Positions 1 to 64,000 of a stretch of DNA of 64,000 nucleotides are shown in pieces. How positions within the stretch are numbered: position 1 is the first letter of the stretch; the number at the start of each line of letters is the position of its first letter. The notes beneath the pieces were generated by a model. That model worked only from the letters and a program-made list of their open reading frames with translations. It was not told the origin of the DNA and did not search any database. Origin of the DNA: Phycisphaerales bacterium (GTDB lineage Bacteria > Planctomycetota > Phycisphaerae > Phycisphaerales > SM1A02); assembly GCA_014238205.1 (NCBI GenBank), contig JABABM010000011.1, positions 1 through 64,000 on the forward strand, written 5' to 3'. Both the position numbers and the translations under genes were made by a program.

Positions 1-1432
1 CGAGACTGTGGTCGTCAGCTCGCGAGAACTGCGTGGCGACATTGGCATTCACTCGCCCCGCGTTATCCGTGATGGAAACACTCACCACCTGCATCGTTCC
101 CTCGGTACCACTACCAGGCACATGAAACCAGAATGAGTCGGTGAAGCCATCGCCATCGGTGTCCGTCAGTACACGGCCCACGTGCCACCTGGCTGTCCCC
201 TTTCGGAATTCATCCCCGGGTCGCTCCTGGAGTTCGCCTCCACCCTCCCCTGTCAACGCATCATCACCATCCAGGTTGGACAGGTCGTAGAAGTTCTGGG
301 GGACGAAACTCGTGTTTCCCAGTGCAGCCATCTGCTGGGCATAGGCATTACCCTCGTAGTCGAACCACCTGATCCAGCTGGCCCAGAACTCCTCGGCGCC
401 ACCCGGCGGGAACATCGATGTCCCGGAACGCAGGTTGCGCAGGAGCGAACCAGACTGGAAATAGGACATCGGAGCGTAGGGAAGCCACTGCTCCACGGGC
501 ACGTGATGGTCACGGAGCAAGCCACCGAAATAGTTGTAGCCATCCGGGGCGATTGTTCCATAGACCGGCAAGCCTGTTATCTCGCTGTCTTCCAATGCCC
601 TGTGCTCACGAGACCAGACACCGGTCACATCAGCGATGTCACGGCAGATACGCCAGTCGTTGCCAGGGCGGGCGAGATTCGACAAGTGGCCGTAATGGGA
701 GAAGGTGTCGAGGTTGGCTCCCCGGCGAGAGAAGTTGTTTACGTTGTTGTCCGTCGAAACGTCATTGAGATAGGTCGTGGAGGCCCTGTAGGGTTCAAGG
801 TCGCGAAGCCAGCGGGTGTCGCTTGTGCCCGGTTGCCCTGGAGGATTGACGATGCCGGGGATTCCCTCCGGCTGCGTGCCATCGTTGTTCGTCAGGTCGG
901 CCTCGTTGAAACCATGCCAGAAACCATGTCCGCCACCACCCACGTCGGGCCAGTTGGTTCGAGGAGAAACCTCCCATGGCGCGTAGTTCCAGGAGAAGTT
1001 CCGATCAACCTCGTAGCGACGAGGCAGACGACCCATGTCCTCCATCCAGTGGGTGTTGATCAGTGGCAGCCGGCGATCCTCGAGGAACCGGTTCGAGTAC
1101 CCGTTGGCAACCCCCCCTCCACCTGACCAGAGCAGGGACTGGAGATTGGCCTGGGCCCCCCCGGAACCACCGGTGTTCGTGTCGATTTCCCGAACGAAGA
1201 GGGCTTCGCTGATTTCCCTGGCGATGTCCGCGGCGATGAGTTCAGCCGCCGCATCGGTGTTGGCTGTCTGTCGCTGGGCTACGACTGTTTTTCGAATCCC
1301 GTGGGAACTGTTTATATAGGCAGCGGCAATGATGACCAGAAGGACCAGGACACCTGCAACCAGGATCAGGGCGCTCCCCCTTCGGGAAGACCTGGACACA
1401 GATCGTGCATGCTGATTGAACGGCCTGGACAT
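1..1432 (-). CDS. Large pilin-like protein, GspK/PilX type (partial, runs off left edge)
   Basis: An uninterrupted minus-strand frame of 477 codons is open to the window edge. The N-terminus is basic, then carries RRGSALILVAGVLVLLVI (about residues 17-34): a prepilin-like G/S junction followed by a long hydrophobic helix, but without the +5 glutamate of ordinary pilins, as in GspK and PilX minor pilins. The rest is a large ectodomain rich in Asn, Gly and Trp. Around residues 424-434 it has DTDGDGFTDSF, an EF-hand or thrombospondin-3-like calcium loop. The start is ATG 1432, one base overlapping the upstream stop (TGATG), with GGAGG six bases before it; ATG 1435 is an alternative. It is the last visible gene of the pilin operon. 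The product probably sits in the inner membrane as a minor tip pseudopilin; that role is inferred from the N-terminus and position. Confidence 0.75.
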   Translation of the reverse strand, partial: MSRPFNQHARSVSRSSRRGSALILVAGVLVLLVIIAAAYINSSHGIRKTVVAQRQTANTDAAAELIAADIAREISEALFVREIDTNTGGSGGAQANLQSLLWSGGGGVANGYSNRFLEDRRLPLINTHWMEDMGRLPRRYEVDRNFSWNYAPWEVSPRTNWPDVGGGGHGFWHGFNEADLTNNDGTQPEGIPGIVNPPGQPGTSDTRWLRDLEPYRASTTYLNDVSTDNNVNNFSRRGANLDTFSHYGHLSNLARPGNDWRICRDIADVTGVWSREHRALEDSEITGLPVYGTIAPDGYNYFGGLLRDHHVPVEQWLPYAPMSYFQSGSLLRNLRSGTSMFPPGGAEEFWASWIRWFDYEGNAYAQQMAALGNTSFVPQNFYDLSNLDGDDALTGEGGGELQERPGDEFRKGTARWHVGRVLTDTDGDGFTDSFWFHVPGSGTEGTMQVVSVSITDNAGRVNANVATQFSRADDHSL

Positions 1433-3357
1433 CATCCACCTCCCCGATGGCTGCCTAGAGCCTGCACGGGAAGAGGTACGACGAACTGGTAGACATGCCC
1501 CTGCTCAAGAATACCCCTGGGATCATGAATTGTCATCGTGATACGCAGCGCCGTAGGCCAGGGGGCGAAACTCGAGTCGGGCTTGTATCTGGAACTTCTC
1601 GGGTTGACCTGCTCCACGATCGGCAGGTCCGGATTTTCCTGGTTGAACCCGAAAGTTGCCCAGTATTCCTCGTAGGGAGTTCCCCCTCCAAAGACGGGCG
1701 GCTCACGATCGACGGCATAGGCATCAACTGCAAAGGGAGCGAATGTGAAGTCCAGGTGGTTCCAGAAGAACTGCCCGTACGAATCGATGTGGTCAAGGGG
1801 CTCGATCGCCGGGAAATTTGCAGCGAACTCCTCGTAGGACATGACTCCACGCTCGATGTCGCGCATCCCGAACCAACGCTGTCCATGCCACGCCTGGGTC
1901 ACCCATGCAGGATCACCTCCCTGGGCCTGCTGAAGGAGCGGGTCACCTGACTCGTAATGGATCCCCGGCCAGAAGTCGGTCTCCCAGGATGAGCGACTTG
2001 GAACAGTTGCCTCGCCTGCACCCTCGATCCATGTCCACTCGACGATGAACGACGAACAGGCTGAACCGAGCATGTTGTACGCAAGTATCTGGTCGGGCTT
2101 TTCATTGCTTGGAGGCGTCCGCTCGACCCGCGGCCAGGTTACGACATCCTTCATGAAAAAACGCTGGTCGAGGTACGTATTGTTTGGGAGGGAGGGGTCG
2201 CCGAACATGCTCACCGGTTCATTGATGTCACGGAGTTCCATGTCCAGGATCCCATCCTCATCCGGGTCGGCATCCTGCTGCGAATAGGCGTCATAGGGAT
2301 GTGCACATCGCCTCAGGGAGTTGCCTGTGGGGTCGGCGTAGTCACGGCTTACGCGGAGCAGTTCCCGCACCTCGTCAAGCGGACAGGCCGCGAGATCCAC
2401 TCGGCCATAGGCCAGGAGCGGCGGATCGATGTTCGCATCCCCGATGCTGTTGCTGCCATCGAGCCGGGCATCATGGGGGAAGATCGACATGGCCGAGGGG
2501 ACATTCTGCAGGTACTGCCGTTTGGATTGATCTCCCGGAAAATCCTTGTCATCATCGGCGAGCAGCACCTGTTGCCGGGCAAGGATCCACTGGCGTGCAT
2601 CCGGCTGCGTTGCATTCACGTACTGGGGATGGGTATTTGAAGAGGGCGTCTGCTGGCTGAAGATGCTGCCAACGCCTGACGAGTAATCGGTATCAATGGT
2701 CTGGAGCCACTGGCTCTCATCGAGCGCCGGATTGTCGTATCTCCATGGAGTCAGTTCGCGAGGAGAAAGCCTTCCGTCGCCGTTCGTGTCATAGGGGTCG
2801 TGCCCCAGGCCGACGGGAGCGCCTGCCCCAGGCGGAATGAAGGGGCCAAGTTCCGGCAACTGGATTCCGTGCCCGTAGTAGATCATTGAATGCAATGCCT
2901 GGGCATTGGGATAGGCAGGAAGATTGCCGCCACTTGCAAAATCGTTCCAACCCTGCGCAGAGTCGGCCCCCTCCCTGAAGAAGGCGAGCTGATCGCAACG
3001 GATCGTCGCATCAAACGCAAGCGTAGGATTCAACAGTGGCGGCTTTGGCCCGATCTGTCCGCTGTCTTCCCAGGTCTGGATATTGATGCTGTTGGGCACG
3101 CCCACCCCATGTATCACGAGAAACCCGTTGTGAGTCATGGTGGCGATATCGCTTCGGATCCGCTTCTCAATGGCAGCGGCCTCCTGCATGATGTCGATCG
3201 TCGCCTCCCCTGCCGCCGTCACATCAGTCGTGATCTTGAAGATCCGTCCAGTCACGAGCACGATTGCAAGAAGCACACCGACAGCAACAAGCACCTCGGT
3301 CAAGGTGAACCCATGACGAGCCGAATGCGTTCGGAATGGAGAGGCTCGCTTCAACAT
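1432..3357 (-). CDS. Large type IV pilin-like protein (GspJ position) with EF-hand loop
   Basis: A 641-residue protein with a class III signal: cleavage expected after Gly16 in RHGFTLTEVLVAVGVL, with Glu at +5 and a hydrophobic helix to about residue 38. GspJ proteins are usually near 200 residues, so the ectodomain is about three times normal. Residues 190-201 (DTNGDGRLSPRE) match every key position of a canonical EF-hand loop. Residues 364-374 (DPDEDGILDME) form a second Asp-rich calcium-type loop. The start at ATG 3357 is chosen because GAGGAG lies five bases upstream and the codon overlaps the preceding stop (TGATG); an upstream in-frame start would extend 14 residues into the previous gene. 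It is probably a minor pseudopilin. GspJ is a positional guess. Confidence 0.82.
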   Translation of the reverse strand: MLKRASPFRTHSARHGFTLTEVLVAVGVLLAIVLVTGRIFKITTDVTAAGEATIDIMQEAAAIEKRIRSDIATMTHNGFLVIHGVGVPNSINIQTWEDSGQIGPKPPLLNPTLAFDATIRCDQLAFFREGADSAQGWNDFASGGNLPAYPNAQALHSMIYYGHGIQLPELGPFIPPGAGAPVGLGHDPYDTNGDGRLSPRELTPWRYDNPALDESQWLQTIDTDYSSGVGSIFSQQTPSSNTHPQYVNATQPDARQWILARQQVLLADDDKDFPGDQSKRQYLQNVPSAMSIFPHDARLDGSNSIGDANIDPPLLAYGRVDLAACPLDEVRELLRVSRDYADPTGNSLRRCAHPYDAYSQQDADPDEDGILDMELRDINEPVSMFGDPSLPNNTYLDQRFFMKDVVTWPRVERTPPSNEKPDQILAYNMLGSACSSFIVEWTWIEGAGEATVPSRSSWETDFWPGIHYESGDPLLQQAQGGDPAWVTQAWHGQRWFGMRDIERGVMSYEEFAANFPAIEPLDHIDSYGQFFWNHLDFTFAPFAVDAYAVDREPPVFGGGTPYEEYWATFGFNQENPDLPIVEQVNPRSSRYKPDSSFAPWPTALRITMTIHDPRGILEQGHVYQFVVPLPVQALGSHRGGG

Positions 3358-4610
3358 CAGAACTCCTCGACCAGGATGTAGACAGGCGTCACGGACCATG
3401 GAGTGCCCTGCTGGTCCGCAACTGCACCCGGGAGATACCAGAGGCGGGAAACAGCAGGCCCGCCAACCACGTTGTCAGCCCCCTGGTTCAGATCGCGTGT
3501 CACCATGCCGGCGTGATACGCAAAGGAAGAATCAAATCGCGCAGACGAGGGGAGAATCAGGCTTCCTGATGAAAGCACCCTGTTGGCGCCACTGATCCCA
3601 TAGTTTCCGTTGGACAACTCCGGGATGTGCAGTGAATCTTCCGGCAATGGAGGTACGGGGCTGGACAGCTCCACATGCGTCCTTGGATCGTTCACATAGG
3701 TCCGACCGACGCTGACGGTGTGGATGATTCCGTTCTGGTCCACGATCCACTGGCCTGGACTCTGCCAGCAGTCGTTGAGGTTCATCGGGTCGAAGTCGTC
3801 CCCCGCGTCTGCATTGGTCAGCAGCCACTGTGAACGGTCAAGCGTGGCACCTGCCCCCTGTCCGATACGCCAGGGCTCATAGGCATTGGAGCTGTTTTCC
3901 AGGTCAAGCATCCATGGCATCTGGAGCAAACCGTCATCTGAAGGAGAACTCTGCCAGGTCTTGCCGACCTCTCCGACGGCATTCATGCGGTAGACGAAGA
4001 TGGCGACCTTCATCTTGCCACCAGTACGACGGAACATGCAGTCCCAGTAGTACCTTGGAGCATTGCCGGAGCCGTCATTCCGAGGATACTGACGCTCCTC
4101 CTGTTCGATGACGACCAGAGGCGGAGCGGGTGGATTCGTCAACTGGTGCTGGTAGTAGGGAATGCCGCCATAGGTTGTCAGGGCATTGAGTACCCACGCG
4201 TCACCGGAGTCCTTCTCGCCGACCGTTGTAATACTGCTGAAGTCGGAGTGGTCATCCATGGCATCGAAGATGTCGATCGAGCCCAGCCCTGGACCACTCC
4301 CCCCACTGGCAGTCACGACCGAAGGACGCAACCATGGAAAGTCACCGGATCGGATATCCCAGGGAGAAACCGAGTTCGGGGTCTCGATGTATCCAAATGC
4401 ATCTGTAGGGATGCGTGAACGGAGCAGGGACATCGCATTACGGGCAACGAGTGGGCCGACCTGACCATCCATCGCTCCACGTTGCTGGGCTATGCCCGCT
4501 GGAAACAGCGACGCAATGCTGATGATCCCGATGCCGAGAATGAAGATGGCCATCAGGAGCTCAATCAGCGAGAAGCCTGCAGGCCTGGATGTCGAGCGGT
4601 TTCTGTTCAT
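3357..4610 (-). CDS. Type IV pilin-like protein (GspI/PilV-like)
   Basis: A 417-residue protein with a clear prepilin N-terminus: PAGFSLIELLMAIFILGIGI, cleavage after Gly12, Glu at +5 (residue 17), then a hydrophobic helix. The segment LGIGIISIASLFPAGIAQQ resembles PilV/GspI pilins. The ectodomain of about 380 residues is far longer than the roughly 100 usual for GspI. The start overlaps the upstream stop by four bases (ATGA), and the stop overlaps the next start by one base, so translation is probably coupled. The likely role is as a minor pseudopilin of the assembly machine encoded upstream. The substrate or surface structure is not evident from the sequence. Confidence 0.83.
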   Translation of the reverse strand: MNRNRSTSRPAGFSLIELLMAIFILGIGIISIASLFPAGIAQQRGAMDGQVGPLVARNAMSLLRSRIPTDAFGYIETPNSVSPWDIRSGDFPWLRPSVVTASGGSGPGLGSIDIFDAMDDHSDFSSITTVGEKDSGDAWVLNALTTYGGIPYYQHQLTNPPAPPLVVIEQEERQYPRNDGSGNAPRYYWDCMFRRTGGKMKVAIFVYRMNAVGEVGKTWQSSPSDDGLLQMPWMLDLENSSNAYEPWRIGQGAGATLDRSQWLLTNADAGDDFDPMNLNDCWQSPGQWIVDQNGIIHTVSVGRTYVNDPRTHVELSSPVPPLPEDSLHIPELSNGNYGISGANRVLSSGSLILPSSARFDSSFAYHAGMVTRDLNQGADNVVGGPAVSRLWYLPGAVADQQGTPWSVTPVYILVEEF

Positions 4611-5626
4611 TTGATCACCGTCCCCGTGTACCGGTTGAAACTGAAGACAATGCCGAACTCCTCCGCAAACTCGTCGAGATCGTCACGTCGTTTCAAGGAA
4701 TCAGACCAGTCATGCTGCGGATCATCCTTGGGGTAGATATCCCGTGCCTCGTTGTAGTCGTAGATGGCGAACCTGGGCGTAATGAGCAGGTACGGCTCCT
4801 CGGACGGATACGAGTGGGAATAGTTCAAGAGAACCACACCCCACGGATTGCCATTCGTATCAAGGAGGCCAAGATCGCACTCGTAGTCGACAAGTGGCTC
4901 GGGAATGCCCTCGAGCATCGGGCCCGACTCCTGCGTGTTGCATGGCGAGAGACAGTAGTCATTGGGCTGCTGCGACCCTGGATTGAGTCCGCATCGCATT
5001 CCACCATCATTGTTGAAGTCCACGAAGGCCAGCTGTGACCCCGTTTCATCAAACGCCGTCCGGACAGCACCCGTTTCATCGAAGATGATTCCGAACACCA
5101 CACCCGGGGCCTCCGGATTACTCTCGCCCTGCATGGCCGCCAGATTGGACAGGCTCAGCCACGTGTCATTGTGGAGAGGCCCGTCATCTCGGGTGTTGAG
5201 ACTGTAGACAGGCGATGCGACGGAAATCCCTTCAGGGAGAAATTGCGGCTTGATGCCCTCGACCGGAACGAACTTCAGTCCAGCCATCGGCTCGTCGAAT
5301 CCCCACGTCCACTGGGATGTGTGGGGATTGACATGCATCTCTCCTGATTCGACGGCGATGACCAGTTCAACCTGCTGACTTTGGGCTCCAGCCATGACAG
5401 GTCGGATCGCTACGAGCACGTAGCGACGCTTCTGGATGGCCATGGCCCTGGCATTGTCAAGGACCGTGCCAACGGCATTGGACGCCATGGAGATCCTCGC
5501 ATCAGCAGCGATGCTCCTGTATGCCGACAAGGTCAGTGCCGCGACAATACTGATGATCACGATCACTGCGAGCAACTCGACGAGCGTGAATGCGACGCGA
5601 GACATGGTTGATCGGCGATTCACCAT
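4607..5626 (-). CDS. Type IV pilin-like protein (GspH/FimT-like), unusual Ala at cleavage site
   Basis: A 339-residue protein beginning MVNRRSTMSRVAFTLVELLA. The helix VIVIISIVAALTLSAYRSIA and the following basic segment DNARAMAIQKRRYVLVAI are typical of GspH/FimT pseudopilins. The residue before the mature Phe is Ala12 rather than the nearly invariant Gly, which may slow or alter prepilin peptidase processing. Glu at +5 is kept. The start ATG 5626 has GAGGTGG four bases upstream and overlaps the previous gene by seven bases; Met8 (5605) is an alternative. The ectodomain contains two cysteines near residues 219 and 228, which could form a disulfide in the periplasm. Confidence 0.8.
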   Translation of the reverse strand: MVNRRSTMSRVAFTLVELLAVIVIISIVAALTLSAYRSIAADARISMASNAVGTVLDNARAMAIQKRRYVLVAIRPVMAGAQSQQVELVIAVESGEMHVNPHTSQWTWGFDEPMAGLKFVPVEGIKPQFLPEGISVASPVYSLNTRDDGPLHNDTWLSLSNLAAMQGESNPEAPGVVFGIIFDETGAVRTAFDETGSQLAFVDFNNDGGMRCGLNPGSQQPNDYCLSPCNTQESGPMLEGIPEPLVDYECDLGLLDTNGNPWGVVLLNYSHSYPSEEPYLLITPRFAIYDYNEARDIYPKDDPQHDWSDSLKRRDDLDEFAEEFGIVFSFNRYTGTVIK

Positions 5627-6501
5627 GAAACCACCTCATAGGAATAGATGTTGTCCTGGGCCTGCAGGAACTCCTCCTGGCCCGCGGCGGCATTGAAGGT
5701 ATCGCTGAGAGACTGGTCGTATTCAATGTTTCCAAACTTGCCGTCCGGACCTGCGGAGACAAAGTAGGCGTGCTGCCGAAGGGCAGGCCCGAGCATCTGT
5801 TCCTCTTTCGTCCGAACGGAACCATCAGCATCCTTTCTTGGATAACCAAAGGTATCGGCGCCCTCCCTTCCATGTCCCGGAAGCACCACAAGCACGGGAT
5901 TGCCCCACGCATCGATGGGCATGAAGGCGTGAAACTCTTCATCGCCGCCGGAGACTGGAACATTCACCTCGACATGCTGCAGCATGTCGGGCGAGATGGC
6001 CGCAAGAATGGTTCGACTGGCTGGACGCTCATTCAACATCAACATGAACCAGGCTCCGATCCCCTCATAGACGGCATGCCCTCCCCCGGTACACCCCTCG
6101 ACCTGGCACCACTGCGAACAGACCAGTTGTGATTCACTGGGCAGTTCGCTGGTGTTGAAATCAAGTACCTGATCGAGGCCTCCACCGCACCCGTCACACC
6201 CATTGCCACCAGCAAGAACGGCCCCGAGGTTCAACTCGTAACGAGATCCCCTGAAAGCCCCCTGGTCTGGATCAGGCTGTCCGTTGATGCCGTAGGTCGG
6301 CTCCCTTCCCTCCAGGAGTGCGTACTCCTGCGTCGCAGCGTCAAGCAGGGTCAGTAGATCTTCCGTACGTCGGATATCCGAGGAACCCAGGATTGCGGAA
6401 CCGACGCTCAAGGAAAGCCCCGCAAGGATCGAGATGATGAGAATGGCCACCATCAACTCGACCAGGGTCCAGCCACCACGATGTTGCAGGCGGACATTCA
6501 T
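5620..6501 (-). CDS. Type IV pilin-like protein (GspG-related), Cys-rich ectodomain
   Basis: A 293-residue protein starting MNVRLQHRGGWTLVELMVAI. The expected cleavage is after Gly10 with Trp instead of Phe at +1; Glu at +5 (residue 15) is present. A helix follows, then DLLTLLDAATQEYALLEGRE, like the alpha-spine region of GspG. The ectodomain has two cysteine clusters (GGNGCDGCGG and VCSQWCQVEGC), suggesting disulfide bonding, and a late DAWGNPVLVV segment reminiscent of the GspG DPWGNPY signature. ATG 6501 is chosen because GGAGGTGGG stands a few bases upstream and the codon overlaps the previous stop by four bases. A longer frame exists upstream but would cover the previous gene. Confidence 0.82.
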   Translation of the reverse strand: MNVRLQHRGGWTLVELMVAILIISILAGLSLSVGSAILGSSDIRRTEDLLTLLDAATQEYALLEGREPTYGINGQPDPDQGAFRGSRYELNLGAVLAGGNGCDGCGGGLDQVLDFNTSELPSESQLVCSQWCQVEGCTGGGHAVYEGIGAWFMLMLNERPASRTILAAISPDMLQHVEVNVPVSGGDEEFHAFMPIDAWGNPVLVVLPGHGREGADTFGYPRKDADGSVRTKEEQMLGPALRQHAYFVSAGPDGKFGNIEYDQSLSDTFNAAAGQEEFLQAQDNIYSYEVVSW

Positions 6502-7748
6502 GAGCCCACCTCCACGATGTTGTCTGTATTGACCTCTTCGGTAGGTGGCACCGACCATTCCGTGAACGGGGGAAGCCCGCCCCAGTTGTAGTGCCATCCG
6601 TCATTGAAGTTCGTGCCGTCGTTCCCACCGATACCGAGAAAATCGTTTCGCTGCCAGTTGTTCGACTGCCTGTCTGGCCCAGGAGAGAAGAAGGCGAATT
6701 CGCCGCTCTGGAGTTCGTAGGACGTGGATGAATCACCAAGCGTACCCCCGCCATCAAGCACGCTGTTGAAATCTCCGTACTGGCCCCCATCCTGAGGAAC
6801 AAGGAAATCCGTCATCGTGCCCGGATCGAACTCCCATGGCCTGAGAACGATGAACTGGGAGAGGCTTGGGGTGTAGGGAGCATTGGATGCCGGGTAGGAG
6901 CGGGACAATGCGCCGGTGGGATAGTTCAATCGGTAGTAGCGAATCGGCGACCCCCACGCATCGCAGATGACCTTCGGCCCCTGTGGGTCGTAGCCCGCAT
7001 CTCCCGGGAAGTAGACGGTCGGCTGGGAGGACACGGGATCGATTGCTCCCGTCCAACTACCCGGCACTGTTTCAGTCGCGTTTTCCCATCCGAGCGTTCC
7101 CACAACACCTCGTTCGGGGAGTTGAAGGTATGGGCCCAGCACCTGGCCCTGGCTTTCAGCCTTCCCCACAGAGAATCGTTCCAGGCGACCGGCAAGAGAA
7201 CCTCGCTTGGAGACGGTCGATGCAATGGAAGAGGTCCATATGCCGTCAAAGCCTGGATTCCTGATTCCAAATCGCACGGACTCATCCGGGTAGTCATTGG
7301 CTGGGTCCGGATCATTCCCACTCGCATCCCGCCAGCCATTGGGCGCATACGCCTGGGCAAATGAGCTGTCCTGCGAGAATCCGTACCCATCTTCCCCGTG
7401 GTGACCGTAACCGAGCAGGTATTCAGCCGGAGAGGTAATCGAATACCACCCCTGCATGCGGTGAAAGATATTGGCGTCATCAAGCTCAGGGGGGTCCATG
7501 ATCGAACGATCCTCGTCGAGCACTGGAGGAAGGTAGCCCACGTCTTCCCGGAACTGCACCACGCCCTGGGACAGGGATGCCATCGTGGCGCTCGTCGTCA
7601 CAACGCGAGCCGACTCGCGGGCACCCCCGACAGCCACGACCAGGACACTCATGAGAACCACGATGATTCCCATTGCCACGAGCAGCTCGGTCAAGGTGAA
7701 GCCATGCCTTGCATCGAGTGAGTCGTGATTGAAATGCCCTGCTGCCAT
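6498..7748 (-). CDS. Type IV pilin-like protein (GspG-related), first of the pilin series
   Basis: A 416-residue protein with prepilin motif DARHGFTLTELLVAMGIIVV: cleavage after Gly16, Phe at +1, Glu at +5. After the helix comes SATMASLSQGVVQFREDVGYLPP, like the spine of major pseudopilins (GspG) that goes on to a Gly-Tyr-Pro-Pro turn. Near the end, CDAWGSPIRYYRLNYP matches the GspG-type DPWGNPY signature. The protein is nearly three times the length of typical GspG. ATG 7748 has AGGAG six bases upstream. It lies 25 bases after the gspF gene and overlaps the next pilin by four bases. I infer it is either the main shaft subunit or one of two GspG-like subunits. Confidence 0.83.
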   Translation of the reverse strand: MAAGHFNHDSLDARHGFTLTELLVAMGIIVVLMSVLVVAVGGARESARVVTTSATMASLSQGVVQFREDVGYLPPVLDEDRSIMDPPELDDANIFHRMQGWYSITSPAEYLLGYGHHGEDGYGFSQDSSFAQAYAPNGWRDASGNDPDPANDYPDESVRFGIRNPGFDGIWTSSIASTVSKRGSLAGRLERFSVGKAESQGQVLGPYLQLPERGVVGTLGWENATETVPGSWTGAIDPVSSQPTVYFPGDAGYDPQGPKVICDAWGSPIRYYRLNYPTGALSRSYPASNAPYTPSLSQFIVLRPWEFDPGTMTDFLVPQDGGQYGDFNSVLDGGGTLGDSSTSYELQSGEFAFFSPGPDRQSNNWQRNDFLGIGGNDGTNFNDGWHYNWGGLPPFTEWSVPPTEEVNTDNIVEVGS

Positions 7749-7773
7749 GCGCAGCTCCTGTGACAGGTCGGTA

Positions 7774-9090
7774 CTAGTTGGGTTGCGAAACGGACTCGAT
7801 CATCGAGACCAGGGGCAGGAAGAGTGCAAGCACGATGGTCCCGACGACGCCACCCAGGACCACCACGAGGAGTGGCTCAAGGAGGCTCAGGAGCGCCTGC
7901 ACCGCGACATCAACCTCTTCGTCGTAGTTGTCGGCAATCTTGATGAGCATGATGTCCAGATCGCCTGTCTCTTCACCAACGTCGATCATGTTCACGACGA
8001 GCGAATCACAGACCTTCGATTCACGCAGGGGCTCTGCGAAACTCTCGCCCTCGCGGATGGAGTCATGGACACGCGTCAAGGCTCGCTCGAAGACCCAGTT
8101 GCCGGATGTCTCGCGAGTAATGTTGATCGCCTCGAGAATCGGAACACCGGCCGAGATCAGCGTGCCAAGTGTCCGGCTGAAACGAGCTACGGCCGTCTTC
8201 TCGATGAGACTCCCGAGCACCGGAACCTTCAGCAGGATCCAGTCGATGGACGCCCTGCCGAAGTTGGTCTTCCGGATGAGTTTCAACAGCGCAAAGAGGA
8301 GGAATGGTGAACAGATGACAATGACCCATCCAGGAACGGCCTGGTCAGGCATGGTGCCTGCAACCCAGGCACTGGCATCGATCAGCCAGAGTGTCAAACC
8401 AGGCAACTCGACCTCGAAGTCGTTGAAGATGTCCTGAAACTTCGGGATGACGAAGTACATGATGCCGGTGACAATGACCACCGCGATGATGATCACGAGG
8501 ACCGGGTAGATCATCGCGCCCTTGATCTTTGCACGAAGACGCTGGGCCTTCTCCATGAAGTTCGCCAGGCGCTGCAGGATGATGTCGATGACACCACCGA
8601 TTTCACCGGCGTTGACCATCTTGGAATAGAGGCGGTCAAACGCCTTGGGGTGCTTGGCCATGGCATCCGACAGTGTCGAACCTGCCTCGACGTCCTCGAC
8701 GATGTCACCAAGAATCGACTTGAGTTTGCCTGGCTTCTGCTGGGTCTCGAGGATCTGGAGTGAACGCAGCAGCGGCAGACCGGCGTCCTGGAGAGTCGAC
8801 AACTGGCGGGTGAACTGCGTGATTCGCTTGAGCTTGACACGGCCGAAGCTCAGCGAAAGGTTGATATCACCCTTCTTCTTCTTCGCCTTGCCTTTGCCAC
8901 CCCGCGGCTTTCGCCCTTTCCGCTTGCTTCCCTTGCCTCCATCGTCCTTGACCTTCTGTTCTCGAACCGACGTTGGAAAGAAGCCCTGACCGCGGATCTG
9001 CTGGATCGCGTCATCACTCGTCGATGCGTCAACGGAGCCCTTCTGGGGCTTCCCGGATGCATCAAGCGCTTCGTACTGGTAAGTCGGCAT
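7774..9090 (-). CDS. gspF: Type II secretion / type IV pilus inner-membrane platform protein
   Basis: A 438-residue GspF/PilC family protein. It has the family N-terminus (MPTYQYEALDASGKPQKGSV), two T2SSF cytoplasmic domains (about residues 100-225 and 300-425), and three membrane segments: around 205-230 (IYPVLVIIIAVVIVTGIMYF), around 258-280, and at the C-terminus (LLVVVLGGVVGTIVLALFLP). The conserved MVNAGEIGG and ADNYDEEV motifs are visible. An unusual Lys/Gly-rich insert follows residue 48 (KGSKRKGRKPRGGKGKAKKK). The protein anchors the assembly ATPase to the pilin-growing site. ATG 9090 is preceded by AGGAAC. It sits between the ATPase gene and the pilin genes, as expected for a shared operon. 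Confidence 0.95.
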   Translation of the reverse strand: MPTYQYEALDASGKPQKGSVDASTSDDAIQQIRGQGFFPTSVREQKVKDDGGKGSKRKGRKPRGGKGKAKKKKGDINLSLSFGRVKLKRITQFTRQLSTLQDAGLPLLRSLQILETQQKPGKLKSILGDIVEDVEAGSTLSDAMAKHPKAFDRLYSKMVNAGEIGGVIDIILQRLANFMEKAQRLRAKIKGAMIYPVLVIIIAVVIVTGIMYFVIPKFQDIFNDFEVELPGLTLWLIDASAWVAGTMPDQAVPGWVIVICSPFLLFALLKLIRKTNFGRASIDWILLKVPVLGSLIEKTAVARFSRTLGTLISAGVPILEAINITRETSGNWVFERALTRVHDSIREGESFAEPLRESKVCDSLVVNMIDVGEETGDLDIMLIKIADNYDEEVDVAVQALLSLLEPLLVVVLGGVVGTIVLALFLPLVSMIESVSQPN

Positions 9091-9122
9091 GATTCGTTCC
9101 TGTCATCGCACTGCTGCGAGCT

Positions 9123-10925
9123 TCATTCCTCTTCACTGATGGTTTCGCGAAGAACCTCGTCGATCGTGGTTCTTCCGTCATAGATGCTCAGGAGTCCTGA
9201 TTCCCGCAACGTACGCATCCCCCGTTTTCTTGATTCCTGCTTCAGGTGCGCCGTCGACGCCTGCTTCATGACAAGCTCTCGCATGGTGTCGTCCATCTGC
9301 ATGCGTTCGAATATCGCAAGTCGACCCTTGTAGCCGCTGCTGTTGCAACTGTTGCAACCTCGACCCCTGAAGAACGTTCGACCGGAAACATCTGCAGGAC
9401 GAAGTTCAAGCTCCATGAGCTCGGACTCGGAAGGCGTGTATTCCTCCTTGCACTTGCTGCAGATCCGCCTGACCAGCCGCTGCGCGACGATTGACTCGAT
9501 CGTTGCAGTCAGCAGGAAACTTTCCACGCCCAGGTCGACAAGCCTGATGATCGTCGATGGCGCATCATTCGTATGCAGTGTCGAGAAGACAAGGTGACCT
9601 GTAAGCGAAGCCTGCACGGCGATCTGCGCCGTTTCAAGGTCACGGATTTCACCCACGAGGATGACATCCGGATCCTGGCGAAGGAACGAACGCAGGAGCT
9701 TGGCAAACGTCAACTCCTGGTCGACGTTCACCTGGCACTGGATCAGCCCGTCGATGTCGTATTCGACCGGATCCTCTGCCGTCAGGATCTTTGTTTCGGG
9801 TTCATTGAGCTCACTCAACGCGGCGTAGAGCGTGGTCGTCTTTCCTGAGCCGGTCGGACCGGTAATGAGAACAATGCCGTTGGGCCTCTTGATGAGCTCC
9901 CGCATGCCCACGAGTTCGTCATCCCTGAAACCAACCTTGTCGAGGCTCAACTGGACATTGCCACGATCAAGAACACGCATCACGACCGACTCGCCGAACA
10001 TGGTCGGCAAAACGGAGACACGAAGATCGATCGGCGACTGGTTGACGGTCAACTCAATGCGGCCGTCCTGGGGAAGTCGTCGCTCAGCGATATCCAGATC
10101 CGCCATGACCTTGATTCGTGAAACAATCGGCAGTGCCAGGTGCGGTGGAGGCGGAACCATTTCGTACAGGACACCGTCAATGCGATATCGCATCTTGAAC
10201 TCACTCTCGAAGGGTTCGAAATGGATATCACTGGCCTTGTCCTTGATCGCCTGCAGGAGCACCAGGTTCAGAAGCCTGACAACCTTGTTGTCTTCCGTAG
10301 CTGTTACAAGTTCCTCCAGATCAACGGAGTCTCCCCTGCCTGCCAGCGCAGAGAGTGCAGCGCTGTCACCAAGTTCGGACATCACGTCAACCATCGACGT
10401 GGTTGCCTTCCCGTAGAAGGCGTCGAGGACTGCGTCGACATCGGATTCAGGAGAAACAACTGCCGTTACATTGAACCCCATCAGGAGGCGGAGGTCATCG
10501 ACTGCTCGAAAGTTGTCGGGGGACTTCATTGCAATGGAAAGCGTCTTGGATCGCTCGTTGTAGTCAATAGGAACGATCTGGTACGTATTCGCTGTTTCAG
10601 CGGGGAGCTGTTCGACCAGGGACTCGTCCAGATCATCCAGATCCAGGCGTACGAAATTGAGACCAGCCTGACCGGCCAGAGCTTCCAGAACATCAATTTC
10701 CTCAACCAAACCCAACTCAATCAGGATCTTCCCCAACTGGTCCCGTTCGCCCTTCTCACGCCTGACTCGCTGGACTTTCAATCCCTCGTGAACCTGGTCA
10801 CGGGTCACCTTGCCGAGCTTGGTCAGGACTCGACCAAATCGACGCCCCTTGAGCTTGGCGACTGGGTCATCGGATGCGCGGTCACGGCTTCGACGACTTG
10901 CTCGTTGTTCTGTCGACTTTTCCAT
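9123..10925 (-). CDS. Pilus/secretion assembly ATPase (PilB/GspE), copy A
   Basis: A 600-residue GspE/PilB ATPase. It has an N-terminal MshEN-type domain (about residues 35-185), an N2 domain (ASDIHFEPFESEFKMRYRID), Walker A GPTGSGKTTTLYA, an Asp box (ILTAEDPVEYDIDGLIQCQV), Walker B VILVGEIRD and a His box (STLHTNDAPS). A zinc-binding tetracysteine follows (CSKC near 490 and CNSC about 40 residues later). ATP hydrolysis powers pilin extraction from the membrane. The start is placed at ATG 10925; the frame can extend three codons to a TTG. It lies 32 bases upstream of gspF, so the two are probably co-transcribed. Confidence 0.94.
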   Translation of the reverse strand: MEKSTEQRASRRSRDRASDDPVAKLKGRRFGRVLTKLGKVTRDQVHEGLKVQRVRREKGERDQLGKILIELGLVEEIDVLEALAGQAGLNFVRLDLDDLDESLVEQLPAETANTYQIVPIDYNERSKTLSIAMKSPDNFRAVDDLRLLMGFNVTAVVSPESDVDAVLDAFYGKATTSMVDVMSELGDSAALSALAGRGDSVDLEELVTATEDNKVVRLLNLVLLQAIKDKASDIHFEPFESEFKMRYRIDGVLYEMVPPPPHLALPIVSRIKVMADLDIAERRLPQDGRIELTVNQSPIDLRVSVLPTMFGESVVMRVLDRGNVQLSLDKVGFRDDELVGMRELIKRPNGIVLITGPTGSGKTTTLYAALSELNEPETKILTAEDPVEYDIDGLIQCQVNVDQELTFAKLLRSFLRQDPDVILVGEIRDLETAQIAVQASLTGHLVFSTLHTNDAPSTIIRLVDLGVESFLLTATIESIVAQRLVRRICSKCKEEYTPSESELMELELRPADVSGRTFFRGRGCNSCNSSGYKGRLAIFERMQMDDTMRELVMKQASTAHLKQESRKRGMRTLRESGLLSIYDGRTTIDEVLRETISEEE

Positions 10926-11212
10926 TGATTTCAAGCTCCAAGAGCAAGGCTGACCAGCAGCCCCTGTCCAAGGAAGTACGCGTGAAAGGGACTACTAGTA
11001 TCTTTCATCATCTTGTACTCTATTTCGGCGCACAACAACCTTGCGCTTTCCCAGGAGAAAATACCCGCGCAGGGTGGCGATGGAATGGCCAAAGCCCTCG
11101 AAGGCCCAGAAGGGAACGTAATAATGCAGGGGCCCATACTGAACGAAGATAGCCCTGAGGCCGAGGTATGAAATGGCCTATTTGGATGGATTCAAAGACC
11201 AGGAAGAGGTAA

Positions 11213-12352
11213 TTATTCTTCTTCGACAACTGGCTTTTTGGGCTTGGGTTCGGATGTGTCAAGCTCGGTTCGACCCACCATGCGGCCTGCTCTATGGACC
11301 CTATTGGTCAATTCTCCTGGATCCCGGCTCTTATCAATCATCTCCTCAGCACTGATCATCCCCTTCTCAAACAAGGACCAGAGGCTGTCGTCAAGCAGTT
11401 GCATGCCGAATTTTCGCCCTGTCTGAATAGAGGAATCGATCCTGAAGGTCTTATTTTCCCGGATGAGGTTTGCGATGGCAGGGGTCACGACAAGAAACTC
11501 GAAGGAAGCCACCCGTCCGACCTTGTCGACCCGGGCAAGCAGGACTTGCGAAAGAACCGCTATCAGGGAGGTCGACAACTGAACACGAACCTGGGCTTGC
11601 TGGTTGGTCGGGAATGCATCAATCACACGGGTAATGGTTCCCGAAGCACCTGTGGTATGCAGGGTGGCAAACACGAGGTGACCCGTTTCAGCTGCCCGAA
11701 CCGCCGCCTCGATCGTTTCAAGGTCACGCATTTCACCTACCAGAATCACATCCGGATCGGCTCGAAGTGCACGCCGAAGTGCTTCGGCGAAGCTCATGAC
11801 ATCCACTCCAACCTCTCGCTGGTTGATGAGGGATTTCTTGTGATAGTGGTAGTACTCGATCGGATCTTCAACAGTGATGATATGCCGATCAAGGTTGATA
11901 TTGATGTGATTGATCATCGATGCAAGAGTCGTCGTCTTGCCCGAACCCGTCGGCCCTGTCACGATGAACAGCCCACGGGGGCGACGAATCAACTCCCCGA
12001 TGATCGGCGGCAGACCGATCTGATCGAAGTCAAGAAGATCATTTGGAATCAACCGGAGGGAAAGGGCGATATCACCACGCTGCCTGAAGATCGCAACCCT
12101 GAAACGAGCCTCGGTGCCATAGGCAAACCCAAAGTCGGCACTTCCTTCTTCCTGCAGTTCCTGCTGGGCACGCTCAGGTGTAATGGACTTCATGAGGGCA
12201 ACGCAGTCATCCGCGTCAAGCACCTTGGTGTCCAGATTCCTCAAGCCACCATGCAATCGCAGGGTCGGCTTTCGACCCACCGTCAGGTGCAGGTCTGATG
12301 CGCCCTGGCGTATGACCGTATCAAGCAATCGGTCGATCTGGATGGTGGACAT
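11213..12352 (-). CDS. pilT: Twitching motility / pilus retraction ATPase
   Basis: A 379-residue PilT-type ATPase. The N-terminus ASDLHLTVGRKPTLRLHG is the PilT N-domain signature. It has Walker A GPTGSGKTTTLASM, Asp box ITVEDPIEYYH, Walker B VILVGEMRD, a His box (FATLHTTGASGTITRVID), and the late retraction-ATPase region KVGRVASFEFLVVTPAIANLIRE. There is no zinc tetracysteine, as expected for PilT. A Lys/Pro/Glu tail ends the protein. Its presence points to a retractable type IV pilus-like fibre rather than a pure secretion pseudopilus. ATG 12352 has a GGAG eight bases upstream and a TACAAT -10-like element further up. Confidence 0.95.
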   Translation of the reverse strand: MSTIQIDRLLDTVIRQGASDLHLTVGRKPTLRLHGGLRNLDTKVLDADDCVALMKSITPERAQQELQEEGSADFGFAYGTEARFRVAIFRQRGDIALSLRLIPNDLLDFDQIGLPPIIGELIRRPRGLFIVTGPTGSGKTTTLASMINHININLDRHIITVEDPIEYYHYHKKSLINQREVGVDVMSFAEALRRALRADPDVILVGEMRDLETIEAAVRAAETGHLVFATLHTTGASGTITRVIDAFPTNQQAQVRVQLSTSLIAVLSQVLLARVDKVGRVASFEFLVVTPAIANLIRENKTFRIDSSIQTGRKFGMQLLDDSLWSLFEKGMISAEEMIDKSRDPGELTNRVHRAGRMVGRTELDTSEPKPKKPVVEEE

Positions 12353-12436
12353 GTTCTATCTCCGTAGGGAATCAACTTCCCACTGAAACTGTCATTGTAA
12401 CCGATCGTCGGCCTTGTTCCCTCTGCAACTTGCCCT

Positions 12437-14173
12437 CTACTCCATGTCTACATTTTCCGACATCAACTGCTCTGACTGGGCAAATCTGGCAATTTCCTCG
12501 GCAGTCGTATCACCCCGGAGGATCTTGATCTTTCCATCGTGCAGAAGGGAACGCATTCCTGCGCGAACTGCAGCAGCTCGAATCTGTCCAATGGATGCCC
12601 TGCTGAATGCAAGCTCCCTGCACTCGGTATTCATCTGCATGAGTTCAAAGATCGCCTTCCTTCCCCTGTACCCCAACTGGTTGCATTGGGAGCACCCCAC
12701 GGCCCTTTGCACTTTCCCTTCGGCCTCCGCAAGCGTAAGCCCGACCGCCGAGAGCATCTTCGGGTCTGGATCAGGGTCGATTTCCCTGCACGCGGGGCAC
12801 AAGAGGCGGATCAATCGCTGTGCCATGATCGCCTGGATCGAACTGGCAGCCAGGTATGGCTTGACTCCCATGTCGATGAGCCGGGTAATGGCGGAAGGAG
12901 CATCATTCGTATGCAATGTCGAGAACACCAGGTGACCTGTCAAAGCTGCCTGGATGGCGATATCCGCCACCTCCCGGTCACGAATTTCACCGATCAGCAC
13001 GATATTCGGCGCCTGGCGAAGCATCGACCTGAGAATCGAGGAGAAACTCAGCCCGATGGACTCTCGTACCTGGCACTGGTTGATGCCCGTAAAGGAATAC
13101 TCCACTGGATCCTCTGCAGTGATGATCTTCCGATCCGGACGATTCAACATGTCCAGCGCCGAATACAAGGTTGTTGTCTTGCCTGAGCCGGTGGGACCGG
13201 TGACAAGGAAGATGCCGTTGGGTCTTCGAATGATCTTGTTGAACGTCTCAAGGTGATCTGGTTCGAACCCGAGATTAGGAAGGCCGATTCGTACTGAATC
13301 TGGCCTGAGAATACGAAGGACGACCGACTCGCCGTGGTACGCGGGGCAGATGCTCACACGGAAGTCGATCGAATCTTCGTCGACCTGCATCTTGATACGC
13401 CCGTCCTGGGGCACTCTCTTCTCCGCGATGTTGACTCCGGCCATGAGTTTCAAACGGGCGAGAAGCGCTGCCTGCATCCGCTTGGGCAGCTGGTCACGAA
13501 GATGGCAGACACCGTCAATCCGATACCGAAGCAGGACACGGTCCTCCATGGGCTCAACGTGAATATCCGAAGCCCGCCCACGAACTGCTTCCTGGATGAT
13601 CTTGTTTGCAAGTTTCACGACAGGCGCAGACTCTCCTACTGCAATGTCAACTGACGTGTCGACAGAGGTGTCAACCGTGACATCGATCGATTCAGTTACG
13701 AGAGAGTCGTTGGACAGCATGGAGCCGCCACCAAGATGCTCGTCGATGTAGGCCTTGATCGCCCCGCGAGGAGACAGCACCGTTTCAAGTTCGACATTCA
13801 ACCTGAAACGAAGCAGGTCAAAGAGTTCAAGATCCATGGGATCATGAATGATCAGTCGAAGCCTGCCACTCTCCTTGCCACGCGGGAGGACCAGGTGCTT
13901 TCGAATGATCTCGGACGGCGCCCCGCCCAAATCGATTCCCTCAAGATCCGATTCATTCTTGAGTGGGTTGAAATCCATCTCAAACTGCTCAGCAAGCGCC
14001 TGTGCGATTTCAACTTCACTGCAGTATCCCGCCTCGATCAACGCCTCGCCCAATCGCTTCCCCGAGCCAGAGGCGAGCTTGATGCCCTTCTGGAGTTGCT
14101 CCTCGGCCACAGCCTCGTTTCTCTTGAGGATGACACCCAGTTTCTCTCGTGGTTTTCTCGACCGTCGTGCCAT
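12437..14173 (-). CDS. Pilus/secretion assembly ATPase (PilB/GspE), copy B
   Basis: A 578-residue GspE/PilB ATPase and the second copy in this locus. It has the MshEN-type N-domain (LGVILKRNEAVAEEQLQKGI onward), N2 motif RASDIHVEPMEDRVLLRYRID, Walker A GPTGSGKTTTLYS, Asp box TAEDPVEYSFTGINQCQV, Walker B IVLIGEIRDRE, a His box (STLHTNDAPSAITRL) and the zinc cysteines CPAC and CSQC. Between the N-domains lies an acidic Val/Asp/Thr stretch (SIDVTVDTSVDTSVDIAV). The start MARRSRKPREKL at 14173 is preferred; an upstream start (14215) adds 14 residues. Two extension ATPases could power different fibres or conditions. Confidence 0.93.
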   Translation of the reverse strand: MARRSRKPREKLGVILKRNEAVAEEQLQKGIKLASGSGKRLGEALIEAGYCSEVEIAQALAEQFEMDFNPLKNESDLEGIDLGGAPSEIIRKHLVLPRGKESGRLRLIIHDPMDLELFDLLRFRLNVELETVLSPRGAIKAYIDEHLGGGSMLSNDSLVTESIDVTVDTSVDTSVDIAVGESAPVVKLANKIIQEAVRGRASDIHVEPMEDRVLLRYRIDGVCHLRDQLPKRMQAALLARLKLMAGVNIAEKRVPQDGRIKMQVDEDSIDFRVSICPAYHGESVVLRILRPDSVRIGLPNLGFEPDHLETFNKIIRRPNGIFLVTGPTGSGKTTTLYSALDMLNRPDRKIITAEDPVEYSFTGINQCQVRESIGLSFSSILRSMLRQAPNIVLIGEIRDREVADIAIQAALTGHLVFSTLHTNDAPSAITRLIDMGVKPYLAASSIQAIMAQRLIRLLCPACREIDPDPDPKMLSAVGLTLAEAEGKVQRAVGCSQCNQLGYRGRKAIFELMQMNTECRELAFSRASIGQIRAAAVRAGMRSLLHDGKIKILRGDTTAEEIARFAQSEQLMSENVDME

Positions 14174-14338
14174 GGTGCTCTGCTTGTTCCAATCAGGGCT
14201 TCTTCGCCGTATCAACTCAGTACTGCTGCCAAGAGCGTAGTATTGCCACTGTACCCATACCCCTGCAAGACGCGTCCCTACATCGGCCCCCCGGGGCCCG
14301 AATCTCCAGACAGCCCAGGACAGGAACCTTCGATTCAG

Positions 14339-14986
14339 ATGCCCAGGATTCTTGTTACAGCCGGACCTACACGGGAGTCCATCGACGCTGTTCGATACCT
14401 GTCAAATCGTTCCTCAGGCAAGGTTGGCCTTGCCATCGTTGAAGCTGCCCTGGGGCTGGAGTGGCCTGTAACCCTGCTCTTGGGGCCAGGTACAGAGTAT
14501 CCCCCAAGCCACCCGCTCCTGAAGACCCTCAGTTTTACCACTGCAAATGAGCTTCAAACTCTCCTGGAGGCCAAATGGCCGGAATCCGACATCCTGGTCA
14601 TGGCAGCTGCAGTTGCTGATTTTCGTCCAAAGTGCCCTTTGGCAGGTGTAAAAATGAAGCGAGAAGGGGCCCTCACTCTTGATTTGGAGCCAGTTGAGGA
14701 TCTGCTGGCAGGCTTGGCCGCCTCAAGTACACCAGGGCAGATCCGCATCGGGTTTGCCCTTGAGGATCCCCAGGATCTCCTGGAACGTGCGGGCAGGAAA
14801 CTTCGAACGAAGGATCTTGATCTCATTGTCGCCAACCCCTTGTCGACCATGGACTCGGACTCCATCGAGGCGACATTGATCCATCGTGATGGGCACTGTG
14901 AAGAACTGCCGGGTCCAACATCGAAGAAGGAGTTTGCCAAGTGGCTTCTTGAACGGATCTCCTCATTGATGCACACGTGCCGATAG
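14339..14986 (+). CDS. coaB: Phosphopantothenate-cysteine ligase domain protein (CoaB-like, standalone)
   Basis: A 215-residue protein matching only the C-terminal CoaB half of bifunctional CoaBC. It has MPRILVTAGPTRESIDAVRY at the start, the RYLSNRSSGKVG motif, the MAAAVADFRP motif and the KMKREG lysine motif, followed by the GFALED and IVANPL segments of the family. It joins cysteine to 4'-phosphopantothenate in CoA synthesis. No CoaC decarboxylase (flavin-Cys, HXGA) domain precedes it, so CoaC must be encoded elsewhere or be unnecessary here. ATG 14339 directly begins the conserved core. It is divergent from the ATPase gene at 14173. Confidence 0.85.
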   Translation: MPRILVTAGPTRESIDAVRYLSNRSSGKVGLAIVEAALGLEWPVTLLLGPGTEYPPSHPLLKTLSFTTANELQTLLEAKWPESDILVMAAAVADFRPKCPLAGVKMKREGALTLDLEPVEDLLAGLAASSTPGQIRIGFALEDPQDLLERAGRKLRTKDLDLIVANPLSTMDSDSIEATLIHRDGHCEELPGPTSKKEFAKWLLERISSLMHTCR

Positions 14987-15038
14987 GCCTTGCACGCAAC
15001 CCGGTTCAACACATGATCAAGTACCATCCCGCCTTCAA

Positions 15039-16616
15039 ATGAGCGCCTCGGATCATCACGAAACGATGGGGCATGGACAGAAGCCACGCGTCTCTGCGGG
15101 CATCTTTGCCTTGCTTGGGACGATCGTCATCGCAGGCTGGGTCCTGGTACATGCCTACAACGGCGGGCACCATGCGCCGCATGTCGCGCATGACACTGCA
15201 ATCACGGATCATGCTGATCAATCACTTGTGGAACTTTCGCATGAAGCTGGCAGCGAAGATGTGGAAGAGGAACATGCTGAATCCCCTCCACTCTGGGGAA
15301 TCGGAATCCTTCCATTCATCCTGATCCTCGGATGCATAGCGATTCTCCCACTCATTCCTGCAACTGAACATTGGTGGGAAAGCAATCTCAGCAGGTATGT
15401 CGTGGCCGTGGGACTTGGACTATGCACCATTGCCTACTTCTGGACAACGATGGGAATCGACTCGGTAGGCGCCACGCTCGACCACGCGTTGCTCCTGGAA
15501 TACGTGCCATTCATAGTGCTCCTCTTCAGTCTCTATGTCATCAGTGGCGGCATCCAGCTTTCAGGTGACGTTCCGGCCCACCCGCTGACGAACACGGCCT
15601 TCCTGGCCATCGGCGCACTTGCAGCCAGTTTCATAGGCACAACGGGCGCGAGCATGGTCCTCATCCGCCCGATCCTGAAGACCAATCGTGAGCGTCGCTA
15701 CAAGGTGCATACGATCGTCATGTTCATCTTCCTGGTAAGCAACATCGGTGGCTCCCTGCTCCCCATCGGTGATCCCCCGCTCTTCCTTGGCTACCTCGCA
15801 GGTGTTCCGTTCTTCTGGACCCTTGAACTCTGGCCACAATGGCTGGCAGCCTGCTGCATCCTGCTTGTGGTGTACTGGATATGGGACTCGATCCTGTATC
15901 GAAGGGAGTCTGATGCGGCGATTGCCTTCGATGAAACGAACGTCCAGCCCCTGAGGCTCCATGGATCCATCAACTTCATCTGGCTGCTGAGTGTGATCAT
16001 CTGCGTGGCGTTCATCAATCCCTCGAACCCGGTCCCGGGGACACACTGGTATCCGTTCGAGTTCTTCCGGGAACTGGTCATGCTCTTCCTGGTGGCAGTC
16101 TCACTTCTTACGACCTCCAAGGGCATACGGGAAGCCAACCACTTCAACTACCACGCCATCCTCGAAGTTGCCGCCTTGTTCATCGGCATCTTCATCACGA
16201 TGCAGGTGCCCCTGGCTGTGCTCAATGCACATGGAGCCGGCATCACATCCGAGTTCAACGAGCCATGGATGTACTTCTGGATGACGGGAATCCTCTCCAG
16301 CGTCCTTGACAATGCACCGACCTACCTGGTGTTCTTCAACCTGGCCCAGACAGGAACGATCCCGGAAGGGGTGGAGGCCCTGAGCCTCGGCGGCGGGGGC
16401 ACCATTCCAGTCGACATGCTCGTGGCCATCAGCCTCGGTGCGGTCTTCATGGGATCGATGACCTACATCGGCAATGGCCCCAACTTCATGGTGAAAGCCA
16501 TCGCGGAAAGTGCCGGGGTCAAGATGCCCAGCTTCATAGGCTTCGTGTTCAAGTACAGCATCCCCGTCCTGATCCCGGTGTTCCTGCTCATCGTCCTTGT
16601 CTTCCTTGTCTTCTGA
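15039..16616 (+). CDS. Putative NhaD/CitM-type ion transporter
   Basis: A 525-residue polytopic membrane protein of the ion transporter superfamily. The sequence shows about 12 hydrophobic segments, with GTTGASMVLIRPILKTN and the repeat-related SSVLDNAPTYLVFFNLAQ in the two pseudosymmetric halves, both typical of NhaD and CitM-type carriers. The first helix (about 21-41) is followed by a His/Asp/Glu-rich loop (about 44-85) with many histidines that could bind metal or sense pH. Close relatives are annotated both as sodium:proton antiporters and as citrate carriers, so the substrate is uncertain. It is separate in function from the downstream thiamine genes. Confidence 0.8.
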   Translation: MSASDHHETMGHGQKPRVSAGIFALLGTIVIAGWVLVHAYNGGHHAPHVAHDTAITDHADQSLVELSHEAGSEDVEEEHAESPPLWGIGILPFILILGCIAILPLIPATEHWWESNLSRYVVAVGLGLCTIAYFWTTMGIDSVGATLDHALLLEYVPFIVLLFSLYVISGGIQLSGDVPAHPLTNTAFLAIGALAASFIGTTGASMVLIRPILKTNRERRYKVHTIVMFIFLVSNIGGSLLPIGDPPLFLGYLAGVPFFWTLELWPQWLAACCILLVVYWIWDSILYRRESDAAIAFDETNVQPLRLHGSINFIWLLSVIICVAFINPSNPVPGTHWYPFEFFRELVMLFLVAVSLLTTSKGIREANHFNYHAILEVAALFIGIFITMQVPLAVLNAHGAGITSEFNEPWMYFWMTGILSSVLDNAPTYLVFFNLAQTGTIPEGVEALSLGGGGTIPVDMLVAISLGAVFMGSMTYIGNGPNFMVKAIAESAGVKMPSFIGFVFKYSIPVLIPVFLLIVLVFLVF

Positions 16617-16631
16617 GGAAGGCCTCCATGC

Positions 16632-16637
16632 TAGAAT
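16632..16637 (+). promoter_or_regulatory. -10-like hexamer placed for a leaderless thiS transcript
   Basis: TAGAAT lies exactly six bases before the thiS ATG, so transcription would begin at or next to the start codon. No purine-rich ribosome site precedes this ATG. No convincing -35 box is seen at 16-18 bases, so it is tentative. Confidence 0.35.
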
Positions 16638-16643
16638 CCGGGC

Positions 16644-16844
16644 ATGAACTGCACGGTCAATGGAGATGCGATGACCTTCAAGAGGTCGATGAAACTGGAT
16701 GAACTCCTTGTCGAGTTGACCATGGACTCCAGGCCTTGCGCCGTAGAAGTCAACCGGGAACTTGTTCCACGTGCCTCGCACCAGAGTCACCAGCTGGCCG
16801 ATGGCGACGTCATCGAAATCGTCACGCTCGTCGGCGGCGGCTGA
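16644..16844 (+). CDS. thiS: Thiamine biosynthesis sulfur carrier protein
   Basis: A 66-residue ubiquitin-like protein. The C-terminus VIEIVTLVGGG provides the Gly-Gly end that is adenylated and thiocarboxylated. The middle contains VEVNRELVPRASHQSHQLADGD (residues about 35-56), the standard ThiS strand-loop preceding the DVIEIV strand. It delivers sulfur for the thiazole ring. The gene lies 15 bases before thiG, its partner, and the pair is probably co-transcribed. It is slightly atypical in having three terminal glycines. Confidence 0.92.
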   Translation: MNCTVNGDAMTFKRSMKLDELLVELTMDSRPCAVEVNRELVPRASHQSHQLADGDVIEIVTLVGGG

Positions 16845-16859
16845 CATGGAAGGGATGCC

Positions 16860-17717
16860 ATGACCACCACTGCAACAACAGCCAATGCCTCCGGGCTTCA
16901 ACTGGGCCCATTCATGCTCGAGGGCCGCCTGATAGTTGGGACTGGAAAGTACGAGAACAGCCGTGTCATGCAGGACGCGATCGATGCCTCCGGGGCCTCC
17001 GCGGTGACTGTTGCCGTCCGGCGTGAACGACTGGTCGATGACCAGGGGCGATCACTCCTCGATGACCTTGATCTCGATCGATACACCGTTCTCCCGAACA
17101 CCGCCGGCTGCTTCAATGCAGCCGATGCGATCCGAGTCGCGCGACTGGGCAGGGAACTGCTCGAGCAACTTGGCAATGCAGGAAGCGAATGGGTGAAACT
17201 GGAAGTCCTCGGTGACACGACGACCCTGCTTCCTGATCCAGTCGGAACACTGGAAGCATGTCGCGAATTGACCGCGGATGGTTTCAGCGTGCTCTGCTAC
17301 ACCTCGGATGACCCGATCATGGCGGTTCGACTCCGCGATGCAGGCGCCACCAGCGTGATGCCTGCCGGCAGCCCCATCGGCTCTGGACGAGGGATCGCCA
17401 ACCCTGCGGCGATCTCGATCATCCGTGACCTGCTGAAGAATCCTGAGCACGGCGGCGACCCGACGTATCCCCTCATTGTCGATGCAGGAGTGGGAACACC
17501 CAGCGATGTCACGCTTGCCATGGAACTTGGCGCTGATGGCGTGCTCCTCAACACGGGCATCGCCCATGCACAGGACCCCGTCCAGATGGCCCATGCGATG
17601 CGACACGCCTGCCAGGCCGGATTCATGGGATTCCGCAGTGGACGCATTCCCAGGAAACTCTACGCAACTGCATCCAGTCCATGGGCTGGAGTAGTTACCC
17701 AGATCCCCGGGGAATAA
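16860..17717 (+). CDS. thiG: Thiazole synthase
   Basis: A 285-residue ThiG. The signature [20 protein letters not shown], the VAVRRERL segment, [28 protein letters not shown] and the phosphate loop [29 protein letters not shown] are all present. The conserved catalytic lysine is expected in the WVKLEV strand. It condenses dehydroglycine, deoxyxylulose phosphate and ThiS-thiocarboxylate into the thiazole of thiamine. GGAAGGGA stands shortly before ATG 16860. It converges with the phosphomannomutase gene 15 bases downstream. Confidence 0.96.
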
Positions 17718-17732
17718 CACCCCACTTCCGTC

Positions 17733-19121
17733 TCAATGCTCTACCCGCCTGCCCAGCAGCGGGGATATCTCGGCAACCTTCGCCTCCACTGTGTCCTGGT
17801 CCATGCCTTCCAGGTTCAGTCGAAGCAGGGGCTCGGTGTTGCTCGGACGCACGTTGCACCACCAGTCACCCAGGTCCACCGTCACGCCATCGAGTTCGTC
17901 AACCTGCGCATCGGGGTAGGCAGACTTCAAGGCCTGCATTGCAGCCTTCTTGTCGGGAGTCTCGAAGTTGATCTCCCCGGATTGCACACGATCCCTGAAC
18001 GGCGAGATGCACTCGCTGAGTGGACGACCCGCTTCAATCAATGCACTTGCCACCAGGGCGAAGGCCATCGCTCCTGAATCGGCGTACCAATTGTCGCGAA
18101 AGTAGAAGTGCCCCGACAGTTCTCCGCCGAAGACAGCATCGTGTTTCGCCATTTCCTGTTTCATGAAGACGTGCCCGACACGGGAACGAACGGGAGTCCC
18201 CCCCGCCCGGGCAATTGCATCCTGCACGCAGTGGCTTGATCGCAGGTCATAGACAATGGCCCCTTCGCCATCCTGGGCAGCAAGAAATCGTTCCGACAAC
18301 CACGCTGTCAGGAGGTCACAGCCGATCACGCCACCCTGCTCATCTACCACCATGCATCGGTCTGCGTCTCCATCAAAGCAGATGCCTGCATGAGCGCCCT
18401 CTGCAACGACTGCATCCCGGACCCATTGCAGGTTCGCCTCTACCAGTGGATTGGGTTCATGGACAAAGGATCCAAGATCGTTGTCAAAATGGATTCGGAT
18501 GAGTTCGAGCCCCGGCACGGCGTCGAACAGCTTCGGAATCATCGTGCCAGCCATCCCATTGCTGGCATCGATGGCAAGTCGAACCACCTTGGAACCATCC
18601 TGCAGTCCTGGATCGAGGAAGCGGAAGACGTGGGCGCGATATGCCTCCCAGAGATCCGCCTCCGACCGACTTCCCCGCTGCTCTCCCATGTCGTCAGGTG
18701 CACCTTCTGCTCGCTGGCGAATGTCATCCAGCCCGGTATCCCGCCCCACCGGCTTGGCGTGCGCAGCGCATATCTTGAATCCGTTGTACTGGGCCGGGTT
18801 GTGGGAGGCCGTCGTCTGGATGCCACCATCCGCCCCGAGATGATTGACCGCAAAGGCTATGAAGGGAGTGTCAACCAGTCCCACGTGCACGATGTCGACA
18901 CCCCGGGCACGCAAGCCCTCCTCCAACGCTGCAACCAGGTCGGGTGAGGACAATCGCATGTCGTGGCCAACGGCTATGGTGACCTGTTCACCAGTCGCCT
19001 TCCCCGACTGCTCGATGAACCAGTCGGCCGCTCCCCAGCCAATGCGACGTGCAACGTCTTCATTCAAGGGATCCGGGTAGACGGCACGAACGTCATATGC
19101 CTTGAAGACTGATGAAAGCAC
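17733..19121 (-). CDS. Phosphomannomutase / phosphoglucomutase family enzyme
   Basis: A 462-residue alpha-D-phosphohexomutase. The N-terminal FKAYDVRAVYPDPLNEDVAR, the phosphoserine loop TTASHNPAQYNGFKI (active Ser about residue 104), the metal loop CFDGDADRCMVVD, the sugar-binding GGELSGHFYF and the C-terminal phosphate-binding RPSNTEPLLRLNLE are all visible. It interconverts hexose 6- and 1-phosphates for cell envelope or polysaccharide precursors. The mannose or glucose preference cannot be told apart here. The start is GTG 19121, with AGGAAGGAA about eight bases upstream and a TATGAT -10-like box at 19149-19154. Confidence 0.93.
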   Translation of the reverse strand: MLSSVFKAYDVRAVYPDPLNEDVARRIGWGAADWFIEQSGKATGEQVTIAVGHDMRLSSPDLVAALEEGLRARGVDIVHVGLVDTPFIAFAVNHLGADGGIQTTASHNPAQYNGFKICAAHAKPVGRDTGLDDIRQRAEGAPDDMGEQRGSRSEADLWEAYRAHVFRFLDPGLQDGSKVVRLAIDASNGMAGTMIPKLFDAVPGLELIRIHFDNDLGSFVHEPNPLVEANLQWVRDAVVAEGAHAGICFDGDADRCMVVDEQGGVIGCDLLTAWLSERFLAAQDGEGAIVYDLRSSHCVQDAIARAGGTPVRSRVGHVFMKQEMAKHDAVFGGELSGHFYFRDNWYADSGAMAFALVASALIEAGRPLSECISPFRDRVQSGEINFETPDKKAAMQALKSAYPDAQVDELDGVTVDLGDWWCNVRPSNTEPLLRLNLEGMDQDTVEAKVAEISPLLGRRVEH

Positions 19122-19178
19122 TCGTTGTTCCTTCCTGAAAATGGCCCTGCATCATAGTCAGGTTGCATGACCGGGCAT

Positions 19179-21191
19179 TCAGCAACCGTTGACCGGCTCG
19201 CCAAGATCCTCCACCGGCACTCCTTCTGGAACAGAGGCCAGGAAGAGTCGGCCGTAGCCTTTCGTAACAATCCTCGGGTCGAGTACAGCCACGATGCCCT
19301 CATCCATCGAAGACCTGATCAATCGTCCGATGCCCTGCCTGAATCGTATGACCGCCCGAGGAACCTGGAACTCCATGAACGGGTGTCCTCCCCGGTCGAT
19401 GATGCGTTCACTTCTTGCTTCCACGATGGGCAGATCTGGAACCTCGAACGGAAGACGCGTGATGATGACATTTCTCAACTGGTGCCCCCTGACATCGACT
19501 CCCTGCCAGAAACTCGTTGTTCCCAGAAGAATCGAATGGTCATCGTCCCGGAATCGCTCCATCAATTGCCCGGGCGTACCATCCCGACCCTGAACAAGCA
19601 CGGGGCCGATCGACCCGAGACCGGGGCCGGCCTTGTCGGCGACGGCATGGATCATCCTGAAACTCGTGAAGAGGATGAAGGCGCCTCCCCGGGTCTGTTC
19701 GACAAGCGACGTGATCCGGGAGACAAGAGCCTCCAGGTGATCCGGCGAGGAGGGCAGTGGCATCGATCGATCTACCAGGAGGCGCATCTGGTCCGCATAG
19801 TGGAACGGGCTGGCCAGTTGCTCGGCATCTGCGCCTTCGCACCCAAGCCGCTCGGAAACATGTGAGAAATCACCTTCCCCGGTTGCAAGAGTTGCCGAAG
19901 TCATCGTGACCGAAGCTCCTGAATCAAAGAGATGCTCTCGGAGCACGGAGGCGACTTCGACCATCATGCATCGAAGTCCAGGCCGAGGCCCCTGCTGTCG
20001 ACCACCCCGACCCTTCACGGGATCCGTTCCATCAATCCAGTACACCGCGCCAGGGATCTCCTGCATGAGCAGACGTCGTACATCCTCTCCCTCGGCCCGC
20101 ACACGCTCCGCATATCGTGCGCATTCCGCAACGTCTGCTTCATCAGGCAGCTGAGACTGCAGGAGCAGCAGCGACTTCTCGAGTTCCCTGAATTGCCCCG
20201 TCAACGTGTTCTGGATGATTGACGGGGTGACGATCCGCCCATTTGACTGACCATGGGCGCGGTGCCACTCCAACAGGGAACTGAAGAAGTCGCTTGTCGC
20301 GGAAGCAGCATGAACAACCTGCTCCCTGCAAGCTGCGACAAACGAACCTGCTCCCGGGGTGTCCTCAAGGGCCGCAAGAAATCCCTTGCGTTTCCGAGGC
20401 TGCCACAGCAGTCCAAGGAGATGTTCCAGACCTCGCTCGGTAACGCGAAGTCCGAAGTGATTCGCAGCAACATCCTCTATGGCATGCGCCTCGTCGAAGA
20501 TGACATGGTCATAGCGTGGAAGCACCGAGTTCCCGGTAATCCGGAGAGCAAGGTCGGAGAAGAACATCGCGTGATTGCATACCAGCAGATCCCCCTGCTC
20601 CATCGCCCTTCGTGCTTCCTGGTAGAAGCAGGAGTCATACGTGGGACATTTCCGCCCAAGGCAGTTGCCCGAGTCGGATTGCGCATGATCCCATGTCGCC
20701 TGTCGCTGAAGCACGGGCAGAGTTGCAAGGGTTCCGTCCCGTGTTTCCTCGGCCCAGGCATCGATCTCGTGCAACGACCGACGTGACGCGGCATCACTGA
20801 AGAGACGCTGCTCACGCGACAGTGCAAGAGAAAGGCGACGTTTCGACAGGTAGTTCCCCCGACCCTTGACAAGCACCGCCCTGCAGGGGCCCGGCAGCAA
20901 CGAACCGAGAAAGGGAACATCCCGCCCCATCAACTGCTCCTGGAGCGCAATCGTGTTTGTCGCGATGATGACCCGCTCCCCATGGGTGACGACACGCTCC
21001 ATCGCCGGTATGAGGTAGGCAAAGGACTTTCCAAGGCCAGTCCCGGCCTCGATGAGCAACTTGCCCCGTGATGCCATGTTCCGGCGAACACTTCGGGCCA
21101 TCTCTACCTGCGTAGGCCGCATCTCCCATCCATCAAGCCTGGAAGACACTGGGCCCTCGTCTCCCAGCACGCATATGGGATCGAAACTCAT
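19179..21191 (-). CDS. dinG: DinG-family ATP-dependent DNA helicase
   Basis: A 670-residue superfamily 2 helicase of the XPD/DinG group. Walker A is EAGTGLGKSFAYLIPAME, the DEAH box is VIFDEAHAIEDVA, and a cysteine array (NCLGRKCPTYDSC with a further Cys near LLVCNHAMFF) fits the Fe-S cluster seen in XPD-like helicases. The late motifs GTTSFWQGVDVRG and RFRQGIGRLIRSS are motifs V and VI. It unwinds DNA 5' to 3' and probably acts in repair or R-loop removal. ATG 21191 overlaps the rsmG stop by four bases, so both belong to one operon with rodA and PBP2. Confidence 0.92.
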   Translation of the reverse strand: MSFDPICVLGDEGPVSSRLDGWEMRPTQVEMARSVRRNMASRGKLLIEAGTGLGKSFAYLIPAMERVVTHGERVIIATNTIALQEQLMGRDVPFLGSLLPGPCRAVLVKGRGNYLSKRRLSLALSREQRLFSDAASRRSLHEIDAWAEETRDGTLATLPVLQRQATWDHAQSDSGNCLGRKCPTYDSCFYQEARRAMEQGDLLVCNHAMFFSDLALRITGNSVLPRYDHVIFDEAHAIEDVAANHFGLRVTERGLEHLLGLLWQPRKRKGFLAALEDTPGAGSFVAACREQVVHAASATSDFFSSLLEWHRAHGQSNGRIVTPSIIQNTLTGQFRELEKSLLLLQSQLPDEADVAECARYAERVRAEGEDVRRLLMQEIPGAVYWIDGTDPVKGRGGRQQGPRPGLRCMMVEVASVLREHLFDSGASVTMTSATLATGEGDFSHVSERLGCEGADAEQLASPFHYADQMRLLVDRSMPLPSSPDHLEALVSRITSLVEQTRGGAFILFTSFRMIHAVADKAGPGLGSIGPVLVQGRDGTPGQLMERFRDDDHSILLGTTSFWQGVDVRGHQLRNVIITRLPFEVPDLPIVEARSERIIDRGGHPFMEFQVPRAVIRFRQGIGRLIRSSMDEGIVAVLDPRIVTKGYGRLFLASVPEGVPVEDLGEPVNGC

Positions 21192-21925
21192 CGACTCTTC
21201 CCCCGGGATCTGGAATCGCAGCCGATTGGCTGGCGACGCGGTTCCCCGGGACGTCGTGGATAGTCAGCCGGCGTCTCGTCGATCTTTTCAACGACTACGA
21301 TCGTTCCCGTCCCCGTTCGTCGCTGGTCGATCACCCTGCTCCTGAGTACGTCCAACGCTCGAGCGGCATCCTTCAACTCCTCGCCTGCACGCTCTCCCTT
21401 GATCGCAAGGAGAAGCCCCCCGACTCGAACAAGGGGCATCGCCAACTCAAGAAGCACGGGCATGGGCCCGACCGCCCGCGCCACGACGACGTCGTAGTGG
21501 TCCCGATGCACGCAACCTGGTTCACCGATGATCTCGGCACGTTCATCAAGAACTTCGACATTCGTACAGTCGATGCCGGATGCGGCCTGCTCCAGGAAAC
21601 GAGCCTTCTTGCCAGTGGCCTCCAGGAGCAGAAACTGGACATCGGGCATCGTCACGGCCAGGGGCAGTCCCGGGAATCCGCCGCCACTTCCAAGATCAAG
21701 TACACGTCCTGCGCCGGAGGCTTCGATGAGTGGAACAAGCGTCAGGCTGTCGAGCACATGACGATTCCATCCAACGTCACGTTCACGGATACCCGTGAGA
21801 TTCATGACTGCATTTGCTTCAAACAACAGGTCGAGGAATCTTCCCAGTCGATCAAGCTCACCATCCTCAAGCTCCATCTGCAACTGGCTCAAGCCCTCAT
21901 GAAAAGCATGTGGAACATTCGACAC
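21188..21925 (-). CDS. rsmG: 16S rRNA (guanine-527-N7) methyltransferase
   Basis: A Rossmann-fold methyltransferase of 245 residues. The RsmG hallmarks are present: FEANAVMNLTGIRERDVGWN, HVLDSLTLVPLI, the SAM loop VLDLGSGGGFPGLPLAV, GKKARFLEQAA and ARAVGPMPVLLELA. GTG 21925 is chosen as the start: it follows the rodA stop by one base and GAGGAAGG lies seven bases upstream. A longer frame to 22012 would run inside rodA. The C-terminus has a Pro/Arg-rich tail. It methylates the 530 loop of 16S rRNA. Confidence 0.93.
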   Translation of the reverse strand: MSNVPHAFHEGLSQLQMELEDGELDRLGRFLDLLFEANAVMNLTGIRERDVGWNRHVLDSLTLVPLIEASGAGRVLDLGSGGGFPGLPLAVTMPDVQFLLLEATGKKARFLEQAASGIDCTNVEVLDERAEIIGEPGCVHRDHYDVVVARAVGPMPVLLELAMPLVRVGGLLLAIKGERAGEELKDAARALDVLRSRVIDQRRTGTGTIVVVEKIDETPADYPRRPGEPRRQPIGCDSRSRGKSR

Positions 21926-21926
21926 G

Positions 21927-23135
21927 TCAGGACCTTCCTCGTCCACTGAACTCGAAGGAATCTCCCCAGGTCGATTTGCCTGGATGTCTTGCAATACCCA
22001 CCAGCATCCCAACCATGATCCATGTAACGACCAGGCTTGAACCTCCGTAACTCACGAATGGAAGTGTCATCCCGGTGATTGGCAACAGCCCAAGCGTCAT
22101 GCCCGAGTTTACGACCATCTGCGCAAGGATGATCGTGGTGATCCCGACCGCCACGAGTTTTCCATATGGGTCTCGACTGAATCCAGCCGTCATGAGACCT
22201 CCGATCGCAAGCAGTCCATACAGGCCCCAGACCATCCCGGCCCCGACGGCCCCCCACCGAGTGCAGATGACCGTGAAGATCATGTCATTATGCCGCTCGG
22301 GAAGATGGTTCCACTTGAGCAGCATCGCCGCCTCGTATTCCTCGTGACCATGAAGGCCTCCACTGCCGATGAGCGTCATCGACCGGGCTCCCTGGTAGCC
22401 GATGTCGTCTTCATATCTTGTATCACTCTGGACCTGGGCAATGAGCGCCTTGATCCGTGCAACCTGGTGGGGACGAAGAAGGGGAGCCATGCATGCTGCC
22501 CCGAGCAGGCCCATGAGCATGATCATCCCGAGATCCCGCCACCGTGCGCCTGCAACGACAAGTACGGCAAAGAGCGTCGGAAGGAACAGCATTGCCGTTC
22601 CAAGGTCAGGCTCCATGAGCACAAGCGCCATCGGTGCCAATGCAAGCAGGAGAACAGGCACAAGGCCTTTCAAGGACCGATGTGATCGGCGAAACCTCAG
22701 GTAGAGAGCCAGGACCAGAATGAAGCCTATCTTCGCCAGTTCGGATGGCTGCAGATCGGTCACGACCAGGCTGATCCATCGCCTCGCGCCATTTCGAGGA
22801 CGCACCAGCCAATCCGGCACACCAGGCAGAAGGAGAAAGACGAGCATTGCCAGTACCAGTATGTAGAACGGCCAGGCAACCCTGCGAAGATGTCGCGGAT
22901 GCGGCAAGGCCACGAGCAGGGCCGCAAGGACTCCAAGCCCCAGGAACAGCAGTTGACGAGTTGCAGACTCCGGAGAGGACAGCGCAATGGCTGACGCTCC
23001 GACCAATGACAATGCCATGGCCGCTGCAATGCACAACCAGCCTGGATGGAGACCCAGGAGCCGGACCCTGCTGCGAGAGGAAGTTCGCGAACTGGTGACT
23101 CGTGGTGACGTGATCGCTGATGACCAGCCGCTCAA
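21927..23135 (-). CDS. rodA: Peptidoglycan glycosyltransferase RodA (SEDS family)
   Basis: A 402-residue SEDS membrane protein with about ten hydrophobic helices. Family motifs include NGARRWI, DLQPSELAKIGFILVLALYL, LMEPDLGTAMLFLPTLF, LPERHNDMIFTVICTRWG and the C-terminal LPFVSYGGSSLV. The start appears to be TTG 23135, overlapping the upstream PBP2 stop (TTGA), with a strong GGGAGGG ribosome site before it. Pairing with PBP2 (mrdA) and the MIFT motif favour RodA (elongation) over FtsW (division). It polymerises glycan strands from lipid II. Confidence 0.93.
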   Translation of the reverse strand: MSGWSSAITSPRVTSSRTSSRSRVRLLGLHPGWLCIAAAMALSLVGASAIALSSPESATRQLLFLGLGVLAALLVALPHPRHLRRVAWPFYILVLAMLVFLLLPGVPDWLVRPRNGARRWISLVVTDLQPSELAKIGFILVLALYLRFRRSHRSLKGLVPVLLLALAPMALVLMEPDLGTAMLFLPTLFAVLVVAGARWRDLGMIMLMGLLGAACMAPLLRPHQVARIKALIAQVQSDTRYEDDIGYQGARSMTLIGSGGLHGHEEYEAAMLLKWNHLPERHNDMIFTVICTRWGAVGAGMVWGLYGLLAIGGLMTAGFSRDPYGKLVAVGITTIILAQMVVNSGMTLGLLPITGMTLPFVSYGGSSLVVTWIMVGMLVGIARHPGKSTWGDSFEFSGRGRS

Positions 23136-25402
23136 TGGAATCCCTCCCTTGTCGACTCAGGAAGGTACCCATTGTCCATGAGCGCATGAACGATCTGGTT
23201 GGCGATTGGACCGGCAACCCGACCACCACTGCCGCCATGCTCTACGACGACGGCAAAGGCGTACTCCGGCTCCTCCTCCCCAGCGAAACCGACGAACCAT
23301 GCATGATGCAGTCCATCGATTCGATCATCGTCTCCCAACTGGCCATCTCCATCCAGGTCGATCCGCATGGGAGGCGCCTGTGCAGTCCCCGTCTTTCCCC
23401 AGATCCTGACGGGATCGACATCGAATATCGTGTCGTAATCGCCTGGCCCGTATCGAAGACGGCTGCCCGTCCCGTGATTCTTCGTGACAGATGCTTCCAA
23501 CCCTGCAAGAGCTGCTTCGACAGCGTGATGATCCAGGAGGCGATCTGGATCCGGTGGAGAAGAGTGCACACCCCGGATCAGTGTCGGAGGCAGGCGTCGA
23601 CCATGCCTTGCAAGAATTGCGAATGCATTCGCAGCATGCAGTGGCGTCCAGGTGAAGCGGCCCTGCCCGATTCCAAGCATGATGGCCTCGAAGTCGCTTT
23701 CCCCACGCTTGTCCAGTTCAGCAATCTCTTCTCCATCCGGCAGGCTTCCCGGTGATTCTGTGCCCGGGAGACCATTGGCCGATGTCCCGATCCCCAGTTT
23801 GCGACCTCCACCGAAGTAACTCATCCAATCGGAAATACGGGCAAGCCCCAGACGAGCCCCGAGCTCATAGAAGAAGCAGTTGCATGATCTCGCCAACGCC
23901 TCTTCAGCCTGCAACGAACCATGCGTTGCCATGCCATTGGCCTGTCGATAAATCCAGCAACGTGCGACATTCGGCTGCGTGGGAAAGTGATGGCCCTTGC
24001 ACGTAATTGAATGATCCAGTGAATACGCCCCATCCGTCACTGCCGCAGCAAGTACAAGTGGCTTGACGATTGATCCGGGCGGATAGACCGCTTCCGAAAC
24101 ACGGTCAAGCCATGGAGCACGAACTTCACGCTCAACATCGCTCAACTCGTCTTCGACGGACCTGCCTGGGAATGATGCCATGGCGAGAATTTCGCCGGTC
24201 TCTATCTCCAGTACCACAACTGCTGCATTCAGCGAACTGCCGGCGGCAAGTTGTGAATCCCCATGCCATGACTGGACTGTCGTCAATCCAAACCCGCTGG
24301 AAAGGAGGGCTTCCAGGTGTGCCTGCAGTTCTATGTCAATGGTCAACTGGACGTTGGCACCAGGCACCGGTTCCACTCTCGTCTCGCTGGAACGATCGCG
24401 ACGGCGATTGATGGAGCCACGTGTGCCACGAAGTTCATCCTCCCAGCCAAGTTCGATGCCGTGTGAGCCGGTTTCGTCGTCAATCATGTACCCACCGGGA
24501 TCAACCGTGCCTGTACGAGCGTTTCGGAATGGACGACGCTCCATGTCTTCCTCCCAGATCCCCCTTCGAACTTCACCAATGATCTGAATGCCCACATCGT
24601 TCACCCGGATTGATATCGGATCATTGGTATGAAGGCCCCGCGGCAACCCATCACCGTCAATGATGACTCGCTTGACCGATTCCGGTCGCCAGCGGGTTCG
24701 GGAATATTCCACCTTGACCAGTTCGGGATAGACCGCCTCCAGTTGCTGGAGACGCATGGCCTGGGCATCGTCTACATTCGGCAGGATCACATGAAACGCT
24801 TCCTGTTCAGCAATCGGGCGTTCCCGGAACTCCGGCGCATCGGCAAGGTTTCCAAACCTGGTTTCATGCTGTTGACGCTGTCGCTGCCAGACAACTGCTG
24901 CCATGTGCTGAACTCGCTGGAGGATCTGGTTTCGAGTCGCCTCGAGCTCGGTTGGAGACTGCCCCGATGTCCTTGACAGCAACTGCCAGATCTCGCCAAC
25001 CTCCTCTTCATATGGCAGGCGTTGCTCCTGGATCAAGTCATCCCGTTCTCCAGGTCCCAATGCTCGCCAACGCTCCGATCCGACGGATTCCCGTGCAGCC
25101 CTCGCGGCTTTTTGATCAATCCAGGCACCTGTTATCACGTCGTAGGAAAGCGATACGTCATAGGCTGGTCGATCTTCGGCAAGAACCCGGCCACGGCGAT
25201 CGAGGATGCTCCCTCGCCATGTCGGAAGCCATGTCTGCACCTGGAGCCTGGACTGGGCAACCTGGAGGTGCCCCTCCCCCTGGTCAACGGCAAGGCGGAA
25301 CAATTGTGCTGCAAGGAGAAGATTGACGACCACGGCGCACGCGGCGAGGATCAGCACGCGGCGTTGAAACATTGATTTGCCGAATCTTCGAGTGGTCTGC
25401 AT
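23132..25402 (-). CDS. mrdA: Penicillin-binding protein 2 (peptidoglycan transpeptidase)
   Basis: A 756-residue class B PBP. One N-terminal membrane anchor lies at about residues 13-33. The dimerisation and pedestal region extends to about 380, followed by the transpeptidase domain with the active serine in YPPGSIVKPL (SxxK), SCN in ARSCNCFFYELG and KTG in WGKTGTAQAP. It crosslinks stem peptides during cell elongation. ATG 25402 is used; Met11 is an alternative. It overlaps rodA by four bases and forms the standard RodA-PBP2 pair. It shows that this organism makes a conventional peptidoglycan wall. Confidence 0.94.
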   Translation of the reverse strand: MQTTRRFGKSMFQRRVLILAACAVVVNLLLAAQLFRLAVDQGEGHLQVAQSRLQVQTWLPTWRGSILDRRGRVLAEDRPAYDVSLSYDVITGAWIDQKAARAARESVGSERWRALGPGERDDLIQEQRLPYEEEVGEIWQLLSRTSGQSPTELEATRNQILQRVQHMAAVVWQRQRQQHETRFGNLADAPEFRERPIAEQEAFHVILPNVDDAQAMRLQQLEAVYPELVKVEYSRTRWRPESVKRVIIDGDGLPRGLHTNDPISIRVNDVGIQIIGEVRRGIWEEDMERRPFRNARTGTVDPGGYMIDDETGSHGIELGWEDELRGTRGSINRRRDRSSETRVEPVPGANVQLTIDIELQAHLEALLSSGFGLTTVQSWHGDSQLAAGSSLNAAVVVLEIETGEILAMASFPGRSVEDELSDVEREVRAPWLDRVSEAVYPPGSIVKPLVLAAAVTDGAYSLDHSITCKGHHFPTQPNVARCWIYRQANGMATHGSLQAEEALARSCNCFFYELGARLGLARISDWMSYFGGGRKLGIGTSANGLPGTESPGSLPDGEEIAELDKRGESDFEAIMLGIGQGRFTWTPLHAANAFAILARHGRRLPPTLIRGVHSSPPDPDRLLDHHAVEAALAGLEASVTKNHGTGSRLRYGPGDYDTIFDVDPVRIWGKTGTAQAPPMRIDLDGDGQLGDDDRIDGLHHAWFVGFAGEEEPEYAFAVVVEHGGSGGRVAGPIANQIVHALMDNGYLPESTREGFH

Positions 25403-25504
25403 GGCCGTCCCTGGCTGTCAAAGCAGTCCTTCTCAATGCAAGGATATGCTTTTCATCGCCAATATGCCGGCTTGAACACCCATTTTCATGATTTCACCCT
25501 CCAC

Positions 25505-26110
25505 TCAGAACTGGACCTCCAAGGCCAGGGCTGCTTCCAGGCGATGAAGGTAATCGGGACGGGGAATCGTGACGCATCCAAACTGCTCCAGGTGTGGCGT
25601 GGTGAATTGAACATCAAGCAATGTAAACCCTCGTTCCAGAAGGTGTTCTACAAGCCTGACCAGGCAGACCTTGGAGCCATCACGGCCTCGCTGGGGGTCA
25701 CTGAACATGGATTCACCAAAGAACGCACCACCGATCGCCACCCCATACAACCCTGCCACCAGTACCCCCTCTCTTCGTGCTTCGACGGAGTGGGCCTGCC
25801 CCCGATGATGCAGATCCAGGTAGGCCCCGTGGATTCTTGAATCGATCCAGGTCTCCTCGGTACCTCGCGAACCAGCACAGGTCTCTATGACGGCATTGAA
25901 GTCCAGATCCAGATCAACCTCGAACCTGCTGGATCGGATTGTTCGTTCAAGTGAACGTGGAACATGAAAATGATCAAGCGGAATGATTGCCCTCGGATCT
26001 GGGGCGTACCAATGCAGTTCTCCTGAATCGGGGTCCGCCATTGGAAAGATGCCTTCACGGCAGCCTGCAATGACCAGTTCCGCGGTGCATGGTGCTGGAT
26101 CATGTTCCAT
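25505..26110 (-). CDS. aat: Leucyl/phenylalanyl-tRNA-protein transferase
   Basis: A 201-residue Aat protein. Signature segments are GCREGIFPMADPDSGELHWYAPDPRAIIPLD, TWIDSRIHGAYLDLHHRGQAHSVE, LVAGLYGVAIGGAFFGESMFS and LLDVQFTTPHLEQFG, in family order. It adds Leu or Phe to proteins with N-terminal Arg or Lys, creating N-degrons read by ClpS/ClpAP. The length is slightly below the typical 230, with a short C-terminus. It is divergent from the lamin-tail gene, only 36 bases away, and 102 bases upstream of PBP2. Confidence 0.93.
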   Translation of the reverse strand: MEHDPAPCTAELVIAGCREGIFPMADPDSGELHWYAPDPRAIIPLDHFHVPRSLERTIRSSRFEVDLDLDFNAVIETCAGSRGTEETWIDSRIHGAYLDLHHRGQAHSVEARREGVLVAGLYGVAIGGAFFGESMFSDPQRGRDGSKVCLVRLVEHLLERGFTLLDVQFTTPHLEQFGCVTIPRPDYLHRLEAALALEVQF

Positions 26111-26134
26111 ATCTCGTGAAACCTAGCGAGACGC

Positions 26135-26140
26135 TAAGGT
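26135..26140 (+). promoter_or_regulatory. -10-like hexamer placed for a leaderless transcript
   Basis: TAAGGT lies exactly six bases before ATG 26147 in the short divergent gap with aat. No ribosome binding site is visible. The match to TATAAT is weak and no -35 box is clear. Confidence 0.25.
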
Positions 26141-26146
26141 CTTGTC

Positions 26147-26911
26147 ATGTTCCCACTGCTTCCTGCCTTCCTCACATCACTTGCAGCCACCTCCAGCCCG
26201 GTGGTCCTCATTACGGAAATCATGTACGACCCCGCCTCCCCAGAGCGAAAAGGTGAGCCGGAATGGGTTGAAATCGCAAACCTCGGCCCGACCCCTGTTG
26301 ACCTGTCGGGTTGGAGACTCGATGACGAGGATTCGACTGACTGGGGCATCCTGGATGGCTCACTCGAGGCCGGCGGCGTGGCCATCCTCATCAATGGCGA
26401 CGCCGCATCTCGCGATGACTTTCTTGAAGCATGGACGGATGACCCGGATGCGGATGCGGGATATCTCGTCATCCCCGTATCCTGGGGTTCACTTGCCAAC
26501 AAGCCGTCCGATACGAATGAAATACTGCAACTCCTCGATGCTGAATCGAATGTCATATGTGAAGTGAACTATGGGCGGGGCAAGGACTGGCCTGATCCGG
26601 GCAGGCGTGGCCAGAGCATCTACCTTGAAGAGGCCGACCCGGACCTGGTTTCGAAAGCGGACAACTGGTCACTTACGGAAAGAGACATGGAGGGCAGCCG
26701 TGTTGCCTCGGGCAGCGAGGTCTACGTGAAGCCTGACATCGGTTCCCCGGGACACCTGCCCTGGAGACGCCCTGTCACCCCGGGAACACCAATGAAACCA
26801 AGACGCCCTGTCACCCCGGGAACACCAATGAAACCACCACCCCTGGAGAAGCCCTCGAAACCGTCCCCAGCCCCCATTCCGGCTGAAGATGAGGATGACA
26901 TCCCCTACTGA
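26147..26911 (+). CDS. Secreted lamin-tail-domain protein with Pro-rich tail
   Basis: A 254-residue protein. The N-terminal segment (about 1-18, MFPLLPAFLTSLAATSSP) looks like a signal peptide. Residues about 20-190 form a lamin tail domain: VLITEIMYDP, EWVEIANLGPTPVDLSGWRL, GGVAILINGD and the late VGSPG-like IGSPGHLPW. Such domains in bacteria are extracellular and often occur next to nucleases or surface proteins, but their exact role is mostly unknown. The C-terminus has a perfect 12-residue tandem duplication (RRPVTPGTPMKP) followed by a Pro-rich acidic end. No enzyme domain is attached. Confidence 0.8.
   Translation: MFPLLPAFLTSLAATSSPVVLITEIMYDPASPERKGEPEWVEIANLGPTPVDLSGWRLDDEDSTDWGILDGSLEAGGVAILINGDAASRDDFLEAWTDDPDADAGYLVIPVSWGSLANKPSDTNEILQLLDAESNVICEVNYGRGKDWPDPGRRGQSIYLEEADPDLVSKADNWSLTERDMEGSRVASGSEVYVKPDIGSPGHLPWRRPVTPGTPMKPRRPVTPGTPMKPPPLEKPSKPSPAPIPAEDEDDIPY
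26765..26836 (+). repeat. Perfect 36-base tandem duplication
   Basis: Bases 26765-26800 are repeated exactly at 26801-26836, in frame within the lamin-tail gene, each encoding 12 Pro/Thr-rich residues. The absence of any synonymous difference suggests a recent duplication. Confidence 0.97.
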
Positions 26912-26944
26912 CGCCTGCTGGAGGCACCAGGGGCTGCTCCCTCC

Positions 26945-26972
26945 TTGACTGGGCCTGAAACAGTCTTACAAT
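26945..26972 (+). promoter_or_regulatory. Sigma70-type promoter upstream of tRNA-Gln
   Basis: TTGACT (26945-26950), a 16-base spacer and TACAAT (26967-26972) each match consensus at five of six positions. This is the best promoter seen in the window. Transcription would start near 26979 and could cover the structured leader, tRNA-Gln, glmU and prs. Confidence 0.65.
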
Positions 26973-26978
26973 CGTCGA

Positions 26979-27198
26979 TTCTTCCCTTGTGAGAAGCCGT
27001 CGGTGACACGTTTCGTGGCGCCGCATGGGGTCCTTGGTCGCGGTTGACGGGTGGCTCCAGCTTCGGGAATGACAGCCGCGGTATGGTCAGGAAATCCTGT
27101 CCATGGTCCGCGACACGTGATGCAGTTCCACCCGGACTCCGGGTGGCAGGAGAACGCGGACGGAAGGGATCATTTCCCTTCACCATCCACACCCAAAA
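26979..27198 (+). other. Structured untranslated region before tRNA-Gln (leader or small RNA)
   Basis: No credible protein frame is present in these 220 bases. Three hairpins can be drawn: 27077-27112 (outer CGCGG/CCGCG, inner ATGG-T-CAGGA paired with TCCTG-T-CCAT), 27128-27146 (perfect 8 bp stem CCACCCGG, loop ACT) and 27163-27181 (7 bp GAAGGGA stem). None has a T-run, so they are not classic terminators. The region follows a strong promoter and runs into tRNA-Gln. It could be a processed tRNA leader or a separate small RNA. It does not carry the recognisable cores of RNase P, SRP RNA or tmRNA. Confidence 0.4.
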
Positions 27199-27270
27199 TG
27201 GCCCGTGGTGTAATTGGTAACACACCTGTTTTTGGTACAGGCATTCCAAGTTCAAGTCTTGGCGGGCCAG
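27199..27270 (+). tRNA. tRNA-Gln (anticodon TTG)
   Basis: This folds as a full cloverleaf: acceptor TGGCCCG/CGGGCCA, anticodon stem CCTGT/ACAGG with loop TTTTGGT, and T arm CCAAG/CTTGG with loop TTCAAGT. The discriminator base is G and CCA is not encoded. It lies 15 bases before glmU on the same strand, so the two are probably on one primary transcript. Confidence 0.95.
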
Positions 27271-27285
27271 TTGAAGTGCTTTCTC

Positions 27286-28071
27286 ATGATTGATCAGACA
27301 ACAACACGTCGACCCTGTGCTGCAATCATTCTTGCTGCTGGCAAGGGGACAAGAATGGGTGATGATCGACCCAAGGTCCTGCATGAAGTTGCAGGCGAAC
27401 CCATGGTTCGCTGGGTTGTCAATGCCGTACGGGAATCCGGCGTCAGTCGGATCATCCTTGTCGTCGGCCATGGAGCTGACGATGTCTGCGCCGCATTCCA
27501 GAGCGAAGACATCGAGTTCGTGCTCCAGAAAGAACAGCTGGGAACAGGGCATGCCGTGAATGTCTGCCGAGAAACGATGGACGGATTCGATGGCAATGCC
27601 TATGTCCTTGCAGGCGACGGGCCGCTGATCAGGCGGGAGACCCTCGTCCAGATGCTCGCTGTTCACGAGGAATGCAACGCAGCGGCAACCCTGGCAACTT
27701 CGATCATTGATGATCCAACAGGCTATGGACGAATCATTCGTACTGCCGAGGGACGATTCGACTCGATCATCGAGCATCGGAATGCAACTGATGAACAACT
27801 GCAAATCCATGAAATCTATCCCAGCTATGCACTCTTCGACTCGAAGGCCCTCTTCGAGGCCCTTGCGACCCTCGAGCCGAACCCCGTGTCGGGCGAGTAC
27901 TACCTGACCGAGATTCCCTCGCAACTGTTGGAATCTGGAGGCCGCGTCGAGGTCGTAGCGGCCGTACCGCCGGAAGACGTCCTGTCCATCAACACACCGG
28001 ATCAACTGGCAGAGGTAGATGCGATTCTCCGAAGCCGGATTGAAACCTCTCTCACGGAGACCACATCATGA
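27286..28071 (+). CDS. glmU: UDP-GlcNAc pyrophosphorylase domain protein (GlmU N-terminal half only)
   Basis: A 261-residue nucleotidyltransferase. The GlmU signature AIILAAGKGTRMGDDRPKVL, QLGTGHAV, YVLAGDGPLI, GYGRIIR and the late SINTPDQLAEVD match the uridylyltransferase domain. The left-handed beta-helix acetyltransferase domain of ordinary GlmU (about 200 more residues) is entirely absent, and the frame stops cleanly at an ATGA overlap with prs. It makes UDP-GlcNAc from GlcNAc-1-phosphate and UTP. Acetylation of glucosamine-1-phosphate must be done by another protein. Confidence 0.9.
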   Translation: MIDQTTTRRPCAAIILAAGKGTRMGDDRPKVLHEVAGEPMVRWVVNAVRESGVSRIILVVGHGADDVCAAFQSEDIEFVLQKEQLGTGHAVNVCRETMDGFDGNAYVLAGDGPLIRRETLVQMLAVHEECNAAATLATSIIDDPTGYGRIIRTAEGRFDSIIEHRNATDEQLQIHEIYPSYALFDSKALFEALATLEPNPVSGEYYLTEIPSQLLESGGRVEVVAAVPPEDVLSINTPDQLAEVDAILRSRIETSLTETTS

Positions 28072-29051
28072 GCGCCGTGGACCGAGACCATCTCAAGATC
28101 TTTGCAGGCCGAGCCAGCACCGACATCGCTGAAGCCGTCAGCCAGCACCTGATGCTTCCAACAGGACAGGGGACGACGGAACTCTTCCCCGACGGCGAAT
28201 TGATCGTCCGAGTTGAGGAAGATGTCCGCGGGCGGGACTGCTTCGTAGTCCAATCCACCTGCGACCCGGTGAACGCGAACCTGATGGAGCTCCTGATCTA
28301 CATCGACTGCCTGAGGCGAGCTTCAGCCAAGCGGATCACGGCGGTCATCCCATACTTCGGATATGCACGGCAGGACCGGAAGGATGCGGGAAGAACCCCG
28401 ATCACGGCGAAACTGGTCGCCAACCTCATCGTTGCAGCCGGAGCGGACCGCGTGCTCTGCATGGACCTCCATGCGGCACAGATCCAGGGCTTCTTCGACA
28501 TCCCCGTCGATCACCTCACGGCAGCAACCGTGTTCTGTGATTATTTCAAGGATATCCGGGATGAACTGGGTGAACTGGTCATCGTTTCCCCCGACGTCGG
28601 GAACGTGAAGGTGGCCAATGCCTACGCCAGCGTCCTTGATGCCGACCTGGCCATCGTCGACAAGCGGCGGGAATCAGGAATGAAGGTCGCCTCCAGGAAC
28701 CTGATCGGCAACGTGAAGGACCGGACAGTCCTCATGGTCGACGACATGATTTCCACGGCCGGGACCATCTGCGAAGCTGCAAAACTCGTCATGGAGCAGG
28801 GAGCCAATGACGTGATTGCTGCAGCTTCGCATCCCGTCCTCGTTGGACTTGCCCTGGACCGACTCAGGGATGCACCGATCTCTCGAATAGTCATCACCGA
28901 TTCAATCCCCGACAAGGGCCGACTGGACCCGATCAGGGACAAACTGGTCAGCCTGAGCGTTGCTCCCCTGCTTGGCGAGGCCATACACCGTATTCACCAT
29001 GACCAATCTGTTTCGGCGCTCTTCCAGAGAGGAACCGGGACCAAGCGTTGA
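28068..29051 (+). CDS. prs: Ribose-phosphate pyrophosphokinase
   Basis: A 327-residue PRPP synthase. The FPDGELIVRVEEDVRGRDCFVVQS region, PYFGYARQDRKDAGRTPITAKLVA, the metal-binding MDLHAAQIQGFFDIPVDHL, the flexible loop KRRESGMKVASRNLIGNVKDR and the PRPP loop VDDMISTAGTI are all intact. It makes PRPP for purine, pyrimidine, His, Trp and NAD synthesis. Its start overlaps the glmU stop by four bases, a pairing also known from other bacteria. The gene is followed by rplY after 52 bases. Confidence 0.96.
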   Translation: MSAVDRDHLKIFAGRASTDIAEAVSQHLMLPTGQGTTELFPDGELIVRVEEDVRGRDCFVVQSTCDPVNANLMELLIYIDCLRRASAKRITAVIPYFGYARQDRKDAGRTPITAKLVANLIVAAGADRVLCMDLHAAQIQGFFDIPVDHLTAATVFCDYFKDIRDELGELVIVSPDVGNVKVANAYASVLDADLAIVDKRRESGMKVASRNLIGNVKDRTVLMVDDMISTAGTICEAAKLVMEQGANDVIAAASHPVLVGLALDRLRDAPISRIVITDSIPDKGRLDPIRDKLVSLSVAPLLGEAIHRIHHDQSVSALFQRGTGTKR

Positions 29052-29064
29052 CATGAACACCTTC

Positions 29065-29079
29065 CGGCGCACAGCGCCG
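29065..29079 (+). terminator. Short GC hairpin between prs and rplY
   Basis: CGGCGC and GCGCCG pair around an ACA loop, 13 bases after the prs stop. There is no T-run, so it may be an attenuator, a processing site or an mRNA stabiliser rather than a true terminator. Confidence 0.3.
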
Positions 29080-29103
29080 CCTGATGAGAAATGAGGAAGA
29101 ACA

Positions 29104-29802
29104 ATGACAAAAGAAACCATCACCATCGACACACAGACCCGGGAACGTACAGGCTCCCGGTATGCCAACCGCCTTCGAAAGGCGGGCAGGCTCCCTGCCG
29201 TTGTCTACGGGGCGAAGATGTCCCCGAAACACGTAAGCGTCGATGAAGAGGAGCTGCTTGGACACCTCCAAAGCGGCGTTCGAGTCGTGAATCTGAATGT
29301 AGAGAACGATACCGAGACCTGCCTTGTCAAGGAACTGCAGTTTGGGTTCCTCGGCGACAACATCATTCACGTCGACTTCGCATCCGTGGACCTCGACCAG
29401 GTCGTCACCGTGAATGTCGCGGTGAATACGGTCGGCACACCCAAGTTGGCAAGCGAGCCAGGCGCCATGCTTGAAACCGTTCGCAACGAGATCGAGATCC
29501 AGTGCAAGGTGTCCGACATCCCCACCGAGATCAAGGTCGACATCACGGAAATGGAGGAGGCCATTACGGTCGCCGACCTTCCCATGCCTCCAGGCGTGAC
29601 GACGACACTTGAAGGGGACAAGCACATCATCCATATCACCTTCGTGAAGGAGGAGGAAGTGGAAGCCGAGGAAGCCGAAGTCGATGCAGATGGCCAGGAG
29701 CCAGAGGTCATCACGAAGGCCAAGGAAGATGAAGGCGATGCAGATGCTTCCGATGCAGCCGCACCGGATGACTCCGATGATGATGGAGGCCAGGCGGGCT
29801 GA
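29104..29802 (+). CDS. rplY: 50S ribosomal protein bL25 (CTC form) with acidic tail
   Basis: A 232-residue bL25 of the two-domain CTC type. The N-terminal 5S rRNA-binding domain (about 1-95) has RTGSRYANRLRKAGRLPAVVYG, and the TL5-like C-terminal domain (about 96-182) has IIHVDFASVDLDQVVTV and DITEMEEAITVADLPMPPGV. From about residue 183 an Asp/Glu/Ala-rich acidic tail of roughly 50 residues follows. GAGGAAG lies shortly before ATG 29104. It heads a translation cluster with pth, rpsF, ssb and rplI. Confidence 0.94.
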   Translation: MTKETITIDTQTRERTGSRYANRLRKAGRLPAVVYGAKMSPKHVSVDEEELLGHLQSGVRVVNLNVENDTETCLVKELQFGFLGDNIIHVDFASVDLDQVVTVNVAVNTVGTPKLASEPGAMLETVRNEIEIQCKVSDIPTEIKVDITEMEEAITVADLPMPPGVTTTLEGDKHIIHITFVKEEEVEAEEAEVDADGQEPEVITKAKEDEGDADASDAAAPDDSDDDGGQAG

Positions 29803-29825
29803 GCCCACTGGATGGATATGAAGCC

Positions 29826-30407
29826 ATGAAGTTGATCGTTGGAATAGGCAATCCCGGAGTCGAGTACCAGAGGACACGGCATAACGCCGGCTTCGAGGTG
29901 CTTGATCGCCTGGCCCGACGGATGGCTCCGGGCGAAGTGGCTCGCAGCCGCTTCAAGGGGTCGACCATCGAGTCGATGGATGGCGAAGAAAAGGTGATCC
30001 TGTTGAAACCAGGCACCTATGTCAATCGCTCCGGCGAATGCGTGGCCGAGGCCATTCATTTCTACAAGTTGCAATCGACAGAGGATCTGCTTGTCGTGGT
30101 CGATGACACCGCACTGCCCTGCGGCACCATTCGACTGCGTTCCGAGGGAGGCGATGGAGGACACAACGGACTCCTCAACATCAACCAGCATCTCGGCGAC
30201 GATGCCTGGTGCAGGCTCAGGCTGGGGATCGATGCTCCACACCCGAACCAACCACTTGAAAAGTATGTGCTGGAGCGGTTCAACCCCGACCAGCAGGACA
30301 CCATGGACGATTCGTATGAACGAGCCGTCAATGCAGCGACGTGCTGGATCCAGAATGGCATCACGTCCGCGATGAATCAATACAACAACGGCTCACAAGC
30401 CGACTGA
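29826..30407 (+). CDS. pth: Peptidyl-tRNA hydrolase
   Basis: A 193-residue Pth1. MKLIVGIGNPGVEYQRTRHNAGFEVLD contains the catalytic His (HNAGF) and the Asn of GNPG. LLKPGTYVNRSGE and VVVDDTALPCGTIRLRSEGGDGGHNGL contain the other active-site residues (Asp in VDD and the GGHNGL loop). It releases tRNA from stalled peptidyl-tRNA. It lies 23 bases after rplY, the common rplY-pth arrangement. Confidence 0.96.
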   Translation: MKLIVGIGNPGVEYQRTRHNAGFEVLDRLARRMAPGEVARSRFKGSTIESMDGEEKVILLKPGTYVNRSGECVAEAIHFYKLQSTEDLLVVVDDTALPCGTIRLRSEGGDGGHNGLLNINQHLGDDAWCRLRLGIDAPHPNQPLEKYVLERFNPDQQDTMDDSYERAVNAATCWIQNGITSAMNQYNNGSQAD

Positions 30408-30433
30408 ACACATGAAGAAGGAAGACCAGAACG

Positions 30434-31087
30434 ATGTCTGACAACGAGAAACGCATATACGAGGGCATGTTCCTCTTTCCACAATCATCGCTTTCCAACA
30501 TGCAGGAAGCCAGCGATCACATTCAGGGCCTGCTGACGCGGGTTGAAGCAGAAGTCGTGAGCTTCAAAAAATGGGACGAGCGACGACTGGCGTATGAGAT
30601 CAACGGAAACAAGCGAGGCGTTTATTTCCTCTGCTACTTCAACTGTGACCCCACCCAGATCGAAGTCTTGGAGCGATTTTGCAACCAATCCGAGTCCCTC
30701 CTGCGATGCCTGGTGACACGCGCAGACCACATCAACCAGGAGGAGATCGAGGCCGCTGACGGCCGAGAGAGCCTTGCGGATGAAATCAAACTTCGGGAAG
30801 AACAGGCTGCAAGTGCCAAGGACAGTGGCGATGCCAGTTCCTACGTCACGGTCGGCGGAAAGGCTGATGCAGAGGCGAAGGAGTCAAAGGAAGATGCCGC
30901 GGACCCAGCACCGGAATCCAAGGAATCCCCTGCCGAAGCGAAATCATCCGAGACTCCGGAGGAAGATGCCGCGGATCCAGCACCGGAATCCAAGGAATCT
31001 GCTGCTGATGCCGAGGCCTCGGAAACCCCGGAGAAGAATGACGACGACCAGGACGAACCAGCTGCAGAAGCAACCGCAGAGGCCTGA
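30434..31087 (+). CDS. rpsF: 30S ribosomal protein bS6 with long acidic extension
   Basis: A 217-residue protein whose first 105 or so residues are bS6: RIYEGMFLFPQSSL, WDERRLAYEINGNKRGVYFLCYFNC and ERFCNQSESLLRCLVTRAD. The remaining 110 residues are low complexity, rich in Glu, Asp, Ala, Pro, Ser and Lys, and include an imperfect 24-residue duplication. Ordinary bS6 is about 100-135 residues, so the tail doubles the protein. It sits before ssb and rplI, a classical order. A small hairpin separates it from ssb. Confidence 0.93.
   Translation: MSDNEKRIYEGMFLFPQSSLSNMQEASDHIQGLLTRVEAEVVSFKKWDERRLAYEINGNKRGVYFLCYFNCDPTQIEVLERFCNQSESLLRCLVTRADHINQEEIEAADGRESLADEIKLREEQAASAKDSGDASSYVTVGGKADAEAKESKEDAADPAPESKESPAEAKSSETPEEDAADPAPESKESAADAEASETPEKNDDDQDEPAAEATAEA
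30889..31032 (+). repeat. Imperfect 72-base tandem repeat inside rpsF tail
   Basis: Two 72-base units (30889-30960 and 30961-31032) encode the acidic tail. Their first 39 bases differ at one position and the second halves are more diverged. The reading frame is preserved. Confidence 0.9.
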
Positions 31088-31109
31088 TTTCCAGTTGCGA
31101 AGTTCTGCC

Positions 31110-31134
31110 AGCACCTGCCGGACCTGCAGGTGCT
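31110..31134 (+). terminator. Hairpin between rpsF and ssb
   Basis: AGCACCTGC pairs with GCAGGTGCT (9 bp) around a 7-base loop, 22 bases after the rpsF stop. It lacks a T-run, so termination may be partial, or it may act in mRNA processing. Confidence 0.45.
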
Positions 31135-31192
31135 TCGAGTAGGATGCTCACTCAAGATTCACTGAACCCACCAGCAAGGAAGGAAGCAGATC

Positions 31193-31606
31193 ATGGCCGG
31201 CAACCTCAACAAGGTGTTCCTCATGGGGAACCTCACGCGTGACATTGAACTGAAGCACACTCCCTCGAACAACACCGCTGTCGCGAACATCGGCATCGCC
31301 GTGAATCGCAAGTATCGAGTCGGGGATGAAAACCGTGAGGAAACGACTTTCGTCGACTGTGAAGCCTGGGGCAGGACGGCTGAAGTCATGCAGCAGTACC
31401 TTCGGAAGGGACGTCCCGTTCTCGTCGAGGGAAGGCTGAAGCTCGACCAGTGGCAGGACAAGGACGGCAACAACAGATCCAAGATGAAGGTGGTCGTTGA
31501 GAACTTCCAGTTCGTCGACTCACGTGGCGATGGCAACCAGGGCGGAGCCCCGGCAGCCGCTCCGGCAGCCCAGCAATCCGTACCTGATGAGGAAATACCC
31601 TTCTGA
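31193..31606 (+). CDS. ssb: Single-stranded DNA-binding protein
   Basis: A 137-residue SSB with an OB fold: NLNKVFLMGNLTRDIELKHT, VANIGIAVNRKYR, TTFVDCEAWGRTAEVMQQYLRKGRPVLVEGRL and MKVVVENFQFVD. The linker is short and Gly/Ala/Gln-rich, and the C-terminus ends EEIPF, the acidic tip that recruits repair and replication partners (DIPF type). It lies between rpsF and rplI, as in many bacteria. Confidence 0.96.
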   Translation: MAGNLNKVFLMGNLTRDIELKHTPSNNTAVANIGIAVNRKYRVGDENREETTFVDCEAWGRTAEVMQQYLRKGRPVLVEGRLKLDQWQDKDGNNRSKMKVVVENFQFVDSRGDGNQGGAPAAAPAAQQSVPDEEIPF

Positions 31607-31721
31607 TGGATCCAGGTGAACCTCCCCCCGGGATGTTCAGATAGAATCCATCGATTACAACCAGTACTCGCTGGGGCCTGACATGAGCAGGCTCCTGAAC
31701 TTTCTCGAAAGGACAGCGAAC

Positions 31722-32357
31722 ATGGCCAAGCGAATTGAACTACTCCTGTTGAAGAACATCGAGCACCTCGGCATCGTTGGTGATGTCGTACGCGTGAAGA
31801 TGGGCTACGCCCGGAATTTCCTCCTGCCACATGGGATCGCGGAAAAACCGACGCAGCGAAGGATCGACTCCCTGGAAGCCGAGCGATCTGAAGCACTTTC
31901 TGATCTTGCCCACCTTCGGGAGGCCCGCGTCGAACTGCTTGGCCGCATGGAAGAGGTCCAGTTGACGATGACACGATCCTGCAATGACCAGGGCGTGTTG
32001 TATGGCTCCGTGACCCAGAGAGACATCTGCGATGCGTTGCAGGCAAATGGATTCGACGTAAGCCCCAGGTCCTGCCGCCTTGCGGCTGCAATTCGTCGCA
32101 TTGGCGAATACACGGTTCCAATCCAGTTCGATTCAGATCTCAGGACCGAGATCAATGTTGTCGTTGAACCCGACCAGCCACTGGAGGAACGGGAGGAGAT
32201 GGAATTCGACAATGAGGGGAACCTCATCTTCAAGGAACCCAAGCAGGAAGTCCCGGCGGAAGAGAACGCGTCCGAACAGGATGCTCCTCCTGCAACGGAT
32301 GATTCCGCACCTGCAGATGATGCCGTCGAAGAAGCGCCTGCGCCTGCTGCTGAATGA
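31722..32357 (+). CDS. rplI: 50S ribosomal protein bL9 with acidic tail
   Basis: A 211-residue bL9. The N-terminal domain reads RIELLLLKNIEHLGIVGDVVRVKMGYARNFLLPHGIA, an alpha-helical linker follows, and the C-domain contains GVLYGSVTQRDICDALQANGF and IGEYTVPIQ. From about residue 155 an acidic Glu/Ala/Pro/Asp tail of about 55 residues replaces the usual end. ATG 31722 is chosen because AAAGGA lies about eight bases upstream and the protein then begins MAKRIE, as in relatives. It converges with the TSCPD gene. Confidence 0.94.
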   Translation: MAKRIELLLLKNIEHLGIVGDVVRVKMGYARNFLLPHGIAEKPTQRRIDSLEAERSEALSDLAHLREARVELLGRMEEVQLTMTRSCNDQGVLYGSVTQRDICDALQANGFDVSPRSCRLAAAIRRIGEYTVPIQFDSDLRTEINVVVEPDQPLEEREEMEFDNEGNLIFKEPKQEVPAEENASEQDAPPATDDSAPADDAVEEAPAPAAE

Positions 32358-32382
32358 GATTGCTACGCCTGGTGCCCGCGGA

Positions 32383-32787
32383 TCAGGCGACCCTCTGGTC
32401 CCGTTGTGTCACGGTCACGGTCTCGGATCCTGCAGAGCCGAACTCGTCTTCGAGGTAGCGGGCGACGTAATCGAGGATGCTCGATGCAAATGGGATGCGG
32501 GGGTTGGTGGTCTGCCCTGAAGGGTCGAATCGCATTCCCTTGAAACGCGCCACTGCGTCCTCGATGGTCAGGCCATACTGCAATGCGATCGAGAATGAAC
32601 GACAGAATCCCTGTATGAGTCCAGAGAGAGTCGAACCTTCCTTCGAAATCTTCATGAAGATCTCTCCGGGCCTTCCGTCTTCAAACAGACCGATGGTCAG
32701 GTAGGCCTCGTACCCGCTGATGCTGAACTTGTGGGTAACAGAGTCTCGTGTGCCGGGAAGAACTTCTCGTCGGTGATCATTGGACAT
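32383..32787 (-). CDS. Standalone TSCPD-domain protein (class II ribonucleotide reductase C-terminal module)
   Basis: A 134-residue protein with the pattern of the C-terminal TSCPD domain of B12-dependent ribonucleotide reductase: REVLPGTRDSVTHKFSISG, EAYLTIGLFEDGRPGEIFMK, SGLIQGFCRSFSIALQYGL and GMRFDPSGQTTNPRI. The catalytic barrel of NrdJ is not present, so this is a separate small protein. It probably works with a reductase encoded elsewhere, but that is inference. MSNDHRR at 32787 is chosen as the start, with AAGGA upstream; a longer frame to 32847 exists. Confidence 0.8.
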   Translation of the reverse strand: MSNDHRREVLPGTRDSVTHKFSISGYEAYLTIGLFEDGRPGEIFMKISKEGSTLSGLIQGFCRSFSIALQYGLTIEDAVARFKGMRFDPSGQTTNPRIPFASSILDYVARYLEDEFGSAGSETVTVTQRDQRVA

Positions 32788-32940
32788 CGTTGAGTATTCC
32801 TTGCTCAGGCTCCACCGGGGCTCCGCCTTGGCGACAACACGAATCAACTGGACCAGCAGCCATCCATTGCCGCCGAAAGAAACGTCCCAGCATGTTCAAT
32901 CGGCCGGACGGCCATGGAACCTCCCCAATTTCGAGCTTCT

Positions 32941-35900
32941 TCACGCCTGGAGTCGATTCCTGAGCAGAGCAAGCATGGAACCTGGCTCGGCTGAAGATGC
33001 GGAAGGTCTCCACCAGATCTCCGCGTCAGCCAGCCCCCTGCCCATTCCGCCCACCATTCGAACCATTCCCGGAAGGCCCTTGAGCCTCTGCTCGATGGCC
33101 TGAGGGAGGGATGCCCTGAAGATGATGTCCGACTCGTGCTTCCGGATGGAACTGATGCCGAGCATGGTTGCAAGAATCCTGACAAGGGCCAGCTCGACCA
33201 GGTTCTGTACTGGCGAGGGGAGTGCCCCGTATGCGGCCTTGATGTCCGTGACGATCGATTCGAGTTCTTCGACACTTCCTGCCCTGGCAAGCCGACGGTA
33301 GACATCCATGCGTCTGGCATCATCAGGGACGAACGCTCGAGGAACCAATCCCCCGATGCCCAGGTCGATGGTTGATGCAACCGGAACAGCATCACGCCCC
33401 TCTTTCAGGTTTTCCACCGCCTGCTCAAGCAGCCTGCAATAGAGCTCGTAGCCGACGGCTGCAATGTGGCCCGACTGCTCGGGCCCGAGCAGATTGCCCG
33501 CCCCCCTGATCTCCAGGTCACGAAGTGCAATACGGAAACCCGCCCCGAGCATGGAAAACGATTCCACCGCCTTGAGTCGTCGCATGGCATCGGGGCTGGC
33601 CATGCGTGTCTGAGGAAGAACCAGGTAGCAGTAGGCCCGATGACGGAATCGACCCACTCTACCTCTCAACTGGTGCAGATCAGCCAGGCCATGGAGGTCC
33701 GCCTCGTCGATGATCATCGTATTCGCTGTCGGGATGTCTATTCCTGATTCAACGATCGTCGTGCAGACGAGGATGTCCGCCTCTCCACGGGTGAACTGAA
33801 GCATGACCCGCTCAAGCATTCGCGGAGGCATCTGCCCGTGCCCGATGACGACCCTCGCCCCTGGCACCAGCAATCGCACCTTCTGGGCAAGATCATCGAG
33901 ATCGTTTACCCGGTTGTGTACGACGAATGCCTGCCCCTCTCTTGCCAACTCTCGATGGAGTGCCGACTTGATCCGTTCGTCACTCCATGAAATGAGTTCA
34001 GTCACGACGGCTCTTCGATCCAGCGGGGCAGTACGCAGCGAGGAAATGTCCCTGAGTCCAAGCATCGACATGTGCAGAGTTCGAGGAATCGGCGTTGCCG
34101 TCATCGTCAGAACGTCGACTGTCGCCCTCATCTGCAGGAGCTTCTGCTTGTGTTCGACTCCGAACCGCTGCTCCTCGTCGATGACGACCAGCCCCAGGTC
34201 GCTGAAGACGACATCATTGCTCAGGATTCGGTGGGTGCCTATGAGCACATCGACCGCCCCGGCTGCGACATCTTCGACAAGTTCACGCTGTTCCCCTGCA
34301 GTCTTGAACCTGCTCAGGGAAGCAACCCTGAAGGGAAAGCCGGCATACCTCGAAGCGAAGGTACGCTCGTGCTGTTCAGCCAGTACCGTGGTTGGAACAA
34401 GAACAGCCGCCTGCCTGCCCGACTCGATGGACTTGAATGCAGCACGGATCGCCACTTCCGTCTTGCCGAAGCCGACATCACCACAGAGCAGTCGATCCAT
34501 GGGCCGTAGTGACTCCATGTCACGTTTCACAGCTGCGATTGCTTCCAACTGGTCTTCAGTTTCATCCCATGGAAAGGACGCTTCGAACTCCTGCTGCCAA
34601 GGAGTGTCCGCGGGGAAAGCCATGCCTCTGACCCCCTCCCTCGCCGCCTGGACCCGGAGCAGTTCCGCAGCAAGATCCCGGACGGATTCGGACGCCTGGC
34701 CCTTTCGCCTCGACCAGGATTTTCCGCCCAGGATCGACCGATCCGGCTGACCACGAAAGGCACCGATGTATTTCTGGACAAGTTCGATATCCGCAACCGG
34801 AACATGGAGTTTCGCTTCCTTGGCAAACTCCAGCGTCAGGAATTCCTCTTCGGGGGTATCGCCACGGGACAGCACGGTCAAGCCGGCGAATCTTGCAATC
34901 CCATGATCGCTGTGCACGACCATGTCCCCCGGCTGAACATCTATGAAAGCATCCAGGGGTCGCACTTCCCCTGCAGCATGCCGACGCCTCCTGACGTGTG
35001 CACGATGCAGCAACTCATCGTAGGCGACCAGGGCAAGGGCAGGACCACCTGACGGATTCCATCGGAAACCATGTGGCAGATCCAGATGAACGACCTTGAT
35101 TGCGTCTCGATCGGCAGGTGGCATCGTCGATGATTCCACGAGCGTTGAACAGCGAGAGGCATCGCCGGAAGTCCTGCAGCAGAGCACTACATGCCCGCCA
35201 TGAGCCAGACCGGGAAGTGAGCCGATCGCCTCAACAGGGTCAGTCGCGTGCACAGGACAAGATCGGGCCGGGAGATGGACCTCGGCAGACGAATCCGACT
35301 CGCTGACATGAAGCAATGCATCCGCAATCGTCGTCGCCGATGCCAGGACTTCATCGATGCTCGCTACGCGATTGGGATCCTCGATCCGATCCATGTAACT
35401 TGCAGCCTGCTCGGCAACCTCCGCAAGGTCATCGACGACAACGCTCCACCCTTCTCCCATCCTGTCCAGGAGCGTATGCATCGACCCGACCTCATCGATT
35501 GGATCGATCGCATTTCGGTGAAGCAGGTCGAGTCGTTCAACCCTCCGATCGGATCCCATCGTGTCAAGGTCGATGGCCCGGATCGATTCGATGATGTCTT
35601 CGTTCATGTCGATTCGAGCTGGAAGACCTGACAGTGGAAAGACATCGATGATGTCGCCACGGACAGCGAACTCCCCAGGGTCTGAAATGGAAACGACGCG
35701 TGCATGTCCTGCATCGATGAACCATGAGACAAGCGAAGACCGGTCAACGGAATCGCCGGGACGAAGGACACACCATGCTGCTTCCAACTCCTCCTCAAGC
35801 GGAAGTCGCTGCATCAGGGCATGTATGGGCGCAACGACGACCTTCCGGGACTCGCCCCCCATTGAGACCTCGGTCGATGCGATCATCCTGTCGATGAGCA

Positions 35901-36234
35901 GGTCGGGTCGAACACCGCCCTCGCCTGGAAGCGTCTCGATCGCAGGAAAGCGGATTGCCTCTATTCCCAGACCACCAAGCACCTCGATCGCCTCGTCGGC
36001 TTCATCCAGGTGAGCCGTAATCAGCAGGTGAGAAGCGTCACGAAGTTGATGCAATGCAGCAAGGATGACATGCGTACTGCATCCGGCACGTCCCGCTGCG
36101 CGCACCGTCCCCCCGCGATCCATCGTGTTCACCAGGTCGACGATGATCGGATCCTGCTCGATCAACTCGAGCCAACCAGCCTCTGAGGCACATCGGCTCA
36201 TGGTTCCGTGCGACCGGCTTCGGGAGTGGCTCAT
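32941..36234 (-). CDS. mfd: Transcription-repair coupling factor
   Basis: A 1097-residue Mfd. The N-terminal UvrB-like module (about 1-330) is followed by the RNA polymerase interaction domain (PGDMVVHSDHGIARFAGL, ITLEFAKEAKLHVPV region). The helicase carries Walker A CGDVGFGKTEVAIRAAFK, motif II VVIDEEQRFGVEHKQ, and late motifs including VCTTIVESGIDIPTANTMI and QLRGRVGRFRHRAYCYL. A TRCF C-terminal domain follows. It removes stalled polymerase and recruits UvrA. ATG 36234 overlaps the upstream ComEA-like gene by four bases; a second Met lies 11 codons later. Confidence 0.96.
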   Translation of the reverse strand: MSHSRSRSHGTMSRCASEAGWLELIEQDPIIVDLVNTMDRGGTVRAAGRAGCSTHVILAALHQLRDASHLLITAHLDEADEAIEVLGGLGIEAIRFPAIETLPGEGGVRPDLLIDRMIASTEVSMGGESRKVVVAPIHALMQRLPLEEELEAAWCVLRPGDSVDRSSLVSWFIDAGHARVVSISDPGEFAVRGDIIDVFPLSGLPARIDMNEDIIESIRAIDLDTMGSDRRVERLDLLHRNAIDPIDEVGSMHTLLDRMGEGWSVVVDDLAEVAEQAASYMDRIEDPNRVASIDEVLASATTIADALLHVSESDSSAEVHLPARSCPVHATDPVEAIGSLPGLAHGGHVVLCCRTSGDASRCSTLVESSTMPPADRDAIKVVHLDLPHGFRWNPSGGPALALVAYDELLHRAHVRRRRHAAGEVRPLDAFIDVQPGDMVVHSDHGIARFAGLTVLSRGDTPEEEFLTLEFAKEAKLHVPVADIELVQKYIGAFRGQPDRSILGGKSWSRRKGQASESVRDLAAELLRVQAAREGVRGMAFPADTPWQQEFEASFPWDETEDQLEAIAAVKRDMESLRPMDRLLCGDVGFGKTEVAIRAAFKSIESGRQAAVLVPTTVLAEQHERTFASRYAGFPFRVASLSRFKTAGEQRELVEDVAAGAVDVLIGTHRILSNDVVFSDLGLVVIDEEQRFGVEHKQKLLQMRATVDVLTMTATPIPRTLHMSMLGLRDISSLRTAPLDRRAVVTELISWSDERIKSALHRELAREGQAFVVHNRVNDLDDLAQKVRLLVPGARVVIGHGQMPPRMLERVMLQFTRGEADILVCTTIVESGIDIPTANTMIIDEADLHGLADLHQLRGRVGRFRHRAYCYLVLPQTRMASPDAMRRLKAVESFSMLGAGFRIALRDLEIRGAGNLLGPEQSGHIAAVGYELYCRLLEQAVENLKEGRDAVPVASTIDLGIGGLVPRAFVPDDARRMDVYRRLARAGSVEELESIVTDIKAAYGALPSPVQNLVELALVRILATMLGISSIRKHESDIIFRASLPQAIEQRLKGLPGMVRMVGGMGRGLADAEIWWRPSASSAEPGSMLALLRNRLQA

Positions 36235-36527
36235 GGGCGCAGCAACAGGCCGGATTCAACCAGTCGCGCCGCTGTCACCGGGCCGATGCCCGGGACCTGG
36301 TCCAGTTGGTCCACCAGGGAGCACCCGCCGAAGGCGGATCGCGTCTCCATGATAGCGCGTGAACGGCTCTTGCCAATCCCTGGAAGCAGGCGAAGTTCAG
36401 AACCAGTGGCCGTTGCAAGGTCGACCTGCCAAAGGTGCCCTTCCCCGGGCAGCCTTCCAGGCCATGGGCTTCGGGAAGACCCCAATACGAGCATGTAAAC
36501 AGCCACGACGGGCATGGACCATGCCAT
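36231..36527 (-). CDS. ComEA-like helix-hairpin-helix protein
   Basis: A 98-residue protein: a short N-terminal hydrophobic segment (MPVVAVYMLVLG, about residues 5-16), a linker, then two helix-hairpin-helix motifs (ELRLLPGIGKSRSRAIME and LDQVPGIGPVTAARLVE) of the ComEA type. It would be a membrane-anchored, periplasmic DNA-binding protein, possibly for DNA uptake with the pilus machinery of this organism, though that link is inference. A longer frame to 36719 exists but overlaps the upstream gene almost entirely, so ATG 36527, with GAAGG upstream, is preferred. Confidence 0.75.
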   Translation of the reverse strand: MAWSMPVVAVYMLVLGSSRSPWPGRLPGEGHLWQVDLATATGSELRLLPGIGKSRSRAIMETRSAFGGCSLVDQLDQVPGIGPVTAARLVESGLLLRP

Positions 36528-36547
36528 GAAACCTTCGATGCAATCCT

Positions 36548-38053
36548 TCAACTCGATGACGGATCTTCCTTCCGCGGGAGGGTCAAAGGACCAATGGGCG
36601 ACATGAGGCGATTCCGCAAGGCCAGCAGCTTCTGAAAGACGGGCCTGGGAGACCCCTTCGAATCGATCATTCCACTCGATTCCAGGGAAGCCTCTTTGTG
36701 ATCGTAGAGTTCTGACCACTGTACGGATTCAACATACGGTCTGGACAAGGCCAGTGGCAGTAGCCGAGAGGCCCAGGATGCCTGCTGGCTCGGGGACCAT
36801 GGCTTCATCCACCACCCACCGCCAGGCCCCTTCAACTCACCTGGAACACCGACGTTCGTCAGAACAAGGGGACGCTCCAGAAGAAAGAACCGATCAAGGA
36901 GGCGAGCGATCTGCATGAAATCCCGAGCTGCCATCCCTTCACGATCAGCTCCCAAGAGAAGCCTGAGTCCGATCGCGTCCAACCGGATGCCTTCCTGGAT
37001 CAACTGCTCGATGTAAATGAAAGGTGACAACGCCTTCTCATTCCTGAAGAGAAACTCACCATATGGCTGGCTGAGCTCAATCATGACTCGTCGTCCCCGA
37101 CGACCCTGACGGACAAGAACTGTCAGGGACCGTTCCATGTCCACCATCTGTTTTCGCGACAACTCCATCACACTGTTCGTATTCACGCCGGACGTCGTGC
37201 AGTACATCCCGATCACGTCACCATATCGGCGCACGACCTGCTCGACGTGGTCATAGGCCAAATCGCCGATCTGTTCGGGAGAGATCTTCTTCTCGGCGAA
37301 CCACCTTGGCAGTCCCCCGGGATTGAGATCGACAAGCGGCCCCGCGAGCACCTTCGTTCCCGTGTCCTGGGCCCAAGCCATCCAGGCATCGACTTCGCTC
37401 CATTCATACTTCCCGGGCGAGGGCTGCAGTCGCCCCCAGCTCATTGGAATCGTGATGAGATCAAAGTGCTTGTCTACGAGTTCCTTCAATGTGGCACCCT
37501 GCTGCCCCGGATGAACCCGTGAACCAAGAGATGTTCTTGAAGCCGGGTGAACTGCGAAGCGACGATGCAGGAGGATTTCAGCATGCGCCATGGCCAGGCG
37601 TTCGGATGCCTCGATGCCCTTGTTCAAGGCTGACATGGCCTGTTCATCGGCAACGATCGGATCCCGTGTTACAAGTGCCTTTGTCAGGTGCTGGCGGGCG
37701 GATTCCCAGAGCTGCATCGCAGGATGGTCATCGCTGAGGTCAAGCATCTGCCATTCCTCGCTCTTTGCAAGAAAGATGGCGATCCTGTGACGAGCCAGTT
37801 CGACTGCCAGTCGATAAGGCTCCTTCCGGTCAGGAAGCAGGCAGGTCTGGAGTGAAAGCTTGCCTGATGGTCCGGTATCAAAGAGCAGCCCGAGTCCAAC
37901 TGCCCTGTTCCCAGACCGTCTACATTCGATCTGCCCATCAACCAACTCAACGGTTCCGGGAACGACCAGATCCTCCTGATCGAAGAGCATGACATGCTCC
38001 AGCGAGAAGTCTGGGCCTGAACTGCTGGCACCTTGAAGGGCAAATCGAAGCAT
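36548..38053 (-). CDS. GH10-fold protein lacking catalytic glutamates
   Basis: A 501-residue protein. Residues about 1-165 form a domain I do not recognise, possibly a carbohydrate-binding-like beta sandwich. Residues about 165-485 align by pattern to glycoside hydrolase family 10: FDLITIPMSWGRLQPSPGKYEW near strand 2-3, YDHVEQVVRRYGDVIGMY near strand 4, and SGMIDSKGSPRPVFQKLLAL at the end. At the acid/base position GH10 has an Asn-Glu pair, but here it reads YCTTSG (284-289). At the nucleophile position (usually TELD) it reads LTNVG (398-402). Both glutamates are missing, so xylanase activity is unlikely. There is no signal peptide. Its binding or structural function is unknown. Confidence 0.65.
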   Translation of the reverse strand: MLRFALQGASSSGPDFSLEHVMLFDQEDLVVPGTVELVDGQIECRRSGNRAVGLGLLFDTGPSGKLSLQTCLLPDRKEPYRLAVELARHRIAIFLAKSEEWQMLDLSDDHPAMQLWESARQHLTKALVTRDPIVADEQAMSALNKGIEASERLAMAHAEILLHRRFAVHPASRTSLGSRVHPGQQGATLKELVDKHFDLITIPMSWGRLQPSPGKYEWSEVDAWMAWAQDTGTKVLAGPLVDLNPGGLPRWFAEKKISPEQIGDLAYDHVEQVVRRYGDVIGMYCTTSGVNTNSVMELSRKQMVDMERSLTVLVRQGRRGRRVMIELSQPYGEFLFRNEKALSPFIYIEQLIQEGIRLDAIGLRLLLGADREGMAARDFMQIARLLDRFFLLERPLVLTNVGVPGELKGPGGGWWMKPWSPSQQASWASRLLPLALSRPYVESVQWSELYDHKEASLESSGMIDSKGSPRPVFQKLLALRNRLMSPIGPLTLPRKEDPSSS

Positions 38054-38179
38054 CGGATCCCACGCTGGAGGAAGTAACTACAGTGACTACCCGGAAAGGG
38101 ACATTGTGACGGCCGAAGCGTGAATCGCAAGGCCGGAAGCAGGTGGATATACTGACCGTTCTTTCAGGAGGCCCCCGCC

Positions 38180-39121
38180 ATGACTACCACGCACGAAGCA
38201 GTCCATACAACCGACCTGCCACTCCCCGGCAGGAGGCAGGGCAAGGTCAGAGATATCTACCAAGTCCCTTCCAGCGAAGCTTCGGGCCCTGCAGTTCTCA
38301 TCATCGCATCAGACCGCGTCAGTGCCTATGACGTTGTCATGCCGAATCCGATTCCAGGCAAAGGCCAGGAACTGACCCGCATCAGTACGGAGTGGTTCCG
38401 ACTGGTTCGAGAACAGAACATCATCAAGGACCATCTCCTGAGCACGCAGCCCGCCGATGTCCCCGGTCTGGACGAGTGCCATCATCCACAACTTGAAGGT
38501 CGGATGATGCTTGGACGAGCTGTAGAAGTCATTCCCGTTGAGTTCGTCGTACGCGGCTTCATCACGGGTTCTGGATGGGTCGAGTACAAGCAGAATGGCA
38601 AGGTCTGCGGCATCACGCTTCCAGCGGATCTCAAGCAGTGTGATCGGTTGGACGAACCCATCTTCACACCCGCCACGAAAGCCGTCGAAGGCCATGATGA
38701 AAACATCGATTTTGAAACGGCCTGTGGCATTGCCGGCGATGAAGTCATGGAACATCTTCGAGACGTGTCCATCAGGATCTACTCATGGGCACGGGAGTTC
38801 GCGGCAGAACGAGGAATCCTCCTGGCCGATACCAAGTTTGAATTCGGATGGGCACTGGACAACGATGGCAACAAGACCGATGAACTCCTGCTCATCGACG
38901 AGATCCTGACCCCCGACAGTTCCAGGTTCTGGCCCGCAGAAGACTACGAACCTGGCAGGGACCAGGACAGCTTCGACAAGCAGTATGTCAGGAATTACCT
39001 GACCACCCTCGTGGAAGCCGGCAGCTGGGACAAGACCCCTCCAGGGCCGGTCCTGCCGGATGAAATCGTGGTGAACACGCTTGCTCGGTACCGCGAGGCA
39101 TCGACTCGTCTCTTCAGCTGA
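38180..39121 (+). CDS. purC: Phosphoribosylaminoimidazole-succinocarboxamide synthase
   Basis: A 313-residue SAICAR synthase. GRRQGKVRDIYQV, IIASDRVSAYDVVMPNPIPGKG, VIPVEFVVRGFITGSGWVEYK, the ATP-binding EPIFTPATKA and DTKFEFG are all present, plus the C-terminal LLIDEILTPDSSRFWPAE. It ligates CAIR to aspartate in purine synthesis. AGGAGG lies eight bases before ATG 38180, and a TATACT -10-like box at 38148-38153 lies upstream. It overlaps folD tail to tail by eight bases. Confidence 0.96.
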   Translation: MTTTHEAVHTTDLPLPGRRQGKVRDIYQVPSSEASGPAVLIIASDRVSAYDVVMPNPIPGKGQELTRISTEWFRLVREQNIIKDHLLSTQPADVPGLDECHHPQLEGRMMLGRAVEVIPVEFVVRGFITGSGWVEYKQNGKVCGITLPADLKQCDRLDEPIFTPATKAVEGHDENIDFETACGIAGDEVMEHLRDVSIRIYSWAREFAAERGILLADTKFEFGWALDNDGNKTDELLLIDEILTPDSSRFWPAEDYEPGRDQDSFDKQYVRNYLTTLVEAGSWDKTPPGPVLPDEIVVNTLARYREASTRLFS

Positions 39122-39995
39122 GCTGGCTCTGCTGAGCTGAATCAACCGTATTCCTGAGGAGCATGGCGACCGTCATCGGGCCGACTCCTCCTGGCACAGG
39201 TGACAGCCAACCGGCAACCTGGCTGACGGAATCGAAGTCGACATCGCCCCTCGTCTGGGTCTTGCCGGTTTCCGGATCAAGGACCCTGTTGATCCCCACA
39301 TCAATCACGATGGCTCCCTGCTTGACCATGTCACCAGTCAAAAGCCCTGGGACACCCGCGGCTGTCACGACAACGTCTGCATCACGTGTCAGTGACGCAA
39401 GATCCACTGTATGAATATTCGTCGAGATGACCGTGGCTTCAGCCTGCATGAGCAGCACGGCAACCGGTCTGCCAACGATGCGGGATGCCCCGACACAGAC
39501 GACACGCTTCCCCTGGAGAATGCAGCCCGTAGCCTCGATCATCTGGATCGTCGCCAACGCAGTACATGGCACGAGACTCCTGCGGCCGTAGATCACATTG
39601 CCGATGTTCGCGGGATTGACTCCCTCCACATCCTTGGAAGGAATGATGCCCGACTGCACCGCCTCAGCGTCTATCCCCGGAGGCAGTGGAAGGTGCACCA
39701 TGATGGCGTGGACACCCGGATCGGCATTCAGCCTGGAGATTGTTTCATGGACAACCGACTGCTCCACATCCGCTGGGAGTTCATGAAGCTCGTATTCAAT
39801 ACCCAGTTGCTCACAAGAGCGGGCCTGGCTGGCTGCATAGACGCTCCCCGCCGCATTTCCATCAACGATGACAGCATCGAGCCGGACCTTCGAGCCTTCC
39901 TGATGAATGCCCCTGATGCGTTCGACAAGCTCGTCACGAACGGCCTTGGCCAGTTCCAGTCCATCTATGATTCGAGCTGTGTCAGTCGCACTCAT
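39114..39995 (-). CDS. folD: Bifunctional methylenetetrahydrofolate dehydrogenase / cyclohydrolase
   Basis: A 293-residue FolD. Visible motifs are AGSVYAASQARSCEQLGIEYELHELP (with the family Tyr/Lys region modified), VHLPLPPGIDAEAV, KDVEGVNPANIG, CTALATIQMIEATG, GKRVVCVGASRIVGRPVAVLL and the late VAGWLSPVPGGVGPMTVAMLLRNT. In the catalytic motif, relatives have YVxxK; here YAASQ replaces it, with Gln in place of the catalytic Lys, which deserves checking. It makes 10-formyl-THF and is placed next to purC, a formyl-THF-using pathway. It seems to lack a ribosome site. Confidence 0.92.
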   Translation of the reverse strand: MSATDTARIIDGLELAKAVRDELVERIRGIHQEGSKVRLDAVIVDGNAAGSVYAASQARSCEQLGIEYELHELPADVEQSVVHETISRLNADPGVHAIMVHLPLPPGIDAEAVQSGIIPSKDVEGVNPANIGNVIYGRRSLVPCTALATIQMIEATGCILQGKRVVCVGASRIVGRPVAVLLMQAEATVISTNIHTVDLASLTRDADVVVTAAGVPGLLTGDMVKQGAIVIDVGINRVLDPETGKTQTRGDVDFDSVSQVAGWLSPVPGGVGPMTVAMLLRNTVDSAQQSQLS

Positions 39996-40001
39996 GAGGG
40001 A

Positions 40002-40007
40002 ATGATA
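40002..40007 (-). promoter_or_regulatory. -10-like hexamer placed for leaderless folD
   Basis: On the minus strand TATCAT ends exactly six bases before ATG 39995. No Shine-Dalgarno-like sequence lies between them. This spacing would put the first transcribed base at or beside the start codon. Confidence 0.45.
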
Positions 40008-40044
40008 GCGGGGTGCCGCCGTGACGATCGAGTGGTGGATGAAC

Positions 40045-40050
40045 TACAAT
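40045..40050 (+). promoter_or_regulatory. -10-like hexamer before coaX
   Basis: TACAAT lies nine bases before ATG 40060, in the gap divergent from folD. It would give a transcript with a leader of only a few bases. Confidence 0.4.
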
Positions 40051-40059
40051 CCTGACTTC

Positions 40060-40851
40060 ATGAGTGGAACCATGAACATGCTCGTTGTCGATGTTGGAAA
40101 CACCCGTACCCAGGTGGGCCGGGTGCTCAGTGGCAATGTGGAAGAGACCGCCACACTCAAGAATGATGATGCAGCCGGAATCGTGGATCGCATTCTCACC
40201 TGGTGGAAATCCCTTCCGGCTGATGTCACACGGGCCATACTCATGGCCTCGGTGAACAACTCCCTCGCCGATCGACTTGCCTCCATGCTCAATGACCAGT
40301 TGTCCGAGGAGATCTACCGTGTCGGTGACGATCTCCCCGTACCCATCGCCGAAGACCTGGATCCCGAGACGATCACGGGCGTTGACCGCCTGTTGAATGC
40401 CGCCGCTGCCTTTGACAACGTCAAGCAGGCCTGCGTCGTCGTCGACGTGGGCACTGCAGTCACGATTGATTTCATCGATGGAGCCGGCACCTTCCATGGT
40501 GGAGCGATCGCACCTGGAGCACAAATGCAACTCTGTGCCCTTCATGACTTCACCGAAGCACTTCCAGAGATCGAGTTCACGACCCCTGCGCAAGGTGGGT
40601 ATGGAAAGTCCACATCGGAAGCGATGCTTCACGGTGTCTACCACGGCATACGAGGTCTCGTCAGGCGTCTTGTCGAGCAATACGCAGAAGCCTATGGAGC
40701 CTTCCCGATGGTCATCGTGACCGGCGGCGATGCGGAGATGCTCTTCGGCGAGGATGAAATAGTCGATCGCATCGTTCCCCACCTCACCCTTCTTGGCATC
40801 GTGGCCACGGCGAAGCATGTGCTTGCCTCAGAGCCGGGCCACCAGGATTGA
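40060..40851 (+). CDS. coaX: Type III pantothenate kinase
   Basis: A 263-residue CoaX (ASKHA fold). The phosphate-1 motif LVVDVGNTRTQVGRVL, GVDRLLNAAAAF, the VVDVGTAVTIDFID phosphate-2 motif and FHGGAIAPGAQMQL are intact, and VIVTGGDAEML gives the adenosine motif. It phosphorylates pantothenate, the first step of CoA synthesis, complementing the CoaB at 14.3 kb. The start is uncertain among ATG 40060, 40072 and 40078; 40060 is kept because a TACAAT box lies just upstream. Confidence 0.93.
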   Translation: MSGTMNMLVVDVGNTRTQVGRVLSGNVEETATLKNDDAAGIVDRILTWWKSLPADVTRAILMASVNNSLADRLASMLNDQLSEEIYRVGDDLPVPIAEDLDPETITGVDRLLNAAAAFDNVKQACVVVDVGTAVTIDFIDGAGTFHGGAIAPGAQMQLCALHDFTEALPEIEFTTPAQGGYGKSTSEAMLHGVYHGIRGLVRRLVEQYAEAYGAFPMVIVTGGDAEMLFGEDEIVDRIVPHLTLLGIVATAKHVLASEPGHQD

Positions 40852-40873
40852 AGTCCCGCGAAGGCCCTCGGTG

Positions 40874-41845
40874 ATGCTCCACTGCACCGTTACAGCAATG
40901 ACTTCACAGAATCCGGGAGCAGTCTGCATCCTGCAACTTGCCGGAGATGTGGATGCCGGACTGAATGCACTCGGCTGCGAAGGCGATTGGCCCACGGGCT
41001 GCGTTCGCCTGCGAGAACTGGGTGACATCGACCAGTGCCTGGTAACACGACTCTCCCAGGAAGTGGCGCAGGTCATGCCGCATGGAGGACTGCGAACACG
41101 CCGTCGATTCCTCGACTGGATGCACGAACTGGGGATTCAAGTTGATCATCGAATCCCCGAGCCGGAACTGCTCTATCCGGAAGCAGGTGATGAAGTAGAA
41201 GCGAGAATGCTCCAAACCCTGGCAACGGCGTCCTCGCCCCTTGCGATCGACCTCCTGGCAAGGCAGTCGATGATCTGGAAGAACACTCCCCTCCTGACTC
41301 CAGCTGACATCGATCGGTCCGCACGCCTCAGGTGCCTTCTGGAACCTCCCATGGTCGTCGTAGTCGGTGAGCCGAATATAGGCAAGAGCTCGATCCTCAA
41401 CGCCCTGGCAGGTCGGACGCGTGTCATCGTCCACGACGAGCCGGGAACGACACGTGACTGGATTGCCTGCGACATCAATTGCAATGGGCTGATAGTCCGA
41501 TGGCATGACACCCCGGGGAAACGCCGAACCGACGACCGTATCGAATCAGAAGCCATTACGCTCTCTCGGCACCTGGTTGAAAGAGCTGATCTGCTCATTG
41601 CAATGGCCGATGCCTCGTCAGGATGGCCCAACGTTGGCAGAACGCCATGCCTGAGCATCGGGCTGAAGGCCGATGTCTCCAGGAGGAATGATGTCGACCT
41701 GAATGTCAGCATTCATGACCCTGACAGCCTGGCAGCACTGGTCCTGCTCATCCGAAGGACCCTGGTGCCGGATGCAGACCTGTCCAGCGAGCGACCATGG
41801 CTCTTCGACCCCGCTCTGGCTCATGATCTGCCCACCTCCTCCTGA
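40874..41845 (+). CDS. Divergent, shortened MnmE/TrmE-like GTPase
   Basis: A 323-residue protein. Residues 14-110 faintly resemble the folate-binding TrmE N-domain (GAVCILQLAG and MPHGGLRTRRRFLDWMHELGI). The G domain has P-loop GEPNIGKSSILNALAG (165-180), switch I with GTTRDWIA (191-198), HDTPG (211-215, normally DTAG) and a weak NKxD equivalent at LKAD (264-267). The C-terminal Cys-containing C(I/L/V)GK end needed for tRNA U34 modification in true MnmE is absent, and total length is 130 residues short. It could be a degenerate or repurposed MnmE. The start could be 40898. Confidence 0.75.
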   Translation: MLHCTVTAMTSQNPGAVCILQLAGDVDAGLNALGCEGDWPTGCVRLRELGDIDQCLVTRLSQEVAQVMPHGGLRTRRRFLDWMHELGIQVDHRIPEPELLYPEAGDEVEARMLQTLATASSPLAIDLLARQSMIWKNTPLLTPADIDRSARLRCLLEPPMVVVVGEPNIGKSSILNALAGRTRVIVHDEPGTTRDWIACDINCNGLIVRWHDTPGKRRTDDRIESEAITLSRHLVERADLLIAMADASSGWPNVGRTPCLSIGLKADVSRRNDVDLNVSIHDPDSLAALVLLIRRTLVPDADLSSERPWLFDPALAHDLPTSS

Positions 41846-41856
41846 GGCGATACAAT
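41828..41856 (+). promoter_or_regulatory. Candidate tRNA-Arg promoter
   Basis: TACAAT (41851-41856) lies 15 bases before the tRNA, with a weak CTGCCC -35-like hexamer 17 bases upstream. It overlaps the end of the GTPase gene. Confidence 0.4.
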
Positions 41857-41871
41857 CCCCGTCCCGACCCT

Positions 41872-41945
41872 GCGCGCGTAGCTCAACTGGATAGAGCATC
41901 GGCCTTCGAAGCCGAGGGTTGGGGGTTCGAGTCCCTCCGCGCGTG
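41872..41945 (+). tRNA. tRNA-Arg (anticodon TCG)
   Basis: A cloverleaf: acceptor GCGCGCG paired with CGCGCGT (terminal G-T), D arm GCTC/GAGC, anticodon stem TCGGC/GCCGA with loop CTTCGAA, and T arm GGGGG/CCCTC with loop TTCGAGT. Discriminator G; CCA not encoded. Confidence 0.95.
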
Positions 41946-41963
41946 TTCCGAGGAACCATGCCC

Positions 41964-42956
41964 ATGGCCAGCCCGCCCCCCAGCGAGATCACGGTCGTAG
42001 GTGCTGGCGGCATTGGCTGTTCACTCGCCCATGCTCTGGCAACTGGTGGCATGGATGTACGCGTTGTTGACATCAATGAACGCAAGATTCGATGGGGCGA
42101 ATCGAACGGTATCCACGTGGATGATCGCCCCCCAGCGAAGGTCCGCATGGAGTCATTCGAATCCTGGACTCCGACCGGGGGAGAAATCATTCTCCTGTGC
42201 ACGAAGTGCTTCGACAATGAAGTTGTTCTTCAACGGATCGGGAAGGATTCACACATCATCCCGGTGCAGAATGGTTTCGACATGACCCTGGCGGAACGAT
42301 GCAGTTTCGAGGGCATCGCCTCCTATGTCTCGGAGTGCATTCCCGACAAGACACATGTTCGCATCACTCGTCCCGGAGACCTGCACATCGGACCATCTGG
42401 ATCCGACTCGAAACCGCCCCCCCCTCCAGGCTACCAACTGGTGGTTGAACTTCTTGAGCTCCATGGAGCATTCACTGTCCAACAGGTGCAGAGCATACTC
42501 CCCTTCAAGTACACGAAGCTCATGTACAACGCCGCCATCGGCCCCCTTGCAGCCGTCAGTGGATGTGACAACAGCCAACTGCTTACGATTCCTCACGCAC
42601 GAAAACTCTTCTTCCAGTTCCTCAGGGAAAATCACTCCATCCTGGCACATGCCCAGGTTCCATTGGGAACGATCGGACCATTTCATCCCGATACCGTCAA
42701 CAGGATCCTGCGGATCCCCCTGCTTGCCCGCTTGATGGCCGGCTCCTTCGCACGGAGCCTCAGGAACACCTACTGCTCCATGTCGGGCGATATCCAGCAG
42801 GGACGTACGGAGATAGAGAACTTCAACGGGCACCTGGTAACACTCGCATCGACCCTTCCTTGCAACCTCAATCGTCGATCCTGCGCACTGGTGACGAGAA
42901 TGCAATCAGATCGTGACACCCCTTCCCTTGCCCGCCTCGATGAACTGGTCGCCTGA
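41964..42956 (+). CDS. 2-dehydropantoate 2-reductase family protein (PanE/ApbA-like)
   Basis: A 330-residue NADPH-dependent reductase. The Rossmann motif ITVVGAGGIGCSLAHALATGGMDVRVVD is at the N-terminus, and the segment IILLCTKCFDN matches the family VKAYD/VKTYQ position. The C-terminal domain is helical, with KYTKLMYNAAIGPLAAVSG corresponding to the KLLVNAAINPLTAL region. It may make pantoate for CoA, which fits coaX and coaB nearby, though substrate specificity is unproven. ATG 41964 is favoured by GAGGA nine bases upstream. It overlaps the next gene by one base. Confidence 0.8.
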   Translation: MASPPPSEITVVGAGGIGCSLAHALATGGMDVRVVDINERKIRWGESNGIHVDDRPPAKVRMESFESWTPTGGEIILLCTKCFDNEVVLQRIGKDSHIIPVQNGFDMTLAERCSFEGIASYVSECIPDKTHVRITRPGDLHIGPSGSDSKPPPPPGYQLVVELLELHGAFTVQQVQSILPFKYTKLMYNAAIGPLAAVSGCDNSQLLTIPHARKLFFQFLRENHSILAHAQVPLGTIGPFHPDTVNRILRIPLLARLMAGSFARSLRNTYCSMSGDIQQGRTEIENFNGHLVTLASTLPCNLNRRSCALVTRMQSDRDTPSLARLDELVA

Positions 42957-44020
42957 TGCCAATGCATGATGGTGAGAACAACCTGGTTCTTGTCACCGGC
43001 GGTGGCGGCTTCATCGGGTCCCATCTCGTGGCGCAGCTTCTTGGGATGGGTCGGAAAGTCCGGGTACTTGAACGACCAGGAACTCCGCTGGACCACCTGC
43101 CCTTGGATTCCGTGGATCTGGCGATGGCTGATATCCGGGACCCCGAGGCGATTGCCCAGGCAGCGAGGGGCTGCGATCAAGCTGTTCACCTTGCAGCCAA
43201 TCCCAATCTCTGGGCACGAAACTCCAGTGAGTTCGAGGAGGTCAACCATCAGGGAACCCGGAACGTACTTCAATGCTGTCGTTCCGCTGGTGTGCAGCGA
43301 GTCGTCTACGTGTCAACCGAATCGATCCTGTCTCCCCCGGGAGGGCGGCACACGATCACCGAGGAGACGGTCACTGCGCTGGACGACATGATCGGTCCGT
43401 ACTGCAGGAGCAAGTGGCTTGCCGAACAGGCTGCCATGGATGCTGCCGGTTCCGGGCAGGATGTCGTCATCGTCCGGCCCAGCATTCCCGTTGGTCCCGG
43501 TGACAGATGGATGGGGCCCTTGACACGGATGATGAGGGATTTCTGCAATGGGCGGATCAAGGGGTATCTCGCAGGCGATCTGAACATGATTGATGTTCGT
43601 GATGTCGCGGGAGGCATCTGCAAGGCGCTGGACTGCGGGGACCCGGGAAAGCCATACCTGCTGGTCAATGAAAATTGGACCATCCTTGAACTACTCCAGT
43701 TTCTGGGTGAACACCTTGAACGGGCAGCTCCCCGTTGGCGAGTTCCCTACGCACTGGCCTTGGTGTTTGCCTATCTGGAGGAGTTCACCTGCCGTCATGT
43801 CCTCAAGCAGCGGGAGCCCATGGCGACCGTAACCGGTGTCCGGCTGACACAGCGACCGTTTCGTTTCGATGGACGGCACTCGGCACAGGCCCTGGGCCTT
43901 GAACCAATGCGGGATTGCCGGGATTCGATCATCGAGATGCTTCTATGGTGCAGTACCCAGCCAGGAATGGGATTTGATGCCGCAAACCCCATTCAGGCCT
44001 CCAGCCGGCCATCCCCCTGA
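42956..44020 (+). CDS. NAD-dependent epimerase/dehydratase, HpnA-like
   Basis: A 354-residue extended short-chain dehydrogenase. TGGGGFIGSHLVAQLLGMGRKVRVLER gives the NAD motif, VHLAANPNLWARNSSEFEEVNHQGT resembles the HpnA/dihydroflavonol reductase subgroup, catalytic Tyr and Lys are in GPYCRSKWLAEQ, and VVIVRPSIPVGPGD follows. HpnA-like proteins act in hopanoid-linked sugar chemistry, but no other hopanoid gene lies here, so the substrate is unknown. It overlaps the PanE-like gene (TGATG). Confidence 0.82.
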   Translation: MPMHDGENNLVLVTGGGGFIGSHLVAQLLGMGRKVRVLERPGTPLDHLPLDSVDLAMADIRDPEAIAQAARGCDQAVHLAANPNLWARNSSEFEEVNHQGTRNVLQCCRSAGVQRVVYVSTESILSPPGGRHTITEETVTALDDMIGPYCRSKWLAEQAAMDAAGSGQDVVIVRPSIPVGPGDRWMGPLTRMMRDFCNGRIKGYLAGDLNMIDVRDVAGGICKALDCGDPGKPYLLVNENWTILELLQFLGEHLERAAPRWRVPYALALVFAYLEEFTCRHVLKQREPMATVTGVRLTQRPFRFDGRHSAQALGLEPMRDCRDSIIEMLLWCSTQPGMGFDAANPIQASSRPSP

Positions 44021-44113
44021 TCCGGCAGGGTTGCCACGAGGACATGTTGGTGGCATGATCCCCACTCTTCACGACTGCAATACCATGCACCTGTTCCAAA
44101 GGATCCTTCAGCC

Positions 44114-44893
44114 ATGGGCTTGATGGAAGGCAAAACCGGACTCATCGTCGGCATCGCAAACGAGCGAAGCTACGCATACTTCATCGCAGAATCCCTTCTG
44201 CGAGAAGGAGCGACCTGCCTCTTTACCCACCTTCCCGGCGAGAAGATGGAACGACGCGTTCGAAGATCCTGCGAGTCGCTGGGTGTCGATGATCCATGGC
44301 TTCAGCCCCTCAATGCCGCATCTGATGAAGAACTCGATGCTGTCTTCAAGCAGATTGAAACCGACCATGGAAAACTGGACTTCCTTGTCCACTCGATCGC
44401 CTTTGCAGACAAGGACTGGCTGAAGGAAGGCGCGTTCACACATACGCCGAGGGAAGTCTTCAGGGATGCTGTCGACATCAGTGCATACACCTTTGCCGCC
44501 ATGGCGGATCGCGCTGCACCACTGATGAAGGACGGGGGTTCGATGATCGCGATCTCCTACTACGGCGCAGAAAAGGCCGCGCCGGGATACAACGTCATGG
44601 GTGTTGCAAAGTCCGCCCTGGAATCGACCACTCGCTATCTGGCATTGGAACTGGGACAGAATGAAATCAGGTGCAACGCCATCTCGGGTGGACCATTCCG
44701 GACGATGTCCGCCATGGCTGTCGGTGGATTCGGGAAAATCATGGATGTCGTGGCGGAACGAGCTCCACTTCGTCGGAACGTCGAAGGACGCGAAGTCGGG
44801 GACGCAGCAGTCTTCCTGCTCAGCAACCTGTCCAGCGGCGTGACAGGACAGGTACTCTACGTCGACTGCGGGTTCTCCAGCATCGTAATGTGA
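44114..44893 (+). CDS. fabI: Enoyl-ACP reductase (NADH)
   Basis: A 259-residue FabI. Motifs are GLIVGIANERSYAYFIAESLL, DFLVHSIAFADKDWLKEGAFTH, the catalytic SYYGAEKAAPGYNVMGVAKSALESTTRYLA (Tyr-X6-Lys), and NAISGGPFRTMSAMAV. It performs the last reduction in fatty acid elongation and is the triclosan target. AAGGA precedes ATG 44114. A strong hairpin follows its stop. Confidence 0.95.
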   Translation: MGLMEGKTGLIVGIANERSYAYFIAESLLREGATCLFTHLPGEKMERRVRRSCESLGVDDPWLQPLNAASDEELDAVFKQIETDHGKLDFLVHSIAFADKDWLKEGAFTHTPREVFRDAVDISAYTFAAMADRAAPLMKDGGSMIAISYYGAEKAAPGYNVMGVAKSALESTTRYLALELGQNEIRCNAISGGPFRTMSAMAVGGFGKIMDVVAERAPLRRNVEGREVGDAAVFLLSNLSSGVTGQVLYVDCGFSSIVM

Positions 44894-44911
44894 CTGCCGA
44901 CACTGAAGGTA

Positions 44912-44944
44912 CATGGCCCCGGTCCATGTTGGACCAGGGCCATG
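44912..44944. terminator. Long hairpin between fabI and the convergent small gene
   Basis: CATGGCCC-C-GGTCCA pairs with TGGACC-A-GGGCCATG: 14 paired bases with one mismatch and a TGT loop. It lies between convergent genes and could end transcripts from both sides, although the T-run is weak. Confidence 0.6.
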
Positions 44945-44976
44945 CTGATTTCATTGAATACAACTCTCACCGGAAC

Positions 44977-45174
44977 TCAGGCTGCCTGGTATCCATCGCA
45001 TGTCGAGTTGACTGCGACATGGAGATTGATGTCAGACATAGCCGGCAGACCACACTCCTGCGTATACCCATCAGGAGCCTCTCCATTGACACGAATCTGT
45101 GTCAGGGAATCATCCTGGTGATGTTCGCCGTAGTGCGTACAACTTCCACACTGGCCTTGTTCGAAGCGGATCAT
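44977..45174 (-). CDS. Small four-cysteine protein
   Basis: A 65-residue protein beginning MIRFEQGQCGSCTHYGEHH. Four cysteines are arranged C-X2-C (9, 12) with two later (about 46 and 59, in QECGLP and STCDGY). This suggests a zinc-binding fold or small redox fold. The start is decided by a perfect AAAGGAG ribosome site seven bases before ATG 45174; a longer frame to 45249 lacks one. From memory, similar small proteins occur in other planctomycetes, but I know no function. It is convergent with fabI and divergent from the nitrilase gene. Confidence 0.75.
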   Translation of the reverse strand: MIRFEQGQCGSCTHYGEHHQDDSLTQIRVNGEAPDGYTQECGLPAMSDINLHVAVNSTCDGYQAA

Positions 45175-45378
45175 GTTGATCTCCTTTACTGACGGAACTA
45201 CGAAGGGGCGCCCACCGGGAACCCTGACGAGGAACGGGGCGATGGACAAAGCCTGTCGCCCAGTCCCCCATCGACATGATTATCAACCAGGTCCAGCAGG
45301 AAACCATTGAGAAGCAGGCTCAATTGGCAATCGAGATCGAGTCTCGTTCACATAGGCACTTTCAAGGCAGCGAGTACC

Positions 45379-46230
45379 ATGACCTCCATGACAACAGACC
45401 ACCTTCGTATCGCCCTCATCAGCGATGTCTTCCATGGAAATGATGGGGAAGACCGACTTCGCTCAAGGCTCGAGGAATCCCGGAATGCAGGAGCCTCCCT
45501 TGCAGTCCTGCCAGAACTTGGGGTACTTCCATGGGTCCCCGCGACGCAGGATGCTCGTGATGAAGATGCAGAAGAACCAGGAGGGACACTCCAGGGCATG
45601 CAGTCACGCCTTGCTGCCGAAGTCGGGATCGGGCTGCTTGGCGGAGCCATTGTCCGTGACGAGTCAGGACATCGTTACAACACGTGCATCCTTTTCGATG
45701 ACCAGGGCAACCAACTCCACTCGTACAGGAAAATTCATATCCCAGACGAATCGGGCTTCCACGAGATCGATCACTACGAACCAGGGGATGACCCTCCCAC
45801 GCCCTTCGATGCCTTCGGCTGGAAACTGGGGATCCAGATCTGCAGTGATGTGAATCGACCAACCGGATCACACCTGCTGTCAGCCCGGGGGTGCCAGTGC
45901 ATTCTTGCACCTCGCTCGACGGAGCAGGCGACCTGGTGGAAATGGCGACCGGTCCTGATCGCCAATGCACTGACGACCTGCACATTCGTTCTGTCGGTGA
46001 ATCGACCGGCCGAAGAACAAGGCGTCAAGATAGGCGGGCCATCCATCGCCATAGCCCCAACGGGGGAAGTCCTCCTCGAGACAACTGAACCAGTCGGCAT
46101 CGTGGAACTTCATCGAGATCTGCTCGACCAGGCGAGAAAGGACTACCCGGGGTACCTGGCCGTCCCCAGCAGCATGTATGCACGAGGCTGGGCGACCATC
46201 CCGCCCCGCCAGGCACATGAAACACCATGA
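45379..46230 (+). CDS. Carbon-nitrogen hydrolase (nitrilase superfamily)
   Basis: A 283-residue member of the nitrilase superfamily. The catalytic triad is recognisable: Glu in LAVLPELGVLPW, Lys in HSYRKIHIPDESGFHE and Cys in LGIQICSDVNRP. The late APTGEVLLET strand is typical. Substrates in the family include N-carbamoylputrescine, ureidopropionate and omega-amides, and the sequence alone does not decide. The GIQICSDVNRP context and an acidic insert after LGVLPWVP differ from the best-known subfamilies. ATG 45388, with TACCAT seven bases before it, is an alternative start. Confidence 0.85.
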   Translation: MTSMTTDHLRIALISDVFHGNDGEDRLRSRLEESRNAGASLAVLPELGVLPWVPATQDARDEDAEEPGGTLQGMQSRLAAEVGIGLLGGAIVRDESGHRYNTCILFDDQGNQLHSYRKIHIPDESGFHEIDHYEPGDDPPTPFDAFGWKLGIQICSDVNRPTGSHLLSARGCQCILAPRSTEQATWWKWRPVLIANALTTCTFVLSVNRPAEEQGVKIGGPSIAIAPTGEVLLETTEPVGIVELHRDLLDQARKDYPGYLAVPSSMYARGWATIPPRQAHETP

Positions 46231-46295
46231 GAACCTGAACTGCGAAGCAATGATTGGTGTGGTACAACCGTTCTCCAGACCACAGGAGACGAACC

Positions 46296-47471
46296 ATGAC
46301 CAACCTTCAAACCATCAATCAGCGGCTTGAGAACCTCGAGACGAGGCTCAGGAAGCGTGACACGCAGTTGCGACACCATCGCATCATTCTTGCCGGGGTT
46401 GCTCTGGCAACGCCCCTGCTCCTGCTCTCAGGCGCAGGGGACATCCGCTTCGAGACCATCCAGCTTTCACGGCTTGAGATCGTCGACGAAGAAGGCAATG
46501 TTGCGATGGCTCTTTCAGCTGGAGACAAGGGTGGACAATTCGATATCTGGAACTCCAGCAGCCGGAATGTCATGCGACTCTCCTCGAACGAACACGGAGG
46601 CGACCTGGCAATCTGGAATACGGAGGGAAAGAGTGTTGCTGGAGCATGGGCCACCTCCAATGGGGGCGCGATTGCAACATGGAATGGAAAAGGGCAGAAA
46701 GCGGCACGCCTGGAAGGCACGGATGACCATGGCTTCCTGAGCCTCTTCGGCACATCTCCTGAGCCGATGCTTCAACTTCGTGGAGAACCCGATGGTGGTC
46801 GAGTCGTACTCCTTGATGCGAATGGAAATGACGGCTTCCTTGTGGAGCCCACCTCCAGCGGCATGTCCATGTCGCTCTTCCCGAACGAGGGCATGGATCG
46901 CCTTTCAATGACGGCAGATGACAATGGCAGCCATATTTCCCTTTCGTCACTGGGCGGAGGCGTATACATCAAGTCCGATGCGGTTGAATCGACACCCGGA
47001 ATGGTCATCCTCAACAGCAATGGTCACACCGCGGTACGAACCGGTCTCCGCCCGGAAGGTGGAGGGCAACTGCAGGTTCGATCCGCCACGGGAGAAACAG
47101 TCGGCATGCTCAGGAGCGACCAGTCTGGGAATGGGCGGCTGGATCTGGGCAACAATGACGGCAACATGTTGATCACCATGCAGATCCCCCCGGAACGAGG
47201 GCCAACCCTCGCATTGATCTCACCCTGGGGCAAGTCCATGTGCGTTCTTGCTGGGACCGAAGAAGGTGGCGTCATCAACTTGATGAACCGCAATGGTGTT
47301 CCAGTTGTCACATCGGGAACAGCCGGGAATCGTCGAGGCGGAAGCATGACGATCCAGAATCAACGAGGCATGACCGTTGTCAGCGCCGGAAGCGATGAGC
47401 AATCCTCGGGCCAACTGAGACTCCACGCAGCAGATGGGAAGACACGCGAGGTCCTGCCTCCCAGGAAATAA
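46296..47471 (+). CDS. Membrane-anchored protein with beta-strand repeats
   Basis: A 391-residue protein of unknown function. A basic coiled-coil-like helix (NLQTINQRLENLETRLRKRD) precedes one membrane helix (about 31-49, LAGVALATPLLLL). From about residue 55 the sequence consists of some 14 short repeats of about 20-25 residues with the pattern G-G-x-hydrophobic-x-hydrophobic-x-Asn-x-x-Gly (WNSSSRNVMRL, WNTEGKSV, LDANGNDGFL, NSNGHTAV, MNRNGVPVV, IQNQRGMTVV), suggesting a beta-roll or beta-helix outside the membrane. AGGAGA precedes ATG 46296. The topology suggests a surface or periplasmic fibre, possibly trimeric. Confidence 0.75.
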   Translation: MTNLQTINQRLENLETRLRKRDTQLRHHRIILAGVALATPLLLLSGAGDIRFETIQLSRLEIVDEEGNVAMALSAGDKGGQFDIWNSSSRNVMRLSSNEHGGDLAIWNTEGKSVAGAWATSNGGAIATWNGKGQKAARLEGTDDHGFLSLFGTSPEPMLQLRGEPDGGRVVLLDANGNDGFLVEPTSSGMSMSLFPNEGMDRLSMTADDNGSHISLSSLGGGVYIKSDAVESTPGMVILNSNGHTAVRTGLRPEGGGQLQVRSATGETVGMLRSDQSGNGRLDLGNNDGNMLITMQIPPERGPTLALISPWGKSMCVLAGTEEGGVINLMNRNGVPVVTSGTAGNRRGGSMTIQNQRGMTVVSAGSDEQSSGQLRLHAADGKTREVLPPRK

Positions 47472-47509
47472 CTCCATCGGCCCCTCCAGACCGCAGAGCT
47501 CCTACAACC

Positions 47510-47533
47510 CCATCCACAGTGCCCTGTGGATGG
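47510..47533 (+). terminator. Perfect 10 bp hairpin
   Basis: CCATCCACAG and CTGTGGATGG pair without mismatch around a TGCC loop, 38 bases after the beta-repeat gene. The following sequence is only modestly T-rich. Confidence 0.55.
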
Positions 47534-47604
47534 ACTTTCACCTTGCCTGATGCGTGCACGGCTCCATTCTTCAACCATGGGCTTCTGCCCACGGGAGGAG
47601 AATC

Positions 47605-48054
47605 ATGATGCTCAGCAACAAACACGGATATCGGCTTGTAGGCCATGAAGATCCTGAAACAGCTGCCGCCTGGAATCGGATGGCTGCACGGAGCTGCATC
47701 TCGGAAGAGAACCTCTCCGCAGCACGAATCCATCTTGGGACGGTTGACCCCCGATGGAAACTGGCCCGGCTTGCCTACGACACGCTCAAGCGAGGTCCCC
47801 TCTCACCCGAGCAGCGTGAGGGGCTCGTGAGTACTGCAGGAACCCTTGGGCTTCGCCCATTCGATGCATCCCTGATCATCGCCATCGCCCAGGATCATGC
47901 GAGGACAGGACGATCGCTTGCCGAAGCTGCACCGACACTGCGCCTCGTACACCCGGTGTCCCAGGTCCGCAACTGGTGGACATCGCGACGATTCTGGTCG
48001 ATCACCCTCGGCGGCAGCCTGCTTGCCGCCCTCGTGCTGCTTGCCCTGGCCTGA
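47605..48054 (+). CDS. Small tail-anchored membrane protein of unknown function
   Basis: A 149-residue protein. The body is soluble and helical (TAAAWNRMAARSCISEENLSAARIHLGTVDPRWKLARLAYDTL), and the last 20 residues (FWSITLGGSLLAALVLLALA) form one membrane helix ending at the C-terminus, giving a tail-anchored topology. GGGAGGAG lies shortly before tandem ATG codons, strongly supporting 47605. I do not recognise the family. It follows the beta-repeat gene by 133 bases. Confidence 0.72.
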   Translation: MMLSNKHGYRLVGHEDPETAAAWNRMAARSCISEENLSAARIHLGTVDPRWKLARLAYDTLKRGPLSPEQREGLVSTAGTLGLRPFDASLIIAIAQDHARTGRSLAEAAPTLRLVHPVSQVRNWWTSRRFWSITLGGSLLAALVLLALA

Positions 48055-48077
48055 CTCGATCCGAGACATGACATTGA

Positions 48078-48794
48078 TCAGATGATCGAGATGCGACCCT
48101 CTTCATCTCGGATGGCACTGCCAAGTTCGATCAGCGCCTCCAAGGCAGCATCCTGTTCGGCTTCCTTCTTGCTTGAACCCCAACTGGGCGAAAAAGATCG
48201 GCCGTTGAACTCGACACAGACCTCGAAGCATTTTGCATGATCCGGCCCCTGCTCATCAAGCACGGTATAGATCGGCGCATGCCCACACTCCTGCTGTGCA
48301 TATTGCTGGAGGACTGATTTGAAATTATGATGATGGCCTGACTCCTCCGCCTGGTGCACCATCTGCCGCATCTCGCGAAGTATGAGTGCCCGAGCCGGCT
48401 CCAGGCCACCGTCAACGTACATCGCACCGATCAGGGATTCGTAGACCGCTGCGCCGATCGAGGGAGGCAGGGATGATCGTGATGCCATCCCCTTGCCCAG
48501 TTCAAGAAGTTCTGCAAGTGACAACTGCTCAGCAACCGTGGCGCAACTCTTTCGACTTACGACCGTTGACTTGATCTTCGTCATTTCTCCTTCCAGCAGG
48601 TTGCCGAACGTGGAGAAGATGTAGTCACAGATCACCATCCCGAGGATGGCATCTCCAAGGAATTCGAGACGCTCGTTGCTCAGCACCCGCTCTTCCGTCG
48701 CAGATGCATGGATCAACGACTTGGCCAGCAGCTCACGGTCGGTGAAACTGTATCCAAGGATCTCTTCCGCCTTTTCAAGACGATCACTGTCCAT
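48078..48794 (-). CDS. rnc: Ribonuclease III
   Basis: A 238-residue RNase III. The nuclease domain has EKAEEILGYSFTDRELLAKSLIHAS, the signature NERLEFLGDAILGMVICDYIF (catalytic Glu/Asp) and the second metal site in AAVYESLIGAMYVDGGLEPA. The dsRNA-binding domain follows (FKSVLQQYAQQECGHAPIYTVLDEQGPDHAKCFEV and a late GSSKKEAEQDAALEALIEL). It processes rRNA precursors. Start ATG 48794 has AAGGAG five bases upstream; a longer frame to 48989 is unsupported. Confidence 0.95.
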   Translation of the reverse strand: MDSDRLEKAEEILGYSFTDRELLAKSLIHASATEERVLSNERLEFLGDAILGMVICDYIFSTFGNLLEGEMTKIKSTVVSRKSCATVAEQLSLAELLELGKGMASRSSLPPSIGAAVYESLIGAMYVDGGLEPARALILREMRQMVHQAEESGHHHNFKSVLQQYAQQECGHAPIYTVLDEQGPDHAKCFEVCVEFNGRSFSPSWGSSKKEAEQDAALEALIELGSAIRDEEGRISII

Positions 48795-48982
48795 GCCCGC
48801 TCCTTGCCAGTTCAGATCATGGCGATCCGCTGGCCGACTCACTGTTCCAGAGCGTGGATTGATCAGTCCCGCTGCCGAGGACCCGGAAATTCCGGTGCCG
48901 GCAACCGACTGGCAAACCCTCGCAACAAGGCAACTTCCAACCCCCCGATCATACCCCCATACAAGGCCCATACCGGTATCAA

Positions 48983-49011
48983 CTGGCATCCTGGCGTGTT
49001 TCTTGTATGAT
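48983..49011 (+). promoter_or_regulatory. Sigma70-type promoter for rpmH
   Basis: CTGGCA (48983-48988) and TATGAT (49006-49011) are separated by exactly 17 bases. The predicted start near 49018 leaves a leader of about 55 bases before rpmH. The gap 48795-49073 is divergent between rnc and rpmH; otherwise I see nothing in it. Confidence 0.6.
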
Positions 49012-49073
49012 TTCCCGCTTCCCGACTGTTTCCATCAGAGGATGCAGTACCGGGCACTTGAGGATCTTCAATC

Positions 49074-49214
49074 ATGGCCATGCACTACCCAAAACGAAGC
49101 AGCACCCGGAAACGCGTCCGGCAGTTCGGGTTTCGTGCCAGGATGAAGACCAGGCTTGGCCGCAAGATGATCAATCGCAAGCGGAAGATGAAGCGACGGA
49201 TCACCCCAAGCTGA
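49074..49214 (+). CDS. rpmH: 50S ribosomal protein bL34
   Basis: A 46-residue, very basic protein: MAMHYPKRSSTRKRVRQF, then GFRARMKTRLGRKMINRKRK, which is the bL34 signature (GFRARM.T..GRK..NRRR). The N-terminus diverges from the usual MKRTYQPS but keeps the Tyr-Pro-Lys/Arg start. A GAGGAT ribosome site precedes ATG 49074; the second ATG (49080) is an alternative. bL34 is normally followed by rnpA and adjoins dnaA, but here it is alone between rnc and aroK. Confidence 0.9.
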   Translation: MAMHYPKRSSTRKRVRQFGFRARMKTRLGRKMINRKRKMKRRITPS

Positions 49215-49229
49215 ATCGACCCGCGTCGA

Positions 49230-49784
49230 TCAACCAAGTGCTGAAACCAGTCGATCGACCGTCGCATCTGTCGGTTCCTCGACGGCCTTGAAGACCATGT
49301 CGCACAATGCGAGGTAGACCGGATCACGGTCGGCAAGCACATGCTCGATCTCCTGGATGACGCCCTGCCCTGTCAAGGACGGACGGTCACCCTCACGACC
49401 CGCCAACCTCTGGGCGAGCAACTGTTCCGTCGCCTCAAGGTAGATGACCACGAGCCGGCCAGCTTCCTGTGCACTACGAATCGCCTCCCCGACTCCGGGG
49501 ATGATCGGCATCCCACCACCCATGGCAATCACCTGTGACTCGCCTTGAACCAGACCCAGCGCAACCTCCAGTTCCACCTTCCTCCAGGCGGCCTCCCCAT
49601 GAATACGCCAGGCTTCCTGGACGGTCTGCTCCTGGAACATGGCAAGGACACGCTCATCCGTTTCAATGAAATCCATGTTCAGGCGATCTGCAAGTGCGGG
49701 ACCTATTGACGACTTGCCGGCCCCCCGTGCTCCAATGAGCGCCAGGTTCACCGCCGGAGGTTGACTGGCAGCAGGATCACTCAT
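49230..49784 (-). CDS. aroK: Shikimate kinase
   Basis: A 184-residue P-loop kinase. ALIGARGAGKSSIGPALADRLNMDFIETDERVL contains Walker A and the shikimate-binding Asp, VIAMGGGMPIIPGVGEA carries the shikimate-binding Gly-Gly-Gly region, and LAQRLAGREGDRPSLTG holds the lid arginine. It phosphorylates shikimate in the aromatic pathway. The start is ATG 49784; GTG 49793 is an alternative. Either overlaps the end of the fur gene. Confidence 0.92.
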   Translation of the reverse strand: MSDPAASQPPAVNLALIGARGAGKSSIGPALADRLNMDFIETDERVLAMFQEQTVQEAWRIHGEAAWRKVELEVALGLVQGESQVIAMGGGMPIIPGVGEAIRSAQEAGRLVVIYLEATEQLLAQRLAGREGDRPSLTGQGVIQEIEHVLADRDPVYLALCDMVFKAVEEPTDATVDRLVSALG

Positions 49785-50214
49785 GGCTTCCACGATGTCC
49801 GATCAGGTGCAAGCCGACACGGTCGACGGAAATACCCATCCGGGATTCGATCTGATCAAGGATCTTCGAGTCCATGACGGAGAACAATGCTTCTGCCAGA
49901 TCATCCGGCACATCGTGTATTTCGCCCAGGTCATCGAGCCGAAGGTGAAGGTGATCCGTGGTGTCCGCGTCATATCGGTCAGCTCCACCGGGAATCGGAA
50001 GACGGCGGGCAAGCCCCAGCCGACAGAAGAGGGCCAGCGTGTTGTAGACCGTGGCTGTGCTGACATGACAACCCCCCTCCAGCACCAATGACTGAAGTTC
50101 TTCCGCCGTCGGGTGGGTGCGAGTCTCGATGAGGCACTTGTATACGGCCTTTCGGCGGCCTGTATACCGGACCCCGTGTTCCTTGAATATCCGCTTGGCT
50201 TCTACCGGCTGCAT
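49777..50214 (-). CDS. Fur-family transcriptional regulator
   Basis: A 145-residue Fur/PerR/Zur-like repressor. The winged helix has GVRYTGRRKAVYKCLIETRTHPTAEELQ and STATVYNTLALFCRLGLARRL, with DTTDHLHLRLDDLGEIHDVPD as the dimer metal-site region. The usual C-terminal CxxC zinc site is missing, and HHxH is changed to DHLH, so metal sensing differs from E. coli Fur; it is closer to PerR/Irr-like types. ATG 50214 follows a palindrome and a TACTAT-like box (50224-50229) and is preferred over a longer frame. Confidence 0.88.
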   Translation of the reverse strand: MQPVEAKRIFKEHGVRYTGRRKAVYKCLIETRTHPTAEELQSLVLEGGCHVSTATVYNTLALFCRLGLARRLPIPGGADRYDADTTDHLHLRLDDLGEIHDVPDDLAEALFSVMDSKILDQIESRMGISVDRVGLHLIGHRGSHE

Positions 50215-50236
50215 GGTCGATTCATAGTATTCCCAA

Positions 50237-50256
50237 GGACTCCTGGCGTGGAGTCC
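50237..50256. promoter_or_regulatory. Perfect inverted repeat between the fur-family gene and uppP
   Basis: GGACTCC and GGAGTCC flank a 6-base centre (TGGCGT). It lies between a TACTAT-like -10 (minus strand, 50224-50229) and any -35 of the Fur-family gene, and 14 bases before the uppP start, so it is placed like an operator. An RNA hairpin is the alternative. Confidence 0.5.
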
Positions 50257-50270
50257 AAAGAAGTCGGAAA

Positions 50271-51209
50271 ATGACCTTTCACCTCGTTGGCACACCAATC
50301 ATGCTCCAGGCCCTCCTCGCCTTCATCCAGGAACAGGCAACCAGCCTCACCACGGCCATGGATGTGAGTGCATGGAAGGCCCTCGTGCTTGGCTTGGTGG
50401 AGGGTATTACAGAGTTCATACCGATCAGTTCAACCGGGCACCTGGTCCTTGCTGAATCCATGCTCGGACTCGACAAGCCACCGGAACTGAAGCACGCAAC
50501 GGACACCTTCATAATTGTCATTCAGGGTGGAGCGATCCTTGCCGTCCTCGGCCTCTACTGGCCCACCATCGTTCGCATGACAAAGGGACTCCTGGGACAT
50601 GATCGTGATGGGCTTCGCCTGTTCCTGAACATCTGCATCGCCTTCCTGCCTGCAGCAGCCGTCGGCCTCGTTGTCCATGGGTGGATTGACAAGTACCTGA
50701 TGGATGATCTTCCCGTCATCATCTTCCTTTTTCTCGGCGGCCTCCTGATGGTCTTCGTCGGCCGCGGAAGCGTCTTTCAACGTACTGATGGGCCCGATTC
50801 ACTGTCGGCACTCCGACCGCGGCATGCACTTGCCATCGGTCTCTTCCAGTGCCTGGCAATGCTTCCCGGCATGAGTCGTTCAATGGTTACGATCGTCGGC
50901 GGGATGTTCGTGGGACTTTCCCCGGCACGATCTGCAGAATTCTCGTTTCTCCTGGGACTCCCGACCCTGGTCGCTGCATGTCTCTACCGCCTTGTCGTTG
51001 ATTCCAACGACAACGGTCACATGGACATGACGGACATGTTTGAACACATGGGAGCACTCCCGGTAATCCTTGGATTCATCACTGCAACCCTGACGTCTGC
51101 CATCGCCATCAAGTGGCTGGTCGCCTACTTGAAACGCCACGGACTCGCAGCATTCGGCTGGTACCGGATCGGCTTTGCGCTCCTGATGGCACTTGTCCTG
51201 TTGACCTAG
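50271..51209 (+). CDS. uppP: Undecaprenyl-diphosphatase
   Basis: A 312-residue membrane protein of the BacA/UppP family with about eight hydrophobic helices. The first signature LVEGITEFIPISSTGHLVLAE and the second LPGMSRSMVTIVGGMFVGLS carry the catalytic Glu, Ser and Arg. It recycles undecaprenyl pyrophosphate for peptidoglycan and can give bacitracin resistance. The start may be ATG 50301. It is divergent from the Fur-family gene and overlaps the next gene tail to tail by four bases. Confidence 0.95.
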   Translation: MTFHLVGTPIMLQALLAFIQEQATSLTTAMDVSAWKALVLGLVEGITEFIPISSTGHLVLAESMLGLDKPPELKHATDTFIIVIQGGAILAVLGLYWPTIVRMTKGLLGHDRDGLRLFLNICIAFLPAAAVGLVVHGWIDKYLMDDLPVIIFLFLGGLLMVFVGRGSVFQRTDGPDSLSALRPRHALAIGLFQCLAMLPGMSRSMVTIVGGMFVGLSPARSAEFSFLLGLPTLVAACLYRLVVDSNDNGHMDMTDMFEHMGALPVILGFITATLTSAIAIKWLVAYLKRHGLAAFGWYRIGFALLMALVLLT

Positions 51210-51634
51210 GGTCGTTTCTCAACCAGCATCGCATCCGCTTCCATGCGGTTGGCAACGGTCGTTCCATTGGAAACAATGCCGTCGGGGGAGAGTTCCAACA
51301 TGACCCAGCCGGAATCAACATGCTTGGCCGCAGTCCATGCGTTCTGCCTGTCAAAGACGATGCCGCAGACCTCGGTCCAGTCTTCACGGTACGTCCTTGA
51401 GCTGGATCCCTTCTCCCACTTCAGGGAGTAGGTCAAGGGCATGTCAGGGTTGTACGAGCTGACTCGAGCCGTCCAGGAACACGTAATATCCCCGTCATGG
51501 ACCACGATTGCTTCGGCACTTACCGGCCTGGGCCACATGGTTCCCCCAAGTGCCCACGCGAGCAGGACCGCCATGATGAAGAAGACCACCAGGCGGATGA
51601 TCAGGCTACGGACTCCAAGTGCAAGCTGTCCCAT
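51206..51634 (-). CDS. Hypothetical single-pass membrane protein
   Basis: A 142-residue protein with an N-terminal hydrophobic helix (about 12-31, IIRLVVFFIMAVLLAWALG) followed by an extracytoplasmic beta-rich region containing two cysteines (ITCSWTARV and TEVCGIVFD) that may form a disulfide. I do not recognise a family. TAGCCT lies six bases before ATG 51634. It is upstream of nothing on its strand but is convergent with uppP. Confidence 0.65.
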   Translation of the reverse strand: MGQLALGVRSLIIRLVVFFIMAVLLAWALGGTMWPRPVSAEAIVVHDGDITCSWTARVSSYNPDMPLTYSLKWEKGSSSRTYREDWTEVCGIVFDRQNAWTAAKHVDSGWVMLELSPDGIVSNGTTVANRMEADAMLVEKRP

Positions 51635-51640
51635 CCCTAC

Positions 51641-51646
51641 AGGCTA
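51641..51646 (-). promoter_or_regulatory. -10-like hexamer placed for a leaderless transcript
   Basis: TAGCCT on the minus strand ends six bases before ATG 51634. The match to TATAAT is weak. Confidence 0.2.
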
Positions 51647-51651
51647 CAGGA

Positions 51652-55245
<3,594 letters not shown>

Positions 55246-55272
<27 letters not shown>

Positions 55273-56499
55273 CTCCCCCTGTTCAGCAAGAGCTGCTTCA
55301 ACAGCCATTTCCAACTGTTCCATTGCACCAGGCCCGTACCCATCGACCCGGGTGACGATTCGCCCGGCCGAGTCGATGACGAAGACCGCAGGCAGCGCAG
55401 TGACGTCCCACTCTCTGGCGGTGGAATCATCCGTGTCAAGCAGGATCGGCGCTTCGATGCCGTACGCCCTTCGAACCCGATGCGCACGCTGGATACTCGA
55501 TTCCGGCGACGCGGCATCCTCTCCTTCGGCCTCAAGGGTATTGACCGTGAGAAGTACGACCTTCCGCCCCTCCTCCAACCACTGCTTCACACGATCCTGC
55601 AGGGCAGGAAGCGAACGCATGCATGGGCTGCACCAACTCGCCCAGAACTCGATGAGAACCACCTGCCCCCTGAAACTGGCCAGCCGCACCCTTTCTCCGT
55701 CATCGCCATCCAGATCAAGGACCAGCGGGAGGCCGCCAGACAGTTCAAGCCCGGATTGAGCACGATCCGCCCGCTGCCGAAGTGCCAATGGACTGTCCAG
55801 CCGCTGCCGCCCTCGACGATCAAATTGCATCGCCGCTTCCAGTTCATCCCTCGACAGGGAGGTGTGTGTCCACGTCCAGTTCCACCGAAGTTCGACCTCC
55901 TCCGGAAGCTGGCCACCTGTGAGCACAAGCGTGCCCCTGACAGGTCGGCCAACTGCATCAAGTGACAACTCGAGTGTCGACGAATCACCGGTGCACAGGA
56001 GTGAATCCGATCCTGATTCCACCGGAACCAGGCCAAGTGGCTCATCGTGCAGTTCTTCGAGCAGGGAGACAGGATCATCTGATCCAAGTGAGAACGCCAG
56101 GTAGGGATCGGGCAGGGACTTGAGCGTGGTTCGAATCGATGCCAATGGAGACCCTGCCTGTTCCAGTCGAACAAAGGCATCCGGCTCCTGGTCATGCTCG
56201 ATGATGACATGCCCAGCGTCCGCAGTCAGACGCCAACCCTTGAGCCGGACAAGCCCGCGCCCTGGACCATCAAGGACATAGACGGCGACAAGTGGATCCG
56301 TACGTTCCACGACAGCACCGATGCTTGATTCCAGCACCAGGCTGGATTCCACCCGTACGGGTCCGGCAGACCTGACCACCCTGGTGAGCTCATTGAACCC
56401 ATCGGTCGCACTCACCCCAGCCTGCTGAGCAGCAACCAGTACCGACACGAAGATGAAGGCGACAGGAAACGACATCAACATGCCAAATCTACGCTGCAT
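55246..56499 (-). CDS. TlpA-like thioredoxin-fold protein with N-terminal extension (A)
   Basis: A 417-residue secreted protein. A signal peptide (about 1-24) and a 220-residue N-domain of beta character, with a possible lipid- or ligand-binding LolA/DUF2092-like fold, are followed by a thioredoxin fold: VRLASFRGQVVLIEFWASWCSPCMRSLPAL with the redox pair C290 and C293. A cis-Pro is visible in WDVTALPAVFVID. The N-domain contains a short WNWTWTH segment. It pairs with a second TlpA-like gene immediately upstream. It is probably a membrane-associated periplasmic disulfide reductase. Confidence 0.85.
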
Positions 56500-56523
56500 G
56501 CAGGTTCGGCCCCAAGGAGAAGA

Positions 56524-57738
56524 TCAACTGCCTGAACCAAGCAGTTTTTCCGCTTCCTCCTTGAGTTCCTCGAAGAGATTCGGCGAATAGCCCGAGTGTG
56601 TTACCGCAATGTTGCCCTCGGCATCGATCATGACCGTCACGGGAATACCACCGACCTTGTAGTCATTCGTGATCTTGTCGTCGTAGGAGATGAGCGTTGG
56701 CATCGTGTACTTGTTCTTCTCCCAGAAGGCCTGGACCTTCTCGGCGATGGCCGACTTGTCATCCCCACGTTCCCATACATTCACGGCATAGACACTGATC
56801 TCACCTGGGTGATTCGCCTCTACCCAATCCGCGAATTTCTGCACAAGCGGCAGGCCCTTCTTGCAGGGCGGACACCATGTTGCCCACATGTCGAGCACGA
56901 CGATCTTTCCCTTGAGTTTCGAAAGGGTCACGTCCGTGCCCTCAAGCTGGGGCAATGTGAAATCAGGAGCCGGGCCAGAGGCAGCAGGCTGCGGGGCCTG
57001 GGAAGGCATGAGTTCCTCGATTGAGCTGGCCGCCTTGCGGTCACCGGGAGTAAACGTGATCGGCGGATCAAGTGTCTTGGTGATCTTGGTCTCAACCGCC
57101 ATGGCCATCGAGGTCTTCATCTCCGCAGGCGCGTTTGGCATTGTGAAGGAGGCGTTGAATGCATTGACGAACATCGTGTCCGGGTCGATGTAGAGATTGC
57201 CGCTTCCAGAGGAAGAGGTGACCTCAAGGACGGTTGCCGGATTTCCAGTCGTGGGATTCTTGCCTTCGGATACGCTGGAGAACGTCGCTCCCTGCATGAG
57301 TCCGTAGGTCATCTGCCCGACCCAGTCACCTGGATCTTCCTGCGTTCGAAGAGCAACATCCCAGGGCACCACCTCGGGAGCACCAAAGATGTCGGTCAGC
57401 GTCTTGGCAACACCATCACCAACCGGTCGCTTCAGAAAGGCCGCATCGACTCCCTCGATGGTGACATAGACATATCCATCCAGGGCGATGACCTTGAGGT
57501 TTGGAAGGTCCAACTCCATGTTTCCCTTGGCATCGAAACGGCTCCCGAACCCTTCCTCCATCTCCTCACCACCGAAATTGATCTTCATCGATGACGTGAT
57601 CGCCATTGCTCCTGGTGCCTTGTATGCCTTGGTCACCCCGGCAACAACTTGATCAACTTCCATGCCCGCAACTGCCTGAGGAGCTGCAAGGGACAGTGCC
57701 ATGACGGCCGGTGCCGTCCAGATCATCGTGAAATTCAT
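56524..57738 (-). CDS. TlpA-like thioredoxin-fold protein with N-terminal extension (B)
   Basis: A 404-residue paralogue of the preceding protein with the same layout: signal peptide (about 1-24), a DUF2092/LolA-like N-domain to about residue 225, then a thioredoxin domain with GKIVVLDMWATWCPPCKKGLP (C289 and C292) and cis-Pro in KVGGIPVTVMID. The two are likely co-transcribed with a gap of 24 bases. ATG 57738 is chosen because it begins the signal peptide. The pair could serve cytochrome maturation or envelope thiol balance. Confidence 0.85.
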   Translation of the reverse strand: MNFTMIWTAPAVMALSLAAPQAVAGMEVDQVVAGVTKAYKAPGAMAITSSMKINFGGEEMEEGFGSRFDAKGNMELDLPNLKVIALDGYVYVTIEGVDAAFLKRPVGDGVAKTLTDIFGAPEVVPWDVALRTQEDPGDWVGQMTYGLMQGATFSSVSEGKNPTTGNPATVLEVTSSSGSGNLYIDPDTMFVNAFNASFTMPNAPAEMKTSMAMAVETKITKTLDPPITFTPGDRKAASSIEELMPSQAPQPAASGPAPDFTLPQLEGTDVTLSKLKGKIVVLDMWATWCPPCKKGLPLVQKFADWVEANHPGEISVYAVNVWERGDDKSAIAEKVQAFWEKNKYTMPTLISYDDKITNDYKVGGIPVTVMIDAEGNIAVTHSGYSPNLFEELKEEAEKLLGSGS

Positions 57739-57770
57739 CGATGGCTCCAATCTTCTTCCAAGGATCACCC

Positions 57771-58346
57771 TCAACCAGGCGACAAGCCCGCCGGGCCTGA
57801 CATCGGCCCTTCATCAAGCAATGATCGAGGCTTGAGGATAGCACACCGGCCCTCCAATGGACCATTCAACTCCGTTTCCGCCGCCAGGGCGGCTTTCATG
57901 GTGATGCCGATTACCGGGTGAACAAGTTCCGGCGCCAACTCGACCATGGGAACCAGGACGAAGGCCCGTTCATGCATTCTCAGGTGCGGCACCCGCAGGC
58001 CAGGCTCTTCCATGACTTCTCCGTCGATCAGCAGCAGGTCGATGTCGAGGCGTCGTGGCTCGACCGGCCCACCGTCAATCCTCTCTCGACCCATTGAACG
58101 CTCTACGGACAGGCATGCATCCAGAAGTTCCCCCGGCGGCAAGTCTGTTTCGATCTCTACGACCGTATTGAGGTAGGGCTCGTGTCCCTCGACTCCCACT
58201 GGCTCGGTCTCGAGGATCGTGGCAACCCGCCGAACCCTGATGCCCCCCGTACCATCGAGTGATTCAATCCCCTCCATGATCGCCGCCAGGCGATCCCCCA
58301 TGTTGCTTCCAAAACCCAGGTAGGCAATCGTCTCCAGGTCGCTCAT
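57771..58346 (-). CDS. folK: 2-amino-4-hydroxy-6-hydroxymethyldihydropteridine pyrophosphokinase
   Basis: A 191-residue HPPK. YLGFGSNMGDRLAAIMEGIESL, VATILETEPVG, YLNTVVEIETDLPPGELLDACLSVERSMGRER and RRLDIDLLLIDG with RVPHLRMHERAFVLVPM are all in place. It transfers pyrophosphate to the pterin for folate synthesis, complementing FolD. ATG 58346 overlaps the cinA stop by four bases. It is slightly longer than the usual 160 residues at its C-terminus. Confidence 0.94.
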   Translation of the reverse strand: MSDLETIAYLGFGSNMGDRLAAIMEGIESLDGTGGIRVRRVATILETEPVGVEGHEPYLNTVVEIETDLPPGELLDACLSVERSMGRERIDGGPVEPRRLDIDLLLIDGEVMEEPGLRVPHLRMHERAFVLVPMVELAPELVHPVIGITMKAALAAETELNGPLEGRCAILKPRSLLDEGPMSGPAGLSPG

Positions 58347-59605
58347 CCCGTCGACTCCCATGGAAGGGATGCTGATTCGACTTCGCCAAGAAGCACCAGG
58401 CGGAGCAGTTGCAGGGCATGCGTCAGTGCTCGACGACGGATGCCCTGACGATCTCCCGGGAACCTGTAGCACCGAGACGTCACATCCTCGCCGCGTGCAA
58501 TGCTGATCCAGACCGTTCCGACCGGCTTCTGCTGCGTCCCCCCATCCGGGCCGGCGATGCCCGTAATGGAAAGCCCGATGTCCGCTCCCGTGGCAGACCT
58601 TGCTCCCTGGGCCATTGCCGAGGCAACTTCGGCCGATACGGCCCCGGGGGCACCTGGCTCAAACAGGGAACTCGGCACGTTCAGCAACGACTGCTTCAAC
58701 TCGTTGGTGTAGCAGACTACGCCACCGTGGTACCACCTGGAGGATCCCTGGGTGTCGACGATGCATGCGCCGACCATTCCCCCGGTACATGACTCGGCCG
58801 TTGCAAGCGTAACACCCTGCTCAAGAAGGAGACCTCCCACGCTTGAAGACATGGTCACATCTCCTCGACCAAGGACATGCGGACGAAGTCGTTCTTCGAT
58901 GGAAGCAGCAACAGGTTCTCCCTGCTCCCGGCTGGCAGCATGCACGGTTGCGATGAAGATGCCGCGACTCATGCGTGTTCCAACCTGGACCGGGTTGTCA
59001 CGGTCAAGCAACTCGCCCAATCGCTCCACGATCTCGGCCTCGAGCAGACCATGGCACCGTATACGCTCGACCCAGGATCGTTCCCCGGGCTCATTTGAAG
59101 GCAGGCCTGGAAGAACATGCGCCTCGAAACAGGACTTCATTTCAGCTGGAGGACCTGGAAGCAGCCAGACATCGCACTCACCGATTTTCGCATGCAGCGG
59201 CGGCGCTGTTCCCATGTCATTTGGGAACCATGAGGCCGATCCAGGTCGCCGGGCCATGCCGGCCTGGGGGGATGTGAATTGAAATCCCCGCCCCTCCAAC
59301 CTGGACCTGCTCCATGAAAGGGCCGCATCGTCAACAACCAGTTTCTCTCCGATCGCATGGGCAAGCCCTTCGCGGCTGAGGTCGTCCGGCGTCGGTCCAA
59401 GCCCGCCTGTAGCGATCACCAGGCTGCTCTGCGATGCAGACTCGACCAGGGACGAGGCAATCCGTTCCACGATGTCCGGAACCGTATTGATGGAATCGAC
59501 GGACAAGCCCCGGTCAGCCAGGCTTGATGCAAGCCATGCTGCATTCGTGTCGACGCAGGAGCCGTCAAGCAACTCGTCACCGATGGACAGGATCCGAACC
59601 CCCAT
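58343..59605 (-). CDS. cinA: CinA-family protein (competence/damage-inducible, NMN deamidase)
   Basis: A 420-residue two-domain CinA. The N-terminal MoCF domain (about 1-175) has ILSIGDELLDGSCVDTNAAWLASSL and VIATGGLGPTPDDLSREGLA. The C-terminal PncC domain has ATAESCTGGMVGACIVD, SSRWYHGGVVCYTNELKQSLLNV and SITGIAGPDGGTQQKPVGTVW. Family members hydrolyse ADP-ribose and deamidate NMN in NAD recycling. The start at ATG 59605 overlaps the pyk stop (TGATG). Confidence 0.95.
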   Translation of the reverse strand: MGVRILSIGDELLDGSCVDTNAAWLASSLADRGLSVDSINTVPDIVERIASSLVESASQSSLVIATGGLGPTPDDLSREGLAHAIGEKLVVDDAALSWSRSRLEGRGFQFTSPQAGMARRPGSASWFPNDMGTAPPLHAKIGECDVWLLPGPPAEMKSCFEAHVLPGLPSNEPGERSWVERIRCHGLLEAEIVERLGELLDRDNPVQVGTRMSRGIFIATVHAASREQGEPVAASIEERLRPHVLGRGDVTMSSSVGGLLLEQGVTLATAESCTGGMVGACIVDTQGSSRWYHGGVVCYTNELKQSLLNVPSSLFEPGAPGAVSAEVASAMAQGARSATGADIGLSITGIAGPDGGTQQKPVGTVWISIARGEDVTSRCYRFPGDRQGIRRRALTHALQLLRLVLLGEVESASLPWESTG

Positions 59606-61098
59606 CAGCCCTCACTCCCAAGTCGATGAACAACGGGGTCGGGCTCACTGCCATCCGGGCCCGGTTCATCAGCCATGACAAGTATCGAGTCTCCATCAAC
59701 GGCCCACCCGCGATCACGCACGAGTCGTTCAGCAGTTTCAACCATGTCTTCTGCAGCCGGCATGGAGTCGACCTGGACGGGAGTGACGCCACGGTAGAGG
59801 AGCATGCGGCGGACAACTCGCTCCTCGGGAGAAAGTGCAAGAACTGGAAGGAGGAAGTTATTCCGGCTCAGCAGGCGAGCTCTCCTGCCCGAGCTGGAAG
59901 GGACCACGATGCAACGGACGTTTGATTCCCTGGCCATCGTCCAGGCCATGTGTACTGGCGAGCCCGGGGCCCCGGGCAGTTCACAACGAGGTGCCTCGAG
60001 GTCTCCTCCGGATTCAAGGTGCATGGTCCGCATCGATGTTTCCGTGGCCCGGGTGATTCGGTTCATGGCCGCGACAGCTTCGACCGGGTATTGACCCACG
60101 GCTGTTTCCCCGGACAGCATCACTCCATCCGCCCCGTCGAATATCGAGTTGGCCACATCACTGGCTTCGGCCCGCGTCGGCGTCGGCGATTCGATCATCG
60201 ACTGGAGCATCTGGGTTGCAATGACGCAGGGAATCCCTGCGTCCCTGCAAAGAGAAAGCAGGTGTTTCTGTATGGCGGGCACCTGTGCGAAATCCAGTTC
60301 GACCCCGAGGTCACCCCTGGCAACCATGATCGCATCAGCCGCATCGATGATGGATGCGGCATGTTCGATGGCCGAGGGAACCTCCATCTTCGCGATGATC
60401 GGTATCAGCCGCTTCCCGGATCCGGCGCAAACCCTCAGGTGTGCATCAAGACTCTCGATGTCCGCGGCGGTGCGAACAAAACTCATCGCCAGCCAGTCGA
60501 GGCCCTGCTCGATGGCCCAGGCCGCACAGGCACGATCAGCCTCGGTTGGCATATCGATCATGAGTCCTGAATCAGGCAGGTTTATGCCCTTGTGCGTACT
60601 GATCCTGCCGCCGGTCTCGACGGAGCATTGCACGCACCCGTTTGAACATCCCGTAGCTCGAAGACGGACATGGCCATCATCGATCAGGACACGCTGGCCT
60701 GGTTCGATGCTTTCCAGGACCCGGGGCAGCGAGCAACCGAGACGGGTCGGCTCCTCCTGCAGGACCAGGGTGCAGGTTGGATCGAAAATGACATCCATGC
60801 CCTCCTGCAGTTCAACTCCATCTCCTTCGACCTTGACGAGTCGGATCTTCGGCCCGGAAAGATCGCCGAGCACGGCAACCGGAACATCCCGTTCGTGAGA
60901 GACGGCTCGCAGTTCCTTGAGAGTCTGACCATGTTCTTCAAGTGTTCCGTGTGAAAAGTTCAGGCGGAACATGGATGCACCGGCATCAACCAGTCGACCA
61001 AGCACATCCGGACCGGAGGATGCCGGTCCGAGTGTGGCAATGATGGCTGTCCGAAAGTGCTCATTGCATTCATCGAACTGGAAGGGATGTTCAGCCAC
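59605..61098 (-). CDS. pyk: Pyruvate kinase
   Basis: A 497-residue pyruvate kinase. It has TAIIATLGPASSGPDVLGRLVDAGASMFRLNFSHGT, GDLSGPKIRLVKVEG, the catalytic LIPIIAKMEVPSAIEHA, IMVARGDLGVELDFAQVP and CVIATQMLQSMIESPTPTRAEASDVAN. The C-domain is present (NFLLPVLALSPEERVVRRM) but short. It makes ATP and pyruvate in glycolysis. The start is probably GTG 61098 or 61101, overlapping the upstream stop, with AAGGGG before it; a longer frame would run into the upstream gene. Confidence 0.95.
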   Translation of the reverse strand: MAEHPFQFDECNEHFRTAIIATLGPASSGPDVLGRLVDAGASMFRLNFSHGTLEEHGQTLKELRAVSHERDVPVAVLGDLSGPKIRLVKVEGDGVELQEGMDVIFDPTCTLVLQEEPTRLGCSLPRVLESIEPGQRVLIDDGHVRLRATGCSNGCVQCSVETGGRISTHKGINLPDSGLMIDMPTEADRACAAWAIEQGLDWLAMSFVRTAADIESLDAHLRVCAGSGKRLIPIIAKMEVPSAIEHAASIIDAADAIMVARGDLGVELDFAQVPAIQKHLLSLCRDAGIPCVIATQMLQSMIESPTPTRAEASDVANSIFDGADGVMLSGETAVGQYPVEAVAAMNRITRATETSMRTMHLESGGDLEAPRCELPGAPGSPVHMAWTMARESNVRCIVVPSSSGRRARLLSRNNFLLPVLALSPEERVVRRMLLYRGVTPVQVDSMPAAEDMVETAERLVRDRGWAVDGDSILVMADEPGPDGSEPDPVVHRLGSEG

Positions 61099-62806
61099 CA
61101 CTGGACCCCTTCGCCGAGATCCTGAGAACGGACTCGTACTGTTCCTGGAAGAAATCGACGAAGCGCTGTCGAAGCACACGCTCCGGCTCGGCATCCGGAG
61201 GCCAGAGGCCTTTCCCCTGCCAGCCTCCTCGCAACCAACCTGCCTTGACCATCGATCGACCTTCTGGAGTACCCAGGGAAATCAACGTGGACTGGTCTGG
61301 AGCTTCGACGAGAGGCATGGCATCGAACGCTTCAAGCATCGCCTTCAGGTCTTCGTCCTCAACCATGTCCGACGTGACCACCCCCCTCTCATCCGGGTAG
61401 CCTGGATGACTCACGATCGCATCCCATGCCTCCTTGAGCTGCATGTTGGTGTCCATCGCCATCGCAGCGAAGAGGGGGGCAATGAAGGCTCTCATGGCTC
61501 GATCTGGATGCTCTGGAGGGCGTGCCACTGCATAGGGATCGATCTTGTCCATCATGCGATCCGCATATCGAGTGTAGATCTCGCGACGAACCGGGAGTCG
61601 CCGAAGCGAAAACTGGCGAGGACCAAGTCCATCTTCACCGAGGACTTCCTGCGGCTGAAACTGCCAGAGTGACTGGCCGTGAGTATCCAGGACGAACAGG
61701 ATGAAACGACGGGCCAGCTCCGGGTCCGGAGCGCCGGCCAACATCGAGATTGGATCTGGATCAACCTTCGTATCACCTGGTGGATCGATGTACCCGATCC
61801 TGTCACCCCCACCATGATCCTGGATGGCCTGAGACTGGTATCGACCGAAGAAATCGATGCAGACTCCGATAGCCGCGTCACCCTGGCTCACATCCGTTGG
61901 TGCCTTCAGGGAACTGGCGGAGATATCTCTTGCATTGGCAGCTGCGCGGCGAAGTACCTCCCAGCCTGGGGTCCAGCCACGCCGTTCCAGGATCGTCTCG
62001 AAAGCTGTCGTGATGGATCCAGACTGGTTGGGATTCACCAGGGCAATCCAGGATCGCAACCTCGGATCTGCAACAGCGTCCCAGCTGGTCGGCTCAGGTA
62101 CTCCAAGCTGCCCAAGGACTTCCCTGTTGTAGACCAGTCCGAATGCGGAGAGCGCCGTGCCATACCAGTACTGTTCCGGATCCCATAGATGGACGCCTGC
62201 AAGGGATGGCTGGCCGTAGACCTCAAGCAGCATCGTTTCATCAAGCTCGGCCGGGATCGTGATCGGTGAATGCCGCTGAACACCATCAACCTCGATACGT
62301 ACGCCTTTCTTCAGTTCATTGTGTTCATAGGAGCCACCTCCAAAGACCAGATCGGCATCGCCGCCGGGGCCCTGCCCCTCCTTGAGTGAAGCGGTGAACT
62401 GGGCCTGGAGCATGCGCCTGATCTCGCTTGTCCCACCAGGCACATTCCAGGCCACCTCGACGGGTTCACCCCATGTCTCAAGATGCCATCGCTCGAACGC
62501 TTCTCCGAACTCCGTCCGGATCTGCTCGTTGTGAGGTGTAATGATCACCAGTTGCCTCTGGGCATCACTGGTGGCCTGCACACGGCCCGTTCGAAGCAGC
62601 AGTGGCAGCAGGAGAACGACCAGGAAGCAGGCGAGGATGGCCAGTCGCACCCCATCTACACTTCGGAGAACCGAGGCAAGGCAGAGGCCTGCAAGAATCC
62701 CCCCGGCCACGAGAACTCTTGATGTCGTCAAGGGGAACAGGAACAGAAGGCAGACCAGGACGAAGCCTGCGACAAGCAGAACGACGAGACTGCCACGATC
62801 CTTCAT
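61091..62806 (-). CDS. Membrane-anchored extracellular solute-binding protein (Fe3+/AfuA-like)
   Basis: A 571-residue protein. The first 75 residues contain three hydrophobic helices (about 7-25, 29-46, 52-72) rather than a single signal peptide. Residues about 80-560 form a periplasmic binding protein fold: RQLVIITPHNEQIRTEFGEAFERW, GGDADLVFGGGSYEHNEL, WYGTALSAFGLVYNREVLGQLGV and RIGYIDPPGDTKVDPDPISM. The order resembles iron(III) transporter-type binding proteins of cluster D. No permease or ATPase lies next to it here, so it may be a receptor or act with a distant ABC system. Confidence 0.82.
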   Translation of the reverse strand: MKDRGSLVVLLVAGFVLVCLLFLFPLTTSRVLVAGGILAGLCLASVLRSVDGVRLAILACFLVVLLLPLLLRTGRVQATSDAQRQLVIITPHNEQIRTEFGEAFERWHLETWGEPVEVAWNVPGGTSEIRRMLQAQFTASLKEGQGPGGDADLVFGGGSYEHNELKKGVRIEVDGVQRHSPITIPAELDETMLLEVYGQPSLAGVHLWDPEQYWYGTALSAFGLVYNREVLGQLGVPEPTSWDAVADPRLRSWIALVNPNQSGSITTAFETILERRGWTPGWEVLRRAAANARDISASSLKAPTDVSQGDAAIGVCIDFFGRYQSQAIQDHGGGDRIGYIDPPGDTKVDPDPISMLAGAPDPELARRFILFVLDTHGQSLWQFQPQEVLGEDGLGPRQFSLRRLPVRREIYTRYADRMMDKIDPYAVARPPEHPDRAMRAFIAPLFAAMAMDTNMQLKEAWDAIVSHPGYPDERGVVTSDMVEDEDLKAMLEAFDAMPLVEAPDQSTLISLGTPEGRSMVKAGWLRGGWQGKGLWPPDAEPERVLRQRFVDFFQEQYESVLRISAKGSSGG

Positions 62807-63684
62807 GTCCTGAGCCCTACTGCTCGACCAAGTTCATCGGCGAACGCAGCTGCAGCATCTGCCACGCACTGTTCCCATCCCGGATCATTTCCGTCATCCC
62901 ATGCATAGATGATCGATCTGCTCGAGGTCACGATTGCGCCCCGACCATCAGTGTTGAAGCATCCAAGGACATCATCGAGCCCTGCGCCCTGGGCGCCAAA
63001 GCCGGGAACAAGAAAGACCTGTTCCGGCATCCTGGCTCGCAAGGCGACATGTTCCGCGCCCTGTGTTGCACCGACGACTGCGCCGAGACTCGAGTACCCA
63101 CTTTCACCGATCGAATCCTTCCCGGCTTCCGCAACCAGGTCAGCAATCGATTCGGCAACACTTCGACCATCCTCCAGGCGTTGTCCCTGGATGGCATCAC
63201 CAGCAGGATTCGATGTGCGGACCAGTGCAAATGCCCCGAGGCCTGCATTGAGGGAGTGTTGGACGGGATCCAGTCCAAGGTACGGGTTGGCGGTGACCCA
63301 GTCGGAACCAGTGCGTGCAGCGGCTGCAGCATAGTGGGATGCCGAAATACCGATGTCACCTCGCTTGACGTCAAGGATGACGTGGAGGCCAAGTTCCCGC
63401 GCACATCCCACTGCCTCCTCAAGGACGACTGTGCCCCCCGATCCATATCGCTCGTAACAAGCTGACTGGAACTTCACGATTGGTACGTTTGACGCAACTG
63501 CCTCAAGCACATCCCTGGTGAACGAGGCGACAGCTTCAAGAGCTGTGTTGGTTTTCCCTGTTACTGCCCCTGGCAGGCGATCGAAGACTGGATCGATTCC
63601 AACGCATGCGGGCGTTGCACATCGTTCAACCGCCTGCATGAGGCGGTCAGCCGGGTGGGCCACCTTGGTCGTCGATCCTGTCAC
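62803..63684 (-). CDS. pyrF: Orotidine 5'-phosphate decarboxylase (type 2)
   Basis: A 293-residue enzyme of the longer type 2 subfamily. Visible motifs: CVGIDPVFDRLP, VPIVKFQSACYERYG, the catalytic LHVILDVKRGDIGISASHYAAAA (Lys and Asp), WVTANPYLGLDPVQ and VFLVPGFGAQGAGLDDVLGCF. It makes UMP. GTG 63684 is chosen because TATCAT stands six bases upstream; GTG 63690 and 63663 are alternatives. It overlaps the solute-binding gene by four bases. Confidence 0.94.
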   Translation of the reverse strand: MTGSTTKVAHPADRLMQAVERCATPACVGIDPVFDRLPGAVTGKTNTALEAVASFTRDVLEAVASNVPIVKFQSACYERYGSGGTVVLEEAVGCARELGLHVILDVKRGDIGISASHYAAAAARTGSDWVTANPYLGLDPVQHSLNAGLGAFALVRTSNPAGDAIQGQRLEDGRSVAESIADLVAEAGKDSIGESGYSSLGAVVGATQGAEHVALRARMPEQVFLVPGFGAQGAGLDDVLGCFNTDGRGAIVTSSRSIIYAWDDGNDPGWEQCVADAAAAFADELGRAVGLRT

Positions 63685-63690
63685 CCCCAC

Positions 63691-63696
63691 ATGATA
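63691..63696 (-). promoter_or_regulatory. -10-like hexamer placed for leaderless pyrF
   Basis: On the minus strand TATCAT ends six bases before GTG 63684. The same hexamer and spacing occur before folD. No ribosome site is present. Confidence 0.45.
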
Positions 63697-63722
63697 CGCA
63701 ATGAACCCCCGCCCTCGATGGC

Positions 63723-63728
63723 TACACT
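63723..63728 (+). promoter_or_regulatory. -10-like hexamer placed for leaderless DUF971 gene
   Basis: TACACT lies six bases before ATG 63735, in the 50-base gap divergent from pyrF. No ribosome site is visible. Confidence 0.4.
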
Positions 63729-63734
63729 GTTTCC

Positions 63735-64000
63735 ATGACCAGAGGCCCGACACACATCCATCTCGACCGCGCCCAGGGCCTGACGCTGCAGTGGGACGAC
63801 GAGTCCAGCAGTTTCTACCCTGTCGAGCACCTCCGTAAGTACTCTCCCTCCGCCGAGGCAAGACAACTCAGGGAGGAACTGGAGCAAAACCCGCTTGCAG
63901 TGCTCCCAGCGTCGAGTGGAACAGGCGGAAAACTGCAGGCTCTCGATGTAGAACTTGTGGGCAACTATGCCCTCCGGATCCACTTCTCCGACGGACACGA
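63735..64000 (+). CDS. DUF971-domain protein (partial at right edge)
   Basis: The first 88 residues are visible. LTLQWDDESSSFYPVEHLRKYSPSAEARQ and LVGNYALRIHFSDGHD match the DUF971 (gamma-butyrobetaine hydroxylase N-terminal-like) fold, with the typical GNYALRI..SDGHD end. The internal cysteines seen in many members (PCA.C) are replaced by SPSAEA. Family members are associated with iron-sulfur proteins, but the function is not established. The stop lies beyond the window. It is divergent from pyrF. Confidence 0.8.
   Translation, partial: MTRGPTHIHLDRAQGLTLQWDDESSSFYPVEHLRKYSPSAEARQLREELEQNPLAVLPASSGTGGKLQALDVELVGNYALRIHFSDGH

Follow-up and report, generated by a model that had tools for sequence, protein, structure and literature searches.

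What machine is built by the six consecutive pilin-like genes that open a contig of a Phycisphaerales bacterium, and what does the last and largest of their products do in it? An ordinary tip pseudopilin has about 300 residues and is thought of as a cap. The preliminary description of this locus presented six giant pilin-like proteins, two of them with calcium loops, and proposed that they form a thick surface fibre or a secretion tip complex. The window analysed here is the whole stretch of 64,000 nucleotides, which begins at base 1 of contig C2 in an assembly of 2.44 Mb. On balance, the evidence slightly favours a retractable type IVa-like pilus with enlarged tip subunits, in which the sixth product (hereafter K) would be an internally expanded GspK that presents inserted modules and replaces PilX together with PilY1. 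The class, the gene order and calcium binding belong to what was already known; K is new in its size, internal expansion, module slot and order-wide conservation.

The six ORFs lie in tandem 3' of the PilC gene (Table 1), and successive overlaps of 4, 7, 4, 1 and 4 bases confirm the chain of overlapping genes reported initially. The operon combines PilB, PilT and PilC with the pilins and thus fits a type IVa pilus; owing to the presence of PilT and PilC, it is placed with the retractable members of this group. Within the K operon no secretin and no PilMNO were found, which counts against the pilus reading. A cluster of PilM, PilN, PilO and a secretin is located on contig C78 of the same genome, and this set could serve the K operon. 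The PilT gene is flanked by two different PilB-type ATPases, one of which has an MshE-like c-di-GMP motif above the NCBI cut-off. The genome as a whole (2.4 Mb; contigs C2, C78, C9 and C7) contains four GspF/PilC-type platform proteins, three secretins and more than 20 pilin-like genes.

Table 1. Features of the pilus operon, in window coordinates
Feature	Position	Strand	Basis
PilB/GspE-type assembly ATPase with MshEN domain	12437..14215	-	T2SSE 2.6e-129 and MshEN; NF053729 c-di-GMP motif 45.6 bits, cut-off 38
PilT retraction ATPase	11213..12352	-	TIGR01420 pilT_fam 443.8 bits, cut-off 319.1
Second PilB/GspE-type ATPase	9123..10934	-	T2SSE 4.7e-140, MshEN
PilC/GspF platform protein	7774..9090	-	T2SSF 1.1e-65, two stretches
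Gene 1, GspG-like pilin, 416 aa	6498..7748	-	N_methyl above cut-off; TIGR01710 GspG N-terminal match 1e-5
Gene 2, GspG/GspH-like pilin, 293 aa	5620..6501	-	N_methyl above cut-off; TIGR01710 1.2e-5, TIGR01708 1.4e-4
Gene 3, GspH / Verru_Chthon D-like minor pilin, 339 aa	4607..5626	-	TIGR02596 1.9e-5, TIGR01708 6e-5
Gene 4, GspI/PilV-like minor pilin, 417 aa	3357..4610	-	TIGR02523 PilV 5.6e-7, below cut-off
Gene 5, predicted GspJ/PilW-type minor pilin, 641 aa	1432..3357	-	AlphaFold model: three GspJ chains alone at Z>=8
Gene 5 EF-hand-like loop DTNGDGRLSPRE, residues 190-201, not conserved	2755..2790	-	Sequence, family alignment, model
Gene 5 second Asp loop DPDEDGILDME, residue 364	2236..2268	-	Kept in nearest genus only
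Gene 6 (K), first 478 residues of giant GspK-type tip pilin	2..1435	-	ORF 1435-<2 runs off contig; rest is C21:1-5100, locus L075
Gene 6 loop DTDGDGFTDSF (DTDGDGFTDSFW at residue 425)	131..163	-	Core invariant in 36/36 aligned relatives

The order G, G/H, H, I/V, J/W, K after PilC recurs in the loci read, both in the bacterium's own family and in other families of Phycisphaerales, although in this comparison a simple ORF caller left some middle genes unresolved in some loci. The conservation of gene order that the preliminary description had suggested looking for in other Phycisphaerae is therefore found in this order.

The claim that all six ectodomains are oversized survives for genes 5 and 6 only. 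In the genome search, genes 1, 2, 4 and 5 passed Pfam N_methyl and gene 3 passed TIGR02532, and genes 1-5 carry the prepilin motif GF(T/S)LxE or a near variant. The other pilin-like ORFs of the same genome encode 309-459 aa, and ectodomains of 300-450 residues are usual there; six giants were thus rejected, four of the proteins having an ordinary size for this genome (for gene 2, with the start taken as the one lying 4 bases inside gene 1). Genes 1-6 can be placed in the classes G, G/H, H, I/PilV, J and K, but the GspJ and GspK structures compared have no counterpart of the large inserted domains, so the objection that these are known GspG-K classes with the same large domains holds by half.

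Gene 6 had been taken for a 478-residue protein, but the contig ends within it. Its frame extends to window base 2 without a stop, which led to rejection of the contig end as the natural end of the gene. The K protein of locus L059, searched against the bacterium's own genome, located the remainder at C21:25-5097 as a 1,699-codon reading frame, open at the contig edge and closed by a stop. Both pieces align to L059, L060 and L061, and taken as one gene they give a full protein of ~2,270 residues. Directly behind K, C21 carries the adenylosuccinate synthetase gene purA (L075 5945-7279), identified by its sequence (MTLQRHTAVTGLQWGDEGKGKIVDL), and purA also adjoins the K locus in L065 and, by its sequence, in L069, a synteny that supports the join of the C2 and C21 pieces. 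A real rearrangement splitting the gene is unlikely, because the halves lie at contig ends, the gene is single-copy and ~100 residues are missing between them.

The class of K can be read from several lines that agree. Its start, RRGSALILVAGVLV, includes a prepilin-like RRG/SALILVAGV segment in which Gly-1 is kept and Glu5 is missing; in alignment A1 the segment reads RRG/NALVLV with the glycine invariant, and no Glu stands at position 5. The loss of Glu5 is a mark of GspK and PilX. Matches of the C-terminal region are weak, both in Pfam (T2SSK in 17 of 28 members, best 0.0011; HHH_3 in 8 of 28) and among NCBI profiles (GspK NF037980 in 13 of 28, best 0.0038; Verru_Chthon_A in 25 of 28), and none of these 28 members exceeded the curated cut-offs of T2SSK (Pfam) or GspK NF037980 (NCBI). 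Whole K proteins found no match in Pfam, the full-length K profile found none among PDB sequences, and the C-terminal profile gave only chance-level matches to the latter.

The fold was approached with an AlphaFold model of residues 212-1411 of the L145 protein, which is of modest confidence (mean pLDDT 62.7, pTM 0.69). Onto this model 6utu_C, 5vtm_X, 3ci0_K and 9a1f_T align over 208-218 residues with Z 6.5-7.0, values that, being below 8, are weak if taken alone; the first Foldseek match is 3ci0_K as well, at E 0.67. These GspK alignments are spread from model residue 6-12 to 1198-1200, that is, over the whole 1,200-residue fragment. The aligned residues consequently frame the insert, which means that the expansion of K sits inside a split GspK fold. 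K is assigned to GspK because profiles, fold, gene position and the missing Glu5 agree, and the model suggests a relative of this class by fold rather than a curated GspK.

GspK, known also as XcpX and EpsK (PF03934, NF037980; 3ci0, 5vtm, 6utu), is the tip pseudopilin of type II secretion, and K resembles it in the helical N terminus without Glu5, the split pilin fold with an inserted alpha domain, the position as last pilin gene and membership of a calcium-binding class. The solved GspK chains have 259-295 residues, whereas K proteins have 1,184-3,225 and add Ig-like and repeat modules, and the K operon has PilT. The GspK alpha domain of K also has a helix-hairpin-helix-like NINTA motif that weakly matches ComEA, from which it might be argued that a large K binds DNA in a competence pilus; ordinary GspK contains the same NINTA motif, and DNA uptake is judged highly improbable.

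A scan of named genomes gave 70 loci, nearly all from Phycisphaerales, Phycisphaerae or other Planctomycetota MAGs. Among the loci read, K is giant in at least five families of Phycisphaerales, from 1,184 residues in genome G121 (L071) to 3,225 in L167. By the C-terminal profile, in a survey whose shortest frames are partial or broken, K open frames have ~1,500-2,700 codons where the bacterium's own family was sampled and ~650-1,950 across the order; the rest of the class gives 440-1,330 and other classes fewer than 960. K open frames thus shrink with taxonomic distance. In the literature searched, no papers on giant pilins or on an oversized K were found.

Part of the insert may have a recognizable fold. 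Residues 541-722 of the K model resemble lamin Ig domains (Z 7.0-7.8), and LTD is the most frequent, if weak, Pfam match in this region (5 of 17, best 0.045). In addition, L135, L142 and L167 carry at one common site a Cys-rich tandem-repeat module of ~700-1,400 residues, with the pattern GACCLxxGxCxxV...CxxLGGxYxG, bounded by QPFI.E.FIAH and VAVVQLANPFDR. The same site measures 32-109 residues in the other measurable K proteins, and the window genome's own K is without the module. Its repeats have ~40 residues per unit, with up to 196 Cys in one protein, and occupy codons ~890-2250 in the K of L167; no Pfam family recognised those of L167, and a sub-threshold CBM96 match lies within the module of L142. 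Module exchange at one slot would be the behaviour expected of a display scaffold.

Gene 5, the other enlarged subunit, is predicted to have a GspJ fold with long loops. Its AlphaFold model (mean pLDDT 79.6, pTM 0.83) aligns with 3cfi_E (Z 9.5), 9a1f_S (9.3) and 2ret_B (9.0) over residues 17-636; this likeness came from VIA-align comparison alone, after Foldseek had given no match below E 0.5. The fold is alike, while GspJ, EpsJ and XcpW have ~160-200 residues against 641. In the gene 5 family, TIGR02599 matches 35 of 38 members and gspJ 16 of 38.

Gene 5 was also the site of what the preliminary description considered the key feature, an EF-hand inside a pseudopilin ectodomain. Asp loops do occur in genes 5 and 6 at the places reported, and the two in gene 5 compare with 0.12 expected in shuffles, but the EF-hand loop scores 14.6 bits against a Pfam cut-off of 25.9 and is not conserved. 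No EF-like loop was found at position 190-201 in the 38 relatives aligned; the nearest genus has other sequence in its place, and the three nearest relatives are without it. In the model, strands 184-189 and 218-224 border the loop, pLDDT falls below 50 at 193-200, and no helix-loop-helix is seen around it, so that it is best described, on alignment and model, as a non-conserved, predicted disordered surface loop. The second loop survives, as DxDxDGxxD or a similar form, in the nearest genus alone.

The Asp-rich loop of K fared better. It was reported at about 424-434 of the edge protein, is seen at 425, and is the only conserved calcium-like loop of genes 5 and 6, with the form D[TSA]DGDGFTD[SA]. 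It is less unusual than first thought, as GspK pseudopilins bind two or three calcium ions, XcpX with a Kd of 26 uM (PMC6211770). The DxDGDGFTD loop probably holds calcium in a structural role, as is to be expected of K, since GspK already binds calcium. Across 40 K proteins (L122 to L191), 177 DxDxDG-type motifs were seen against 29 expected in shuffles, ~6-fold, and this enrichment holds apart from the invariant loop too. A fibre switched by calcium, in which the gene 5 EF-hand and Asp loops sense the ion and control assembly, could draw on this excess and on the canonical 12-residue EF sequence of the gene 5 loop. It appears very improbable: the closest relatives have no EF loop, the modelled loop is disordered without flanking helices, and the K loop is constant and its class is known for structural calcium sites, which makes structural calcium likelier.

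Three further known systems invite comparison. The Verru_Chthon cassette shares sequence with this locus: the C-terminal region of K is shared with Verru_Chthon A (TIGR02600, a 1,296-position model; 25 of 28, best 4.6e-7), gene 5 relatives match Verru_Chthon C (TIGR02599; best 1.3e-7) and gene 3 matches D (TIGR02596). Most of the length of K does not align with A, and all scores stay far under the curated cut-offs (K of L059 17.8 against 332.3 bits; gene 5 12.5 against 256.5; gene 3 24.8 against 70); no studies of this cassette were found in the literature searched. The modular pilins PilB and PilC of Streptococcus sanguinis, like K, have a functional module on a pilin displayed by the filament. 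Those pilins carry it as a graft behind the pilin module, whereas in K it interrupts the pilin fold and is much bigger; in a survey of modular pilins, the protein richest in modules had 860 residues (PMC8179133). With the PilX/PilY1 tip of type IVa pili, K shares a proposed role as tip adhesin on a minor-pilin complex. PilY1, by contrast, is not a pilin but a protein of its own, and relatives essentially lack it: it is above cut-off in 1 of 61 genomes in a search that included no positive control genome. We tentatively propose, at somewhat less than even confidence, that the order-wide, internally expanded GspK, exceeding 3,200 residues at its maximum, has itself turned into a giant scaffold for interchangeable display and stands in for PilY1, its modules being swapped at one set position, within a lamin-tail-like domain that the split pilin fold encloses.

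The rarity of PilY1 can also be read in another way, together with the GspK and GspJ folds of K and J and a gene order that follows gspG-H-I-J-K: the system would be a pseudopilus of the type II secretion kind, exporting protein without fibre extension, and a periplasmic K would use its large insert to recognise or plug cargo. The size of K lends weight to this, as passage through a secretin is doubtful; a folded K ectodomain of ~250 kDa may not pass, and K could stay periplasmic, which is the chief objection to the favoured pilus. PilT within the operon argues against it, as do a separate GspE/GspF/GspK cluster on contig C7 of the same genome with a normal 448-residue GspK and the PilM-N-O-secretin set on C78, which could serve the K operon. 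Secretion of this type is accordingly regarded as unlikely.

In the favoured retractable pilus, genes 1-6 would supply the pilin part (G, G/H, H, I/V, J/W, K), with assembly ATPases, PilT and PilC encoded in the same operon. Priming of the fibre would fall to J and K together with H and I, and K, bulky and without Glu5, would cap the filament tip. Its inserted modules, the lamin-tail-like Ig domain and in some species the Cys-rich repeats, may bind surfaces or polymers; retraction would be the work of PilT, and extension would be set by c-di-GMP acting on the MshEN ATPase. K alone would then do the job of PilX plus PilY1 as an in-built adhesin. Pilins with tip-displayed modules are known (PMC8179133), and an attached marine Phycisphaera has abundant type IV pilus proteins in its proteome (PMC7029141), an observation that fits adhesion by a pilus and does not identify K. 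Of the two structures envisaged in the preliminary description, a tip complex of enlarged pilins is therefore supported as probable, and a distinct thick surface fibre is not supported.

The finding gives a structural class to a giant planctomycete protein family that profile libraries leave unannotated. Moreover, a GspK expanded four- to tenfold within its own fold raises the question of how such a subunit is assembled and whether it passes a secretin, and the attachment of common aquatic bacteria to particles via K becomes testable.
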